A DNA stretch of 49,792 nucleotides from positions 1 through 49,792 of the IMG/VR virus record IMGVR_UViG_3300010391_000155; one strand, given 5' to 3'. Below the pieces are notes generated by a model. The model saw nothing but the letters and a program-made list of their open reading frames with translations. It was not told the DNA's origin and ran no database searches. Shown here piece after piece: positions 1 through 49,792 of this stretch; position 1 is the first letter of the stretch, and every line of letters begins with the position of its first letter. A program made the translations under genes and the position numbers. The stretch comes from a virus.

Positions 1-11
1 CGGGTGCCGGC
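1..11. repeat. terminal direct repeat, left copy
   Basis: CGGGTGCCGGC is identical to the last 11 bases of the window (49782-49792). Merging the two copies gives an uninterrupted leftward reading frame across the join, so the window is probably one full turn of a circular or circularly permuted map with a short overlap left in. Confidence 0.85.
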
Positions 12-337
12 GCATCGTCCGGCTCTAGCAGCGACTCCAGGGAAGCTGCCTGAGACTGAGTGCCACTTCCCTGGAGTTTCGGAGCAGGAGCGAACACGCG
101 GGGAGATACCACCGGACGCGCTCCTGCTCCTAGCGCCGGGGGTGAAGCCAACACTTCATCGCCAGCGCTAGTATCGCTCAACCCCCGCCCCCCGTGTACA
201 CGGGGGTCATCGGGGGTCAACCATTCAAAACCGCTGTTGCACGCTGTACATTTGGCGAAGCGCCGTCCGGGGTTGCGCAGCGTCTTGCTAGTGAACTCAC
301 GTTTAGTTGCGCCGCAGGTGGGACACTTATTCGGCAT
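1..337 (-). CDS. zinc-ribbon protein, N-terminal part (continues at 49732-49792)
   Basis: Leftward frame starting at ATG 337-335, 11 bases inside the end of the preceding gene. The N-terminus has CPTC, then about 30 residues later CTAC, which is a four-cysteine zinc ribbon with a basic stretch between the pairs, likely nucleic-acid binding. The rest is Ala/Pro/Ser/Gly-rich low complexity encoded by a series of inverted repeats (34-170) and one copy of the dispersed palindrome (189-206, read as DDPRVHGG). The frame is open at the window edge. If the 11-bp terminal repeat is merged, it continues ESIYDFYE... and stops at 49732, about 128 codons in total. The function is unknown; position and overlaps make it a member of the early operon. 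Confidence 0.7.
   Translation of the reverse strand, partial: MPNKCPTCGATKREFTSKTLRNPGRRFAKCTACNSGFEWLTPDDPRVHGGRGLSDTSAGDEVLASPPALGAGARPVVSPRVFAPAPKLQGSGTQSQAASLESLLEPDDAPAP
34..170. repeat. three consecutive long inverted repeats
   Basis: Three hairpin-forming inverted repeats stand head to tail. A perfect 12-bp pair lies at 34-45/66-77 (ACTCCAGGGAAG and its complement). A second perfect 12-bp pair lies at 81-92/119-130 (GGAGCAGGAGCG). An imperfect 17-bp pair (14 identities, mismatches partly G-T) lies at 131-147/154-170. All fall in the low-complexity C-terminal part of the zinc-ribbon gene, close to the contig ends. Confidence 0.85.
189..206. repeat. dispersed 18-bp palindrome, copy 1
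   Basis: Perfect palindrome CCCCCGTGTACACGGGGG, inside the zinc-ribbon gene. It is followed by TC, as are several other copies. Confidence 0.9.
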
Positions 338-551
338 GTTCTTGTTTTTCGGCGTCCCAAGCCAAAGCTCTGGAAGCCGCGTCGCTGCTTGCTATCGCGG
401 AGTATTGTTCTATATACTCCGGAAATGCTGCGACCAACCTATCTAAGTTGCTACTATCGGCCAATGCGAAACATTCAGCCAGCGCTCTCACGAAGCTGCC
501 GCCATGTTGCCGCATGGCCCTGGTCATTTCGAATCTATCTTGTGGGTGCAT
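327..551 (-). CDS. small early protein, unknown function
   Basis: A 74-residue acidic, Ala-rich protein beginning MHPQDRFEM, with no recognisable domain. Its stop (TAA, 329-327) lies inside the start of the downstream zinc-ribbon gene, so the two are probably translationally coupled. The 178 bases upstream (552-729) hold no convincing gene, only short open frames of about 25 codons or fewer. A real gene is likely from its overlap and position in the leftward series; function unknown. Confidence 0.55.
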   Translation of the reverse strand: MHPQDRFEMTRAMRQHGGSFVRALAECFALADSSNLDRLVAAFPEYIEQYSAIASSDAASRALAWDAEKQEHAE

Positions 552-729
552 AGGTATTCATCCAGCCTCCCTATCGCAAGACTACACCCGTTACCGCTGG
601 CTTGACCTCATCAGGCCGCCGCTCGCATGGGGAGCGGGCACACACTCTTTCCGACCGTATCGTTCTTGGCGAGTGCCTTCACGTTGTTGCGGCTCGGTGC
701 GCGGCGAGGGCAATCTGCATATTCTCAAG

Positions 730-1068
730 TTAATTTCCGTAAATAACTTCGTCGTCGTAGTCCCCGCGCAAGCGGGGATCGTTGCCAGACAGGTTACGAA
801 ATGTTTGTTCTGCTCGTATTAAAGCATGTACCATCCGCTCCACATCCGTGCGGGCAGCGTCCAAATCATGCTGCAGGTCGCGGTTCTTGACCCAGAGCGC
901 GGCATCTTTAGCCATAGCCAGACGCGCCTCTGCTTTGATCTGTTCCATGAGTTTATTCGCCTGCCGTTCAGCGGCGGCGCGGCAAGCCTCGGAATTTTGC
1001 AATGCCAGGCGCAACTCAACCAGTTCGGATTCGGCGGCGTGCAGCGCCGCTGTCAATCGCTTGACCAT
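730..1068 (-). CDS. coiled-coil early protein
   Basis: Start ATG 1068-1066, one base after the stop of the preceding gene, which fixes this start rather than the longer upstream option. The product is 112 residues, mostly heptad-like with many Ala, Glu, Leu and Arg (LRLALQNSE, AAAERQANKL, DLDAARTDVERM), so a coiled coil is likely. The C-terminus reads NDPRLRGDYDDE, which is encoded by a palindromic element (761-778). This suggests the tail of the protein was extended or replaced by repeat insertion. Unknown function; a small helical partner protein of the early operon. Confidence 0.65.
   Translation of the reverse strand: MVKRLTAALHAAESELVELRLALQNSEACRAAAERQANKLMEQIKAEARLAMAKDAALWVKNRDLQHDLDAARTDVERMVHALIRAEQTFRNLSGNDPRLRGDYDDEVIYGN
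761..778. repeat. dispersed palindrome, copy 2 (variant)
   Basis: TCCCCGC and GCGGGGA arms of 7 bp around GCAA. A shorter-armed relative of the family, lying in the 3' end of the coiled-coil gene. Confidence 0.75.
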
Positions 1069-1069
1069 G

Positions 1070-1384
1070 TTACTTTGCCTGCTCCGCGCGGGCCAGGGCC
1101 AACCGCAGCAGTGCGCGCGACTGATAGGTTTCGGCGAATCGGTCGTCATCGATTTTCGCCAGAATTTCCATGCGAGTCAGGGTAGACCGGATCGCGGCTA
1201 TCATCTGGTCGTAGGCAGCTTCCCGCTCCTGCTCTCTCAGCATGGCGTTCTCGCGCGCCAGACGCGCCGCTTTCCCGTATTCCGTCTTCGGCCATTCGTC
1301 GGCAATGTCATACATCAGAACATTCGCCTGAGATACATCGGCATACATTCCATCGAGTTCGGCTTGTCGTTCTTCGGCGGTCAT
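1070..1384 (-). CDS. helical early protein, unknown function
   Basis: Start chosen at ATG 1384-1382 because a good ribosome binding site (GAAGGTGG on the minus strand) precedes it. The frame extends further upstream, but that part would cross the promoter at 1440-1468. The product is 104 residues, starts MTAEERQAEL, is rich in Glu, Ala and Arg and is predicted mostly helical. It ends one base before the next start, so the pair 1384-1070 and 1068-730 is a tight operon. No family recognised. Confidence 0.65.
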   Translation of the reverse strand: MTAEERQAELDGMYADVSQANVLMYDIADEWPKTEYGKAARLARENAMLREQEREAAYDQMIAAIRSTLTRMEILAKIDDDRFAETYQSRALLRLALARAEQAK

Positions 1385-1439
1385 TTTGCCACCTTCGCTA
1401 ACTTCTGCGCGCGGGCCTTGTCCAACACCTGCGCCGCGG

Positions 1440-1468
1440 AGTATACGGGATGTTGGGCCTAATGTCAA
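1440..1468 (-). promoter_or_regulatory. sigma-70-type promoter (leftward), with upstream repeats
   Basis: Minus strand: -35 TTGACA (1468-1463), 17-bp spacer, -10 TATACT (1445-1440). The spacer start TTAGGCCCA and the upstream TGTCAG repeats (about 1478-1494) are shared with the promoter at 9314-9342, so both probably answer to the same regulator. It drives the 1384-1070 gene and those beyond it. Confidence 0.8.
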
Positions 1469-1504
1469 TAGGCCAGTCTGACAGGAGTCTGACATTTACG
1501 CGCC

Positions 1505-1690
1505 GCTTTGCTATACATCGCTCTGCCTTTGCTGTGCCCTGCAAGGCCGGGCTATGCCCTGCCGCGCCTTTGCTGTGCGCCGCCGCGCACGGCCACGCCT
1601 TGCCTTTGCCACGCCGTGCCTTTGCTGTTCCCGGCCGCGCTTAGCCCTGCTGCGCCGCGCCCTTGCCATGCATCGCACAGCCACGCTCCG
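1505..1690. repeat. degenerate 5-bp-period repeat array
   Basis: About 185 bases made of degenerate pentamers of the form GGCNN when read on the minus strand (for example GGCAC GGCGT GGCAA). It is intergenic, between the promoter at 1440-1468 and the end of the 2304-1708 gene. No gene is apparent: open frames here are Pro/Ala/Leu/Cys-rich artefacts of the repeat. A second array of the same style lies at 39033-39125. Confidence 0.7.
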
Positions 1691-1707
1691 CCGTCGCCAG
1701 GCCGCCG

Positions 1708-2304
1708 TTATCCTTCCTTATGGAGTTCAAAGGAGAAACGCCCTTTTCCTCCATTGCGCCATTGGCCAATGCCCTTATCCGCGCCATAGCTCAGCAACTC
1801 GCGCAGCGCCTTCTCGCCAATCTCGCCCGGATACACTTTGAGCGTACACTCGAACCAACTCCCGGCCGGTATTTCTTCCGAGCGAGCCAGCGAGGTGCGC
1901 GGGCCCTGCGCGGTCTGCGCCCGCAGGGGACGCTCACAAAATCCGACGGCAGCGCCGTCCGGCAAATGAATTTCAATCTGGCGTGGGCCAGGGAATACCA
2001 GGTTGTCGATCTTGCTCCGCAGGCTCTTGGGCATTCCGTCTTTGCCGTTGAATACCTGGCCGGCTTCTTTCAGAAATCCCTTTACCTGATAATCATAGAA
2101 GATGGGTTGCCCATCGAGCTTGTGAAACGCGGTGGTGCCCTTCTCCAATTCTTCGGGTAGGGTTCCCAATTCATCGGCGGGCAGGTTGCCGCTCTCGTCC
2201 GCCATTTTAGACGTGATGAATTTCGTCGCCACATCAAGCTGCGGCTGCGTGCCCAGGACGGATGTGGTGAATACGATCTTGAGTTTATAACTGGTAGTCT
2301 CCAT
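1708..2304 (-). CDS. conserved-looking phage protein, unknown function
   Basis: A 198-residue soluble protein starting METTSYKLKI, with AAAGGAAAT just upstream on the minus strand. Features: a mixed alpha/beta composition, a VFPGPRQIEI strand-like segment, a basic SLARSEEIP segment, and a C-terminal glycine-rich loop GIGQWRNGGKGRF. That loop loosely resembles the G-rich loop of RAMP-type RNA-binding folds, but this is a weak resemblance and not an assignment. It lies early in the leftward operon, between a palindrome-ended gene (2697-2329) and the pentamer array. Function unknown. Confidence 0.7.
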   Translation of the reverse strand: METTSYKLKIVFTTSVLGTQPQLDVATKFITSKMADESGNLPADELGTLPEELEKGTTAFHKLDGQPIFYDYQVKGFLKEAGQVFNGKDGMPKSLRSKIDNLVFPGPRQIEIHLPDGAAVGFCERPLRAQTAQGPRTSLARSEEIPAGSWFECTLKVYPGEIGEKALRELLSYGADKGIGQWRNGGKGRFSFELHKEG

Positions 2305-2328
2305 TATCTATTTCCTTTCGGATAAATG

Positions 2329-2697
2329 CTATCCATTCGGGTAAGTGCTATCCACCCCCGTGGACACGGGGGCCGACGCCTGGCCGTCTAGCTCCTGGAG
2401 TGCTTGCTGGTAAACCGCCTGCCAAAATGTGATGGCGTTTAGACTCAGTTGCAGCCGGTCGTTGGCGTCTGGGAAAGCGACGTCGAGTATCGCGTGTGCA
2501 ACGCGGATGCGCGCTGGCGTCGGGTTAGTGTGCTCGTCCAGGATTGGCAAGGCCACCGCCACGGCTTTACTCCGGTCTACTCTCAGCGATGCGCCGGCGG
2601 CCAGCGTCGCCGGCGAGAAGCTCACCTTGTGCCGGGTGTGGCCGAGGCCGTACATATGTCGGTGTATATTCGTTTCGTTGATGGATATTCGTTTCAC
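2329..2697 (-). CDS. small early protein, unknown function
   Basis: A 122-residue protein. The start is GTG 2697-2695, chosen because AGGAGA stands just upstream. It begins MKRISINETN and has a hydrophobic-helical C-terminal half (NAITFWQAVYQQALQEL). The last residues, SAPVSTGVDS, are encoded by copy 3 of the palindrome (2355-2372), so the C-terminus looks repeat-derived. Downstream is the 2304-1708 gene after a 24-bp gap. No family recognised. Confidence 0.6.
   Translation of the reverse strand: MKRISINETNIHRHMYGLGHTRHKVSFSPATLAAGASLRVDRSKAVAVALPILDEHTNPTPARIRVAHAILDVAFPDANDRLQLSLNAITFWQAVYQQALQELDGQASAPVSTGVDSTYPNG
2355..2372. repeat. dispersed palindrome, copy 3
   Basis: CCCCCGTG and CACGGGGG arms around GA, in the 3' end of the 2697-2329 gene. 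Confidence 0.85.
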
Positions 2698-2757
2698 TTT
2701 ATCTCCTGATGAATCCCCGTTGAGACTGTCCCGCCGATGGCCGCGCCGGATGTCTGG

Positions 2758-3114
2758 TTATCCATCTTGGGTAAAAAGCCAACCGGCACCGACGCGAGAA
2801 AAGGCGCTTAGTGAAACTTCCAATTCGCGTAAATCATCGATAGCCTGCTCCGGCGTGAGCGCAATGATAAACGGCCCCGGCGCGACGTGGCAGAACCGGA
2901 TTTCGGCCTCGGTGAGTCGCTTGCGGAGAGTCTTGCACTCCACCCAGCAGCGGAAGCCGCGCTCCCCCGTGTAGCCGGGGGCCGGACGCCGCACCGCCAA
3001 ATCCCACACACCGCCGCCGACGTTGGAGTAATCTTCCACGTCATAGCCGGCGGCGCGCAGCGCGTCGCGGATGGCAGCGTGGGTGGTGTCGGTGCGGGCA
3101 CGGTAGCGCGTCAT
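2758..3114 (-). CDS. PD-(D/E)XK nuclease-like protein (VRR-NUC / resolvase type)
   Basis: A 118-residue protein starting MTRYRARTD. The layout is that of small PD-(D/E)XK nucleases of the VRR-NUC or Holliday-junction-resolvase-like type: an N-terminal helix (THAAIRDALRAAGYDV), then GGGVWDLAV carrying the metal-binding Asp, then WVECKTL with the E-x-K catalytic pair, then a helix (LTEAEIRFC). The usual Pro before the Asp is Trp here. The loop between the two catalytic strands contains a palindrome copy (2964-2981, read as APGYTGER), a tolerated in-frame insertion. It overlaps the upstream gene by ATGA-type coupling (3114-3111). Probable role in recombination or replication-intermediate processing. 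Confidence 0.75.
   Translation of the reverse strand: MTRYRARTDTTHAAIRDALRAAGYDVEDYSNVGGGVWDLAVRRPAPGYTGERGFRCWVECKTLRKRLTEAEIRFCHVAPGPFIIALTPEQAIDDLRELEVSLSAFSRVGAGWLFTQDG
2964..2981. repeat. dispersed palindrome, copy 4
   Basis: CCCCC GTGTAGCC GGGGG; the arms are imperfect in the centre. It lies inside the nuclease gene between its catalytic Asp and the E-x-K motif. Confidence 0.8.
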
Positions 3115-3674
3115 TTGTTCTCCAATATATCCAGCGCGGCGCGAGCCGCTTGTATCTTCGAGCGCGGCTGCCCCCGGGTACTCGGGGGTGAGTGCCGCAG
3201 GTAACTCGCCAGGTTGCGCAGGGCCGATTCATAAAATCTCTCTGGCGTCCCCTCTTGCTTACCTTCTCGGAGTTGCGCCTTCCAGACATCCGGCGGGGGG
3301 AGTCGCCCGCCAAACTCATCTGACTCTTTCAGCCGCCGTAGGATGACGGCCTGCACTTCGAGTGGGCTGCATCGTGAGCCTGTCGAACGACGCGCTTCGG
3401 AGAGCGCTAGCCGGAGATGCGAGAACCGCAGCACCTGAATTTCGTCCAGCAGTTCACCGTAGCGTGTCTCCAACTGATGATAGAGTCGCACGGTGGACAC
3501 GCCTAAATCAGTCGCGTGCGCCAACTGCTGATAGACCACCATCCGGGGCACGCCATTGCTACTCTGTAGCACGCCGATGGTGAGCCGGGCCCGCGCGCGC
3601 CAACCGGCCTCGCCGCTGTCGGCCAGGGCGCGGGCGGCGTCCAGCACATCCTCCGGCAGTTGGTAGGCGCTCAT
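3111..3674 (-). CDS. helical DNA-binding-like early protein
   Basis: A 187-residue, highly basic and helical protein starting MSAYQLPEDV. The segment VVYQQLAHATDLGVSTVRLYHQLETRYG looks like a helix-turn-helix, with LGVSTVRLY as the turn and recognition helix, so a DNA-binding role in replication or early regulation is plausible. A palindrome copy (3171-3188) encodes PPSTRGQPR near the C-terminus. The stop overlaps the start of the nuclease gene and the start overlaps the end of the 3886-3671 gene. No specific family recognised. Confidence 0.65.
   Translation of the reverse strand: MSAYQLPEDVLDAARALADSGEAGWRARARLTIGVLQSSNGVPRMVVYQQLAHATDLGVSTVRLYHQLETRYGELLDEIQVLRFSHLRLALSEARRSTGSRCSPLEVQAVILRRLKESDEFGGRLPPPDVWKAQLREGKQEGTPERFYESALRNLASYLRHSPPSTRGQPRSKIQAARAALDILENK
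3171..3188. repeat. dispersed palindrome, copy 5
   Basis: CCCCCGGGTACTCGGGGG; arms CCCCCG and CGGGGG with an imperfect centre. It lies in the 3' part of the 3674-3111 gene. Confidence 0.8.
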
Positions 3675-3886
3675 ACTTTTAGCGTGTTGCAGAGTATCTT
3701 CAGGTACATATCATAAACAAATGGCGGCCAATTTTCTAGCCTGAGCTTGACTTTATAGTGCTCATAAATTGTCCAACGGTCAAAGGGTATACGTTTCCAA
3801 GATTTTTCATCCACCAGACGATTAACTTCGGAAAACTCTTTTGCTTCTGCAACTGTCATAGACTCGTTCGCTCGAATATTGTTCAT
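3671..3886 (-). CDS. small early protein, unknown function
   Basis: A 71-residue protein. The start is ATG 3886-3884, part of an ATGA overlap with the end of the helicase gene (TGA 3885-3883), which is preferred over the longer frame. It begins MNNIRANESM and contains aromatic-rich segments (DRWTIYEHYKVKLRLENWPPF). It is lower in GC than its neighbours. Its tight coupling with dnaB suggests a role in replication, but no family is recognised. Confidence 0.6.
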   Translation of the reverse strand: MNNIRANESMTVAEAKEFSEVNRLVDEKSWKRIPFDRWTIYEHYKVKLRLENWPPFVYDMYLKILCNTLKV

Positions 3887-5175
3887 GACCAGCCCTCCCA
3901 TTCTGCAAAGCGGCGGTATGCCTTCACCCAGGCCATCTTAACCTTTCCGGTCGGCCCATCGTGATTTTTGCGAACCAGTATCCGGGCCTCCTGCGGCTTA
4001 TCGTCCGGCGGCGGGTTATCGGAATAATATCCGGGCGTATGAATAAACCAGACTTGCCGCGCGTCCTGCTCGATCTCTCCGCTATCGCGTAAGTCGGTAA
4101 GCTGTGGCTCTTGTCCGGTGTTCTCACGGTGCAATTGGCATAGCGCAATCACGGCGGCATTGGCGGATTTCGCAATGGCCGCCAGGCGCTTGGTCGTGAC
4201 GCCAATCAAATAGGGTAAGTTGCGAATGCGCGACTCGTCCCCGGATAGGTGGTCTATGTAACCCAAATGGTCAATCCATATCACATCCAGCTCACCCATG
4301 CGCCGCGCCGCTTGCTCGATTTGCGCTCGCGTTGAGAATCCCTTTTCGTAAAATTGAATGGGCAGGCTGTAGTAGTCGTTGGCCTGGTGGAGTATCCGGC
4401 TCAAGTCGTCCGGACCGGCCTTCGTCCGGTCAATCCCAAGTTCAGCTAGCGCGGCCGCCCCGACCCACGACTCTTTACTCTCCTCCAGAGTGAACACACC
4501 TACCTTCAGGCCGGCCCGTGCTTGCCGGATGGAAGACTGCGCCGCGAGTGATGTTTTTCCCATGCTGGGCCGGCCGGCAAGAATGGACAACTCCTTTCGT
4601 TTAAGGCCCAGGGTTTTCGAGTCTAAGACTTTGTATCCAGTGGTCACGCCCGGGATATGTCCGCTTGAGATGCTTCCCCCAACCTGCTCGTACCAACTCG
4701 ATACCGCCTGCGCCATCGGGACGATTTCGCCCACGCCATGATAGCGTTCAGCCACTGCCGAAAGTGTCGCTTGAGCGTCATTTACCAATTCCCCAACAGG
4801 CCGGCCCTCATCCATCGCCAACTTTGCTACCGCGCCGGCCGCCTCCATAAGGCGGCGGCGCGTCGCCGAGGCCTGAACGATGCGTGCATAGCTCTCTGCA
4901 TTCTGAGACGTTGGGACTACGTTAATTAGACGCGCCAGGTATGCTACCCCACCCACCTCGGCCAGTTGCCCGGCTCGGTCGAGCGCGGCCGTCACAGTCA
5001 TAGTATCAATGGCCTGACCTGCTCGCGCTAGTTCTAGAAACGAGTCCCAAATCCAACGGTGCTTATGAAAATAAAAATCTTCCGCGCTGAGCGCGTCCGA
5101 AATGTCCGGGTAGGTCGCCGGGTCAATCAGGACTGCACCTAGAACGGCTTCTTCGGCATACGAGTCTGGGGTCAT
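3883..5175 (-). CDS. dnaB: DnaB-type replicative helicase
   Basis: A 430-residue product, close to the usual 430-470 for phage DnaB. The start is ATG 5175-5173 in an ATGA overlap with the initiator gene. The N-terminal DnaB domain (residues about 5-110) has EEAVLGAVLIDP. The RecA-like domain has Walker A GRPSMGKT (201-208), a Walker B-like VIWIDHLG and the DSGEIEQDA motif followed by a hydrophobic strand typical of DnaB motif 4. It unwinds DNA at the phage fork as a hexamer. Its neighbour upstream is the putative initiator that would load it. The assignment is firm. Confidence 0.95.
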   Translation of the reverse strand: MTPDSYAEEAVLGAVLIDPATYPDISDALSAEDFYFHKHRWIWDSFLELARAGQAIDTMTVTAALDRAGQLAEVGGVAYLARLINVVPTSQNAESYARIVQASATRRRLMEAAGAVAKLAMDEGRPVGELVNDAQATLSAVAERYHGVGEIVPMAQAVSSWYEQVGGSISSGHIPGVTTGYKVLDSKTLGLKRKELSILAGRPSMGKTSLAAQSSIRQARAGLKVGVFTLEESKESWVGAAALAELGIDRTKAGPDDLSRILHQANDYYSLPIQFYEKGFSTRAQIEQAARRMGELDVIWIDHLGYIDHLSGDESRIRNLPYLIGVTTKRLAAIAKSANAAVIALCQLHRENTGQEPQLTDLRDSGEIEQDARQVWFIHTPGYYSDNPPPDDKPQEARILVRKNHDGPTGKVKMAWVKAYRRFAEWEGWS

Positions 5176-5882
5176 AGCTCGCGGGTTTCCTTGAGTGGCG
5201 CCTTCTTCCGAACCGCGCCTATTTGTTCCTTGAGTTGCCAGACGGTCGGCGGCGTCGTGCGCCAGACCTGCGTCCGCCCCCACGTCCTAATCTCATCGGG
5301 AGTATACGGCGGTTTGGCCCGGAGTAGGTCAGCCTTGACTTTCCCGATTTTCGCGCCATTGCCGTTTACAGAAGAGTCGATCCCGCAAACCTCGCAGATA
5401 GAGTCGAAGAGCAGGTCGGGTGTTCTGGGAGTGGGCGAGTCAGCGCCAGAGTCTCTTTCTTTCTTTCTTAATTGTCTCTTCAACTGACTCTCTGCAACAC
5501 GGGTGTTGCGCTGTGCAACAGTGATGTTGCTCTCTGCAACACGGGTCTCTTCGGTGTTGCGCTGTGCAACACTGGATATTTTCAAGACAATGCCTGCTTT
5601 TCCGGTATCGGCATAGGTGTGAGGCCGGTTTCGCCGTTGGGGAGTTAGGTCATTTAGATAACCTGCGGTAACAAGGGTCTGGGCATGGCGCATAACAGTA
5701 GCTCTATCCAAACCTAAATCATCTGCAATACGCTGGAGAGAGGCGGTGCAGACTCCATCTGCCATGCCGCAAAATCTCCAGATGCGCCCGAATACTGCCG
5801 AGGTCACTAGCCCATGTTCTTTGGAGAGAGAGTCGATCAGGACAGTCCAACCTTCTACTTGAGCAAGTATTGTCTTGCTCAT
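5172..5882 (-). CDS. replication initiator-like protein with HTH (lambda O-like role)
   Basis: Start ATG 5882-5880 in an ATGA overlap with the HNH gene; product 236 residues. The N-terminal part has a winged-helix/HTH pattern (SLQRIADDLGLDRATVMRHAQTL), as in phage replication initiators. The middle (VAQRN...VAES repeated) is encoded by the iteron-like DNA repeats at 5490-5575. The C-terminal part (KADLLRAKPPYTPDEIRTWG) resembles the helicase-interaction region of such proteins. The layout of DNA-binding N-domain, iterons inside the gene and dnaB next door parallels lambda O. Assigned by motif and context; no exact family named. Confidence 0.8.
   Translation of the reverse strand: MSKTILAQVEGWTVLIDSLSKEHGLVTSAVFGRIWRFCGMADGVCTASLQRIADDLGLDRATVMRHAQTLVTAGYLNDLTPQRRNRPHTYADTGKAGIVLKISSVAQRNTEETRVAESNITVAQRNTRVAESQLKRQLRKKERDSGADSPTPRTPDLLFDSICEVCGIDSSVNGNGAKIGKVKADLLRAKPPYTPDEIRTWGRTQVWRTTPPTVWQLKEQIGAVRKKAPLKETREL
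5453..5575. other. putative replication origin: iterons plus AT/pyrimidine-rich tract inside the initiator gene
   Basis: GCAACA boxes at 5494, 5515, 5536 and 5566, and inverted TGTTGC boxes at 5504, 5525 and 5555, give units of 21, 21 and 30 bp (consensus CTSTGCAACANNGNTGTTGC). Directly to the left is a T/C-rich tract (5453-5485, with TTTCTTTCTTTCTTAATT). Iterons inside the initiator gene with an easily melted flank are the arrangement of the lambda origin. Predicted by layout only. Confidence 0.65.
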
Positions 5883-6277
5883 GGCAACAACCTCATACCG
5901 GCTTGTTCGGGAGTGCGCCCATTCTTTCGACTGTTGCATGAGCGACAGGCCATTACCATGTTCTCTAGTTTTTCCTTTCCTCCCTGTATCTTAGGGATTA
6001 TATGATCTATAGTTTCGTCGCCCTGGAAATCCTGACCACAATAGCGGCAATTTGAACCATCGCGTTGATATACTTCTTGGCGTATGCCCGTCCACTTTTG
6101 GGGGTTGATACTCAGGGGTGGGGGAACTGGATTTTTTAGGCTGCGGTGGGTTTCGTCTAGTTCTGATTTGAACTGGCTCAGGTAATCCAATTGATCTTGC
6201 TCACTCAAATTCCAGAACTCTGATTCGGGGGAGATAACCAGTTCTGGATAACCCCCATAGATTCCTATGCCATTCAT
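5879..6277 (-). CDS. HNH endonuclease
   Basis: Start taken at ATG 6277-6275 (MNGIGIYGGY); an earlier in-frame ATG at 6361 has no binding site and would cross the leader structure. The product is 132 residues. HNH signature: RDGSNCRYCGQDF, then ETIDHIIPKIQGG (His pair), then NMVMACRSCNSRKNGRTP, with two CxxC zinc pairs. It is a metal-dependent nuclease of McrA/HNH type. It sits first in the replication operon under the 6439-6466 promoter and overlaps the initiator gene by ATGA. It could be a homing endonuclease or a replication/packaging nuclease. Confidence 0.85.
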   Translation of the reverse strand: MNGIGIYGGYPELVISPESEFWNLSEQDQLDYLSQFKSELDETHRSLKNPVPPPLSINPQKWTGIRQEVYQRDGSNCRYCGQDFQGDETIDHIIPKIQGGKEKLENMVMACRSCNSRKNGRTPEQAGMRLLP

Positions 6278-6300
6278 AACAAAAACGCCTTTCACCTGGA

Positions 6301-6390
6301 GCTGGTTGCTGGCTATTCGACACGAAGACTTGGAGTCAGCGTGGAAAACAACCAGCGCCATGTGAAAAGCGTCTTGGTCGCTTCGTGTCG
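6301..6390 (-). promoter_or_regulatory. structured 5' leader with interleaved inverted repeats
   Basis: Stem A: 10 bp perfect, 6318-6327 with 6381-6390 (CGACACGAAG). Stem B: 8 bp perfect, 6301-6308 with 6349-6356 (GCTGGTTG). The pairs interleave, so they form either a pseudoknot or two mutually exclusive hairpins in the untranslated leader between the promoter (6439-6466) and the HNH start (6277). Confidence 0.55.
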
Positions 6391-6438
6391 CGGTAGCCAG
6401 CCGCCGTCTGCTTCGGTTCGGTGGGTGCAGATAGAGTA

Positions 6439-6466
6439 ATTATATACGCTTTTTATCATTGGTCAA
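6439..6466 (-). promoter_or_regulatory. sigma-70-type promoter for the replication operon
   Basis: Minus strand: -35 TTGACC (6466-6461), 16-bp AT-rich spacer, -10 TATAAT (6444-6439). The rest of the gap 6278-6553 holds the leader structure and no gene. Confidence 0.8.
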
Positions 6467-6553
6467 GGTATAAATCTCGCCGCCCCGCCGTAGTTTCCGG
6501 TGACACGCCACGAGTCTAGCGGGGCCGGGTACGCGGACGGGGCAGCGCTGGAT

Positions 6554-7225
6554 TTAGGCGGCCAGTGGACGCACGTGGCCGATGTCCTTATACGGTCTGC
6601 CGGACTTCGGCGCAATCTTGTCCGAGAGCGTGTAGTACACCCGGCAGGGCAGGGCCATGTCAGCCGGCTTAGTGACATCATGGCCGGTCACATGCTTGAG
6701 CAGACCCGCCACACTCTCGGCGCTCCAGGTCGTTTGCAGGTCGGCGAAATTGTGGCCGCTGGCATAAAACGCTGCCTTCACTTTCCCTTCCGGCTGCGGG
6801 ACGATGACGACCCGCGCAATGTCGAGCGTGTTCCAAGACTTTCCCACGGGTGGCTCCGGGATGTCGCTCGCTGCCGCCTGGATATTCTCCGCCAGTTGGT
6901 GATTGCCTTCTTCTTTCGCAATGGCAACGGCCTTATTCTCGACGGGTGCGGGCGCCAGGCTGGGCGCATTCGGAAACTTCCAACCGTTCTTGGTGGCGAG
7001 TTCCACAAATGAGGCGCGCTGCCAAAACAGCACCGGCCAACTAGCCGCATTCACGCCGCGCATGGTGAGTTGTACCGGGCAGCCGTGCTTATCCAACATC
7101 GACCAATTCAGCGACAGGCCCGACTCCCCAACGGGCGACTCCTTGAGTTCGGCGCGCAGTTCATCTAGCGCCTTGAGAGCGCTGTCTCTATCTTCGATTA
7201 CCTTTTGTTGCTCTTGCTCAGTCAT
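6554..7225 (-). CDS. early protein, unknown function (coiled-coil N-terminus)
   Basis: Start ATG 7225-7223 after AGGAGATGATCC on the minus strand; product 223 residues. An N-terminal coiled coil (EQEQQKVIEDRDSALKALDEL) is followed by a globular domain with conserved-looking segments WSMLDKHGCPVQLTMRG and KSGRPYKDIGHV. The small, mixed fold and place in the early block would suit a single-strand-binding or recombination accessory protein, but that is only context. It ends at 6554, before the replication promoter. Confidence 0.65.
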   Translation of the reverse strand: MTEQEQQKVIEDRDSALKALDELRAELKESPVGESGLSLNWSMLDKHGCPVQLTMRGVNAASWPVLFWQRASFVELATKNGWKFPNAPSLAPAPVENKAVAIAKEEGNHQLAENIQAAASDIPEPPVGKSWNTLDIARVVIVPQPEGKVKAAFYASGHNFADLQTTWSAESVAGLLKHVTGHDVTKPADMALPCRVYYTLSDKIAPKSGRPYKDIGHVRPLAA

Positions 7226-7267
7226 TGGATCATCTCCTTTTGCCCGGTTTAGACGCCGGGCGATTAG

Positions 7268-7285
7268 CCCCCGTGGACCCGGGGG
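7268..7285. repeat. dispersed palindrome, copy 6 (intergenic)
   Basis: CCCCC GTGGACCC GGGGG, between the 7518-7288 gene and the 7225-6554 gene. It could act as an RNA hairpin between the two cistrons. Confidence 0.8.
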
Positions 7286-7287
7286 CA

Positions 7288-7518
7288 TTAGTCAAACTTA
7301 CGAAACTCATAGATATGTTCAGTGCATAGTCTCACTCCTTCCCGCAGGCGTTCGGCTGGCCGGTCGCAGTAGTCGCACAGGTCAGAGCACAGTAGCCTAT
7401 GGATCGCCTCCTGCTTTGCAGCATTCTCGTGTTGTAACTCAGTGCACTTATCCAGCAGCGCCAAGTTATTCTCCTGGAGCCGTTGGACTTTCTGACGGAT
7501 AGACAGTAGATCATCCAT
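7288..7518 (-). CDS. small coiled-coil zinc-binding protein
   Basis: A 76-residue product: an N-terminal coiled coil (SIRQKVQRLQENNLALLDKCTEL), then CDYC and a later Cys-His (RLCTEHIY), which could coordinate zinc. It overlaps the downstream end of the 7657-7511 membrane-protein gene by 8 bases. Function unknown; many genes of this block share the pattern of coiled coil plus cysteine pairs. Confidence 0.65.
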   Translation of the reverse strand: MDDLLSIRQKVQRLQENNLALLDKCTELQHENAAKQEAIHRLLCSDLCDYCDRPAERLREGVRLCTEHIYEFRKFD

Positions 7519-7657
7519 ATCTCTCTCGCTCCTCGTCTTCCCGCTCCTGTTCGCTCATGCGGCTGGAGAGCATGACCGCCGCCAGCACGACAACGAGAAT
7601 GATGCTGAACCAGATCAGAACTCCGACTACCAACACCAGCACAACGGCCGTACTCAT
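7511..7657 (-). CDS. small membrane protein
   Basis: Start ATG 7657-7655, in an ATGA overlap with the upstream 7800-7654 gene. The product has 48 residues: one long hydrophobic segment (VVLVLVVGVLIWFSIILVVVLAAVML, about residues 4-29) followed by a charged tail rich in Glu and Arg. A one-pass inner-membrane protein with the charged end probably cytoplasmic. Unknown function. Confidence 0.65.
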   Translation of the reverse strand: MSTAVVLVLVVGVLIWFSIILVVVLAAVMLSSRMSEQEREDEERERYG

Positions 7658-7800
7658 CGCAGCCCCCAGGCCAGCACGAGGCCGCCCACAATTGCCATCG
7701 CCCCGACCAGCCACAGCCACACGCGACTCTTTCGGCCCTGCGCGTGCTGGCGCGCATCTTCGTCTATCGCTTCCTGAACCAAAATATCAACGAGTTGCAT
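7654..7800 (-). CDS. small membrane protein
   Basis: Start ATG 7800-7798 (MQLVDILVQE), with AAAGGGAAA about 10 bases upstream; a longer frame exists but lacks a binding site. The product has 48 residues: an amphipathic charged N-terminal half and one C-terminal membrane segment (VWLWLVGAMAIVGGLVLAWG). Paired with the 7657-7511 gene, so the two may form one membrane complex. Unknown function. Confidence 0.65.
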   Translation of the reverse strand: MQLVDILVQEAIDEDARQHAQGRKSRVWLWLVGAMAIVGGLVLAWGLR

Positions 7801-7868
7801 AGGGATTTCCCTTTCGTGTAGGTCGTGTGATATATCCAGGGTAGATAAGAGTCTCAGCCACATAGCAG

Positions 7869-8093
7869 CTACTCGTCTACCTGCGCCGCCGTGAAGCTCC
7901 ACAGCGGTTGACTAATAGATTGCATCAGTATCTCGACCCGCTCTACAATCTCTTTCTTTGGAATGAGCGCCAGGCACTTCTCACACAGCGGTCGCCGCTC
8001 ATAGGCGTGCTGATGCGTCACCCCCGCGTACGCGGGGGTCAGGCGCACCCAGCAGGCGGCGCGGCGACGGTGGCAGGTGCGGCAGAGGGTCAT
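7869..8093 (-). CDS. small zinc-finger protein carrying a palindrome insertion
   Basis: A 74-residue product with two cysteine pairs, CRTC near the N-terminus and CEKC at about residue 37, an apparent zinc ribbon. Between them lies LTPAYAGVT, encoded by palindrome copy 7 (8021-8038), so the element sits inside the finger loop without breaking the frame. The C-terminal half is helical. Probably nucleic-acid binding; no family. Confidence 0.65.
   Translation of the reverse strand: MTLCRTCHRRRAACWVRLTPAYAGVTHQHAYERRPLCEKCLALIPKKEIVERVEILMQSISQPLWSFTAAQVDE
8021..8038. repeat. dispersed palindrome, copy 7
   Basis: Perfect palindrome CCCCCGCGTACGCGGGGG inside the 8093-7869 gene. Confidence 0.9.
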
Positions 8094-8097
8094 GGGT

Positions 8098-8283
8098 TTA
8101 CCATTTTCGCGATAGCCTGGTCTGGATCGACTCGGCTATCTCCCGGTCTGCGTCGGTGGCTGACTTGCGACGCCCCACAACGCGCAGAGCTTCTCGTATG
8201 GTGGAAAGTCCCCAAGCCTGCAACCAGGTGTAGCTTTTACCGTCCACTTCATGCAAAACTTGTCTGGCGAGGTAGAGAGTCAT
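8098..8283 (-). CDS. small helical early protein
   Basis: Start ATG 8283-8281 in an ATGA overlap with the end of the upstream gene; an upstream in-frame TTG is less likely. The product has 61 residues, begins MTLYLARQVL and contains WLQAWGLSTIREALRVVGRRK, possibly a helix-turn-helix. It is strongly basic. Unknown function, probably DNA-binding. Confidence 0.55.
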   Translation of the reverse strand: MTLYLARQVLHEVDGKSYTWLQAWGLSTIREALRVVGRRKSATDADREIAESIQTRLSRKW

Positions 8284-8570
8284 TGGCAGCAACCGTATCT
8301 GCCGCAGTGCGCGCCGCGCTGGCAGTGGGCACAGGGCTTACGCTCATAGACTTCACGACTATTCCACTCGTATACTCGCCGTGCACTGGCGGGTCGTGAG
8401 ATTGGTTCTTGTAGGAGAGCCAACAGAATAGCTCTAGCATCCCCCTTGTCATTAAATGTGCCGGGATAAAATATCCCGTTGTTCTCCACGACAAAGTCAC
8501 AGCACGCGATAGCATCCTGCCCCTCCGGGGTGGAGAAGTCGAACTCTGGCGACTCATAAATTATGTACAT
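8280..8570 (-). CDS. cysteine-rich early protein
   Basis: Start ATG 8570-8568 with AGGAGA upstream, giving 96 residues from MYIIYESPEF. The C-terminus is Cys/His-rich (CAHCQRGAHCGRYGCC), probably a zinc-binding cluster. The N-terminal part contains FVVENNGIFYPGTFNDKGDA, a compact alpha/beta segment. No family recognised. Confidence 0.65.
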   Translation of the reverse strand: MYIIYESPEFDFSTPEGQDAIACCDFVVENNGIFYPGTFNDKGDARAILLALLQEPISRPASARRVYEWNSREVYERKPCAHCQRGAHCGRYGCCQ

Positions 8571-8602
8571 GCTATTTCTCCTTTTGCGCAGGCCGGGCTT
8601 GA

Positions 8603-8893
8603 CTAGCAAGCCTTCCCGTGAAGAATGCGATGACACTTAGAACATAACCACGTTACTTCGAGTGGTTTGGAGTAGTCATCATGGTGAGCATGAACGCTGG
8701 CACTAGAACCACAATTCGCGCATAAGCCCTTGACGAGTTTTCCAGATTGCAAAGCATCGTATACTTTTTTGTGCGCTCTAGTCGCCTCTGGATGCCGAGT
8801 GTTGTATTTTTCTTTATAGGCGGTCAGGTTTTTTGAAATCCCGCCCTTCCAACTCGGATTACGTGATCCGGTTTGATCCTTTACTCTAGCCAT
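8603..8893 (-). CDS. HNH-like zinc-finger protein
   Basis: A 96-residue protein: NPSWKGGISKN at the start (a NUMOD3-like NPxWKGG motif common in phage homing-type proteins), then a basic helical linker, then CANCGSSASVHAHHDDYSKPLEVTWLCSKCHRILHG. The CxxC...HAHHDDYSKP...CxxCHR..H arrangement is a beta-beta-alpha metal finger of the HNH type, with the HH pair as the likely catalytic residues. It is short for a free-standing homing endonuclease but matches the compact phage form I know. Confidence 0.8.
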   Translation of the reverse strand: MARVKDQTGSRNPSWKGGISKNLTAYKEKYNTRHPEATRAHKKVYDALQSGKLVKGLCANCGSSASVHAHHDDYSKPLEVTWLCSKCHRILHGKAC

Positions 8894-8944
8894 GTCATGT
8901 TCTCCGCGTGTCCATCCACAGCCGCCGCGCTGTTATCCGTTCAG

Positions 8945-9008
8945 TGGCAAGCGCCAGAGTCGAACTGGCTTGTTACTCTACCAATCCAGTCCGGGAAAGC
9001 GGGCTTGC
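8945..9008 (-). other. tRNA-like structure lacking an anticodon arm
   Basis: Minus strand: a perfect T-arm GCCAG TTCGACT CTGGC (8969-8953) is followed by GCTTGCCA, whose GCTTGC can pair with GCAAGC at 9008-9003. A D-arm-like ACTGG...TAGAGT lies between, but no anticodon arm fits. It overlaps the 3' end of the 9283-8978 gene. It may be a degenerate tRNA, a tRNA mimic, or chance. Confidence 0.35.
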
Positions 9009-9283
9009 AAACCGGAAAGGATTTTTTCTGTTCGTTCTTCGGGCTTTAGCGCCAACCATTCGCGGCGCGCGTTTTCTATTCTTTCCAGTTCGTCTGATGT
9101 GGCGAGTCGCAAGCGATAGACCCAGTACAGATCATCCTCGATGATCACTTTCTCTGCTGAGCGATATGTGATCACGAAGGTCTTGTCTTTAACCGATGAT
9201 GTCCAGAACTCGCCAACGCCGAGTTCCCGCATGTCGCTGTATTCTGCGGGGTCGGACATTGTTTTTCGTGTCAGTTGTTTCAT
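8978..9283 (-). CDS. early protein, unknown function
   Basis: A 101-residue product from ATG 9283, preceded by GGGGAAAAG on the minus strand. It contains LGVGEFWTSSVKDKTFVITYRS and a second strand-rich segment (IIEDDLYWVYRLRLATSDEL), suggesting a small beta-barrel or SH3-like fold, and ends with a helix. It is the first gene of the leftward early block, directly under the promoter at 9314-9342, so probably among the earliest made. No family. Confidence 0.65.
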   Translation of the reverse strand: MKQLTRKTMSDPAEYSDMRELGVGEFWTSSVKDKTFVITYRSAEKVIIEDDLYWVYRLRLATSDELERIENARREWLALKPEERTEKILSGLQARFPGLDW

Positions 9284-9313
9284 CGTCTTTTCCCCTTTCG
9301 TCTATCTTTCAGA

Positions 9314-9342
9314 AGTATACAACATCATGGGCCTAATGTCAA
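9314..9342 (-). promoter_or_regulatory. leftward early promoter
   Basis: Minus strand: -35 TTGACA (9342-9337), 17-bp spacer beginning TTAGGCCCA, -10 TATACT (9319-9314). Upstream are GTCAG repeats (about 9350-9368) matching the 1440-1468 promoter. Near-consensus, therefore expected to be strong. Confidence 0.85.
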
Positions 9343-9368
9343 GCGCCAATCCTGACAGGTAGCTGACG

Positions 9369-9396
9369 TTGGACGGTTTGACGATGGGTGTATAAT
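9369..9396 (+). promoter_or_regulatory. rightward promoter
   Basis: -35 TTGGAC (9369-9374), 16-bp spacer, -10 TATAAT (9391-9396), then AAGGAGAG and ATG at 9419. It is back to back with the leftward promoter, and the GTCAG repeats lie between the two, so one regulator could switch both. Confidence 0.7.
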
Positions 9397-9418
9397 CAGG
9401 CAACAAGGAGAGAGTACT

Positions 9419-9529
9419 ATGGAGCTATTTCTCATCCTCCTGTTTCTCATTGGCGCATCTGTTCTAGTCTTCGAGATCAGGAATTACATTCTCGATGAGC
9501 GCGACGAGCGCAACGGGCGCTGGCGCTAG
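9419..9529 (+). CDS. 36-residue membrane peptide
   Basis: ATG 9419 after AAGGAG (ideal spacing), stop TAG 9527-9529. One hydrophobic segment (LFLILLFLIGASVLVF), then a charged tail with repeated D-E-R. It is the first gene after the rightward promoter. A single-pass inner-membrane peptide of unknown role. Confidence 0.65.
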   Translation: MELFLILLFLIGASVLVFEIRNYILDERDERNGRWR

Positions 9530-9540
9530 GAGAGTCGACT

Positions 9541-10203
9541 GTGGGTAGGCGATACTCGCCCTGGGGGGCTGGGGTTGGACTTGGAGTCTGTCTGGCGTCG
9601 GTCACGTTCCTGGTGCTGTGGTTCGGCGCGCATACGACTAGCGCGCTCGTCGTCGCCGGACTAGTTTTCCTCATCAGCTTGGGCCTACCGCCGTTCCTGG
9701 TCTTTTGCCACGAATTCGGCTTGGACGTGGCGCTAGACCGCCTGGCGCACGATGAGCGGGAATTCCGACTGGAGAACGACCGCTGGATAGCCCAGGAACG
9801 CGCCAGGACGCCCACTACGCTCCCGGACGGCGAAAAAGGCAAGGCCCTGCCTGACATTGCCCTGGAAGCCCGCTGGCAGACCAATGTCAGGATTTTCTTC
9901 CGAGAAGGCGACCGGGCAGGGGGCTTCTCGGCGCGCAAGCTGGAGGGCGTGGTCGGTTCGGATGTGTGGGGCCAGCTGACTGACTTCTACATCGCGCAAG
10001 GCATTCTCTGGAATTATGGCGGCAACGTCGGCACGGCTTGGAATACCGGCTGGAGCCTGGGCCGAGTGCTATCGCTGGTAGCACTCCCCCACCCGGACGG
10101 TGAGCCGCCGAAAGTGTCTGCCAAGCCCCACGGCGCTGTGCTCGCAACGCAGCGCAACACTCACAACGCAGGTGATCCGGCCAGCGCCATTGTCGACGGG
10201 TAG
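9541..10203 (+). CDS. two-TM protein with C-terminal winged-helix-like domain
   Basis: GTG start at 9541, with AGGAGAG 6 bases upstream; 220 residues. Two membrane segments occupy about residues 9-52 (VGLGVCLASVTFLVLWFG, LVVAGLVFLISLGLPPFLVF). A cytoplasmic helical stretch and a compact domain follow (FFREGDRAGGFSARKLEGVVGSDVWGQLTDFYIAQGILW), which has the rhythm of a winged helix (helix, turn, helix, then Gly-rich wing). It could anchor DNA or a regulator to the membrane. No known family. Confidence 0.65.
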   Translation: MGRRYSPWGAGVGLGVCLASVTFLVLWFGAHTTSALVVAGLVFLISLGLPPFLVFCHEFGLDVALDRLAHDEREFRLENDRWIAQERARTPTTLPDGEKGKALPDIALEARWQTNVRIFFREGDRAGGFSARKLEGVVGSDVWGQLTDFYIAQGILWNYGGNVGTAWNTGWSLGRVLSLVALPHPDGEPPKVSAKPHGAVLATQRNTHNAGDPASAIVDG

Positions 10204-10225
10204 GACTTGCGTATACCCCACTCCA

Positions 10226-10267
10226 CCCCCGATGGCGCTCGGGGGCCGGCCCCCGTGTATACGGGGG
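10226..10267. repeat. dispersed palindromes, copies 8 and 9 (tandem)
   Basis: CCCCC...GGGGG at 10226-10245 (imperfect 20-mer) and the better CCCCCGTGTATACGGGGG at 10250-10267. They are intergenic, and the only copies downstream of a rightward gene. Between 10204 and 10383 there is otherwise a promoter and one inverted repeat. Confidence 0.8.
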
Positions 10268-10271
10268 TCAC

Positions 10272-10300
10272 TTGCGTTAGAACGGGAACAGACTCATAAT
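10272..10300 (+). promoter_or_regulatory. candidate rightward promoter
   Basis: TTGCGT (10272-10277), 17-bp spacer, CATAAT (10295-10300), upstream of the membrane-protein genes at 10384. Moderate match. Confidence 0.45.
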
Positions 10301-10321
10301 ACCTATGGCGGAGGTGCTCAT

Positions 10322-10365
10322 TGCCAGACCCGGCCCGCTGAACGGTTCTCCTTCCGGGTCTGGCA
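10322..10365 (+). repeat. 12-bp perfect inverted repeat in leader
   Basis: TGCCAGACCCGG (10322-10333) and its complement (10354-10365) with a 20-base loop. No T-run follows, so it is less likely a terminator than an mRNA leader hairpin before the binding site at 10370-10376. Confidence 0.6.
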
Positions 10366-10383
10366 TCTTGATAGGAGTAAAAA

Positions 10384-10671
10384 ATGTCATCTGAACAGTT
10401 AGCCTCCATCGCGGGTATTGTACTTTCGCTGGCGCTCTCCTACATCCCCGGCCTTTCCGCTTGGTACAATGCACTCGTTTCGCAACGCAAGGCGGCGTTC
10501 ATGGCGCTGCTGTTGGTTCTCGTGACGGCTGGCACACTGGCCTACCAATGCCGCGCCGACCTCGCGGGGTGTGCCTCGGCCAATTGGGAAACCTACCTGT
10601 CGGCATTGGTGGCAGCCCTCGTCGCAAATCAGGCGGTGTATCTGATCACTCGTCCATTCAAGAAATTCTAA
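10384..10671 (+). CDS. small membrane protein, holin candidate
   Basis: 95 residues, binding site TAGGAG upstream. Three hydrophobic segments: SIAGIVLSLALSYIPGL, AAFMALLLVLVTAGTLAY and YLSALVAALVANQAVYLITRP, ending in a short basic tail (FKKF). This size, with three helices and a basic C-terminus, is the shape of class I holins, which form the membrane lesion for lysis. The next two genes are also membrane-linked. A holin is an inference from shape and neighbours; the candidate endolysin (46433) is far away. Confidence 0.6.
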   Translation: MSSEQLASIAGIVLSLALSYIPGLSAWYNALVSQRKAAFMALLLVLVTAGTLAYQCRADLAGCASANWETYLSALVAALVANQAVYLITRPFKKF

Positions 10672-10676
10672 CTCCT

Positions 10677-10820
10677 ATGAACTGGCGTCTGGTCTGTAAA
10701 ATCATCGCGCTCATCTGCTTCTTTGGCGCGACGTTTACCGCGCTCTTGCCGCCGATACTCGCCCCGTTCAATTTGGTTGCTCTGGGGCTGGGGCTGTGGC
10801 TGCTAACCGAAACTCTCTGA
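10677..10820 (+). CDS. 47-residue membrane protein
   Basis: ATG 10677, five bases after the preceding stop and without a clear binding site, so probably translated by coupling. Almost wholly hydrophobic, two helices (KIIALICFFGATFTALL and FNLVALGLGLWLLTETL). Could be a second holin component or antiholin; unproven. Confidence 0.6.
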   Translation: MNWRLVCKIIALICFFGATFTALLPPILAPFNLVALGLGLWLLTETL

Positions 10821-10833
10821 TCCCCGTGCCAGC

Positions 10834-11274
10834 ATGGACTCATCTCTCCCGTGGATAGCTCTAGCAGCGTCCATCGTCATCCCGCTCATCACGTTCCTGA
10901 TCAACCAGGCGGGGCTCAACCGCAAGGCCAGCCAGGATGAGGCCAACCAGCTGCGCGATGATTTGAGCGCCGAGGCCAAGATGAGCCGGGGCGAGTCGGT
11001 GCAACTCCAGGTCGAGCTTTCGGAATGGCGCGATAAATACTACAACGTGCGCGAAAAGCAAATAGCGCGCGACGTGGAATTGGAACAGTTGCGCGCCGAG
11101 TTTCGTAACTTGCAGGCGAATTGTCAGGCTGAGTTGAAACGTCTGAATGGCGTCGTGCGTGAACTGCTGGATGGCGTGCGCGCCAACACCGCTAAACTCG
11201 AAGAGTTGAACGTGACGCCGCCTTATACGCCGCCCGCCACACGCGAGCTTGGACTGAAACCGGGCAGCGAGTAG
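10834..11274 (+). CDS. membrane-anchored coiled-coil protein (spanin-like shape)
   Basis: 146 residues: N-terminal membrane anchor (WIALAASIVIPLITFLI, residues 7-23), then a long coiled coil to about residue 128 (ASQDEANQLRDDLSAEAK, QLQVELSEWRDKYY, ELEQLRAEFRNLQANCQAELKRL), then a Pro-rich tail. The shape matches i-spanins (Rz-like) and also some holin-associated proteins. It follows two holin-like genes, which supports a lysis role, but no sequence signature proves it. Confidence 0.6.
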   Translation: MDSSLPWIALAASIVIPLITFLINQAGLNRKASQDEANQLRDDLSAEAKMSRGESVQLQVELSEWRDKYYNVREKQIARDVELEQLRAEFRNLQANCQAELKRLNGVVRELLDGVRANTAKLEELNVTPPYTPPATRELGLKPGSE

Positions 11275-11276
11275 CG

Positions 11277-11522
11277 ATGAGCACTGTTGAGCCGTTTCAC
11301 GTCACGCCGTCCGAAGCGCTGCGCTGGGCTGAGAAAATTGTGCACCGTCACGAAAATGCCCACCTGATACGTGAGCTGTGCTATGAGCAAATCAGCAATC
11401 TAACTATCCGTGAGCAAACGTATTGGTCTGAGGCTGCGATACACGTGATCGAGCTTGAGCTTGCCAGGATACGAGTTGGACTCGGAACAGCCCCATTGAA
11501 ACTACCCAAAGACGCGCCGTGA
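11277..11522 (+). CDS. small helical protein, unknown function
   Basis: 81 residues, ATG two bases after the preceding stop. Largely helical (SEALRWAEKIVHRHENAHLIREL, EAAIHVIELELARIRVG). No membrane segment, no cysteine motif. The next gene may begin at an overlapping GTGA. Confidence 0.6.
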   Translation: MSTVEPFHVTPSEALRWAEKIVHRHENAHLIRELCYEQISNLTIREQTYWSEAAIHVIELELARIRVGLGTAPLKLPKDAP

Positions 11523-11530
11523 GACTCTAT

Positions 11531-11689
11531 ATGCCACCCCATACTCCGACATTCCGCATCTCATTTCAAGCGCGTATTCGTCTCGCGCAACAGCTCAAGG
11601 AAATGCGCTGTCAACAGTTCGGCCATTCCCATCCAGTGCGGAGCGGAGATCATAGAGTCTGTAGCGTGTGCGGGGAAGTATTGAAGTGA
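11531..11689 (+). CDS. small zinc-ribbon-like protein
   Basis: 52 residues from ATG 11531, or 56 from GTG 11519, which overlaps the previous stop as GTGA. Basic N-terminal half (ISFQARIRLAQQLKEMRC), then a Cys-His-rich end (CQQFGHSHP, CSVCGEVLK) that could bind zinc. Its stop overlaps the GTG start of the ParB-like gene (GTGA 11686-11689), so the three are coupled. Unknown function. Confidence 0.6.
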   Translation: MPPHTPTFRISFQARIRLAQQLKEMRCQQFGHSHPVRSGDHRVCSVCGEVLK

Positions 11690-12243
11690 CAAAGACAAAC
11701 GGGCATCGTTTGATAAGCCCACGACCCATTGCTCACCTGCGAGATTTGACGCCTGACTCTAGAAATGCGCGCAAGCACAACCCGCGCAATGTGGGCCTGA
11801 TTGAAAAGGCCTTGGGTGAGGTTGGTGCAGCCCGCTCGATTGTCATTGACGAGACCGGCAACATTCTCGCGGGCAATGCGACTATCGAAGCCGCTGGCCG
11901 AGCAGGCATCGAAAAGGTGAAAGTGGTAGAGGCCGATGGGCAAACGATTGTTGCCGTGCGGCGCACCGGGCTGACGGCCAAACAGAAGAAGCGGTTGGCG
12001 CTGTTTGATAATGCGCCCAATGCTCCAGCAGTCAACCCGGAGTATTGGGATAGCGCGGTGCTGGCCGAAATTGCTGAACGCGAGAAGGAAGTGTTGGCGG
12101 GATTGTTTGAACAGAGTGATTTAGAGGCGCTTGGAATTCTGATACCCGACTTCCAGCCAGTGAGCGCAGACGAGCAGGGGCGACTCGACCACAAGCAACC
12201 CGTCACGTGTCCGCAATGTGGTAACATCTTTGAGCCGAAATGA
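11686..12243 (+). CDS. ParB/sulfiredoxin-fold domain protein
   Basis: GTG 11686 overlaps the preceding TGA and follows GGGGAAG; 185 residues. The ParB-like nuclease core is visible: LRDLTPDSRNARKHNPRNVGLIEKALGEVG, then SIVIDETGNILAGNATIEAA (the G-N box of ParB/Srx folds) and VKVVEADGQTIVAV. The C-terminus adds a zinc ribbon half (CPQCGNIF). In phages such proteins often sit beside terminase and DNA-modification genes and may bind or nick DNA. It overlaps the Mom-like gene by ATGA, suggesting joint work on DNA. Family assignment firm, role inferred. Confidence 0.85.
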   Translation: MTKTNGHRLISPRPIAHLRDLTPDSRNARKHNPRNVGLIEKALGEVGAARSIVIDETGNILAGNATIEAAGRAGIEKVKVVEADGQTIVAVRRTGLTAKQKKRLALFDNAPNAPAVNPEYWDSAVLAEIAEREKEVLAGLFEQSDLEALGILIPDFQPVSADEQGRLDHKQPVTCPQCGNIFEPK

Positions 12244-12974
12244 ACAAAGCCGACTTGAAACTCAATTGGTGTTCTTACGAGGCAGCTAAGTATGCGGTGG
12301 AGCATTGGCATTATAGCCAAAGTATGCCTACGCCGCCAGTGGTAAAGATTGGCGTTTGGGAGAGCGGCGGGTTTATTGGATGTGTTCTATTCAGTCGGGG
12401 TGCAAATAATAATCTTGGAAAACCTTACGGGTTGGGTGTAACTCAGATATGTGAATTGACACGAGTCGCATTGGATACCCATCGAACCCCCGTGAGCAGG
12501 ATTATTCAGATTGCTTGTAGAATGGTTCATGAGAATGCTCCGGGATTGCGGCTCATTGTGTCGTTTGCGGATGCGAATGAAGGGCATCACGGCGGAATCT
12601 ATCAAGCGGCGGGATGGTTGTATTCAGGCCAAAGTAATAGTACGCCGAAATATCGGACGCCCCACGGTGATATTATTCATCAGCGACAGGTCAGCAAAGT
12701 TGGCTATAAACCGCAGTATGGAACGTTGCGGCGCGTGCCCAAGATTGAAGATTTAGAAGTCATACCCCAATTGGGTAAGTATCGCTATCTCTACTCGCTC
12801 GATGCGGCCATGCGCTCTCAAATTCTTCCGTTGGCGAAATCCTACCCAAAGCGCGGAACAGGCGAAATAGATAACGCGGCGTATTCCAATACGCAAACTG
12901 GCGGCGCAAGTCCGACCGTTCCGCTTCTGGTAAACGAGAATGGCAAAGCGAAGCGCAAAAACCACCATTCCTAA
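12240..12974 (+). CDS. Mom-like DNA modification protein (GNAT fold)
   Basis: 244 residues. The pattern is that of the phage Mu Mom family: EAAKYAVEHWHYSQSMP near the N-terminus, KIGVWESGGFIGCVLFSRGAN, CELTRVALDTHRTPVSRIIQIA and LRLIVSFADANEGHHGGIYQAAGW, a GNAT-like core. Mom converts adenines in DNA to a carbamoylmethylated form that protects phage DNA from host restriction. The C-terminal about 60 residues (after YSLDAAMR) are less typical and overlap the next gene by 35 bases. Neighbours: ParB-like protein before, terminase after. Assigned from remembered family motifs. Confidence 0.75.
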   Translation: MNKADLKLNWCSYEAAKYAVEHWHYSQSMPTPPVVKIGVWESGGFIGCVLFSRGANNNLGKPYGLGVTQICELTRVALDTHRTPVSRIIQIACRMVHENAPGLRLIVSFADANEGHHGGIYQAAGWLYSGQSNSTPKYRTPHGDIIHQRQVSKVGYKPQYGTLRRVPKIEDLEVIPQLGKYRYLYSLDAAMRSQILPLAKSYPKRGTGEIDNAAYSNTQTGGASPTVPLLVNENGKAKRKNHHS

Positions 12975-13389
12975 AGCGGCGCGTAAGGCAGCCAAGCTCG
13001 CTCAGAACAGCGTATCCAGGCGAGGCAAACATCCGAACAGCCTGGCCGCCATCAAACCGCATGAGTACAAGAAGGATGAGAGTGGAAACCCCGGCGGGAG
13101 ACCAAAGGTACTATCACATGCCTATCGCGATTGGCTAGAGATGGTCAATGAACGCGATCCGCAAGGCCGCACGAACGCCGAACTCGGCGCATTCTCGATG
13201 GGGGTTGCAATGCTCAAAGGCAATGTCGGCGCAGCGATAGAAATTCGCAAGGCCACCGAAGGCGATAAGGTGGACGTGACTACGGCCGGTGAAAGTCTGA
13301 AAGGATATTCGATTGTTAGCCCAGACGATTGGGACGCTCAGCCGCCCGCGGCCGATAGCCCTGTACCGCCCGCTGGTGTGGCAGGTTGA
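12940..13389 (+). CDS. terminase small subunit-like protein (NPGGRP family)
   Basis: 149 residues. A very basic N-terminus (KRSAKTTIPKAARKAAKL) is followed by KKDESGNPGGRPK, the hallmark of a DUF5681-type domain often placed directly before large terminases, then a helical region (SHAYRDWLEMVNERDP, LGAFSMGVAMLKG). It probably recognises packaging-start DNA and recruits the large subunit. It overlaps the Mom-like gene at its start and the large terminase frame at its end. Confidence 0.7.
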   Translation: MAKRSAKTTIPKAARKAAKLAQNSVSRRGKHPNSLAAIKPHEYKKDESGNPGGRPKVLSHAYRDWLEMVNERDPQGRTNAELGAFSMGVAMLKGNVGAAIEIRKATEGDKVDVTTAGESLKGYSIVSPDDWDAQPPAADSPVPPAGVAG

Positions 13390-14587
13390 CCCCTGGCGCG
13401 ATAAGTCGCCGGTCATCCTGCTCACTGGCAGCGCTGGCGGCGGCAAGACGCGCTTAGCGGCAGAGAAGTTGCACGGCTATTGCCTGCGCTATCCCGGCGC
13501 CACTGGTCTCATGCTACGCAAGACGCGCGCCAGCATGACCAATAGCACAACGCTATTTGTGGAGCGCCAGGTGATTGGCAAGGATAGGCGTGTGCAACAC
13601 TTCCCATCGAAGCACCGTTTCGAGTACGCCAATGGTTCTATCCTGGCCTATGGCGGAATGGCGGATGAGGAGCAGCGCGAGCAGGTGCGCGGCGTCGGTC
13701 AAGATAGTGGTGTAGATATTTGCTGGCTCGAAGAAGCTATTCAGTTTATCGAAGCCGACCACAATGAGCTGCTGGCACGTATGCGCGCCAAAGCCGCCCC
13801 CTGGCGTCAGACAATTCTTACCACTAACCCTGATGCTCCGACGCACTGGATTTTCTCGCGCATGATCCAGGGCGGTGAAGCGAGAGTATATTACTCTAAG
13901 GCGCTCGATAATCCGTACAATCCCGCCGACTATCAAGCAACGCTGGCTAAGCTCACCGGAGTCGAACGTGATAGACTCGTAGGCGGGAAGTGGATACAGG
14001 CCAGCGGCCTGGTCTTCGACGTGTGGTCAGATGGGCCAGCCGATGGGAATGTAACGGAAGCAGCAGACTACTTAGCTGGCGCAGGGCCAATACTCTGGCT
14101 AGTAGATGATGGCTACGCCGGACAAGCTGACAGCGCCACTGGTCACTACACTGCTGATAGTCACCCACGCGCAATACTCTTGGTACAGCAGAAACCCGAC
14201 GGACACCTCGACATCTTCGCTGAGAGTTACGCCGTCAAGAAACTGTCGGGTACGCACATTAGCGAAGTCAAAGCTCTGCCTTACCCGGAGCCGGAGTACG
14301 CCATACGCGGCCCGGGCAGTGCGGAAATAGCCGGACAACTCTTTGCACAGTCTATTTACTCGCGCCAGGTTACGGAAGAGGTCGAGGAAACTATCAAGAC
14401 GGCGCGCAACTTCATCGCCACAGACGAGAATGGATTTAGAAAAGTCAGGGTACACCCGCGCTGCAAACACTTACGCGCAGAAATGGCGAGCTATCGGCGT
14501 GACCCGGTATCCGGGAAAGTCATCAAGCAGTTTGACCACGGCTGCGACTCCGTTCGCTATATGTGCTGGACACTTCGACATGGATAA
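13313..14587 (+). CDS. terL: terminase large subunit
   Basis: Packaging motor ATPase and nuclease. Walker A GSAGGGKT (about residues 39-46 of the longest version), Walker B DICWLEEA, coupling motif TTNPDAP, then a C-terminal RNase H-like nuclease (LVDDGYAG, and DHGCDSVRYM at the end with the last acidic residue). The frame opens at TTG 13313, overlapping terS by 77 bases; a later GTG (about 13374) is also possible, so the exact start is uncertain. About 424 residues, normal for the family. Confidence 0.93.
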   Translation: MLAQTIGTLSRPRPIALYRPLVWQVDPWRDKSPVILLTGSAGGGKTRLAAEKLHGYCLRYPGATGLMLRKTRASMTNSTTLFVERQVIGKDRRVQHFPSKHRFEYANGSILAYGGMADEEQREQVRGVGQDSGVDICWLEEAIQFIEADHNELLARMRAKAAPWRQTILTTNPDAPTHWIFSRMIQGGEARVYYSKALDNPYNPADYQATLAKLTGVERDRLVGGKWIQASGLVFDVWSDGPADGNVTEAADYLAGAGPILWLVDDGYAGQADSATGHYTADSHPRAILLVQQKPDGHLDIFAESYAVKKLSGTHISEVKALPYPEPEYAIRGPGSAEIAGQLFAQSIYSRQVTEEVEETIKTARNFIATDENGFRKVRVHPRCKHLRAEMASYRRDPVSGKVIKQFDHGCDSVRYMCWTLRHG

Positions 14588-14813
14588 AATACATCCTGAT
14601 TGGTTTATCAATATGGTAGACGAGCCAGACAACAAGATGGCCTGGAATGTCCAGCTCAAAGGTGACGCGGGTTTTACAAGGGTGGAAGCACATCATTTTG
14701 ATATAGATCCTTTTGGAAACTTGATATTTTATATTGTGTCGGAAGGAAATCCACCTATGAGCGTCGCGGTATTCAATGATACAGAATGGGTGGGTGTCAA
14801 ATTGGTGTATTAA
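14580..14813 (+). CDS. small protein, unknown function
   Basis: 77 residues from ATG 14580, overlapping the last codons of terL. Mostly beta-strand pattern (AWNVQLKGDAGFTRVEAHHFDIDPFGNLIFYIV), acidic. Located between terminase and portal. No family; lower GC than its neighbours in the middle, so possibly acquired. Confidence 0.6.
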   Translation: MDKIHPDWFINMVDEPDNKMAWNVQLKGDAGFTRVEAHHFDIDPFGNLIFYIVSEGNPPMSVAVFNDTEWVGVKLVY

Positions 14814-14814
14814 C

Positions 14815-16548
14815 ATGGCTAACCCGAATGGTAACGATGCCTTAGCAAAGTCAGTCACGGCCGATGATTACAACACGCGCGCCGGGAGCAGCGTATTCCA
14901 CTTCATGCTTCCGGCCGGGGGGAGTGCTAGCCCTGACTTGCCGGGCTTCTGGAGCTTCAACCGGGACTATGTACTCTATAGCACGTTGTATCGAGAGTCT
15001 ATGTGGGCCGCCGCCATTGGCCTGGCCATTACCAAGCTCGCCAGCAAAGACCTTAAATTCAAGAGCGATATTCCTATACGCGTCAAGAAGGCGCAGGAAT
15101 TATTTTTATCATTCGATAGCAACAAGGGTTGGGTAGGGGGATTGACGAAACACCTGCTGGCCTACTTCCTGACGGGCAACGGTGGGCACGTGGAGATTGT
15201 GCGCGCCACTAGCGCGGCCGGCAGCAAGATACTCGGCCTCATCCCGCTTGACCCGTTCCGTTGCATTCGCACCGGCGACCCGGACATTCCAGTTCTGTAC
15301 CGCGACCGCTTGGGCAAGCTGCACGAGATGAAGGACTATCAGGTATTCAGCATATCGGATATGCCGGACGCGTCGGATTTGTGGTACGGGGTGGGTCACT
15401 GCGCTGGCGAACGTGCTTATGGACAAATTATCAAACAAGAGTCTATCGAGCGGTACGTCTACGATAAAGTATCTGGCAAGCGCGCGCTGTCGTTCTACTT
15501 AGTGAACGGCGTCCTACCCGGCCAGATTGACGAGGCCAAGAAGAGCGCAGTTGCGGAGAGCATTGCCAAGGGTGTGGTGAATTATTTGGGCGCGGTCATT
15601 ATCCCGATGGCGGGCGACGTTGCGCCGAGCATGGTAGAAATACCGCTGGCAGCGCTCCCCGACGGCTTCAATCGAAAAGAAGAAACTGATCATACTATCC
15701 TGGTATATGCGCGCAGCATCGGCATCGCGGTACAGGATTTGCAGCCGCTGTCCGGGCAAGGCTTGGGAACCGGTGTACAAACGGTGGTACTGGACGAGTC
15801 GGCAAAGGGCATGGGTTCAGCCTCGTGGATAAAACAGTTCGAGCATAACCAGAATATGCACGTGTTGGACGATCGGACTACCTTCTACTTCTCCACCTTT
15901 GATTTACGCGATAAGGAGCGTGAGGCAAAAGTGAGCATGGACGTGGCGACCGGTGTGAAAACCTGGGTGGATATGGGCGCTATCAATAGCGACCAGGCGC
16001 GGCAGATGGGCGTAGACCATGACCAGTTGCCAAAGGAATTCCTGGAAGTGGACGCTACGCCGGAGACGGAACTTTCTGACGACGAGAAGCCGATGGACGA
16101 ATCGGAAGTTGCACCCATTCCCGTAACTCCCGAAGTACCCACGCCGCTCATGGAAGTCGCGCAGAAGATTTACCGGGACGTAACTGAGCTGGCCGCACCG
16201 GCAACGGTGGAAGAGTTGCGCGCAGTGCAAGGAGAGATAGCTAAACTCAAGGCAGTCCAGGCAGTCGTCCCGGAGAGAGTCGTCGAAGTTGTGCGAGAAG
16301 ATGATCGGCGAGTGGTTCCAGCGCCGCTCGATGCCAACGCCATTGCTATCCAAGTCGCGGCGCTGGCCTCAGCTCTGGTGGATAAACAGAAGGCCGCCAG
16401 CGAAGTGATGGCTCAAGAAATACTTGCGCACGATGCGCAAGGCCTGACACTGCGCGTGCGTAAAGTCATGGCCGATGGCAGCCTCCAAGAGTACGAGGTG
16501 GAACGCGACGCTACTACGCGGCGCATCGCGCGGTTGGTACGACTATGA
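14815..16548 (+). CDS. portal protein
   Basis: 577 residues from ATG 14815. HK97-like portal features: an N-terminal region that packs helices (MWAAAIGLAITKLAS), GNGGHVEIVRA, ILGLIPLDPFRCIRTGD, VFSISDMPDASDLWYGVGHCAGERAYG and a long stem helix. The C-terminal about 130 residues are acidic then helical (ATVEELRAVQGEIAKLKAVQ), possibly the crown or a fused domain. It lies directly after terminase. The dodecameric ring is the DNA gateway and anchor for the tail. Confidence 0.85.
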   Translation: MANPNGNDALAKSVTADDYNTRAGSSVFHFMLPAGGSASPDLPGFWSFNRDYVLYSTLYRESMWAAAIGLAITKLASKDLKFKSDIPIRVKKAQELFLSFDSNKGWVGGLTKHLLAYFLTGNGGHVEIVRATSAAGSKILGLIPLDPFRCIRTGDPDIPVLYRDRLGKLHEMKDYQVFSISDMPDASDLWYGVGHCAGERAYGQIIKQESIERYVYDKVSGKRALSFYLVNGVLPGQIDEAKKSAVAESIAKGVVNYLGAVIIPMAGDVAPSMVEIPLAALPDGFNRKEETDHTILVYARSIGIAVQDLQPLSGQGLGTGVQTVVLDESAKGMGSASWIKQFEHNQNMHVLDDRTTFYFSTFDLRDKEREAKVSMDVATGVKTWVDMGAINSDQARQMGVDHDQLPKEFLEVDATPETELSDDEKPMDESEVAPIPVTPEVPTPLMEVAQKIYRDVTELAAPATVEELRAVQGEIAKLKAVQAVVPERVVEVVREDDRRVVPAPLDANAIAIQVAALASALVDKQKAASEVMAQEILAHDAQGLTLRVRKVMADGSLQEYEVERDATTRRIARLVRL

Positions 16549-16688
16549 TATCTTTCCTGGTTCTTCTTATCCGATATTTCTTGCTCGCGGGATTTTCACA
16601 AGGGCCTCGCTGGACCTGCTGCTATTGCGGACAGATGTTTGGGACATTCGCACAAGCGGCAGCGCACACGCATAGCGGTAACTCATGA
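16545..16688 (+). CDS. 47-residue C2H2 zinc-finger membrane peptide
   Basis: ATG 16545 overlaps the portal stop (ATGA), and the stop 16686-16688 overlaps the next start (ATGA). An N-terminal hydrophobic helix ([15 protein letters not shown]) is followed by [19 protein letters not shown], a C-x2-C...H-x-H zinc finger. The double overlap makes a real gene likely. Function unknown. Confidence 0.6.
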
Positions 16689-19087
16689 GCGCTGCACAAG
16701 CTATTTATTCTGAGACCATTGCGGATATTACAGCTACCGGCACGGGCACGTGGGTAGACTGCGCCATCATCGCCGCCAGTTCGTTTACGGCCAACAAGAA
16801 ATACTTGATCATTGCTATCGCTGATTTATCGGGGTCGAGCGGCGCGGCGGAGCACTGGTGCCGTCTCGTGCATGGTACGACTCCAACATTATTCACAGAC
16901 GCTGATTACATCCTTGATCCCGGCTCTGGCGCAGACGGCGGGATGATCTGCTCGTGGATGTACATCTATACCCAGCCCGGCACAACCGAATTGGTCAAGT
17001 TGCAAATCCAGGGGGAGGGCGCGAGTGTTGCCACGTGCAAGTTCTCGCAGATTGTCGCAATCAATCTCGACGATGTGGGCACGGAGGGAACGCAATTTAT
17101 CTCCGGTGAGAGCCTGACCGATACGACTACCACTACGACTAAAACAGCCCACTCAAGCATCACCGTCACAGGCAATGGCGTCAAAGATTGGCTGGTCATC
17201 GGTCACGTCGTACAGGGACTTCCATCAACCACCGCGGACGGCACCGACTTCCTGGCCGATCTGTTCGAATCGGTGGGAGCAACTGCGGCGCCTTCGTTGG
17301 ATATAGAGGCCGAGGACCTCGATGTAGGCGATGAGCAGCGCAACTTTATCTTGGTGCGCTACTTCCCGGCTCTATCCAGCGGCAGTCATACATTCTCCGT
17401 TCGGATAGCCCACGCTGGCGCGTCGTTCACTGTCCTCAGTTCACGACTGATTGCGATTGATCTAAGCACGTTCTCACAACATGCCGGCGTGTATACGGAT
17501 GGCGCGATCTCGCCCGCTGCAACACCAACGTTTACGAATGTCGCTACCGTGAGCGTCACGCCATCCGTGACGGGCAATTGGTTCTACCTGGCGACGGCAA
17601 CCGGCGATATGGCGGTGTCATCTGCCGAACTCAACGAGCGGCTACAGGATGATGATGACGGCAGCATGGGGAGTGACCCGGCGTATGGAGACGATGCGCC
17701 AAATGCTCCGGCCTACGACGCGACCGACGACATCCCGCACGCCATAATGAAAATGAAGAGTCTGACTTCGGGGGCAAGTCGGACGATCAACTACGATTTC
17801 ACTCGGGCCGTCAGTACGCCGGATGTCAAGCATAGAAATTTAGTGGCGTTCTCGCTCGAGCTGGCGGCGGGCAGCCCCAGTGCTTCCATCAGTCCAAGCG
17901 CCTCTGTTTCTCCATCCGCCAGTGTCAGTCCATCGGCTTCCGTCAGTCCTTCGGCGTCCGTTTCCCCGAGTGCGTCGGTATCGCCTAGCGTTTCCCCAAG
18001 CGCAAGTGTTAGCCCATCCGTATCGCCGTCGGCCTCCGTTTCGCCAAGCGCTTCTGTATCTCCTTCGGCGTCACTCAGCCCATCGGCCTCGGTCTCTCCG
18101 AGCGCATCCGTCAGTCCGAGTGTAAGCCCATCCGTTTCACCGTCCGCATCTGTCTCACCATCAGCGTCACTGTCGCCCAGCGCATCAGTCTCTCCCAGCG
18201 CTTCTGTATCGCCTAGCGCAAGTGTTAGTCCGTCCGTCAGTCCAAGCGCCAGTGTTAGTCCTTCCGTTTCTCCATCTGCTTCGCTATCGCCGTCGGCTTC
18301 GGTATCCCCCAGCGCATCGGCATCTCCATCCGCATCGGTATCACCCAGCGTATCACCTAGCGCCAGCGTAAGTCCGAGCGCGAGTGTATCACCTAGCGTC
18401 AGCCCCTCCGCGTCTGTTTCTCCGAGCGCCAGTGTAAGTCCATCCGCTTCGGTTAGTCCATCTGTTTCCCCATCAGCGAGTGTCAGTCCAAGCGCATCGG
18501 TCAGCCCCAGTGTTAGCCCCTCGGCCTCTGTCTCTCCCAGCGCTTCCGTATCGCCGTCGGTAAGTCCGAGCGCGAGTCTCAGCCCCTCCGCCAGCGTTTC
18601 CCCAAGCGCAGGAGGTTCACCCTCGGCCTCACTCTCACCTAGTGCAAGTGTCAGCCCCTCAGCTTCAGTCTCACCCAGCGTCAGCCCATCGGCGAGTGTT
18701 TCCCCAAGCGTCAGTCCGTCGGCCAGCGTCAGCGCATCGGTCAGCCCCTCGGCCAGTGTCAGCATAAGTGTTAGCCCATCCGTCAGCCCGTCCGCTTCGG
18801 TGAGCGCGAGTGTATCGCCATCGGCGAGTGTGAGTCTGAGCCTCAGCCCGTCGGCCTCATTCTCTCCAAGCGCCAGCGCTTCCCCCTCGGCAGAAATTCC
18901 ATCTGACTTACACGGTCCGGCGCGCGATATATTCATTTCCAGGCCGCGCCAACCGATGACGCAGACACTCACGCAATCCGAGTGGTGGAAACTATTGGGC
19001 CGTGACTTGCCGAGAGAGTTTGAGCAACCACTCCTACGCGCGCGCGTGTACGACGAGGACGATCTGGAAGTGCTGATGCTACTATGA
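16685..19087 (+). CDS. virion-type protein with long Ser/Pro/Ala mucin-like repeat
   Basis: 800 residues. Residues 1-395 form a beta-rich part with strand repeats ([47 protein letters not shown]), likely jelly-roll or Ig-like. Residues about 397-738 are almost entirely SPSASVSPS-type repeats with about 40% Ser. The final about 60 residues are charged and end DDLEVLMLL. It sits between portal and capsid genes and overlaps a GalNAc-transferase-like gene by ATGA. It is likely a virion surface protein with an extended stalk that may be O-glycosylated; this is inference. The host-binding function is unknown. Confidence 0.7.
17873..18895 (+). repeat. coding tandem repeat: SPSASVSPS
   Basis: About 1 kb of direct 6-15 bp repeats encoding Ser-Pro and Ser-Ala-Ser units. 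Serine is written with all of AGC, AGT, TCC, TCG, TCA and TCT, so the peptide is conserved while the DNA is scrambled. This reduces slippage and recombination. Confidence 0.9.
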
Positions 19088-19944
19088 TTAGCGTCATCGT
19101 TCCATCACGCGGCGAGCCATTCACGGGTAAGACTATTGACGACCTATTTGCAAAAGCCTCGGGCGAGATAGAAGTGATTGTGATCTTAGATGGTTTCTGG
19201 CCTGACCCGCCACTCATCGATCACAAAGGTCTAACAATACTTCACCGGGGAGAAGCACGCGGTATGCGTTCGGCTATCAACAGCGCGGCGGCGATTGCGA
19301 AGGGCGATTACCTGATGAAGTGCGATGCTCACTGCATGTTTGCGGAAGGCTTTGACGAAGTTCTCAAGGCGGACTGCAATGATAACTGGATAGTCATACC
19401 GCGCCGCTATAGACTCGACGCGGAAGCATGGGCACTCCAGGACGTGGGTAAGCCGCCGATTGACTACCACTATCTCAGTTGTCCGATCACTAACCCGGAC
19501 GGCTACAGTATGCACGGTGCCATCTGGCCGGAGCGTAGCCGCGAACGACTAGCGCCAGAATACGACATTGACGATACTATGTCGTTTCAAGGGAGTATGT
19601 GGTTTATGGCGCGTCAACATTGGGAGTGGCTAGGCGGAATGTCTGAACAGGGCTACGGCACATTCAGCCAGGAGCCGCAGGAGATAGGCAACAAGACCTG
19701 GCTAGGTGGTGGGCGTATTGTCACTAATAAAAAGACTTGGTACGCGCACTTGCACAAGGGGAAGAAATACGGGCGGGGCTACTACATCGGAAAAGAAGAA
19801 GTAGTCAACGGACACGAATACAGCGCACACTACTGGATGGGGAACAAATGGGAAAAGCGCATACGCGATATTGAGTGGCTGGTAGATAAGTTCTCGCCCG
19901 TCCCCACCTGGCCGGAGAATTGGCAGAGCCATGGGAACTCTTAA
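19084..19944 (+). CDS. family 2/27-like glycosyltransferase (DxH type)
   Basis: 286 residues, ATGA overlap with the repeat protein. GT-A fold: [13 protein letters not shown], then the metal-binding DxH in CDAHCMF, as in polypeptide GalNAc-transferases (DSH or DAH rather than DxD), then [20 protein letters not shown] followed by GGG, matching their W-G-E...W-x-GG acceptor loop. It transfers a sugar from a nucleotide sugar, possibly to serines of the neighbouring repeat protein. Family by motif; substrate inferred. Confidence 0.8.
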
Positions 19945-20572
19945 ATACATTGTCGATAAGTTCAATCTTAGCGCAATGCTTTCGAGAAACCCGATAGAAA
20001 TACCCAACGTGGGCCGCGATGACCTGGCGCGTCTATTTCACGAGCTGAGTTTCAAGTCAGGTGCTGAGATTGGCGTGGAGCTGGGATACTACACCGAGGT
20101 GCTTGGCCGAGAAAACCCGGCGGCAACTATTTACGGTGTGGACGCCTGGCGCGTCTATAGCGGCTATCGGGATCACGTCAGTCAGGAAAAGCTCACTGGC
20201 TTCTATCAGGCGGCGCGCGACCGGCTCACGCCACACGGAAATGTGAAACTCATCCGAAAGTTTAGTCGAAATGCAATCAAAGATTTTGAAAAGGCAACAC
20301 TTGATTTTGTTTACATTGACGCCAACCACGAACTCCCATTCGTCATCAACGACATCATAGAGTGGAGTGATAAAGTAAGACCCGGCGGGATTGTCAGTGG
20401 TCACGATTACCGAGAATCTAAGCGACTCGTTTCCAATAATCACGTTGTCCACGCGGTGAATGCCTATACTGGAGCCTATCGTATACAGCCCTGGTTCTTA
20501 CTCGGAACAAAGGAGATTGTCGAGGGGGAAACGCGCGACAAGCCACGTTCATGGATGTGGGTAAAGCTGTAA
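19931..20572 (+). CDS. class I SAM-dependent methyltransferase
   Basis: 213 residues. SAM-binding motif GAEIGVELGYYTEVL, acidic residue in YGVDAW, then FVYIDANHELPFV and VRPGGIVSGHDY, the pattern of the Methyltransf_24 type. It overlaps the preceding transferase by 14 bases. Likely methylates a sugar or another small acceptor in the glycan pathway, as for neighbouring modification genes; substrate unknown. Confidence 0.8.
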   Translation: MGTLKYIVDKFNLSAMLSRNPIEIPNVGRDDLARLFHELSFKSGAEIGVELGYYTEVLGRENPAATIYGVDAWRVYSGYRDHVSQEKLTGFYQAARDRLTPHGNVKLIRKFSRNAIKDFEKATLDFVYIDANHELPFVINDIIEWSDKVRPGGIVSGHDYRESKRLVSNNHVVHAVNAYTGAYRIQPWFLLGTKEIVEGETRDKPRSWMWVKL

Positions 20573-20640
20573 TCTGCTTTCTGGAGATGGCGATGCTTCT
20601 ATGGCTGGCGCGGGTGCTTTACCTGGAGCTAACTAAATGA
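20551..20640 (+). CDS. 29-residue hydrophobic peptide
   Basis: ATG 20551 lies inside the end of the methyltransferase gene in another frame, and the stop 20638-20640 overlaps the next ATG (ATGA). Hydrophobic (VICFLEMAMLLWLARVLYL). Possibly a coupling leader peptide; low certainty. Confidence 0.4.
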   Translation: MDVGKAVICFLEMAMLLWLARVLYLELTK

Positions 20641-22415
20641 CTGAGCTCAGCCTCCTGATTCCTGCGCGGAATGAGATATTCCTGGCCCGCACCATCGTGG
20701 ACATTCTCGAACACACGGAAGGTGACACGGAGATTATCGCCGTCTGTGATGGGAACTGGCCCGACCCGCCGATACTCGACCATCCCAAAGTAACACTCGT
20801 CTATCACCCCCAGAGCATTGGACAACGTGCGGCAGTGAACGAAGCGGCTAGACTCTCCAACGCCAAATACATTATGAAGGTGGACGCGCACTGTAGCTTT
20901 GGGCAGGGGTTTGATGTGAAGCTGATAACGCCATACGAAGCGGGCGAACTAGAGAGCAATGTCACTACGATACCTAGAATGTACAACCTACATGCGTTTG
21001 ACTGGCGCTGTATCAGATGTGGGGAGCGCACCTACCAGGGGCCGACTCCGAAGGTGTGTGAGAAGTGTAGCGGCGCCATCTTTGAACAAGTCATCGTTTG
21101 GCAACCGCGCTGGTCTAGGCGCTCCGACTTTATGCGCTTTGACCATGAACTTATATTCCATTACTGGGGCGACTACGGAAAACGACCGGAGGCGCAGGGC
21201 GACATAGCTGATGTTCTGTGCGGGGTGGGCGCATGTTGGATTATGAATCGTGATAGGTTTTGGGAACTGGGTGGGCTAGATGAACAGGCGGGCTCTTGGG
21301 GTCAGATGGGTGTCGAGATAGCCTGCAAGAGTTGGCTATCGGGTGGACGGCAAGTCGTGAACAAGCGCACCTGGTTTGCCCATCTGTTTCGTACTCAACC
21401 GGGGTTTGGGTTTCCATATCCGAATCCCGGCGTTGAACAGGCACGGGAATACTCGCGTCACTTGTGGCTAGGCAACAACTGGCCCAAAGCAGTCCACAAA
21501 CTTGATTGGCTGATTGAGAAGTTTGCGCCGGCGCCAGATTGGGACAAGGAGATTGACAATGGAAAAGATAGAGAGCGAAGTGATAGAAATACTACCGGAG
21601 TCCATTCCAATGCTGGAGAAGATGATCGAACAGCAACGGAAATTATCGGAGGGTCATCTGATCGCAAAACGGCGATACGAGAAGCAGTTAGAGAAAGTCA
21701 GGCGGAAGCGGGAAAAGCGAAAAAAGGATTGGTCTACTACACAGATAATAGACTCGAGGAGAATATCGCTGCGCCAGTGCGCCAACAGTTGGCACGCTGC
21801 TGCAACGGGCATGAACTGATTAGCGTTTCTCTTGTGCCCCTCGACTTCGGACGCAATATCACCATGCCGAACAAGCATGGCATACTCACCATGTTCAAGC
21901 AAATCTTGGTGGGCCTGGAAGAGAACCGCTCCGACATTGTCTTTTTAGTCGAGCATGATGTACTCTATCACCCCTCTCATTTTGATTTTATCCCACTGCG
22001 TGATGACACCTTCTACTACAATGAGCACACATGGAAGGTTCACGCAGATACCGGTCAGGCACTCTTTTACTATACCAAACAGACGAGTGGTCTGTGTGCC
22101 TACAGGTCATTGCTTATCGAACACTATCGGTCGCGGGTAGAGAGAGTAGAGCGCGATGGATGGACGAACTCCATTGGCTTCGAGCCGGGTACACATCGCA
22201 CGCCGCGTGGCATAGATGACTACCCGGCCGAACGCTGGATGAGTGAATACCCGAACATCGACATCCGACATGGCGCTAACCTGACGCCATCGCGATGGCG
22301 TCAGGATGAGTTCCGCAATCCTAAGGCGTGTGAAGGCTGGACAGAAGCAGGTAGTGTGCCGGGTCGGGGCGTGACGGCTGGGCGCTTTGGCGAACTTATG
22401 GATTCTCTCCGGTGA
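20637..22415 (+). CDS. two-domain glycosyltransferase-like fusion
   Basis: 592 residues. Domain 1 (1-310) is a GT-A transferase like the 19084 gene: IPARNEIFLART, VDAHCSFGQGFD (DxH), SWGQMGVEIACKSWL followed by SGG, with a zinc ribbon inserted (CIRCG...CEKCSG, about residues 122-142). Domain 2 (about 365-592) starts KGLVYYTDNRL and continues LVPLDFGRN, VFLVEHDVLYHPSHFDF, KQTSGLCAYR, which I know as a separate phage/bacterial glycosyltransferase-like protein that normally begins near these residues. The linker (about 311-363) is polar low complexity and overlaps a second reading frame with its own ribosome binding site (21559). This is a fusion or a hidden frameshift. Confidence 0.75.
   Translation: MTELSLLIPARNEIFLARTIVDILEHTEGDTEIIAVCDGNWPDPPILDHPKVTLVYHPQSIGQRAAVNEAARLSNAKYIMKVDAHCSFGQGFDVKLITPYEAGELESNVTTIPRMYNLHAFDWRCIRCGERTYQGPTPKVCEKCSGAIFEQVIVWQPRWSRRSDFMRFDHELIFHYWGDYGKRPEAQGDIADVLCGVGACWIMNRDRFWELGGLDEQAGSWGQMGVEIACKSWLSGGRQVVNKRTWFAHLFRTQPGFGFPYPNPGVEQAREYSRHLWLGNNWPKAVHKLDWLIEKFAPAPDWDKEIDNGKDRERSDRNTTGVHSNAGEDDRTATEIIGGSSDRKTAIREAVRESQAEAGKAKKGLVYYTDNRLEENIAAPVRQQLARCCNGHELISVSLVPLDFGRNITMPNKHGILTMFKQILVGLEENRSDIVFLVEHDVLYHPSHFDFIPLRDDTFYYNEHTWKVHADTGQALFYYTKQTSGLCAYRSLLIEHYRSRVERVERDGWTNSIGFEPGTHRTPRGIDDYPAERWMSEYPNIDIRHGANLTPSRWRQDEFRNPKACEGWTEAGSVPGRGVTAGRFGELMDSLR
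21559..21819 (+). CDS. nested coiled-coil protein in another frame
   Basis: ATG 21559 preceded by AAGGAGA at ideal spacing; 86 residues. Charged, helical: VIEILPESIPMLEKMIEQQRK, RRYEKQLEKVRRKREKRKKDW. It looks more like a genuine protein than the linker read in the main frame over the same bases. It ends inside domain 2 of the fusion gene. Possibly the original middle gene of three whose neighbours were joined around it. Confidence 0.55.
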   Translation: MEKIESEVIEILPESIPMLEKMIEQQRKLSEGHLIAKRRYEKQLEKVRRKREKRKKDWSTTQIIDSRRISLRQCANSWHAAATGMN

Positions 22416-23110
22416 GCACGAAACTGGATATACTGCTACGTAAGGCGATGCAGGAAGGCGGCTTGCAGGAGAAGCAAGCGCCCTATTTGGCGGCTGCCTA
22501 CCTGGTTGGAGCAGACGCGCTCAAGTCTACACTCCCGTCGGTAGAAGATTATGACGTCGTGCGGGCCGATTACAAGAACCGGCTCTTTGACGCTATGATT
22601 GGCTACGTAAGTTCAGCAGGCGGCTCACAGAAATGGGCCAACCAAATACGCAAGGCCATCGTAGATAACTTCCCTGGCGCTTTCTACTCAGGCTATTCGG
22701 AGGCTGGCGGAGAAGATACCGAAAACGAAGATGAGGCCTGGCTTACCCGACGCGTGAGTGAAGAACTCAGTTATGTGCCTGGGCTATTTGAAGAGCTGAA
22801 AGCAGCGCGTGATGCGGAGACTGTCACTGAACCCGCCATCCGCGACCGAGTAGACAATTGGGCTGCTTCGCTGGCTGGGGTCTATGCTGAAGGCAAGTTG
22901 CGCGGCGACCGGAATAAGATGCTTACCTTCGAAGGCGAAGACGGAACCAAGAGCTGCATAACCTGCCAGAAATACAAGGGCAAACGGCACAGCGCGAAGT
23001 GGTGGTTGGGGCGCGACTTAGTACGTCGGCCTAACGAGGGCTATGAGTGTGGGCGCTTTGATAACTGCCAACACGAATTCTACACCGACGATGGAGAGCA
23101 GTACACCTAA
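22412..23110 (+). CDS. minor head protein (Mu F-like) candidate
   Basis: GTG 22412 overlaps the previous stop (GTGA); 232 residues. Helical N-terminal two thirds; the C-terminus has KSCITCQKYKGKRHSAKWWL and CGRFDNCQHEFY, a Cys/His cluster as in the C-terminal zinc domain of Mu F-like and SPP1 gp7-like minor head proteins. Those proteins join the portal in procapsid assembly. The location between portal and protease/capsid fits. Assigned with moderate certainty. Confidence 0.65.
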   Translation: MSTKLDILLRKAMQEGGLQEKQAPYLAAAYLVGADALKSTLPSVEDYDVVRADYKNRLFDAMIGYVSSAGGSQKWANQIRKAIVDNFPGAFYSGYSEAGGEDTENEDEAWLTRRVSEELSYVPGLFEELKAARDAETVTEPAIRDRVDNWAASLAGVYAEGKLRGDRNKMLTFEGEDGTKSCITCQKYKGKRHSAKWWLGRDLVRRPNEGYECGRFDNCQHEFYTDDGEQYT

Positions 23111-23610
23111 TGGCAACTCGTCTAAAGCTCATTCCCATCCTACCCAAGCGCAAGAACCTATTTGATATTCCCGCTGGACACGCGGCGAGCCAACAGGCGC
23201 TAGAATCACTCGCGCAGGAAGCGAGAGCGGAGTATGAGAAAACGACAGCCACCTGGGAGCATAAGCCGGTATTCATCGTGCGGATCAATCAGGGAAATGT
23301 GAGCGTGACGAGCAATGACAAAAGATATGGCTTTGTCGATCTGGGCACGAAGGCGCATATGATACGTGGCCGCAGCGGAAACCCGCTCAGCTTCACAGTG
23401 GGCGGCTCGGCCAAGACGCGGCCACGCGTCATCTCCAGCTCGCGCGGAAGCCGGGGCGATACCTGGGTATCTACTTATGAAGTCCGCCACCCTGGTACGG
23501 AGCCACGCGAGTTTACGGTCATCATTCAGGAGCGCATTCAACGTAAGTTCGCCGCCAAGTTCAAGAGTGTTCTGGCGGCATATCGGACGGGGGAAGCGCC
23601 GGGCTTATAG
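23110..23610 (+). CDS. HK97 gp10-like neck/tail-completion protein candidate
   Basis: 166 residues, ATG overlapping the previous stop by one base. The C-terminal half shows the family pattern: YGFVDLGTKAHMIRGRSGNPLSF, then HPGTEPREFTVIIQERIQRKF (the H-P-G-T...P motif of HK97 gp10-like proteins). It would sit at the head-tail junction. It is earlier in gene order than usual (before the capsid gene), so the role is tentative. Confidence 0.65.
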   Translation: MATRLKLIPILPKRKNLFDIPAGHAASQQALESLAQEARAEYEKTTATWEHKPVFIVRINQGNVSVTSNDKRYGFVDLGTKAHMIRGRSGNPLSFTVGGSAKTRPRVISSSRGSRGDTWVSTYEVRHPGTEPREFTVIIQERIQRKFAAKFKSVLAAYRTGEAPGL

Positions 23611-23612
23611 CT

Positions 23613-23936
23613 ATGTGCTGGAGTTGTGTTGCTAACGGCTATCTATCTTCGGAAACAGAGTCTAAGATTGACGCATTCAATCTCAAGTGGGATCGGGCAC
23701 AGTTCGGGCCATCGCACTTAGTAACGTCGGATAGCAATGTAGACAATCACAATCTGGACTACTGCATTTGCCTAACCCGCGCCGCTCTCGATCATTCTGT
23801 AGAGGGACTTGACCCAGAGCAAGCGGAGTTTATCGTGGATATAGATTACTACTCGGATGGGCATAGCCGGGAAGAGCTAACTGAAACACTTGTATTTCTA
23901 GAGGCGCTCAGGAGAATCCCGGAGCATGACCGATAG
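23613..23936 (+). CDS. small acidic protein, unknown function
   Basis: 107 residues. An N-terminal CWSC, an acidic middle (DPEQAEFIVDIDYYSDGH) and a helical end. No known family; it begins the run of four small coupled genes up to the terminator at 24456. Confidence 0.55.
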   Translation: MCWSCVANGYLSSETESKIDAFNLKWDRAQFGPSHLVTSDSNVDNHNLDYCICLTRAALDHSVEGLDPEQAEFIVDIDYYSDGHSREELTETLVFLEALRRIPEHDR

Positions 23937-24034
23937 TGAAACGCAACTGGCTCGGCTGGGTGGTGTGCCAACAAGTGCTATACATTCCAATGATCTGTAA
24001 GCGCTGTGGGCTACGACCGGAAAATAAGAAATGA
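23936..24034 (+). CDS. 32-residue peptide with CxxC
   Basis: GTG 23936 overlaps the last base of the previous stop, and TGA 24032-24034 overlaps the next ATG. Ends CKRCGLRPENKK after a hydrophobic stretch (WLGWVVCQQVLYIPMI). A half zinc ribbon with a membrane-like segment. Confidence 0.5.
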   Translation: MKRNWLGWVVCQQVLYIPMICKRCGLRPENKK

Positions 24035-24201
24035 ATCAGATGCTAGAAAGATACTATTTATGCTTTCGCGGAACAGTCCTTTTCAGTGTTCCAAAGTTTA
24101 TAGCGGACTGGGTGAGTTGGCAGCATTCTATAAATGATTGGGGATTGATGGCTTGCGTTGAATTTATGGGCAATAGCTTGTGTAAATATGAGCGACGCTG
24201 A
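24031..24201 (+). CDS. 56-residue protein, unknown function
   Basis: ATG 24031 in an ATGA overlap with the previous gene; its end overlaps the next gene by 14 bases. Aromatic-rich (RYYLCFRGTVLF, WVSWQHSINDWGL). Lower GC than its neighbours. No family. Confidence 0.45.
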   Translation: MNQMLERYYLCFRGTVLFSVPKFIADWVSWQHSINDWGLMACVEFMGNSLCKYERR

Positions 24202-24406
24202 ACCTGGCTTCATCGTTACCACAACGGTCATGGTCGCACCTGATCCACTGGCCGAACTCCCGGACGATGAGCGCCGTCTGATATTGGCCTGGCGCAACAC
24301 GCGCCGGGAAGCACGCAGCGGGGTAGCGTCTCTGACTATCATCCTGTGGACGGGGCAGATGTTGCTCTTTGCCGGTTTACCAGCAGGTAAGATAGTGTTG
24401 CGCTAA
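24188..24406 (+). CDS. 72-residue membrane protein
   Basis: ATG 24188 (MSDAEPGFIV). Acidic N-terminal half, a basic patch (AWRNTRREARSG), then a C-terminal membrane segment (SLTIILWTGQMLLFAGLPAG). Last gene before the terminator at 24456-24496. Confidence 0.5.
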   Translation: MSDAEPGFIVTTTVMVAPDPLAELPDDERRLILAWRNTRREARSGVASLTIILWTGQMLLFAGLPAGKIVLR

Positions 24407-24437
24407 ACTGAAACTGTAGTAAACTAACCTGACCAAC

Positions 24438-24496
24438 TGAATATACCGACCCATGGGCCGGGCGCAAACTGAAGAAGTTTGCCCTGGCCTTTTTTA
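24438..24496 (+). terminator. rho-independent terminator with upstream TGAATATA element
   Basis: GGCC-GGGC-AAACT paired with AGTTT-GCCC-GGCC (24456-24489) around GAAGA, with only small bulges, followed by six T. Just upstream is TGAATATACCGACCC. The same arrangement recurs at 36661-36726. It separates the early head genes from protease and capsid. Confidence 0.8.
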
Positions 24497-24514
24497 TTTC
24501 CTGGAGTAACCGCA

Positions 24515-25780
24515 ATGCCCTGGGCCACTTTCCAACAAGGCGATGAATACTGCAACTTTAAAGTGGACGCTGACGGGAACAAAGTCGGCGAGACTCTAGG
24601 TTGTCACCCAAGTAAACCAGCTGCACAGGCGCAAGTCGCAGCGCTGTACGCGGCGGAGAAGAGGTCTGAGAAGGCCGGCGCACGCCACAACGTCAGCGAT
24701 AACAGCCTAATCCAGAAGGCGCATGATGCGCTGTGTGAGTTGGGGGCTACCTGCAAAGTCCCGAGTGGCTATGGACCACTCTCTGAGAGTAGCAAGTCCA
24801 CGCTATCTATTTTCAAAGATGCCTCGGGTCATTATCGCTGGGTCACGCTCAGTAGCTCTGCTTTCAAAGACCGCGACAAGGAAATCGTCAGCACGAAAGC
24901 ACTCGCCGATGATGTAGCACGCGTGGATAGCGATGGGGAGTACGGCCCACTGCGTTGGTGGCACGTGCCGGGCGCAGACCTGGGCCTAGCCGACTTCAAT
25001 GCAATGGAAGGCCGCGTGCTGGTGGAGAGCGGTACCTTCCTAGATGAGGCGTATGGCGAAAGGCTGAAAGACTATGCAGACGACCTAGAGATTAGTATCG
25101 GCTTTACACACCCGACCGATGAACCCGACTCGGATGGCGTGTATCACCACATCAAGCGCTTTGAGCGCAGCTTAGTTCCAACAGGGAAAGCCAGCAACCT
25201 GCTCACACAATTTTCTATCAAGGAAGGTGAAACTATGGAATCAGAAAAGGAAAGCAAGCTTCGTCAGTTCTTAGGGCCGCTGGCCGATAAGGTTCTCGGC
25301 AAGGCGAAGGAGGTGCAAGCGGTGGCCGAGGAGAAGGGAGTGGCGTTCAAGGCTGAAGAGACTCCACCTGCATCGGAAGTGAAAGCCGATGCGCCTAAGA
25401 CTATCGGCAGCATGTCGGAGGACGACCTGAAGGCATTTGTCGCCAAGTACACCGACGCCGCGCTGGCCGAGGTCAAGGCTCTGCTCACCAAGAACAAGGA
25501 GAATGGCGACCTGGCTCAAGTCGAGAGTCTGAAAGCGGCGAATGAACTCACGACCGCTCTCAAGACTATCCAAGAGTCTATTGCCACCCAATCAGACGCA
25601 GTGAAACTGGCGTTGGAAGGCGTGGCGGAGCTCAAGGGTGAACTTCCGCGCAGCCAGACCAAAGGCTACTTCCGCGCCTCGGAAGATGGCAAGGAAGCGA
25701 GTGACAAGTTCAAAGCGGCCGGGCCGCAGTCTGACCCGCTCGCGCCATTTATGAACGCTCTGTTGAACCAGAGCCAATAA
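24515..25780 (+). CDS. prohead protease with scaffold-like C-terminus
   Basis: Start ATG 24515, with GGAG upstream after the terminator; 421 residues. The protease region (about 100-245) reads AFKDRDKEIVSTKAL, GPLRWWHVPGAD, VLVESGTF, DDLEISIGFTHP, FERSLVPTGKASN, a caudoviral (XkdF-type) prohead protease pattern with His and Ser in the expected strands. The C-terminal part (250-421) is an acidic coiled coil as in scaffolding domains. It probably cleaves scaffold and capsid during head maturation and acts as its own scaffold. The N-terminus (1-50) resembles a ChaB/DUF-type small domain. Confidence 0.85.
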   Translation: MPWATFQQGDEYCNFKVDADGNKVGETLGCHPSKPAAQAQVAALYAAEKRSEKAGARHNVSDNSLIQKAHDALCELGATCKVPSGYGPLSESSKSTLSIFKDASGHYRWVTLSSSAFKDRDKEIVSTKALADDVARVDSDGEYGPLRWWHVPGADLGLADFNAMEGRVLVESGTFLDEAYGERLKDYADDLEISIGFTHPTDEPDSDGVYHHIKRFERSLVPTGKASNLLTQFSIKEGETMESEKESKLRQFLGPLADKVLGKAKEVQAVAEEKGVAFKAEETPPASEVKADAPKTIGSMSEDDLKAFVAKYTDAALAEVKALLTKNKENGDLAQVESLKAANELTTALKTIQESIATQSDAVKLALEGVAELKGELPRSQTKGYFRASEDGKEASDKFKAAGPQSDPLAPFMNALLNQSQ

Positions 25781-25795
25781 GAAAGGAGTAGCAAC

Positions 25796-26486
25796 ATGCC
25801 ACCTAATGTAATGCCGAACGTCGACTACGAGAAACTTGCGATGGCCCTGCTGGCCGCGACCGGCGGAGTAGCGCAGAAGGCTGTCAGCAGCACACCGACT
25901 ACGACCTACGGGCACGGGTTGTCAAGTCAAATCCCTGGCGGAGCGGCAGGGCTGTTCTCGTTCCCTGGCATCGAGCCGGAGTTGATGAACGCGATGATCA
26001 TGCCGCGCCTGGGTCTACTTGACGCGCTCCCCAGCCGTACCAGCATCTATCAGGAGCCTCTGTACGGACTCATGACCGGCGTCACTGCAAGCACCGGATC
26101 GAATCCGACCGGAGTCTGTGATGATCCACCCACAGCAGGGTTGATGAAGCTCTGCGTTCACAAATTCGTGTATGGCCGCTTCTCCCGCATGACGCGCGTC
26201 TTTGATATTGACCGGGCAGGACTATTTATCAACCGCTCCGACTTCAACGACTTGACGCTGCTGGGCAATCCGCTTGCCAACGCCGGCAACTACTTTATGC
26301 CGCAGATTGCCGGAGGCGTGGGCGCGCAGGCGGTACGCAATGAACTTGCGAAGGCCCTGTTCGAGTTGGCGGTCTCGTGGGGCCGCGACTTTGCCGCTCA
26401 GACCTATACGGGTAGCCCGGCCAACAACACGTCCGGCGGCGGGTACAAAGAACCCTACGGCTTGGACATTCTGATCAACACCGGGT
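25796..26486 (+). CDS. major capsid protein, exon 1
   Basis: HK97-fold capsid gene, first 230 codons plus one base. It begins MPPNVMPNVDYEKL after GAAAGGAG. Head-protein traits: LMTGVTASTGSNPTGVCDDPPTAG, a conserved E-loop-like region, and FELAVSWGRDFAAQTYTG ending EPYGLDILINTG. The frame reads on eight codons into the intron to a TGA at 26510. Splicing to 26706 restores ...LINTG-YRDAETGVACPAADS, a continuous capsid sequence. The unspliced product would be a 238-residue truncated capsid protein. Confidence 0.9.
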
Positions 26487-26705
26487 CGATGGCCCCTTTC
26501 TCAAGCAATTGAGATTGAAACACTCCGTAAATTCAGTCAACGCTGAAACGCCAAGACTGAGCCAAGCCTGATAAAAATCAGGAAGGTGCAACGACTAGAA
26601 ACGGAGTACCCCGCATGGGGTAAAGGTATAGTCTGAACTGCAAGGAATAAAACTTGCAGAGTGGCGCAGAAATGCTCCACCCGCCGAGAGGCGAGTAACA
26701 AAGTG
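26487..26705 (+). ncRNA. group I self-splicing intron (219 nt, no ORF)
   Basis: All core helices can be drawn. P1: GGGU (26483-26486) with GCCC (26492-26495 region), U·G at the splice site. P2: 26500-26504/26509-26513. P3: ACTCCGT 26522-26528 with 26601-26607. TCAGTC/GACTGA (26533-26538/26555-26560), the P4/P5 region. P6: 26567-26572/26577-26582. P7: GACTA 26593-26597 with 26629-26633. P8: ACCCC/GGGGT (26608-26621). P9: 26638-26644/26653-26659. The conserved R-like GTGCAACGACTAGA and S-like AAGGTATAGTC are present. P10: CGAT (26487-26490) pairs ATCG (26706-26709). The intron ends in G26705. Its length is small for the class, and no homing endonuclease is inside. Confidence 0.93.
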
Positions 26706-27505
26706 ATCGTGATGCAGAGACCGGAGTGGCTTGTCCGGCCGCTGATAGCATCATCAACTCATTCGGCAACCTGGACGTGGGTACTAACGGAACAGCGCTG
26801 GTCAATCGTATCACGAACATCTATCGTAACTTGAAGTTCAACGCGAGCCGCATGGGGCTTGACCCGGCCAGTTGGGTACTGGTCATGCCGTGGAGTTTGT
26901 TTTACGAAGTTACCAAAGTCTGGCCATGCAGTTACCTGTCGTATCTCTGCCAGAACTTGCCGACCGGTACGACCAACTTCATTGACAGCGCGGAACAAAC
27001 CCGTATGCGCGACGACATGCGCGGCGACATCTTCTCGCAGACTGGTCAGTATCTTCTCATCGACGGCCAGAAGGTTCCTGTCCTGCTGGACGATGGCATT
27101 GCCGAAACGATTGTGGCGGGCGCAAGTTTCCGCGCCACAATTTATTTCGTTCCGTTGCGCGTCCTGGGCAATCGTCCGGCGACGTTCCTGGAATACGTCA
27201 ACTACGACGGTCCAGCGGGCGCCATGGAGATGGCGAATGCGGTCGCTCCCGCTGGTAGCTACTTCACCACCAACACCGGTCGCTACCTGTGGCACAAGAA
27301 ACCTCCCACCAACTTCTGCGTTCAGATGTTGGCGAAAACGGAGTGGCGTATCATCCTGGAGACGCCGCAGATCGCGGCGCGGCTCACGGGTGTGCAGTAC
27401 ACTCCGATCCTGAAGGAACGGGAGTTCAATCCGGCCGACACGTCGTACTTCGTGGACGGGGGAAGCACGAGCCGCTTCGGGCCTTCGTACTTTGCGCCCA
27501 ACTAG
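26706..27505 (+). CDS. major capsid protein, exon 2
   Basis: Last 266 codons plus two bases. Together with exon 1 it gives a 496-residue capsid protein. Contains ACPAADSIINSFGN, LVNRITNIYRNLKFNAS, ASWVLVMPWSLFYEVTK and VLDDGIAETIV, an HK97-type A-domain pattern, and ends SRFGPSYFAPN. An in-frame GTG at 26726 might be mistaken for a gene start, but no binding site precedes it, and the splice junction places the true sequence 20 bases upstream. Confidence 0.9.
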
Positions 27506-27538
27506 TCATTTCTTTGTTGGAGCAAATATCACTATTCT

Positions 27539-27571
27539 CCTGGGGTTGGTGTATTATCAGCCAATCCCAGG
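27539..27571 (+). promoter_or_regulatory. hairpin overlapping a ribosome binding site
   Basis: CCTGGGGTTGG (27539-27549) pairs with CCAATCCCAGG (27561-27571), one G-U. The AGGAGG site for the 27581 gene starts inside the 3' arm, so the hairpin may mask it. It also separates the abundant capsid mRNA from the next gene. Confidence 0.55.
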
Positions 27572-27580
27572 AGGTGCACG

Positions 27581-28300
27581 ATGGTACGCACGTTTTGCTT
27601 TGTATCGGATGTAGACCTATGGACGCTGCGCCCATTCGCGCACATGTGGAATAAGTATGTGGGGGAAGTCTGGCCGATAGTTGCCTTTGGTTACAGCCTG
27701 CCAGACTTCCCCCTGCCTGACAATTTCGAGTTTGTATCAGTGGGGGACTTCGCAGACTACCCGGTAAATCGTTGGAGTGACGGCGTAATAAAAGCGCTCA
27801 ACTCGGTAGACGATGAGATATTCCTGTGGATGATGGGCGACTTCTGGCCGTATCGTCCGGTAAACACTGAAGCGATTGAGATGCTGGCAGAGTTTATGGC
27901 GCAGAACGACAGAGTGGCTCGAATGGATTTGTCCACTGATCGGTTGTATGCCGGTAACTTGCGCGAGATGGGCAACGTCGGCTACTTGGATTTGATTATG
28001 AGTGACCCGCCAGCACCATATCACATGAGCTTGCAGCCGGGCATATGGCGACGCTCTCTGCTACTCAAGTATCTGGTCCCGGGTGAAACGGGATGGGAGA
28101 CGGAGATAAACGGTACACCGCGTATGATTGCGGACGGAGCAGTGGTCATGGGAACTCGGCAAGCTCCAGTCCGCGCACTCATTGCTATCCAGCAAGGCAA
28201 GCTCACGCTCGACGGTGGGTATCAAGTGCCCAAGCCGCCGGTCAAGCCGGGAGATATGGCCGAGCTACGCGAGTTAGGATACCTGCCCGATGAAGCGTAA
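27581..28300 (+). CDS. glycosyltransferase-like protein (sugar island)
   Basis: 239 residues; AGGAGG eight bases upstream. FCFVSDVDLWTLRPF, VWPIVAFGYSLPDFPL, DDEIFLWMMGDFWPYRPVN and RMDLSTDRLYAGN suggest a GT-A-like domain; similar sequences occur in phage and bacterial sugar-modification loci. The DxD equivalent is not obvious (SDVD or MMGDFW). It overlaps the DegT-family gene by 11 bases. Substrate unknown. Confidence 0.6.
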   Translation: MVRTFCFVSDVDLWTLRPFAHMWNKYVGEVWPIVAFGYSLPDFPLPDNFEFVSVGDFADYPVNRWSDGVIKALNSVDDEIFLWMMGDFWPYRPVNTEAIEMLAEFMAQNDRVARMDLSTDRLYAGNLREMGNVGYLDLIMSDPPAPYHMSLQPGIWRRSLLLKYLVPGETGWETEINGTPRMIADGAVVMGTRQAPVRALIAIQQGKLTLDGGYQVPKPPVKPGDMAELRELGYLPDEA

Positions 28301-29534
28301 TGTAACCGTTGGTACATTCAGGGCCACTCCGCTCATGTACTCACTGGTGGCTGAGGTGCTCGACTCGGGCCGCATTAGCTACGGCCCGCTCTCGCTGGAG
28401 TTTGAACAGCGCTTCTCCGCCGCGCATGACTGCGCCTACGCGATACTCTCCAACAGTGGAACGTCGGCCCTGCAAGTCGCTCTGCAAGCGCTCAAAGAGT
28501 TGCATCACTGGAACGACGGCGACCAAGTGATTGTGCCGGCGACGACGTTTGTAGCTACGGCAAACATCGTGCTACACAATCGCATGGTTCCAATGTTTGT
28601 AGACGTCGACCCGCTCACCTACAATATCAATCCCGACCTGATTGAGCGCGCGATTACGGATAGGACACGCGCCATCATTCCCGTTCACCTATTCGGCCAA
28701 CCGGCGGACATGACGCGCATCTTGCATATTGCTAGAGCGCACAATCTGAAAGTGATAGAAGATTCCTGCGAGGCGATGTTTGTCTCGCACAACGGCTGCA
28801 AAGTCGGCAGCTTGGGGGACATCGGCTGCTTCTCGTTCTATGTGGCGCACCTGCTGGTGACAGGAGTCGGCGGTCTATGCACGACCAGAAATCCTGAGTA
28901 TGCTGCCAAGATGCGAAGCCTGGTCAATCACGGCATGGAAATGCAGCATCTAAATCCTGGAGAGAATTTCTCGCCGCGTCCTAATCCTGGCCGCCGCTTC
29001 AAGTTTGATAGTGTAGGACATTCATTTCGTATTACTGAGTTAGAAGCGGCGCTCGGTCTGGCACAACTTGACGACATTGAACAGGCGCTTTCTATTAGAG
29101 CGCGCAACGCTCGGCACTACCACGCCGGAATAACCAACGCTATCAATCCACACTTTGGCAATCCGCTTCAAGTGGCGACGGTAGCCGAGGGAAACGAACA
29201 CGCCTGGATGATGTATCCACTCGTGCTGAACAAACGTGATGGGGCCAACGTCAGTAAAGAGCCACTGATGGCCTATCTGAATGAGCGCGGTATTGAGACG
29301 CGCGATTTATTGCCTTTAATAAATCAACCTGCTTATCGCAGACGACTTAGACCAAAAGATTATCCGGTGAGCCAGTGGATACTAGAGAGCGGGTTATATG
29401 TCGGGTGTCATCAAGACCTGACGCCAGCCGACATTCAGTACACGCTTGACCAACTGAGCGACTATTTCCATGATAGTTACTTCGTAGAGCAAGAACGCAT
29501 CAAGTCTGTTTCTACACAAATCTTGTCCGTTTAG
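28290..29534 (+). CDS. DegT/DnrJ/EryC1-family PLP enzyme with His at the catalytic Lys position
   Basis: 414 residues; full-length aminotransferase-fold enzyme. SNSGTSALQVALQAL, VIVPATTFVATANIVL, IIPVHLFGQPADM, VIEDSCEA (PLP-stacking Asp 158), then GDIGCFSFYVAHLLVTGVGG. The residue that normally forms the Schiff base (Lys in F-S-F-x3-K) is His 187. In known family members that replacement marks 3-dehydratases (GDP-4-keto-6-deoxymannose 3-dehydratase ColD, and RfbH-like enzymes), which make 3,6-dideoxysugars rather than aminosugars. It should therefore act in making a deoxysugar for phage glycosylation or host-surface change. Substrate not determinable. Confidence 0.85.
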   Translation: MKRNVTVGTFRATPLMYSLVAEVLDSGRISYGPLSLEFEQRFSAAHDCAYAILSNSGTSALQVALQALKELHHWNDGDQVIVPATTFVATANIVLHNRMVPMFVDVDPLTYNINPDLIERAITDRTRAIIPVHLFGQPADMTRILHIARAHNLKVIEDSCEAMFVSHNGCKVGSLGDIGCFSFYVAHLLVTGVGGLCTTRNPEYAAKMRSLVNHGMEMQHLNPGENFSPRPNPGRRFKFDSVGHSFRITELEAALGLAQLDDIEQALSIRARNARHYHAGITNAINPHFGNPLQVATVAEGNEHAWMMYPLVLNKRDGANVSKEPLMAYLNERGIETRDLLPLINQPAYRRRLRPKDYPVSQWILESGLYVGCHQDLTPADIQYTLDQLSDYFHDSYFVEQERIKSVSTQILSV

Positions 29535-29692
29535 AAAACATAGGAACTGCAGAATATGACGAACCACCATATCAATCCTATCGGGATACACCACCATAGC
29601 GAAAGACCCAGAGCAGTCGTGAGCATCCAGTACAATGGCGTTGATAGAATTGCATAAACGAGAGAAAGATTGATATTATATTTTGTGTTCAT
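29531..29692 (-). CDS. 53-residue membrane protein
   Basis: Leftward ATG 29692-29690 after AAGGAGACACTC; stop TAA 29533-29531, overlapping the stop of the DegT gene on the other strand. Strongly hydrophobic (LSLVYAILSTPLYWMLTTALGL, WWCIPIGLIWWFVIF), two membrane helices. AT-rich relative to its neighbours. Third gene of a leftward mini-operon in the middle of the rightward region. Confidence 0.65.
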   Translation of the reverse strand: MNTKYNINLSLVYAILSTPLYWMLTTALGLSLWWCIPIGLIWWFVIFCSSYVF

Positions 29693-29721
29693 GAGTGTCT
29701 CCTTAAACAGACTATATCATC

Positions 29722-29937
29722 CTAGTAGTCGTCTGGATTGCTAATGAGTGAGAAAATAAACCAGAGTATGATGAGTGGAACTCCAAAGCCTACTATGACC
29801 CCCAGAGTCATGTTATCCGAGTACCAACGAGTTACAACTTCTGACCATAGCCGTATGACTACCCCGGATACGACGATGATAGATATTACTGCAATAGTAG
29901 ACTTGGCTGCATGGGTAAATCTCTCTCTAATGGTCAT
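29722..29937 (-). CDS. 71-residue membrane protein
   Basis: Leftward; TAGGAGAATGCT upstream. Two membrane helices (TIAVISIIVVSGVVIRLW, LGVIVGFGVPLIILWFIFSLI). Basic N-terminal head, acidic C-terminal tail. Second gene of the mini-operon. Unknown function; perhaps superinfection exclusion, which is only a guess from type and isolation. Confidence 0.65.
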   Translation of the reverse strand: MTIRERFTHAAKSTIAVISIIVVSGVVIRLWSEVVTRWYSDNMTLGVIVGFGVPLIILWFIFSLISNPDDY

Positions 29938-29946
29938 AGCATTCTC

Positions 29947-30135
29947 CTATATAAATCCCTTGCTCCTGTATATCTTTGTTGCGCTACATTCACAAGCGCT
30001 AGTTGTTTCCCATATTCCCATTGCAAATGGGCCAGCGTCAATCGGTGGCGCATAGATAATAGTATCTGAGACATATTTCCAGTCGTGAACATGAATACCG
30101 AATATGCCCAGAATAATCCTGATGATGATTTTCAT
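29947..30135 (-). CDS. 62-residue phage protein (HVHDWKY type)
   Basis: Start ATG 30135-30133 after AAGGAGACTACTGG. IIIRIILGIFGIHVHDWKYVSDTIIY, then CECSATKIYRSKGF. Small proteins with the HVHDW core and a downstream CxC recur in phage genomes in my memory; none has a known function to me. First gene of the leftward mini-operon behind the extended -10 promoter at 30240-30248. Confidence 0.65.
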   Translation of the reverse strand: MKIIIRIILGIFGIHVHDWKYVSDTIIYAPPIDAGPFAMGIWETTSACECSATKIYRSKGFI

Positions 30136-30157
30136 TCCAGTAGTCTCCTTAACAGAC

Positions 30158-30248
30158 GCGGCCCTCATAGGTCGCCCAACCCATTACAGATTGGCTATAA
30201 GGGCCGCATGAGTGCGGTCTATGGTTGGGCGACAGGCAGATTATAACA
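30158..30248 (-). promoter_or_regulatory. leftward extended -10 promoter and structured leader
   Basis: Minus strand TGTTATAAT (30248-30240) is an extended -10; the transcript would start near 30233, at the foot of an 11-bp perfect stem (30171-30181/30223-30233). Inside is CCGCA-CTCA-TGCGG. GCGGCCCT in that hairpin (30207-30200) can instead pair with AGGGCCGC (30165-30158) just before the binding site. The alternatives interleave: pseudoknot or switch. Confidence 0.55.
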
Positions 30249-30249
30249 T

Positions 30250-31041
30250 ATGCTAGTTATAAACACGGAAACCGATGAACTTCAACTCCGCTTTGAAAGT
30301 CTCCCGCCGCTGCCGGAGCTAGTGGAAGGTGAACCGCTCGACCACTGGACGGATAAACAGAGAAGCATACGCCAGCACATCGCGGAGCGCGGGATAGATG
30401 ACTTCCTGACCTGGCCTGAGATTGTCACGACGATGTTTGTCGGCGATGCGCCATACATACCGCTGGAGATGGCGACGCTACACGCCGATGGTTGGGGACG
30501 CTGGGGAAGTGCAATGGAGGAGGACGACTTGGGCGGGCCGCTATGCCTGCCCGATCACAATTGGACTTCTGGATCGATGGTGCACCAGGCCTACCATCTG
30601 CATCAGTGGGAGAAGGCCACCGGGATACGGGTAGACTCTCTCTCGACCATCGTGGAAATTGGTGGGGGTTATGGCGCGATGTGTAAGCTCATTCGGCGCT
30701 TAGGATTCACTGGACGCTACATCATTTACGATTTGCCGGAGTTGTCATTTATTCAGGAGTGGTATTTGGGAAAGTTGGGAGTTGACGTTGAACTATGTAG
30801 TGCGCCTTCGTTGGCGCCACTAGACTGTGATTTACTTATCGCGCTCTGGTCACTCTCCGAGATGACGGACGAGCAACAGATAAGCTATCTAGATAGTTTA
30901 TCTGCGAAGTATGTTTTGGTGGCCGCGCTGGATGCGCCCTGGCAGGGTCAAAATAACAACTACTATATTTATAATGTAAAGTCGAACTATGAAAAGAGAC
31001 CCATTCTGCACCTGCCTGGAAACTTCTACCTGCTAGGCTGA
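30250..31041 (+). CDS. putative sugar O-methyltransferase
   Basis: 263 residues. SAM motif TIVEIGGGYGAMCKLIRR, acidic YIIYDLPELSFIQEWYL, then LLIALWSLSEMTD. This is the layout of sugar O-methyltransferases of the putative_sugar_mtase type. It lies in the sugar island and is followed after one base by the original start of the three-domain glycosyltransferase. The binding site is not clear. Confidence 0.75.
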   Translation: MLVINTETDELQLRFESLPPLPELVEGEPLDHWTDKQRSIRQHIAERGIDDFLTWPEIVTTMFVGDAPYIPLEMATLHADGWGRWGSAMEEDDLGGPLCLPDHNWTSGSMVHQAYHLHQWEKATGIRVDSLSTIVEIGGGYGAMCKLIRRLGFTGRYIIYDLPELSFIQEWYLGKLGVDVELCSAPSLAPLDCDLLIALWSLSEMTDEQQISYLDSLSAKYVLVAALDAPWQGQNNNYYIYNVKSNYEKRPILHLPGNFYLLG

Positions 31042-31042
31042 T

Positions 31043-31120
31043 ATGACCAAAGTTCTCATCTGGCCCTTCCCCACGCAGCAGCCCGCCAATCACGGCATTG
31101 GTAGGATAGTTCACGCGCAG
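31043..31120 (+). pseudogene. orphaned first 26 codons of the glycosyltransferase gene
   Basis: ATG 31043 begins MTKVLIWPFPTQQPANHG and ends at ...HAQ (31118-31120), exactly abutting the stop codon of the leftward HNH gene. 25 of the 26 residues equal the start of the intact gene at 31867, while 18 of 26 codons differ. The frame continues open through the antisense of the HNH gene to a TGA at 31868-31870 that overlaps the intact start as ATGA. Confidence 0.85.
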
Positions 31121-31807
31121 TTATCGCGGGTAGAGTTTCAAGTGTTCTCGAAACTCTTCGTCGGTTTTATTATGCTTTCGAGAGTTGCAGCTAGGACAAG
31201 CAGGGACTATATTAGACACCGTATAACCACCACCGCGCGAGGCCGGTATCTTGTGCTCCCTATGAAACAACTTAATATCCGAGCGTCCACAATACGCGCA
31301 AGAATGATTATACTCATTCAAGATAGATTGCCACTGAGACTCGGTCAAGTCGGAAACAAGCCCGCGTTTTCTGTTGCGATAAATACGGCGGAGATTATTG
31401 ACTTTGCCTCGATTGGCCTTTCGATAGTCTTTCTGATAGCTCTTAATATTTTGGCTATTCTTGCTGTAATTCTTTCTGGTCGAGCGGAGAATAGAAGCTT
31501 TGCCATTCTCGGATTGATAATACTTCTTTCTATTCTCTTTAGATCTATTGTGGTTTTCCCAGTATCGAGCATTCATTTCAGTTCTGTGCTTTTCCCTGAA
31601 ATCATCCGTATTTCTTCTGAGATGGTCATAGCACTTTCGGCAAAGTCCATTAGCATAATGAACCTTGTACTGTTTACACTCTGTACAATTTATGTATGTC
31701 AGAGGAGTATACTTAACCTTTCGATAGCAGGATTGGCAATAGCCATATCCTTTATTTGGCTTTTGTTCTCTACATCTCTTGCAGGTTATTACTCTAGCTT
31801 TTCCCAT
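31121..31807 (-). CDS. HNH homing endonuclease (inserted)
   Basis: 228 residues, GC clearly lower than flanking genes. Two N-terminal zinc ribbons (CKRCREQK/CQSCYRK and CTECKQYK/CRKCYDH), a long basic Asn/Arg-rich linker, and a C-terminal HNH: HSCAYCGRSDI, HREHKIPASRGGGYTVSNIVPACPSCNSRK. It inserted immediately after codon 26 of the glycosyltransferase gene; a second, recoded copy of those codons follows it. It has its own promoter (31835-31863). It probably cuts the uninterrupted gene of related phages and spreads by repair. Confidence 0.9.
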   Translation of the reverse strand: MGKARVITCKRCREQKPNKGYGYCQSCYRKVKYTPLTYINCTECKQYKVHYANGLCRKCYDHLRRNTDDFREKHRTEMNARYWENHNRSKENRKKYYQSENGKASILRSTRKNYSKNSQNIKSYQKDYRKANRGKVNNLRRIYRNRKRGLVSDLTESQWQSILNEYNHSCAYCGRSDIKLFHREHKIPASRGGGYTVSNIVPACPSCNSRKHNKTDEEFREHLKLYPR

Positions 31808-31834
31808 CGGCGGTATTTCTGCGCGTGTACTACT

Positions 31835-31863
31835 ATTCTACTTCCTGGGGAGCATGGAGTCAA
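31835..31863 (-). promoter_or_regulatory. promoter of the HNH gene
   Basis: Minus strand: TTGACT (31863-31858), 17-bp spacer, TAGAAT (31840-31835). It overlaps the region upstream of the recoded glycosyltransferase start. Confidence 0.7.
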
Positions 31864-31866
31864 CCC

Positions 31867-34725
31867 ATGACTAAGGTTTTGATATGGCCGTTTCCAACGG
31901 AACAACCTGCTAATCATGGGATAGGTAGAATTGTTCATGCCCAGTACCGTTATTTATATGACTATGGCATAGAACTCACGCAAGACCCCACCCAGGCGGA
32001 TATTATTGCGTGTCATACGCAGCAGAAGGACTATCCACGAGTTGATTGTCTGCATACCCACGGGCTGTATTGGACGGGCGATGTAGGCAGCGGCGTATAT
32101 CACAAATGGCATGAGGACGCCAACGCAGGAATTATCAGCGCGGCCCGCCGGGCCAGGGCCATCACTGTACCGTCCGAGTGGATTGCAGAATGCTTCAAGC
32201 GTGACATGCGGGTCACGCCTACGATTATCGGGCACGGCATTGATGCAGTGGAGTGGACACCGGGAACCAATGGCAGTTACATTCTGTGGAACAAGAATAG
32301 ACCGGACGATGTGTGCAATCCGCGTTATGCTTATGATTTAGCAGTGCACGGGGATAAGGTCGTTTCCACCTTTGCGCCAGAGGGCGCATCGCTTCCCGGC
32401 AGCCTGACCGTCACGGGCAATTTGCCTCATGCCAAGATGAAGGAGCTCATTCGCAATGCGGACATATATCTCGCCACGACTAAGGAGACTTTCGGTATCG
32501 GCACGCTTGAAGCTCTTGCATGTGGTGTTCCCATCTTGGGTTTTAGACAGGGCGGAACAGCAGATATTGTCCGACATGAGCAGGATGGATATCTTGTTGA
32601 GCCGGGCGATATTGACGGTTTACTATTGGGTTTGGCGTTTATTAGGAAGCATAGACGGGGACTAAGCGCCAATGCCCGCGCCCGCGCAAAGGAATTTACT
32701 TGGTCGCGTGTGATGGAGCAATATGCACGACTCTATACTGAGCTGGCCAGTACGCCGGAGCCTACCGGGGTGAGTGTGATTGTCCCTTGCTACAACTATG
32801 GGCGCTACCTGGCAGCGTGTATCGAAAGCCTACTCAATCAATCCTATCGGCCTGAACAAATCATCGTTGTCGATGATGGGTCAACGGATGACAGCGCCAA
32901 CATAGCGGCGCGTTACAAGTTTCAAGGCGTCCAATACGTTCACCAGACTAATCAAGGTGTAGCTGCGGCGCGCAATCACGGGCTGTCGCTTGCCACCAAT
33001 CCATTTATCATTTGCCTAGATGCAGATGACCAGTTAGCGCCGCGCTACGTGGAAGTATGCCGAGCTGAGATGATGCGCGATAGAGCACTTGGCATCGTTT
33101 ATACCGGCCTGGAAGTCTTCACCGATATCGGCGTTCGCCAGCGCACTGGCTGGCCGCCAGATTTCAACTGGGAAGGCCAGACGACAGTTCATACGCCGCC
33201 TTCCAATTGTGTTCCATCAGCAGCCATGTTTAGGCGCAGCATGTGGGAGCGCGCTGGCGGCTACAAGCAGGAGTATGCGCCAGGCGAAGATACAGAGTTT
33301 TGGACGCGCGGGTTGAGTGTCGGCTTTACGGCAAAACGCGTCACTGATATGCCCTGGTTCTGGTACCGAAGCCATCCCGACAGCGCTGGCCGGACGCGCA
33401 AGTACAGGCCGATTGACGATTGGCTACCGTGGATGCGCGATAGAAATTATCCGATGGCCGCGCCCGCCAGTGTTACGCCAAAGGTACGCAGCTATAGTAC
33501 GCCTAAGGTTAGCGTGATTATTCCCGTTGGCCCAGGGCACGCGCAGTATTTACCGCAGGCGCTAGACTCTCTAATCGGCCAGACGATGCGGGAGTGGGAG
33601 TGTATTGTAGTAAACGATAACCAAGACCTAATAGAAGTGGTGGGTCCGTATCCTTTCATAAAACTTTTCCGTACCTCCAAGATGGGTCATATTCATGGGG
33701 CAGGATTTGCGCGCAATATTGGACTACGGGTAGCCACTGCTCCACTGGTTCTCTTCCTTGACGCTGACGATATGCTTGACCCGCAGGCATTAGCTAAGCT
33801 CTGCCGAAACTACTCGGCGCGCGAGGGACGTTACCTCTATGGCGATTGGGTGGAGATCACGCAGGGGAGAAGCACTCCACAGCGCAGCCCGGAGTACAAT
33901 CCTGACGCCTGGTTGAATTTTGGAGACATGAGCGGCAAGCATATCATCAGCGTGCTCATGGCGACCGAGGATGCGCGTAAGGTAGGTGGCTTCGACGAGA
34001 AACTACCGGCTTGGGAGGATTGGGACTTCTTCACCAAGTGCGCCATTGCCGGAATACATGGCGCACGTATCGCGGAGACAACGCTGATTGTGCGCCACGA
34101 TCTTGGAATACGTACCAAGCACGCATTCGCAAATCAGGATAAAATACTCTCAGAGTTAGCGGAGCGATACACGAAAGGGAAGTTGACTATGGCTCCTTGT
34201 TGTGGTGGAAATGGAGAAAGTTTATTGGCGGCGCGGTTGGCCTGGGAGGGTACGCCGCCGGATACTGGCGGCCTCACGCTAAATATCACGACCCGCAGCG
34301 GGAATGGAGGGTACAAAAACATGGCTTTGCAACAGGGCGCGCCGACCGATGGCGTACAACCGACGCGGATGGAGTTTATCGGAGAGCGGCAGGGCGGCGT
34401 GGACTACCGGGGCGTGGCCGATGACCGCCGGTACCATGCTGGAAATAATGCGCTGGAACGCTGGCACAACGTACACCCGCATGATGTGGATAAGTTGCTT
34501 TCGAGTGGCGACTTCCGAATTGTAGCAGTGGCTGTTGTGCAAAACTTCGAGCCACCCCCAAAAGCCATCGTCCCCGAAATCTCGCAAGCGGAGCGTTCTG
34601 AGGTGGAGGAAGAAGTCGAGGAGTTACCTGCCATCGAGACGGGTGCCGGCCGAGTGGCGCGTAAGCGGGTGAAGCGCAAGGAAACAGACAGCGTTCTCAG
34701 AGACTTGCCGCCGCTTGATAAGTAA
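31867..34725 (+). CDS. three-domain glycosyltransferase (GT4 + GT2 + GT2)
   Basis: 952 residues from ATG 31867; a longer upstream frame is not supported. Residues 1-310: GT-B fold, family-4 type (HTHGLYWTGD, VPSEWIAECF, TKETFGIGTLEALACGVPILGF, with the E-x7-E motif). 318-540: GT-A family 2 (VSVIVPCYNYGRYL, VVDDGSTDD, LDADDQL). About 565-780: second family 2 domain (VSVIIPVGPGHAQYL, FLDADDMLD, AWEDWDFF). About 800-952: Gly-rich then acidic/basic tail of unknown role (CCGGNGESLL, EEEVEELP). Likely assembles a glycan by sequential transfers. The first about 40 codons have lower GC and other codon choice than the rest, the recoded patch behind the HNH gene. Confidence 0.9.
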   Translation: MTKVLIWPFPTEQPANHGIGRIVHAQYRYLYDYGIELTQDPTQADIIACHTQQKDYPRVDCLHTHGLYWTGDVGSGVYHKWHEDANAGIISAARRARAITVPSEWIAECFKRDMRVTPTIIGHGIDAVEWTPGTNGSYILWNKNRPDDVCNPRYAYDLAVHGDKVVSTFAPEGASLPGSLTVTGNLPHAKMKELIRNADIYLATTKETFGIGTLEALACGVPILGFRQGGTADIVRHEQDGYLVEPGDIDGLLLGLAFIRKHRRGLSANARARAKEFTWSRVMEQYARLYTELASTPEPTGVSVIVPCYNYGRYLAACIESLLNQSYRPEQIIVVDDGSTDDSANIAARYKFQGVQYVHQTNQGVAAARNHGLSLATNPFIICLDADDQLAPRYVEVCRAEMMRDRALGIVYTGLEVFTDIGVRQRTGWPPDFNWEGQTTVHTPPSNCVPSAAMFRRSMWERAGGYKQEYAPGEDTEFWTRGLSVGFTAKRVTDMPWFWYRSHPDSAGRTRKYRPIDDWLPWMRDRNYPMAAPASVTPKVRSYSTPKVSVIIPVGPGHAQYLPQALDSLIGQTMREWECIVVNDNQDLIEVVGPYPFIKLFRTSKMGHIHGAGFARNIGLRVATAPLVLFLDADDMLDPQALAKLCRNYSAREGRYLYGDWVEITQGRSTPQRSPEYNPDAWLNFGDMSGKHIISVLMATEDARKVGGFDEKLPAWEDWDFFTKCAIAGIHGARIAETTLIVRHDLGIRTKHAFANQDKILSELAERYTKGKLTMAPCCGGNGESLLAARLAWEGTPPDTGGLTLNITTRSGNGGYKNMALQQGAPTDGVQPTRMEFIGERQGGVDYRGVADDRRYHAGNNALERWHNVHPHDVDKLLSSGDFRIVAVAVVQNFEPPPKAIVPEISQAERSEVEEEVEELPAIETGAGRVARKRVKRKETDSVLRDLPPLDK

Positions 34726-35042
34726 TGACGGCGCTGTGGTTCTTTGTGGCAGTCTTGGCGACCTATCGTGTGGCGCGTATGCTGGCATTGGAAGAAGGAC
34801 CTGGGCTTCCAATAGGGGATAAACTCAAGCGACGTAAGGGAATTCTTAAGCGTGTTAGAGAGAAGATTGACCTGGAGCAAGAGACGTGGGTAGGGCGTGG
34901 GGTGAACTGTGTATTGTGTTTATCCTTTTGGTTAGCCTGGGGAATGGCGCTGCTCTTGTTGCCCTCGTCCTGGCCGGAGTACATTCTGACTGCGCTCGGC
35001 ATCGCGGGCGGAGTAGTCATTGTGCATAAGGTGATAGGTTGA
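34725..35042 (+). CDS. DUF1360-type membrane protein
   Basis: 105 residues; its ATG overlaps the preceding stop. TYRVARMLALEEGP at the N-terminus, VNCVLCLSFWLAWGMALLLL in the middle and LTALGIAGGVVIVHKV at the end: the pattern of DUF1360 (C-x2-C-x-S-F-W). Two or three membrane helices. Common in phage head modules; function unknown. Confidence 0.75.
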   Translation: MTALWFFVAVLATYRVARMLALEEGPGLPIGDKLKRRKGILKRVREKIDLEQETWVGRGVNCVLCLSFWLAWGMALLLLPSSWPEYILTALGIAGGVVIVHKVIG

Positions 35043-36346
35043 CTTCACTTTTGCCTTTAGATGACTTCCGCCGTATTCACGGGATACCTCCATTCCACTT
35101 TTGGGGGCTTCTGTCTACAACCCTCAATCCGCGCGGTAGCCCGTGCGATGATATTGTTCGGAGATATTCATGGCAAGCCTCGAACGCCATTGGCCGGAGC
35201 GAGATCGAGGAAGCTATCGAAACTGCGGAGAAGAGATTGCGCGACTACCTCGGCTATTCGATTGCGCCAGAGTACCGCGAAGAGACGGTACCGTGGCCGC
35301 GTTACTATGACCACAGTCGAACACGACTGGCAAACTGGGATGCGCACGGAGAGTTTATCGGCGCACGTCTGCCTTGGCCGAGTGGCTATGTTCAGGCAGT
35401 GGGAGTAGAGTCTAGAACTCTGATTGGCGCGGCCTCACTCGCCAACGGCAAACTCGTGATTACCGATGCCGATAGCGATGGTTTATCGGATACCTTCACG
35501 ATTACCATTGCAACGTCTCAGACCGATGCAGATAAAATAGCCGTCTACTTCGGCAGCGCAGACCGGCTGGATGGGGAAGCAGTGGGTGAGCGCTATCGGA
35601 TACGACCCGTAAAGGTAACTATCACCGGTGGCAATGCGATTGTTGTGGGTCGCTACTGGCTACTCGTGCGCCCTATCCTGTATGAGGGTGTAGCCACCCA
35701 ACCGATCGACCCAGCAACTGCCACAAACTTTGCGTCATCGCTCGACGTGTATACGCGCACGACTGACCCAGACGGTCAAACGGTAGACAACGCGCAAGCG
35801 ACTCTCATCTGGGAAACCGAACCGTGTCACGGCTGGTTTTGTTGTTGCGATGGGTGCGCTGGCAGCATTAGTTACGTGCCGGTAGACTCATCTTTTGACC
35901 CAGCGGCGCAGGGGTTAGCGATTGCGCGTGCAGGCATACGCAATAGCCGTATGGGGGAACTGAACATTGGCGGGGCAGTGTTGAACACAACGACCAGTAT
36001 TTGGTCTGCGGTAAGTTGGGCAGCCGGTCGTGAGCCTGACCGGGTACAAGTGCGTTACCTGGCAGGCTATCCGCTGGAGGGTGGCAATGTTGCCACTCGC
36101 TATCAGAACATTGTCGCCCGTCTGGCTGCCGCAGAAATGACGCATCGTATCTGCGCCTGCGATGTCGCTAACCGCTCGATTAGCTACTGGAGTTTTGATG
36201 CAGCGCGCACGGCGGGAAATAATGATGAGAGGTTCGCCATTAGTTCACAAGACCTTGACAATCCCCTCGGGACTCGACGCGGCCACATCTTAGCTTGGAA
36301 GGAAATACGTAATCTGCGGATAGCGCCAGGAGTGATTGATCACTAA
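35039..36346 (+). CDS. head-tail connector-like protein
   Basis: 435 residues; TTG start 35039 overlapping the previous stop (TTGA) with AAGGTGA upstream. IEEAIETAEKRLRDYLGYSIAPEYREETVPW near the N-terminus and the helical C-terminus (NIVARLAAAEMTHRICACD) resemble the adaptor proteins that extend the portal. The long middle is beta-rich with a Cys cluster (CHGWFCCCDGCAG), possibly a metal site. Placed just before the tail genes. Moderate certainty. Confidence 0.6.
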   Translation: MTSLLPLDDFRRIHGIPPFHFWGLLSTTLNPRGSPCDDIVRRYSWQASNAIGRSEIEEAIETAEKRLRDYLGYSIAPEYREETVPWPRYYDHSRTRLANWDAHGEFIGARLPWPSGYVQAVGVESRTLIGAASLANGKLVITDADSDGLSDTFTITIATSQTDADKIAVYFGSADRLDGEAVGERYRIRPVKVTITGGNAIVVGRYWLLVRPILYEGVATQPIDPATATNFASSLDVYTRTTDPDGQTVDNAQATLIWETEPCHGWFCCCDGCAGSISYVPVDSSFDPAAQGLAIARAGIRNSRMGELNIGGAVLNTTTSIWSAVSWAAGREPDRVQVRYLAGYPLEGGNVATRYQNIVARLAAAEMTHRICACDVANRSISYWSFDAARTAGNNDERFAISSQDLDNPLGTRRGHILAWKEIRNLRIAPGVIDH

Positions 36347-36360
36347 ACGGAGGAAACACT

Positions 36361-36621
36361 ATGCCCGACAAGGTCAAGATTGAAGAGCTTGAAAAAGGTC
36401 GAGAGATATTATCTCTTTTGAGAAGTCTACCCAAGACGCTGCTGGATAAAATATCAGTCGGGATAAACGAAGACGATTCGTTTAGTATCGGCTATGATCT
36501 TGGGGATGGGTCTTTTTCCTACTCGCCCCACGATCCCGAGGCGCTTGCAATTACTCAACGCCTGAATGAATTGATACATGCAGAGCCGGAACTGATTACA
36601 GCTATCCGAGGCTATCTATAA
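36361..36621 (+). CDS. small acidic protein, unknown function
   Basis: 86 residues, GGAGG upstream of ATG 36361. Helical ends (ELEKGREILSLLRSLP, ITQRLNELIHAEPEL) around a short strand region (SFSIGYDLGDGSFSY). Between connector and tail tube. No family. Confidence 0.6.
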   Translation: MPDKVKIEELEKGREILSLLRSLPKTLLDKISVGINEDDSFSIGYDLGDGSFSYSPHDPEALAITQRLNELIHAEPELITAIRGYL

Positions 36622-36660
36622 GGAGGAAAATTTATATTGAGTGATTGACCGCTTTCCTAA

Positions 36661-36726
36661 TTGAATATTCCACCCTATACGGGCTGTCAGCCAGAGTTGA
36701 AGAACTCGGCAGACGGCTCGTTTTTA
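36661..36726 (+). terminator. terminator-like element upstream of tail gene
   Basis: TTGAATATTCCACCC is followed by a stem with GAGTT-GAAG-AACTC core and outer pairs (36681-36720, two bulges, G-U pairs) and TTTTTA. Same architecture as 24438-24496. The 36622-36751 gap contains only this. Confidence 0.7.
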
Positions 36727-36751
36727 TTTGCGCAATACGAAAGGATGAACC

Positions 36752-38305
36752 ATGCCCAAGCCCACTGCCGATGAAGTCCTGACCCAGCAATCCCGCCGAC
36801 TCTTTTTCCAGGACGGCGGGCCTTTCCCCAACAATCTGCTCAAGTACGCCGGAGTCGAGACTCAATATATGGTTCTCGAAGGCGTCACCCGTCCGATCAG
36901 CGGCGGCATCGAGCCGGTGCGCGTGTACGACCCCAACCGACCAAAGAAGTTCAAATTTGTCGGGCGCAAGGCGACCGCGCCGGACTTCCCCACCGCCACT
37001 CTCCGCATTCTGGAGAAGCGCTCCGTGTTGCCGTTCCAGCTCGGCGACCTGACGTGTCCATTCAACCTGTACCTTCCTAACGGCTTGTGCAAAGACCCCA
37101 GCGACTTCCTCAATGGCTGGGATAGCTTCGTGGAAGTGGTCTCGTTTGCCGAGACTACCGAAGTGGACGAGGGCGACCGCATGGCGTGGGAGGACGACAA
37201 TCAAGGGGAGGACGCGTTGTTTATCACCCTTGAGTCTAAGTATGCCGTCGGTGCAATCGGTATTGGCGCGAAGGCCTCTACCGAAGTTGCGCGCGAAGTG
37301 GTGGACATCGTATACGGCTCCACGCTCCAGTGTGGCGACTGTGGCCCGCAGGACGACGGAACCAAGCGTATCTACGCTGTCACTAAGTCGTCTGGCGCTG
37401 CGGCTCCTGGCCTACCCGCCGAACTCGTCTACACGCTTGACGGTGGGGCGACTTGGACTGAGACGAGCATTACCAGCTTTGGCGCAACAGAAGACCCGCT
37501 GGGCATTGACATGGTGGCCGACAAGCTGGTAATCATCGGCGCGGCGGCTTACTTCTGGGCGACTATCAATAGTAAGACGGGCGTACCCGGAGCATTCACC
37601 AAAGTCACCAGCGGTTTTGTAGCGAACAAAGCGCCGGTCGATTTGTACGTGCTCGGAACGAAAGTCTACTTCTGCGGCAACGGTGGCTACATCTATCGCG
37701 CTGACAATATCACGTCGGGCGTAACAGTCGTTAGTGCAGCCGATGCAACGGCGCAGGATTTCTTCCGCATCGATGGTGACGGCGGGGAAGTGATCGTGGC
37801 CACCGCCGGAAATAGCGACGTGGTGGTGAGCACCAATCGCGGGGTTACTTGGTCCGTCACAGTCACAGAACCCACCGCGATCACGCTCAACCTGACGGCA
37901 CTCGAAGTGAAAACCAACCTGCATTGGTGGGTAGGCTCATCGCAGGGCGCTGGGCTGTACTACACGCTCAACGGCGGCGAGACCTGGACCTATCAACCGT
38001 TTACTGGGGCTGGCACCGGCTTCCTACGCGACATAGTTTTTGCTACGGATGAAGTCGGCTACTTTGTGCATGATGATAATACGCCGACCGGCCGCCTGTG
38101 GGCCACCTGGAATGGCGGCGTGACTTGGGTACGCAATGATGGCGGCAGCAACCGCATTCTGAATTGGCCTACGCTCAACCGGATCAACCGGTTGGCCGTG
38201 CCGAATGCACAGGTACAAACCGACTCCAACAACATCGCGTTGGCTGGACTGTCGGCAGGTGGAACGGATGGCATTCTCTTAGTCGGCCAGGCAAGCGAGT
38301 TCTAA
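36752..38305 (+). CDS. tail tube-type protein with C-terminal Asp-box (BNR) propeller
   Basis: 517 residues. Residues 1-195 are beta-rich and end with CGDCG, fitting a tail tube-like domain in this gene position. Residues 205-517 contain at least four Asp-box motifs of S/T-x-D/N-x-G-x-T-W type (TLDGGATW at 228, STNRGVTW, TLNGGETW, TWNGGVTW), a beta-propeller as in sialidases and Ycf48-like proteins. The propeller could decorate the tail surface and bind glycan. Tail tube by position and size of the first domain; propeller by motif. Confidence 0.75.
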   Translation: MPKPTADEVLTQQSRRLFFQDGGPFPNNLLKYAGVETQYMVLEGVTRPISGGIEPVRVYDPNRPKKFKFVGRKATAPDFPTATLRILEKRSVLPFQLGDLTCPFNLYLPNGLCKDPSDFLNGWDSFVEVVSFAETTEVDEGDRMAWEDDNQGEDALFITLESKYAVGAIGIGAKASTEVAREVVDIVYGSTLQCGDCGPQDDGTKRIYAVTKSSGAAAPGLPAELVYTLDGGATWTETSITSFGATEDPLGIDMVADKLVIIGAAAYFWATINSKTGVPGAFTKVTSGFVANKAPVDLYVLGTKVYFCGNGGYIYRADNITSGVTVVSAADATAQDFFRIDGDGGEVIVATAGNSDVVVSTNRGVTWSVTVTEPTAITLNLTALEVKTNLHWWVGSSQGAGLYYTLNGGETWTYQPFTGAGTGFLRDIVFATDEVGYFVHDDNTPTGRLWATWNGGVTWVRNDGGSNRILNWPTLNRINRLAVPNAQVQTDSNNIALAGLSAGGTDGILLVGQASEF

Positions 38306-38306
38306 C

Positions 38307-38810
38307 ATGAGCACTGAACAGAGTAACGGTCATCACGGCCCGACTACCTTCACCTTTCCCGATAGCGGCGTAACTATTCAGGCGCGCAAGGTGTCGCCGC
38401 TGCTGCTATCGGAAATTCAGAAAACTATTCCTGTTCCTAAGCCGCCACTGCAGGAGGTGGACTATGGCGGCGTCAAGAAGCAAGAGAGCAACCCGAACCA
38501 TCCCGACTATCAGGCGGCGCTGACTGCCTACCGACAGGAGTTCAGCAACCTCATCTTCCGCGCGCTCATCCTGACTGGGGTAGATGTGGAAGTGGACGTG
38601 GAAGCCGTCACGAAACTCCGTGCCGATATGCAACAGTTCAACGTCACGTTGCCACCCGAAGACAAGTTTGTCTACGTGGCGCATATCCTATGCACCAGTG
38701 AGCAAGATGTGACTGCGCTGCGTGATTTGCTCCTGCGCCACAGTCAGCCGACCGAGGGGGCGACCGCCGAAGCGGTCGAACGGTTTCAGCCCGAAGTTTC
38801 GCAAGGTTGA
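38307..38810 (+). CDS. tail assembly chaperone, short form
   Basis: 167 residues, one base after the tail gene. TFTFPDSGVTIQARKVSPLLL at the N-terminus, helical rest. Position directly before the tape measure plus the overlapping second frame identifies it as the G-type chaperone. The -2 slip at 38756-38763 fuses part of the translations to the next frame. Confidence 0.8.
   Translation: MSTEQSNGHHGPTTFTFPDSGVTIQARKVSPLLLSEIQKTIPVPKPPLQEVDYGGVKKQESNPNHPDYQAALTAYRQEFSNLIFRALILTGVDVEVDVEAVTKLRADMQQFNVTLPPEDKFVYVAHILCTSEQDVTALRDLLLRHSQPTEGATAEAVERFQPEVSQG
38756..38763 (+). other. -2 programmed frameshift site
   Basis: GGGGGCGA, which I recall as the slip sequence for the -2 shift in phage Mu tail chaperones. 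The first frame reads GAG GGG GCG ACC; after a -2 slip the next codons are GGG CGA CCG, entering the downstream frame 49 bases before the first frame stops. Confidence 0.8.
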
Positions 38811-39030
38811 CCTGTTCCGCATCAAGGTGCCGCGCAGCGGAATTGAATATAGCGCGGAACTGGAATGGCGCTTCGCGGCGCGTTGGGCCGGCTACCGATT
38901 GGAAGAGTTCTTTGCGCTGGATGGCGAGGAGCAGTCGGCCATCGTGGCAAGTTACAGAATTCAAAACCAAGTCGAAGCGGTTTTGAGTTTGGAGCAGATC
39001 AGAGAACTGCGACGTGGGAAGAAAAGATAA
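38758..39030 (+). CDS. tail assembly chaperone, frameshifted extension
   Basis: Second frame, about 90 codons from the slip site: GRPPKRSNGF, then FRIKVPRSGIEYSAELEWRFAARWAGYRLEEFFALDGEEQSAIV, a typical T-type extension. It is made as a fusion to the 38307 product. There is no ribosome binding site of its own. The fused form coats the tape measure during tail assembly. Confidence 0.8.
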   Translation, partial: GRPPKRSNGFSPKFRKVDLFRIKVPRSGIEYSAELEWRFAARWAGYRLEEFFALDGEEQSAIVASYRIQNQVEAVLSLEQIRELRRGKKR

Positions 39031-39032
39031 CC

Positions 39033-39125
39033 ATACCCCATCCTACCCTACCTTACCTAGCCATTGCGAACCATGCCCGAACCCACCGTTCCATTCCATA
39101 GCAAGCCCGAACGCATGCCTTAGAC
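39033..39125. repeat. second degenerate 5-bp-period array
   Basis: About 18 degenerate pentamers (plus strand CCATA CCCCA TCCTA CCCTA CCTTA...), the only content of the gap 39031-39164 apart from an AT-rich stretch and the tape measure binding site. Same style and orientation as 1505-1690. Confidence 0.7.
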
Positions 39126-39164
39126 TAGACGTTATTAGTATATAGGATATTCAATAGGATCACA

Positions 39165-42050
39165 ATGGCAGGAGCGCTTTTAACTGAATCCGGTATTACG
39201 TTTGTTACCGAAAACGTAGAAGGTTTTGAACGAGACCTGGGTAGCGCGAATGATGCAGTCGCGGGTTTCGGTAGCGCGGCGCAGTCCGCCTCCGGCCCGC
39301 TCGATGCGTTTGGCGAGATAGCGACGGGCGCACTCCGCCGGGTGGGCGAGGTTGCTATCAACGCGCTGGGCGCAGCGGCGGGCGCGGTCACTCAATTCTT
39401 TGGTAATGCATTTCAGGGCGCGCTCGAAGATGAACAGACAATGGCGCGCTTTGATGCGGTACTCAAAGCGACCGAGGCCAGCGCCAAATCACAATCTGAT
39501 GCTTACACCGCTGCTGCCGGTCAGAACATCACGGCCACCCGTCTCTCTGGCGAAGAGATTGTAAAACTCCAAGACAAATATGAACACGCGGCGGCCAAGC
39601 TAGAAGGTATGGAAGCCTCCTATCTTAAACTAAAAGAACCTACCGCCAGCCAGACTCTAGCTCTACAAGACCAGCGCGAGGCAGTAGCCGGTTTGTCGGG
39701 GGAAATCTCTTCCGGCTCTGCCAGTTTCACCACCACGCTCGCCGACCGCATGGGGCTAGTCCCACCCGTCGTTAGACTCACACGTGACGAGTTGTTAGGA
39801 CTGGCTGATCAATACAAAAACTTAGTCGGTGGTTCTGCGGATACTGTCATTGCCGCCGAGTCGGTACTGCTCAAGTTTGACACCATTGGAAAAGATACTT
39901 TCCCGACGGCGCTCGAAGCGGCGGCTGATTTGGCGGCATTCCTGGGAGTCGATGTTACCTCGGCCGCCCAGACGCTAGGATTTGCGCTCGATAATCCCGG
40001 TGAAGCGCTGGGACGACTCAACAAGCAAACCGGCGCATTTCCTAAAGCCGAACAAGAAGCAATTAAGGCCATGATGGAGGCCGGGGATGCGGCGGGCGCT
40101 CAAGCGCGCATACTCGAATTGCTCAACGGAGCTATCGGCGGAACGGCTGAATCGCTGGCCGCAACCACTGGTGGACAGTGGGAGATATTCACCACATCCG
40201 TTGCAGAAGCGGGCGAGACTATTGCAGCCGTATTCCTACCTGTTCTCAACGACTTATTCAAAAACGTTCTGGCTCCAGCCATTCCTGTCATCACGGATTT
40301 AGCCACCGCCTTCGCGGGCTTTGTAAGCCTGATTACACAGGGAGAATTTGCCGCGGCAATTGATGCGCTGGGCGAGTTCGGTCCGGTGCGTGATATCCTC
40401 CAGGGATTAGGCATTGACATCTATTCTCTCGAAGCGCCATTCACTGCATTCATGGAAATGTTCAGTAACGTCGGCACACAAATCGGTATCGCCTTCGGCC
40501 CACTCCAAGATGCACTCGCCAACCTGTTTACCGTTGTGTTCGGGCAACTGCCACCGGCGCAAACGGTGATTGAAACGGTGATGGCCGCCATCTCGAACGC
40601 CGTGCTGCTGGCGGGGCAGTTCATTTCCAATACGCTCATCCCGGCGCTTACGACAGCGGTGGAGTGGATAACGCTCAACTGGCCGCTCATTCAACTCAAG
40701 ATACAGGAAGGTTGGATAGCCGTACAACCCGTTTTACAAGCTATCGGAGACTTCATTGTTGGAACAGTCATCCCCGCATTTCAACAGGCCGTCACTTGGG
40801 TCATTACGAATTGGCCGACGATTCAACTCAAGATACAGGAGGCCTGGGTAGCCATACAGCCTGTGCTACAAGCCATTGGCGACTTCATCACAACTACACT
40901 TATCCCTGCCTTTCAATCGGCAGTGGATTGGGTAACAGAACATTGGCCGGCCATCCAGGCCACTATCGGAGAAGTGATTACATTTGCGGTGATGAAGTTC
41001 ACCGAAATCAAGGCCTGGGTAGATGAAAATTGGCCGCTCATTCAACAGACAATTGAAACTATCGTCACGGGTATCTCGGACACCATTCACGGCATCATTG
41101 ATCCGTTGGTAGCATTCTGGACAGAGAACCACGATACGATTATGGCTGTTGCCTCGACCATTTGGGAACTTATCAAAACCAACATTGACACGGCCATTCA
41201 CACGATTGAAGGCATCATAAAAACCGTGATGCTGATTATCAATGGAGATTGGGATGGAGCCTGGAACACGATCAAGACGACGCTGGAGACAATTTGGGAA
41301 GGGATGAAAACCAGCATTGATTTGACCATTCACGCAGCATCAGTGATTATTCAAGATGTAGTGAACACGCTCAAAACTTGGTGGGATACGAAATGGACGG
41401 AGATCAAAACATCGGTAACGGACAAGATCGAAGCTATACGAGCTGCCATCAATGACAAGATCAATGCGGCCAAAACTATATTTGAAACTGCGATGACTTC
41501 CATTAGCACCGCATTGACGCCGGTACGAACAGCCATCGACAATTTTTTGGGATCTATCGAGGGCCTATGGAACTGGATTTCGTCGCACGTATTCAACTTC
41601 TCTATTAACTTGCCAAGCCTGCCGGATTGGGCCATCCCCGGAAGCCCGACACCCTTTGAGATTGGGCTACGTGGAATTACTGGAGCGCTAGAAAAACTCA
41701 ATCGCGTTCCGAAGCCGGATATTTTTGGGCGCGGTGGGCCAGGAATGGGGCCAACGGTTGGAATGGGTGGCGGGCCAACTATGGGCGGTGGTTTAGCCTT
41801 CGGGGGTGGCCCAAACATTTCACCCGTGAGCGCGCCAGCTTTCACCGGAGGGCCAATGATTGCGCCACCGCGTATGGACTATACGCCGAGGCCCACGGGT
41901 GGCCCGGTGAACGGCGGCGGTAAGTGCGTGACCATCAACATTGATGCGCGCGGCGCATCACCCTCGGAAACGCGCAAGAGTGTTGAAGGCGCGCTGAAAC
42001 GTGTGGGTGGCTACGCGGATACGCGGCTTAGGCTGCGAGGTGCGATGTGA
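39165..42050 (+). CDS. tape measure protein
   Basis: 961 residues. Long helical and coiled-coil protein with hydrophobic patches (residues about 365-390) and tandem repeats around residues 500-620 (WITLNWPLIQLKIQEGW, WVITNWPTIQLKIQEAW, WVTEHWPAIQATI), typical of tape measures that set tail length. Gly-rich segment at about 855-920 (GGGPTMGGGLAFGGG). Preceded by frameshifted chaperone, followed by distal tail protein: canonical order. Confidence 0.92.
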   Translation: MAGALLTESGITFVTENVEGFERDLGSANDAVAGFGSAAQSASGPLDAFGEIATGALRRVGEVAINALGAAAGAVTQFFGNAFQGALEDEQTMARFDAVLKATEASAKSQSDAYTAAAGQNITATRLSGEEIVKLQDKYEHAAAKLEGMEASYLKLKEPTASQTLALQDQREAVAGLSGEISSGSASFTTTLADRMGLVPPVVRLTRDELLGLADQYKNLVGGSADTVIAAESVLLKFDTIGKDTFPTALEAAADLAAFLGVDVTSAAQTLGFALDNPGEALGRLNKQTGAFPKAEQEAIKAMMEAGDAAGAQARILELLNGAIGGTAESLAATTGGQWEIFTTSVAEAGETIAAVFLPVLNDLFKNVLAPAIPVITDLATAFAGFVSLITQGEFAAAIDALGEFGPVRDILQGLGIDIYSLEAPFTAFMEMFSNVGTQIGIAFGPLQDALANLFTVVFGQLPPAQTVIETVMAAISNAVLLAGQFISNTLIPALTTAVEWITLNWPLIQLKIQEGWIAVQPVLQAIGDFIVGTVIPAFQQAVTWVITNWPTIQLKIQEAWVAIQPVLQAIGDFITTTLIPAFQSAVDWVTEHWPAIQATIGEVITFAVMKFTEIKAWVDENWPLIQQTIETIVTGISDTIHGIIDPLVAFWTENHDTIMAVASTIWELIKTNIDTAIHTIEGIIKTVMLIINGDWDGAWNTIKTTLETIWEGMKTSIDLTIHAASVIIQDVVNTLKTWWDTKWTEIKTSVTDKIEAIRAAINDKINAAKTIFETAMTSISTALTPVRTAIDNFLGSIEGLWNWISSHVFNFSINLPSLPDWAIPGSPTPFEIGLRGITGALEKLNRVPKPDIFGRGGPGMGPTVGMGGGPTMGGGLAFGGGPNISPVSAPAFTGGPMIAPPRMDYTPRPTGGPVNGGGKCVTINIDARGASPSETRKSVEGALKRVGGYADTRLRLRGAM

Positions 42051-42068
42051 TTTCGCTGTGGCAAAATC

Positions 42069-43520
42069 ATGTCTGATATAACCCTTCCCTATCTCGCCAT
42101 TACCGACGGCACGACGACCATCGTACTCCAAGATGCGGTGCGCGGCACGCCCGCCTATCTGCTCGATGCGCTGGAGCATTGGGTTCCCTCTATTCCGGCG
42201 CTATCGGAAAACTCGCTCGCCAATCGCGGACCGTTTAGTGACGCTGAAGAAGAGTTGCCTATCATCATTAGCGGTACTACTCCGGCGGACATTACGGCCA
42301 AGCGTTCTACTCTACTGCGTCTGCTTGACCAGGCGCGCCGTTGGCAACGTGGGGAGAACGTCGCCGCCGTGACGATGCAATATGTACCAGCGGGAAGCGC
42401 GCTGTACTCCTCTGGCAGTCCACTCCAAGCCGCCGTGCTGGGCCGCGTGGGGGACGATGCCGGTATCCCCATTGCGCCGTTCGAGAAGACGCACGACAGC
42501 CGGAATGCTTGGATACAACAGATTGCAGTACGGCTTAGGCGGCGTGGCCAGTGGCTGGGGCCGGTAGAGAGCGTGTCAAGCTCGGCCGCGGCGTCGGGCA
42601 GCCGCCAACACATTGCCTTTGCCTCGTCTCATCCTGAATTTTCTCCACTCAAAATTGTGTTGGATAACCTGACGCCCGGTGCGGCGCTGGTCATGAAGGA
42701 CAGTTTCATTCTGGCGGCGCGCAACAAGTCAGGGACAGGTGATGTGACTGGCAGCTACCTTCAGTCACTAGCCGCGAATGGGATGACGGCTACGGCGTGG
42801 ACGGCGGTGGCCGACGCTGCCAATAATCCGTTCGGTGGAACGAATATCCTCAGATACACACCGACCGGGACGGCCTTCTCAACCAGTGGCATACTCACGC
42901 TCACGATACCCCTGACCACATGTAAAAATATCTATGTGTACGCGACGATACGCAATAATAATGCTACGCGCACCTTCCAACTCCTGCCGCTGTTCGTGAG
43001 CGCTGGAGGAACACGGACGCTAATCGGTACTCCTATCCTGATTGATACGTCCACCACTCAGCCGCGCGTGGTGTGTCTAGGTGGGATTAGCTTTCCAGTA
43101 GATGAGCAGAACCTACCCAGCGCCACCTATCCGACGTTCAAGTTGCAAGCGGCCGTGAGCAGCATCACCGGCGCGCCGACACTCGACATTGATAACCTGG
43201 TATTCGTCGGGATGGACGACGAGGGAAGCAACGTGATTGCAGTCAAGACATTCACGTTTCCCAATCAGGCCAACATTGATTTTACATTTGACCCACAGGC
43301 GCTAACCCTTCCGCATCCGACCGCCACACTCGACTATACCGCCGTGACCGACTCGCTGTCCTATGAAGGCAACCTATGGAGCAACACATTGTTGCAGCAT
43401 GTTACGCTGGTATGGCTGGCGACGCAGGGCGCCAACTGGCGCTTTGCCAATAATGCGAACGTGCTCCAGACATTCACCTTCACCGCGACGCGTCGTCTGG
43501 CGTACCTGACGCCACAGTAG
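42069..43520 (+). CDS. distal tail / baseplate protein
   Basis: 483 residues, soon after the tape measure. N-terminal domain (ITDGTTTIVLQDAVRG, RSTLLRLLDQARRWQ) like distal tail protein hubs; the C-terminal domains are beta-sandwich like (LTIPLTTCKNIYVYATIRNNN), possibly carbohydrate-binding modules. By position the Dit-like hub of the tail tip. No specific family named. Confidence 0.7.
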   Translation: MSDITLPYLAITDGTTTIVLQDAVRGTPAYLLDALEHWVPSIPALSENSLANRGPFSDAEEELPIIISGTTPADITAKRSTLLRLLDQARRWQRGENVAAVTMQYVPAGSALYSSGSPLQAAVLGRVGDDAGIPIAPFEKTHDSRNAWIQQIAVRLRRRGQWLGPVESVSSSAAASGSRQHIAFASSHPEFSPLKIVLDNLTPGAALVMKDSFILAARNKSGTGDVTGSYLQSLAANGMTATAWTAVADAANNPFGGTNILRYTPTGTAFSTSGILTLTIPLTTCKNIYVYATIRNNNATRTFQLLPLFVSAGGTRTLIGTPILIDTSTTQPRVVCLGGISFPVDEQNLPSATYPTFKLQAAVSSITGAPTLDIDNLVFVGMDDEGSNVIAVKTFTFPNQANIDFTFDPQALTLPHPTATLDYTAVTDSLSYEGNLWSNTLLQHVTLVWLATQGANWRFANNANVLQTFTFTATRRLAYLTPQ

Positions 43521-43521
43521 C

Positions 43522-45495
43522 ATGACCGCCCGCCTCCACCTCGGCATTTACGCCTACCTGGATAGTACACTCCTAGCGGACTATTCTCACATCGCTGAAG
43601 ATGTTGAGTTCAGCAATGATGAGCATGGTTTCGCTTCAATAAGTTTCTTTGTCCCGCTCCACCAACCGGAAGCGTTCTATATGTTTGACCGGGTGGGCCT
43701 GCCATTCATTCGCGTCACAGATAATGGCGCAATCGTTTGGGAAGGACGCTTGGAGGACCCGCACCTGACGCCGGCCGGGGTAAAGTTCAGTGCGTTGGGA
43801 TACTACCGGGCACTCTCCGATTTACCGCATACCGCCGCCTACAGCGCCGTCACTGCCAATACAATTGTCACTGACCTGCTGACGTCGGCGCCCCTTCTCT
43901 CAACCTCGGTTGCGCTAATTCAAAATCCCGGCGTGACGCTCTCTGAGAGTTACGATGACAAATATCCGTCGGAGATATTAGACCGTTTGACGCGGCTGGG
44001 AGACAACCAGACTCCGCCGCGCGTGTGGGAGGCCTGTGTCTGGGAAAATAAGGTGTTGACCTTTCAGCCGCGCGGTGCAAGTGGCCGCAGTTGGTACGTA
44101 GATATTTCCGACTACGATATTGAGCGGACGCTGCAAATGTTGTACAACAGCGCCTACGGTATATACAACGACGCCAATAATCAGCGAGCGGTTACGGCGA
44201 CTTCAGTTGACCAGGCCAGCATAAACCGATGGGGTTTCACGCGGCGTAAGGCGGTCAAGGCGCAGACACGCTCCGCTACCGTTGCGGCCAATGTGCGCGA
44301 TACGGCAATCGAGGATGGACGCGAACCTGCGCCGCGCGCCGCTATCGAGTTCGATGAGTTGTTTGATGGGGCTGGCGCAAAGTGGCCTAAATGGTCTGCC
44401 CGCAGTGGCGATACCATCACGATACGCAACCTGCCGCCAACACTAAGCGTCGCTCTCAACCGCGTGCGGACATTTCGCATACTCCAAGTGACATACAATG
44501 CCAGCACCAATAAATTGAAAGTGACACCCGAAGCGCCGCTGGCGACGCTCGAAGAGCAGATGAGCGGCGGGCCAAGCGGAGCGGCCAGCCAACACTCATC
44601 TCCCATTCGGAAAATTGCAGATGAGGTAGATAGTATCTGGCAGCAGATCAACGGTGGTCCGGGCGGTGGCGGTGGGGGTTCGGGCGGCGGGAGCTATCTG
44701 ATTCCGCCGGGCGCTATCGTACTATTTGCCGCCGCCTGTCCGACCGGATGGACAGAGTATATCGCCGCGCGTGGGCGGGCGCTGGTAGGTGTGCCGAGTG
44801 GGGGAACGTTAGAGGGGACGGTCGGCACTGCGCTGACCAACCTGGGCACGCGCACGATTAGCACGGTCGCCAGCCACTTGCACGCGGCGGGGACACTTGC
44901 GGCAGATAACGAGTCGACGCACACGCACGCCGACGGGACGCTGGTCAACTCCAGCGAGTTGGCGCACACACACGATGTCAATCCGGCCAATACAACTAGC
45001 GCCGCCGGGACTAGCCACAACCATGCTGTCAACCCTCCACAAACTACCAGCGCGGGGGGCAATACCTTTCACACCCACTCCGGCACGACCAACAGCGATA
45101 GTCACGCGCACGATATTCAGGTATTTACTACGACTGGATCGGCGCTGGTTACTCCTGCCGTAGGAACCGCTACGGCTGGGGGAACGAACAGCGGCGCAAT
45201 ACAAAATGATGCCCACACTCACGGCTTTACCAGCGGCAATGACAGTGTGGCGCATGACCATACGGTGGATATTGCCTCATTCAATAGTGGTTTAGAGTCG
45301 GTGCATACGCACGATGTCAATATCGCCAACACAACCTCCACCGGCGGCACAGCGCACACCCACACTATCACCGGCTCCACGGCGGCCGGCACGGCGCACA
45401 GCCACACCATCAGCGGCAGCACGGCCTCGACCAGCACAGCAACGGTGGATGTTACAATGCCGTATATTCAACTCAGACTGTGCCAGAAGGATTAG
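43522..45495 (+). CDS. tail tip protein with collar and HxH-rich region
   Basis: 657 residues. Residues 1-370: tail-associated domain (minor tail/Gp37-like) with FISVAL-type strands. A Gly-rich hinge (GGGGGSGGGS) at about 388. Then PPGAIVLFAAACPTGWTEY, a collar domain signature, and a long Thr/Ala/His region with many HTH, HSH and HNH triplets (residues 460-640), which resemble the metal-binding H-x-H repeats of T4 short tail fibres. The end MPYIQLRLCQK is typical for collar proteins. Probably receptor-binding tail tip. Confidence 0.75.
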   Translation: MTARLHLGIYAYLDSTLLADYSHIAEDVEFSNDEHGFASISFFVPLHQPEAFYMFDRVGLPFIRVTDNGAIVWEGRLEDPHLTPAGVKFSALGYYRALSDLPHTAAYSAVTANTIVTDLLTSAPLLSTSVALIQNPGVTLSESYDDKYPSEILDRLTRLGDNQTPPRVWEACVWENKVLTFQPRGASGRSWYVDISDYDIERTLQMLYNSAYGIYNDANNQRAVTATSVDQASINRWGFTRRKAVKAQTRSATVAANVRDTAIEDGREPAPRAAIEFDELFDGAGAKWPKWSARSGDTITIRNLPPTLSVALNRVRTFRILQVTYNASTNKLKVTPEAPLATLEEQMSGGPSGAASQHSSPIRKIADEVDSIWQQINGGPGGGGGGSGGGSYLIPPGAIVLFAAACPTGWTEYIAARGRALVGVPSGGTLEGTVGTALTNLGTRTISTVASHLHAAGTLAADNESTHTHADGTLVNSSELAHTHDVNPANTTSAAGTSHNHAVNPPQTTSAGGNTFHTHSGTTNSDSHAHDIQVFTTTGSALVTPAVGTATAGGTNSGAIQNDAHTHGFTSGNDSVAHDHTVDIASFNSGLESVHTHDVNIANTTSTGGTAHTHTITGSTAAGTAHSHTISGSTASTSTATVDVTMPYIQLRLCQKD

Positions 45496-45498
45496 CCG

Positions 45499-45960
45499 AT
45501 GAGTGACGCTCAAATAGCTGATGTAACCCAAGCTATCCACATCACCCACAACCCCGTCACCGGGCGCTTTGACGCACGCCTGGAAAACTTAGGCGGGCTA
45601 GATGCGCTGTCCATTCTCGGAGAAGTGCTGTACGCGGAGTATGTCTATTCCTTCAAAGTGCCTGAGCATAAGCCGATTGCAGGCTATGGAAAAGTGTGCA
45701 TTGAGTTAGTGGACGGTCAACTCTCTCTGCGTTTTGGAACAGGTGACACGCCGCAGATGGTAGAAGCTAATCCGATGCGCGCAAAGGCCATGCTACTCCA
45801 GGCGTGGTTGTACTTGTGTGAGCAAACATCGGGCGGCACGTTTGACGCGCGGCAAGCTCTGATTGAAGGTTTGCATATTGAAGGTCTGCCTCTGGAACCC
45901 CAACCGACAAAGAAGAAACGAGGTGCGCGTGGCAACCGGAACGATACTCAATGTCGTTGA
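45499..45960 (+). CDS. tail-module protein, unknown function
   Basis: 153 residues, three bases after the tail tip gene. Strand-rich N-terminal half (IHITHNPVTGRFDARLENL), helical middle and a basic tail (KKKRGARGNRN). Possibly a fibre-associated or assembly protein; no family. Confidence 0.6.
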   Translation: MSDAQIADVTQAIHITHNPVTGRFDARLENLGGLDALSILGEVLYAEYVYSFKVPEHKPIAGYGKVCIELVDGQLSLRFGTGDTPQMVEANPMRAKAMLLQAWLYLCEQTSGGTFDARQALIEGLHIEGLPLEPQPTKKKRGARGNRNDTQCR

Positions 45961-46180
45961 TAATGGCTTTCACTTCACCATTGCCGTGCGAGTGACCGAA
46001 GTGGATTTGTCGGTTACGGATTACACGGTGCGAGTCGCAACCGCCTACGTCGCCACGTTGCCCGATGCATCAGCCAAACGGGAATTTCTGCGCTTGTCGG
46101 TCAAAGCCCAGCGCGATGAACGACTCGCCACTACCCCAGCCCAGACGCCTATTCCGATTGGCGGGGACTTGACGCTCTAG
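45929..46180 (+). CDS. small beta-rich protein, unknown function
   Basis: Start taken at GTG 45929 after AGGTG; 83 residues. TILNVVDNGFHFTIAVRVTEVDLSVTDYTVRVATAY is a run of strands. It overlaps the previous gene by 32 bases and converges with the leftward 46404-46177 gene. No family. Confidence 0.6.
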   Translation: MATGTILNVVDNGFHFTIAVRVTEVDLSVTDYTVRVATAYVATLPDASAKREFLRLSVKAQRDERLATTPAQTPIPIGGDLTL

Positions 46181-46404
46181 TAAGTCAGGCGCACAAAGTG
46201 ACGCGCAATACCCTTCTCGATCAATGATTCGGTCAAGTCGCCCACCAAATTCGTCTGTTGAATCAGCGCCATACACTGCGCGAGTTCCCAGGTAGTGATA
46301 TCGGGTTGGGGGTCAAAAGAAAATTCAGATAGGTGGGCGTGGTAAGCTAGGGGTGAGACGCGGATCGTGTTCTGTTCTTGAGTATCATGGGTGTGAGTTT
46401 CCAT
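46177..46404 (-). CDS. small protein, unknown function
   Basis: 75 residues leftward, AAGGAGAAACAA upstream. METHTHDTQEQN is His-rich; middle DPQPDITTWELAQCMALIQQ helical. An isolated leftward gene between rightward ones. A promoter could lie in 46405-46432 but is not clear. Unknown function. Confidence 0.55.
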   Translation of the reverse strand: METHTHDTQEQNTIRVSPLAYHAHLSEFSFDPQPDITTWELAQCMALIQQTNLVGDLTESLIEKGIARHFVRLTY

Positions 46405-46432
46405 TTGTTTCTCCTTATCTAAAGTATATCCG

Positions 46433-47599
46433 ATGTTGAAGACTTCGGCTCATTTCCAAACGGGCGGCACTGGCTTGTCTAGATGGCTGCAGGCAGGTGT
46501 CACCTCGGTCACGTATGCCGGCAGTTATCCGCGCAATGAGCCGGTAGATGAGCGCACCATTGTAGGCCGCGTCATGGATCAGCGAACCTTCCGCGTTTTC
46601 TCAGACACGCCCGAACGCGCAGCGGCCATCTACTTCACAGATGAACTCTGGCCCATCATCTCGGCCAATAGTTTTATATGGCAGTGGGAAGTACTCAATG
46701 AGCCGGATTGGAAGGACGATGATAACCCGGCTAACTCTCCGCGCGTCATGGCGTGGGTATGCGAGTTTATCTGGTGGACGGCCAAGATGCTGCGCGACCG
46801 GAACATTACTCCGGTAATTGGGAACTGGAGCGTGGGCCAACCGGACTATCCGGTCTGGCAACATGCTGAGTGGCTGCTGCGGGCCACACGGGAGTTTGGC
46901 GCGAAGATGGGCCGTCACTGCTATGGGCCACTCGATACGCACTATGCCTATCGCTATGAGAATGACGCGGAAGTTTTCACGGCAATGGGTTATCCGGATG
47001 TGAAGTTTTACCTGACCGAATGCGGCCTCGATAATGTCCAACAGTTCAGGCCGTGGAAAGACTACTATGGCAACTCACCCGAAGGCTTCGGTCGCTATTG
47101 GTCAGAGTGGATTGAGCCATTCGAGCGCCACATCCGGCTCGACGCTAGAGTCTTAGGCGCTCACCTATTCACACTTGGTACGGGTGGCGCATCGGCCTGG
47201 GAGCCGTATGACGTGTCCAAGACGGCCATCGCAGAGAGAATGGTCAGCCTATCGAGAGAATTAGGCGAGATACCTGCGCCCATTGAGCCGCCCACCCCGG
47301 GCCCCATCGGAGACGAAATGAAATTCTTACGCATTGAGAACATCCGCCATCTGCTGGAAGATTTAGGTATTGTGCTACCGGAATACGAAGTAGTGGCCCT
47401 GCGCGATTTGACGGTTCGCAATCAGGATGGCGCAACCGTCGGAATGGTGCTCAAGAGCGGCGAAGGGGCGTACATTTACTCTAACCGGCAGACGATTGGC
47501 GGATGGGACGATAGACTCGTGATCACGCCGCCGGACAGCCTACCCGCGCTCAACGTCTGGGCCGGGCCGGCCAGCTCGCCTACGCTGAGAAGGGTATAG
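46433..47599 (+). CDS. glycoside hydrolase, endolysin candidate
   Basis: 388 residues. TIM-barrel hydrolase pattern: IWQWEVLNEPDW with the acid/base Glu 90 and KFYLTECGLDN with Glu 196 as nucleophile, as in clan A (GH5/39-like) enzymes. Residues 298-388, after a Pro-rich linker (PAPIEPPTPGP), form a small domain (VGMVLKSGEGAYIYSN) that may bind cell wall. No binding site stands before ATG 46433, so the start is less certain. Could be the lysin or a tail-linked depolymerase. Confidence 0.75.
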   Translation: MLKTSAHFQTGGTGLSRWLQAGVTSVTYAGSYPRNEPVDERTIVGRVMDQRTFRVFSDTPERAAAIYFTDELWPIISANSFIWQWEVLNEPDWKDDDNPANSPRVMAWVCEFIWWTAKMLRDRNITPVIGNWSVGQPDYPVWQHAEWLLRATREFGAKMGRHCYGPLDTHYAYRYENDAEVFTAMGYPDVKFYLTECGLDNVQQFRPWKDYYGNSPEGFGRYWSEWIEPFERHIRLDARVLGAHLFTLGTGGASAWEPYDVSKTAIAERMVSLSRELGEIPAPIEPPTPGPIGDEMKFLRIENIRHLLEDLGIVLPEYEVVALRDLTVRNQDGATVGMVLKSGEGAYIYSNRQTIGGWDDRLVITPPDSLPALNVWAGPASSPTLRRV

Positions 47600-47602
47600 C
47601 TC

Positions 47603-48289
47603 TCAGCCACTTTCGCCATGCTCGAATCGGGCTTGACGGGCGTCTGCATAAGCAGCGCGCAATCTCGGAGAGTCCATTCTCTTTGTTCCTGCCTTGAGTG
47701 GATTACCCGTTCCATATTCATCGATAAGGTATGGCTCAAACGAAGGGACAGGCCAAAAATCTACGCTGAAATCTTTCCATTCGTGCCAACAGCATAGGCG
47801 AGCAATGGACAATAGATAAGAAATTTTCCCAACCCCCTCTGGCGTAGATACTACTTTTCCGAACTCAATCGCCCATGACCCTGTATACCAATCCCATTCT
47901 GGCTCTGGCGCGCCGTTTGGGGTAAGTGTTACAAATCCATTGGGGAATAATGTGACGGGTGTTTGGTCTGACTCTGGGCCATGATACATGGGTACTTCAG
48001 GTGTTCCGAAAAGAATATAGCCCGATAGATGCTCTCTGAGCGCATGAGCTACGTTGTATTCACGGGAATTAAGGTTTCGGTGTCCTTTGATTTCAATCCA
48101 GCACTTAGCCTCGCCATATCCATTGCAAATAGTAAAGTCTGGCAAGTATCGCCCGAATTCTTCCAAATCAAAACCTTCTGTCTCATACTCCCACTTAATC
48201 CCCAGCGCATCAAAAAACACGGCCCAGCGCGCCTCCAGCCGCGAGCGGAAGCGATAACCTTTATAGACTGTTTCAATTGCTTTTATCAT
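47603..48289 (-). CDS. PD-(D/E)XK nuclease-like early protein
   Basis: Start ATG 48289-48287 (MIKAIETVYKGYRFRSRLEARWAVFF), rejecting the longer frame through the palindrome at 48400; 228 residues. YLPDFTI gives the metal-binding Asp and CWIEIKGHR the E-x-K pair, preceded by the RSRLEARWA helix typical of this phage nuclease group. The C-terminus is unknown. Last gene of the leftward early block, 4 bases from the convergent hydrolase gene. Confidence 0.8.
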   Translation of the reverse strand: MIKAIETVYKGYRFRSRLEARWAVFFDALGIKWEYETEGFDLEEFGRYLPDFTICNGYGEAKCWIEIKGHRNLNSREYNVAHALREHLSGYILFGTPEVPMYHGPESDQTPVTLFPNGFVTLTPNGAPEPEWDWYTGSWAIEFGKVVSTPEGVGKISYLLSIARLCCWHEWKDFSVDFWPVPSFEPYLIDEYGTGNPLKAGTKRMDSPRLRAAYADARQARFEHGESG

Positions 48290-48308
48290 GCTGGGCCGGT
48301 GGCCGCGC

Positions 48309-48770
48309 CTACTCTGCGGCGGGTGTAGGCACGTCACGCGATAGGTACAGCCCCGTTTGTCCGGGCACATGCCACCAGGCGCGTTGATCAGCCTGTGTCC
48401 CCCCGTGTACACGGGGGTCGGCCCACGCCACAATTTTCAGCAGCTTATCCATGTTTTTAGAACGCCACTCATAATAATTCTGGCGCGGCTTATGGACGTG
48501 AGAATGTACTTTGTGATGGACGGGGCATACTGGCGCAGGTGCAAGGACAGGTAGGCCAAAGACGGCCCGGATAGATGGCTTGTGCGGGTCCCGGCCCTTG
48601 CTCACCGAACACAGCGTACCGGGCGGTACGCCGAGGTAGTCTTTTGCGATTTCGCGCCATGGCGTAAGCTTACCCGATTTAGGTATCCCCGCACGCCTTT
48701 TCCCATCTAAGACGCGCCTTATGCTGTCCAATTGATGGACAGGTGATCTTGGTTGGCGTTTGGAAGTCAT
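48309..48770 (-). CDS. DNA-binding-like early protein
   Basis: Start ATG 48770-48768 in an ATGA overlap; 153 residues. A helix-turn-helix-like stretch (PWREIAKDYLGVPPGTLCSVSKG) after a basic N-terminus. Palindrome copy 10 (48400-48417) encodes DPRVHGG near the C-terminus, the same peptide as in the zinc-ribbon gene at the left edge. Unknown function; could be a regulator. Confidence 0.65.
   Translation of the reverse strand: MTSKRQPRSPVHQLDSIRRVLDGKRRAGIPKSGKLTPWREIAKDYLGVPPGTLCSVSKGRDPHKPSIRAVFGLPVLAPAPVCPVHHKVHSHVHKPRQNYYEWRSKNMDKLLKIVAWADPRVHGGTQADQRAWWHVPGQTGLYLSRDVPTPAAE
48400..48417. repeat. dispersed palindrome, copy 10
   Basis: Perfect CCCCCGTGTACACGGGGG, identical to copy 1, inside the 48770-48309 gene. 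Confidence 0.9.
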
Positions 48771-49252
48771 TCGGTGCCCAGCCACTCGCGCGCGGCGCGG
48801 GCAGTCTCCAAGTCAGTTGGGTTCATCGCGTACCAACTCACTAAATCCAGCAGCGCCGCCAGGTGAGTGCGGGCGGTGTCCAACTTATTGCGCGCTGGAT
48901 GCTTGGGACACTCGCGCCAGTGTTCGTCTGCGGACAGGTCATCCACGCCTAGCGTAAACTGCCGGCGGCAGTAATGACATATGATAGTGTCTCGCAAGTG
49001 ATCACGTTCCCGCTGGCACTCGGCCAACTCGGCCAGCTCCGCTTCCAGTTCAGCACGGGCCTCCAACAACTCCTGTGACAGTGTTTTCTCCACCGCAGAG
49101 TAGAGTGGCCCGCCGCGCGAATTGATTTGGATACGTTTGAGCGCGAACATCAGGCGGTTATTCTCGTTCTCCTGTTGCGTCAGTTCCGTCCGCAGCCGGT
49201 CGCGCTCAGCGGCGACTTCGGCTAACTTATCTTGAGTAACGTTGTCAATCAT
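48767..49252 (-). CDS. coiled-coil protein with CxxC
   Basis: Start ATG 49252-49250 in an ATGA overlap with the upstream gene; 161 residues. Coiled coil (KLAEVAAERDRLRTELTQQENENNRL, ELLEARAELEAELAELAECQRERDHL), then CHYCRRQF and HWRECPKH, a C2H2-like zinc site, then a helical end. Same recipe as the 7518-7288 gene. Unknown function. Confidence 0.7.
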   Translation of the reverse strand: MIDNVTQDKLAEVAAERDRLRTELTQQENENNRLMFALKRIQINSRGGPLYSAVEKTLSQELLEARAELEAELAELAECQRERDHLRDTIICHYCRRQFTLGVDDLSADEHWRECPKHPARNKLDTARTHLAALLDLVSWYAMNPTDLETARAAREWLGTE

Positions 49253-49497
49253 GGTTTCAACTCCACCGAGCCCATCTTCAGTCCGCCGTAGCTTCCAACG
49301 TGGTGAGCTTCGCAGTTTCCCGCGAACAGCACATCCATTCTGCCAGGGGCCGTATGGCCCCCATCGACCGCCTCTACGCCACGCGTGATACGAACACAGC
49401 GACCGCAGTCTGGACACACCCAGACCGTCGTCTCCGCTGCGTCCATCAACACCAGTTTTATCTCGTGCATCTCGCTAAGATTTTCAAATAGGGTCAT
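49249..49497 (-). CDS. zinc-finger-like early protein
   Basis: 82 residues. VWVCPDCGRCVRIT carries CxxCxxC, and NCEAHHVG adds Cys/His, so one zinc site is plausible. Overlaps its neighbours by 4 bases on both sides. Unknown function. Confidence 0.65.
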   Translation of the reverse strand: MTLFENLSEMHEIKLVLMDAAETTVWVCPDCGRCVRITRGVEAVDGGHTAPGRMDVLFAGNCEAHHVGSYGGLKMGSVELKP

Positions 49498-49691
49498 TGA
49501 GTTCTCTCCTTCCTCAGTTTCGCCAAGTGTTGGCGCTCTGCCTGCATCCGCCGCAGCAACTCTGCACTAATCTCTTCACGAGTGAAAAATCTATCCAGTA
49601 GATAAGCGCGGTCAATGGTGTCACACTTGCCGAGCGCTTGAATGGCACGATCCAGACGTTTGATTTTCGGCTTCATTTCCTTGGCGTCCAT
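49494..49691 (-). CDS. small basic helical protein
   Basis: 65 residues, AAGAAAGGATAG upstream. KPKIKRLDRAIQALGKCDTIDRAYLLDRFF and a helical basic end (RRMQAERQHLAKLRKERTQ). First in the run of coupled leftward genes at the right edge. Unknown function. Confidence 0.65.
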   Translation of the reverse strand: MDAKEMKPKIKRLDRAIQALGKCDTIDRAYLLDRFFTREEISAELLRRMQAERQHLAKLRKERTQ

Positions 49692-49731
49692 TGGGCTATC
49701 CTTTCTTGCAGTTCAATCCAGGCGCACCATA

Positions 49732-49792
49732 CTAGCGCCATTGCGCGCCGGCGGCCGACTCGTAGAAGTCGTAAATGGACTCGGGTGCCGGC
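49732..49792 (-). CDS. zinc-ribbon protein, C-terminal part (continues from 1-337)
   Basis: In-frame continuation of the gene at the left edge once the 11-bp terminal repeat is merged: after ...APAP it reads ESIYDFYESAAGAQWR and stops at TAG 49734-49732, with the next gene's binding site 20 bases on. A good continuation supports closure of the map. Confidence 0.65.
   Translation of the reverse strand, partial: PAPESIYDFYESAAGAQWR
49782..49792. repeat. terminal direct repeat, right copy
   Basis: Identical to 1-11; see there. Confidence 0.85.

Follow-up and report, generated by a model that had tools for sequence, protein, structure and literature searches.

Likely replacement of the start of a phage glycosyltransferase gene by a block carrying an HNH homing endonuclease

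The start of a glycosyltransferase (GT) gene in an uncultivated phage was likely replaced by a block that carries a homing-endonuclease gene of the HNH type. The sequence studied, which we call the window, is a 49,792-base IMG/VR virus record consisting of a single metagenomic contig. In this record, codons 1–26 of the resident GT gene are left as a stump (copy 1), an HNH gene on the opposite strand follows, and a full-length GT gene then begins with a second version of the same codons (copy 2; Table 1). The stop codon (TGA) of the upstream gene lies one base ahead of the copy-1 ATG. We consider it fairly probable that a block consisting of a leftward HNH gene and the 5' end of a rightward GT gene came from a divergent phage and homed into a GT gene broken near codon 26, thereby replacing its start.

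Table 1. Features of the HNH–GT locus of the window
Feature	Position	Strand	Remarks
Upstream gene	30250–31041	+	SAM-methyltransferase-like, as suggested by an EIGGGYGA-type motif, without Pfam match; resident partner of GT
Copy 1 (stump)	31043–31120	+	resident GT codons 1–26; GC3 0.73; ends in ...CACGCGCAG
Stop-free frame, 275 aa	31043–31870	+	copy 1 plus HNH antisense, to the TGA within CCCATGA over the copy-2 start; possible translation bridge
HNH endonuclease, 228 aa	31121–31807	-	two CxxC motifs of zinc-ribbon-like type in the N-terminal part; HNH domain at the C-terminus
Leader, 59 bases	31808–31866
Inverted GT-target-like sequence	31809–31833	-	GTAGTACACGCGCAG-AAATACCGCC; overlies the predicted start of HNH transcription; may be an operator or a third piece of GT
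Sigma70-type promoter-like site for HNH	31835–31863	-	TTGACT-17-TAGAAT; 10/12 match
Shine-Dalgarno-like GGAG	31856–31859	+	7 nt ahead of the copy-2 ATG
Full-length GT (copy 2), 952 aa	31867–34725	+	GT4-like N-terminal part and two GT2-type domains
Putative foreign tract	31867–31974	+	copy 2 up to about codon 36; GC3 0.34 versus 0.59 past codon 26

Copy 1 (31043–31120) and the start of copy 2 (31867–31944) are identical in 25 of 26 residues, the lone change from copy 1 to copy 2 being Q12 to E12, while 18 of the 26 codons differ (20 nucleotides) and 8 are shared. The HNH stop codon (TTA on the plus strand, 31121–31123) directly abuts the last shared codon, CAG (31118–31120). This repeat had been claimed in an earlier, sequence-only reading of the window, and its coordinates, the 25 identical residues, the 18 changed codons and the HNH stop at the broken edge all proved exact. 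Because the 26-codon in-frame repeat was matched by tblastn with an E value of 1e-16 and these residues recur at that place in GT relatives, it is not a chance resemblance. The same reading held that copy 2 had been actively recoded. However, only 6 of the 23 degenerate codons for shared residues are the same in the two copies, where 8.4 are expected from window codon usage (P 0.20), and over the 78 nucleotides copies 1 and 2 are identical at 58 positions, copy 2 and its natural relative L003 at 59, and copy 1 and L003 at 64. The divergence thus lies at natural saturation and equals that from L003, and purposeful recoding of copy 2 was rejected. Long separate evolution of two lineages under purifying selection would suffice to account for the two copies. 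Co-conversion from a divergent relative, which had been named only as the alternative, becomes the better mechanism because the divergence between the copies equals both saturation and the divergence between copy 2 and L003.

Relatives of the locus were sought by means of the GT, a neighbouring DegT-like gene and a degenerate pattern for HGIGR[IV]VHAQ. Each of the seven relatives examined (L003, L008, L016, L009, L010, L011 and L014) carries a single, uninterrupted GT gene, in agreement with the earlier proposal, and none carries two full GT genes side by side, an arrangement that had been named beforehand as evidence against it. No HNH gene was found at the GT in these relatives (six records and that of L003 were searched), the lone match, in the record of L010, lying far from the GT. 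Since the relatives carry one uninterrupted GT gene and no HNH gene there, the interrupted state is derived and the GT gene was originally single. The uninterrupted order is seen in L008, in which the upstream gene is followed after a 4-nt gap by the intact GT gene, and it bears out the claim that the GT was broken after codon 26 of this ancestral order. Single-sequence searches of IMG/VR with the HNH protein and with the upstream gene gave no match, and searches of GTDB and of phage records gave distant matches only. In L003, the upstream gene and the GT are separated by a 65-aa ORF (4807–5001) of no recognised family, whose end overlaps the GT start; its place is that of the HNH gene in other phages and might be a hot spot of small insertions.

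The HNH protein matched the families PF14279 (E 4e-13) and PF01844 (E 1e-12), and its closest PDB chain was 4h9d, an HNH endonuclease (E 1e-7). It has two features of a free-standing homing endonuclease, namely a catalytic domain of the homing-endonuclease type and a gene of its own outside any intron or intein, which lies on the strand opposite to the GT here and likewise in L024. A profile search of IMG/VR yielded 80 HNH loci, among which the best relatives, L023 and L024 (39% identity over the full length, E 2e-44), come from two metagenomes and have an identical GT sequence. In both, the HNH gene stands head-to-head with and directly upstream of a GT homologue with 54% identity to the window GT, with 41 bases between the HNH start and the GT start, and the HNH gene ends a few bases past the point where an unrelated methyltransferase-like gene stops. 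No stump was found at this HNH–GT pair. The view of the HNH gene as a cassette inserted into the GT does not fit this free-standing position divergently upstream of the GT; the HNH gene and the replacement 5' end did probably arrive together, as the sequence-only reading had it. The divergent HNH–GT arrangement is a recurrent linked pair, shared with a distant phage, and would provide the natural donor layout for the window, in which the stump is present in addition. Among the other 78 loci, a GT-like match was present in L099 alone, and it was weak and of family 2. The C-termini of the HNH relatives vary widely. Truncation of the window HNH by the junction was mostly rejected as a candidate: the proteins of L018, L020 and L021 run 20–25 aa longer, but the closest, that of L024, extends only 3 aa further at its end. 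In L064, L067 and L068, an HNH gene lies between two diverged paralogues of one phage gene (39% aa identity over 104 residues), which is a different situation. A second, different HNH gene of the window (160 aa, 5879–6361, minus strand) is located amid replication-side genes.

When copy 1, copy 2 and L003 were compared, copy 2 was the odd one out (11 sites versus 6 and 5). The GC3 of its first 36 codons, which is below that of copy 1 and of the GT past codon 26 (Table 1), is the lowest among 23 gene starts and within the lowest 0.9% of windows. The best GC3 change point was codon 36 (permutation P 0.038), a weak signal, as AT-rich starts also occur ordinarily in genes. These observations are signs of co-conversion at the sequence level and lend modest support to a chimeric GT gene with a foreign start and a resident remainder. 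Over codons 27–60, and in that stretch only, L024 is closer to copy 2 than L003 is (0.62 versus 0.56). L024 itself was rejected as the donor, codons 1–26 of copy 2 being far nearer to L003 (0.96 versus 0.52).

The break is located at the most conserved codons of the GT, those encoding VHAQ. Alleles without a linked HNH gene (copy 1, L003, L008 and L016) read CACGCGCA(G/A) here, whereas the HNH-linked alleles read CATGCACAG (L024) and CATGCCCAG (copy 2), both containing CATGC(C/A)CA. The presumed site therefore differs exactly in the HNH-linked alleles, as had been anticipated, in a contrast of two alleles with four (Fisher P about 0.07), and the differences may protect copy 2 from cutting.

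In the homing mechanism that we favour, an HNH gene that is free-standing and divergently upstream of the GT in related phages would have moved in together with the 5' end of the donor's GT. The HNH enzyme, or another break, would have cut the resident GT just past the HAQ codons (codon 26), and repair would have copied the donor block, with the resident gene as the recipient. On the right side, recombination through GT homology at about codons 27–40 would have produced a functional chimera that begins with foreign codons, a step for which the support is modest. On the left side, the broken end (...CACGCGCAG) would have been joined to the 3' end of the HNH gene, leaving copy 1 as a stump, because the donor, whose upstream gene is not homologous, offered no homology there. 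As the foreign start has CATGCCCAG in place of CACGCGCAG at the site, it would possibly be resistant, in the way that targets are usually protected in intronless homing. The product would have the layout of a yeast WHO element in mirror image. It is established that free-standing phage endonucleases bring about co-conversion and marker exclusion (reviewed in PMC2988022), although these enzymes mostly cut far from their own genes and not at a gene edge (PMC2988022), which counts against homing here. An intron or intein was rejected: no Rfam match to a group I intron was found near 31121–31870 by a search that finds one in a capsid gene of the window, the two copies have overlapping sequence and occupy different frames, and the HNH gene is antisense.

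A related but unlikely possibility, which takes up the idea of the sequence-only reading, is that the stump (as a left homology arm), the HNH gene and a resistant GT 5' end are inherited together and move as a whole, each move swapping the 5' end of a GT gene. The topology mirrors that of the WHO elements found at the yeast FBA1 gene, which consist of a fragment of the recipient end, an endonuclease gene and a chimera with the donor end (Coughlan et al., 2020; PMC7282813). As in WHO elements, the endonuclease gene lies between a leftover end of the recipient gene, represented here by copy 1, and a full-length gene with a divergent end, which in the window is putatively chimeric, and splicing is not involved. 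The left junction falls exactly at the HNH stop with the stump intact, like a defined boundary, and the HNH gene and copy 2 have a promoter-like site and a GGAG of their own, respectively. On the other hand, the HNH–GT pair of L023 and L024 has no stump, and the window is a single instance, a scan of the 80 HNH loci having turned up no second gene end duplicated in this way. In WHO elements, the endonuclease can be in either orientation and the element-borne divergent end resists cutting, with cleavage shown, whereas the window offers base differences at the presumed site. WHO elements moreover concern the 3' end of a nuclear gene, encode LAGLIDADG/intein-type proteins with a zinc finger and occur in clusters, while the window presents a 5' end, an HNH enzyme and a single case in a phage; its HNH protein is not LAGLIDADG/intein-derived and does not belong to the WHO family.

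Comparable mobile ORFs (mORFs) bring a foreign C-terminus to atp6, cox2, atp9 and nad3 in fungal mitochondria of Allomyces and Glomus (PMC3630166). In these, a homing endonuclease ORF likewise brings a divergent, mostly synonymous gene end and the native end remains (atp6: 64% nt and 91% aa identity; PMC3630166), but the exchanged end is C-terminal, the enzymes are LAGLIDADG or GIY-YIG and the ORF is often in phase with the host gene, in contrast to the N-terminal end, the HNH enzyme and the opposite strand of the window. The architecture is therefore shared, at the 3' end, with WHO elements (PMC7282813) and mORFs (PMC3630166), and the assertion that the window is unlike known kinds of element does not hold. 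The T4 seg and mob genes also resemble it as intergenic endonuclease genes; their target is the neighbouring gene, divergence protects and flanks are co-converted (PMC2988022), as would be the case here. They differ in normally having no duplicated gene end and in cutting mostly far from the endonuclease gene. No phage case of this architecture was found in the literature searched, which is not proof of absence, and the present locus suggests that elements that cut a gene and replace its end exist in phages too. If the phage 5'-end case is true, gene-end replacement, here with another nuclease family, would be a convergent strategy and a natural counterpart of engineered home-and-rescue drives, and it would become apparent how gene ends are rewritten by free-standing endonucleases.

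Ordinary phage mosaicism, in which a divergent HNH–GT block was swapped by illegitimate and homologous recombination with the nuclease uninvolved and the stump as a scar, seems to us quite improbable. Mosaicism does mark phage genomes, whose exchange boundaries often carry nuclease genes (PMC10448857); yet the break hits the most conserved codons, just where HNH-linked and HNH-less alleles differ, and the adjoining nuclease gene is linked to this GT in another lineage too. It is very hard to uphold an origin from two tandem GT paralogues, the first of which was cut down to 26 codons by HNH insertion and deletion: a diverged repeat with a conserved protein sequence would also be expected, but none of the seven relatives has two GT copies and nothing further of a first copy turned up. 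An assembly chimera of two co-occurring phages is scarcely credible even for a single metagenomic contig and a stump seen once only, as a mis-join requires a shared k-mer, the only repeat across 31120/31121 is an inverted 14-mer, and the reading frame stays open over the join.

The plus-strand frame set by copy 1 is open through the entire HNH antisense to a TGA at 31868–31870 that overlaps the copy-2 ATG. TTA, CTA and TCA codons are absent from the HNH gene, where about 5.9 would be expected (P 0.001; P 0.015 by window codon usage), and such a stop-free antisense frame occurred neither in any of the 53 HNH homologues whose GC3 is under 0.5 nor in any of 849 equal windows taken from the genes of this phage. 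The HNH gene of L024 is likewise stop-free in that frame (2956–3699, minus strand; P 0.025), which there runs from an overlap with the stop of the upstream gene to a TGA over the GTG of the GT. These features, spotted post hoc, suggest that translation of the GT may be coupled to that of the sequence upstream, the open antisense frame being maintained as a bridge for which, in the window, copy 1 would give the start codon; copy 2 also has its own GGAG alongside this candidate bridge. If the bridge is true, it would illustrate how a selfish gene can be inserted in reverse orientation into an operon with translational coupling and yet leave the neighbouring gene expressed.

Promoter-like sites of the TTGACT-17-TAGAAT type are not above chance in the region (4 versus 2.6). 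The inverted sequence GTAGTACACGCGCAG-AAATACCGCC agrees with the GT targets of L016 and L003 except that three bases are absent right after CAG, and 1 in 3000 real background windows scores as high against L016. It could be an operator bound by HNH or a third GT fragment. I-TevI of T4 binds a homing-site-like operator and hardly cuts there, which results in autorepression (PMC2988022), and the window similarly has a homing-site-like sequence, altered near the presumed cut, at the endonuclease promoter. However, I-TevI is a GIY-YIG intron enzyme, and the window case is one of resemblance between sequences that is not seen in L024, upstream of whose HNH gene no such target-like sequence was found by eye. 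Participation of the inverted fragment in the left join (by inversion or fold-back synthesis) was rejected, since nothing beyond the repeat itself pointed to it and the operator reading is simpler. A broader conjecture, which we regard as doubtful and put forward only as speculation, is a self-rescuing homing element of phages, in which the HNH gene and a cleavage-resistant 5' end would be mobile together, the antisense strand would be kept stop-free to suit a place within an operon, so that ribosomes that enter at the stump traverse the HNH antisense and start anew at the overlapping beginning of the rescued gene, and HNH would limit itself at the target-like operator.

Two other regions of the window may be recorded. 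A group I intron (RF00028, E 3e-12, 26477–26659) without an ORF, at 26477–26735, splits a major-capsid-like gene (25796–27505), whose homologue in L003 is uninterrupted at the intron place. Positions 16685–19087 encode an 800-aa protein with a long low-complexity repeat, and several glycosyltransferase genes adjoin it.
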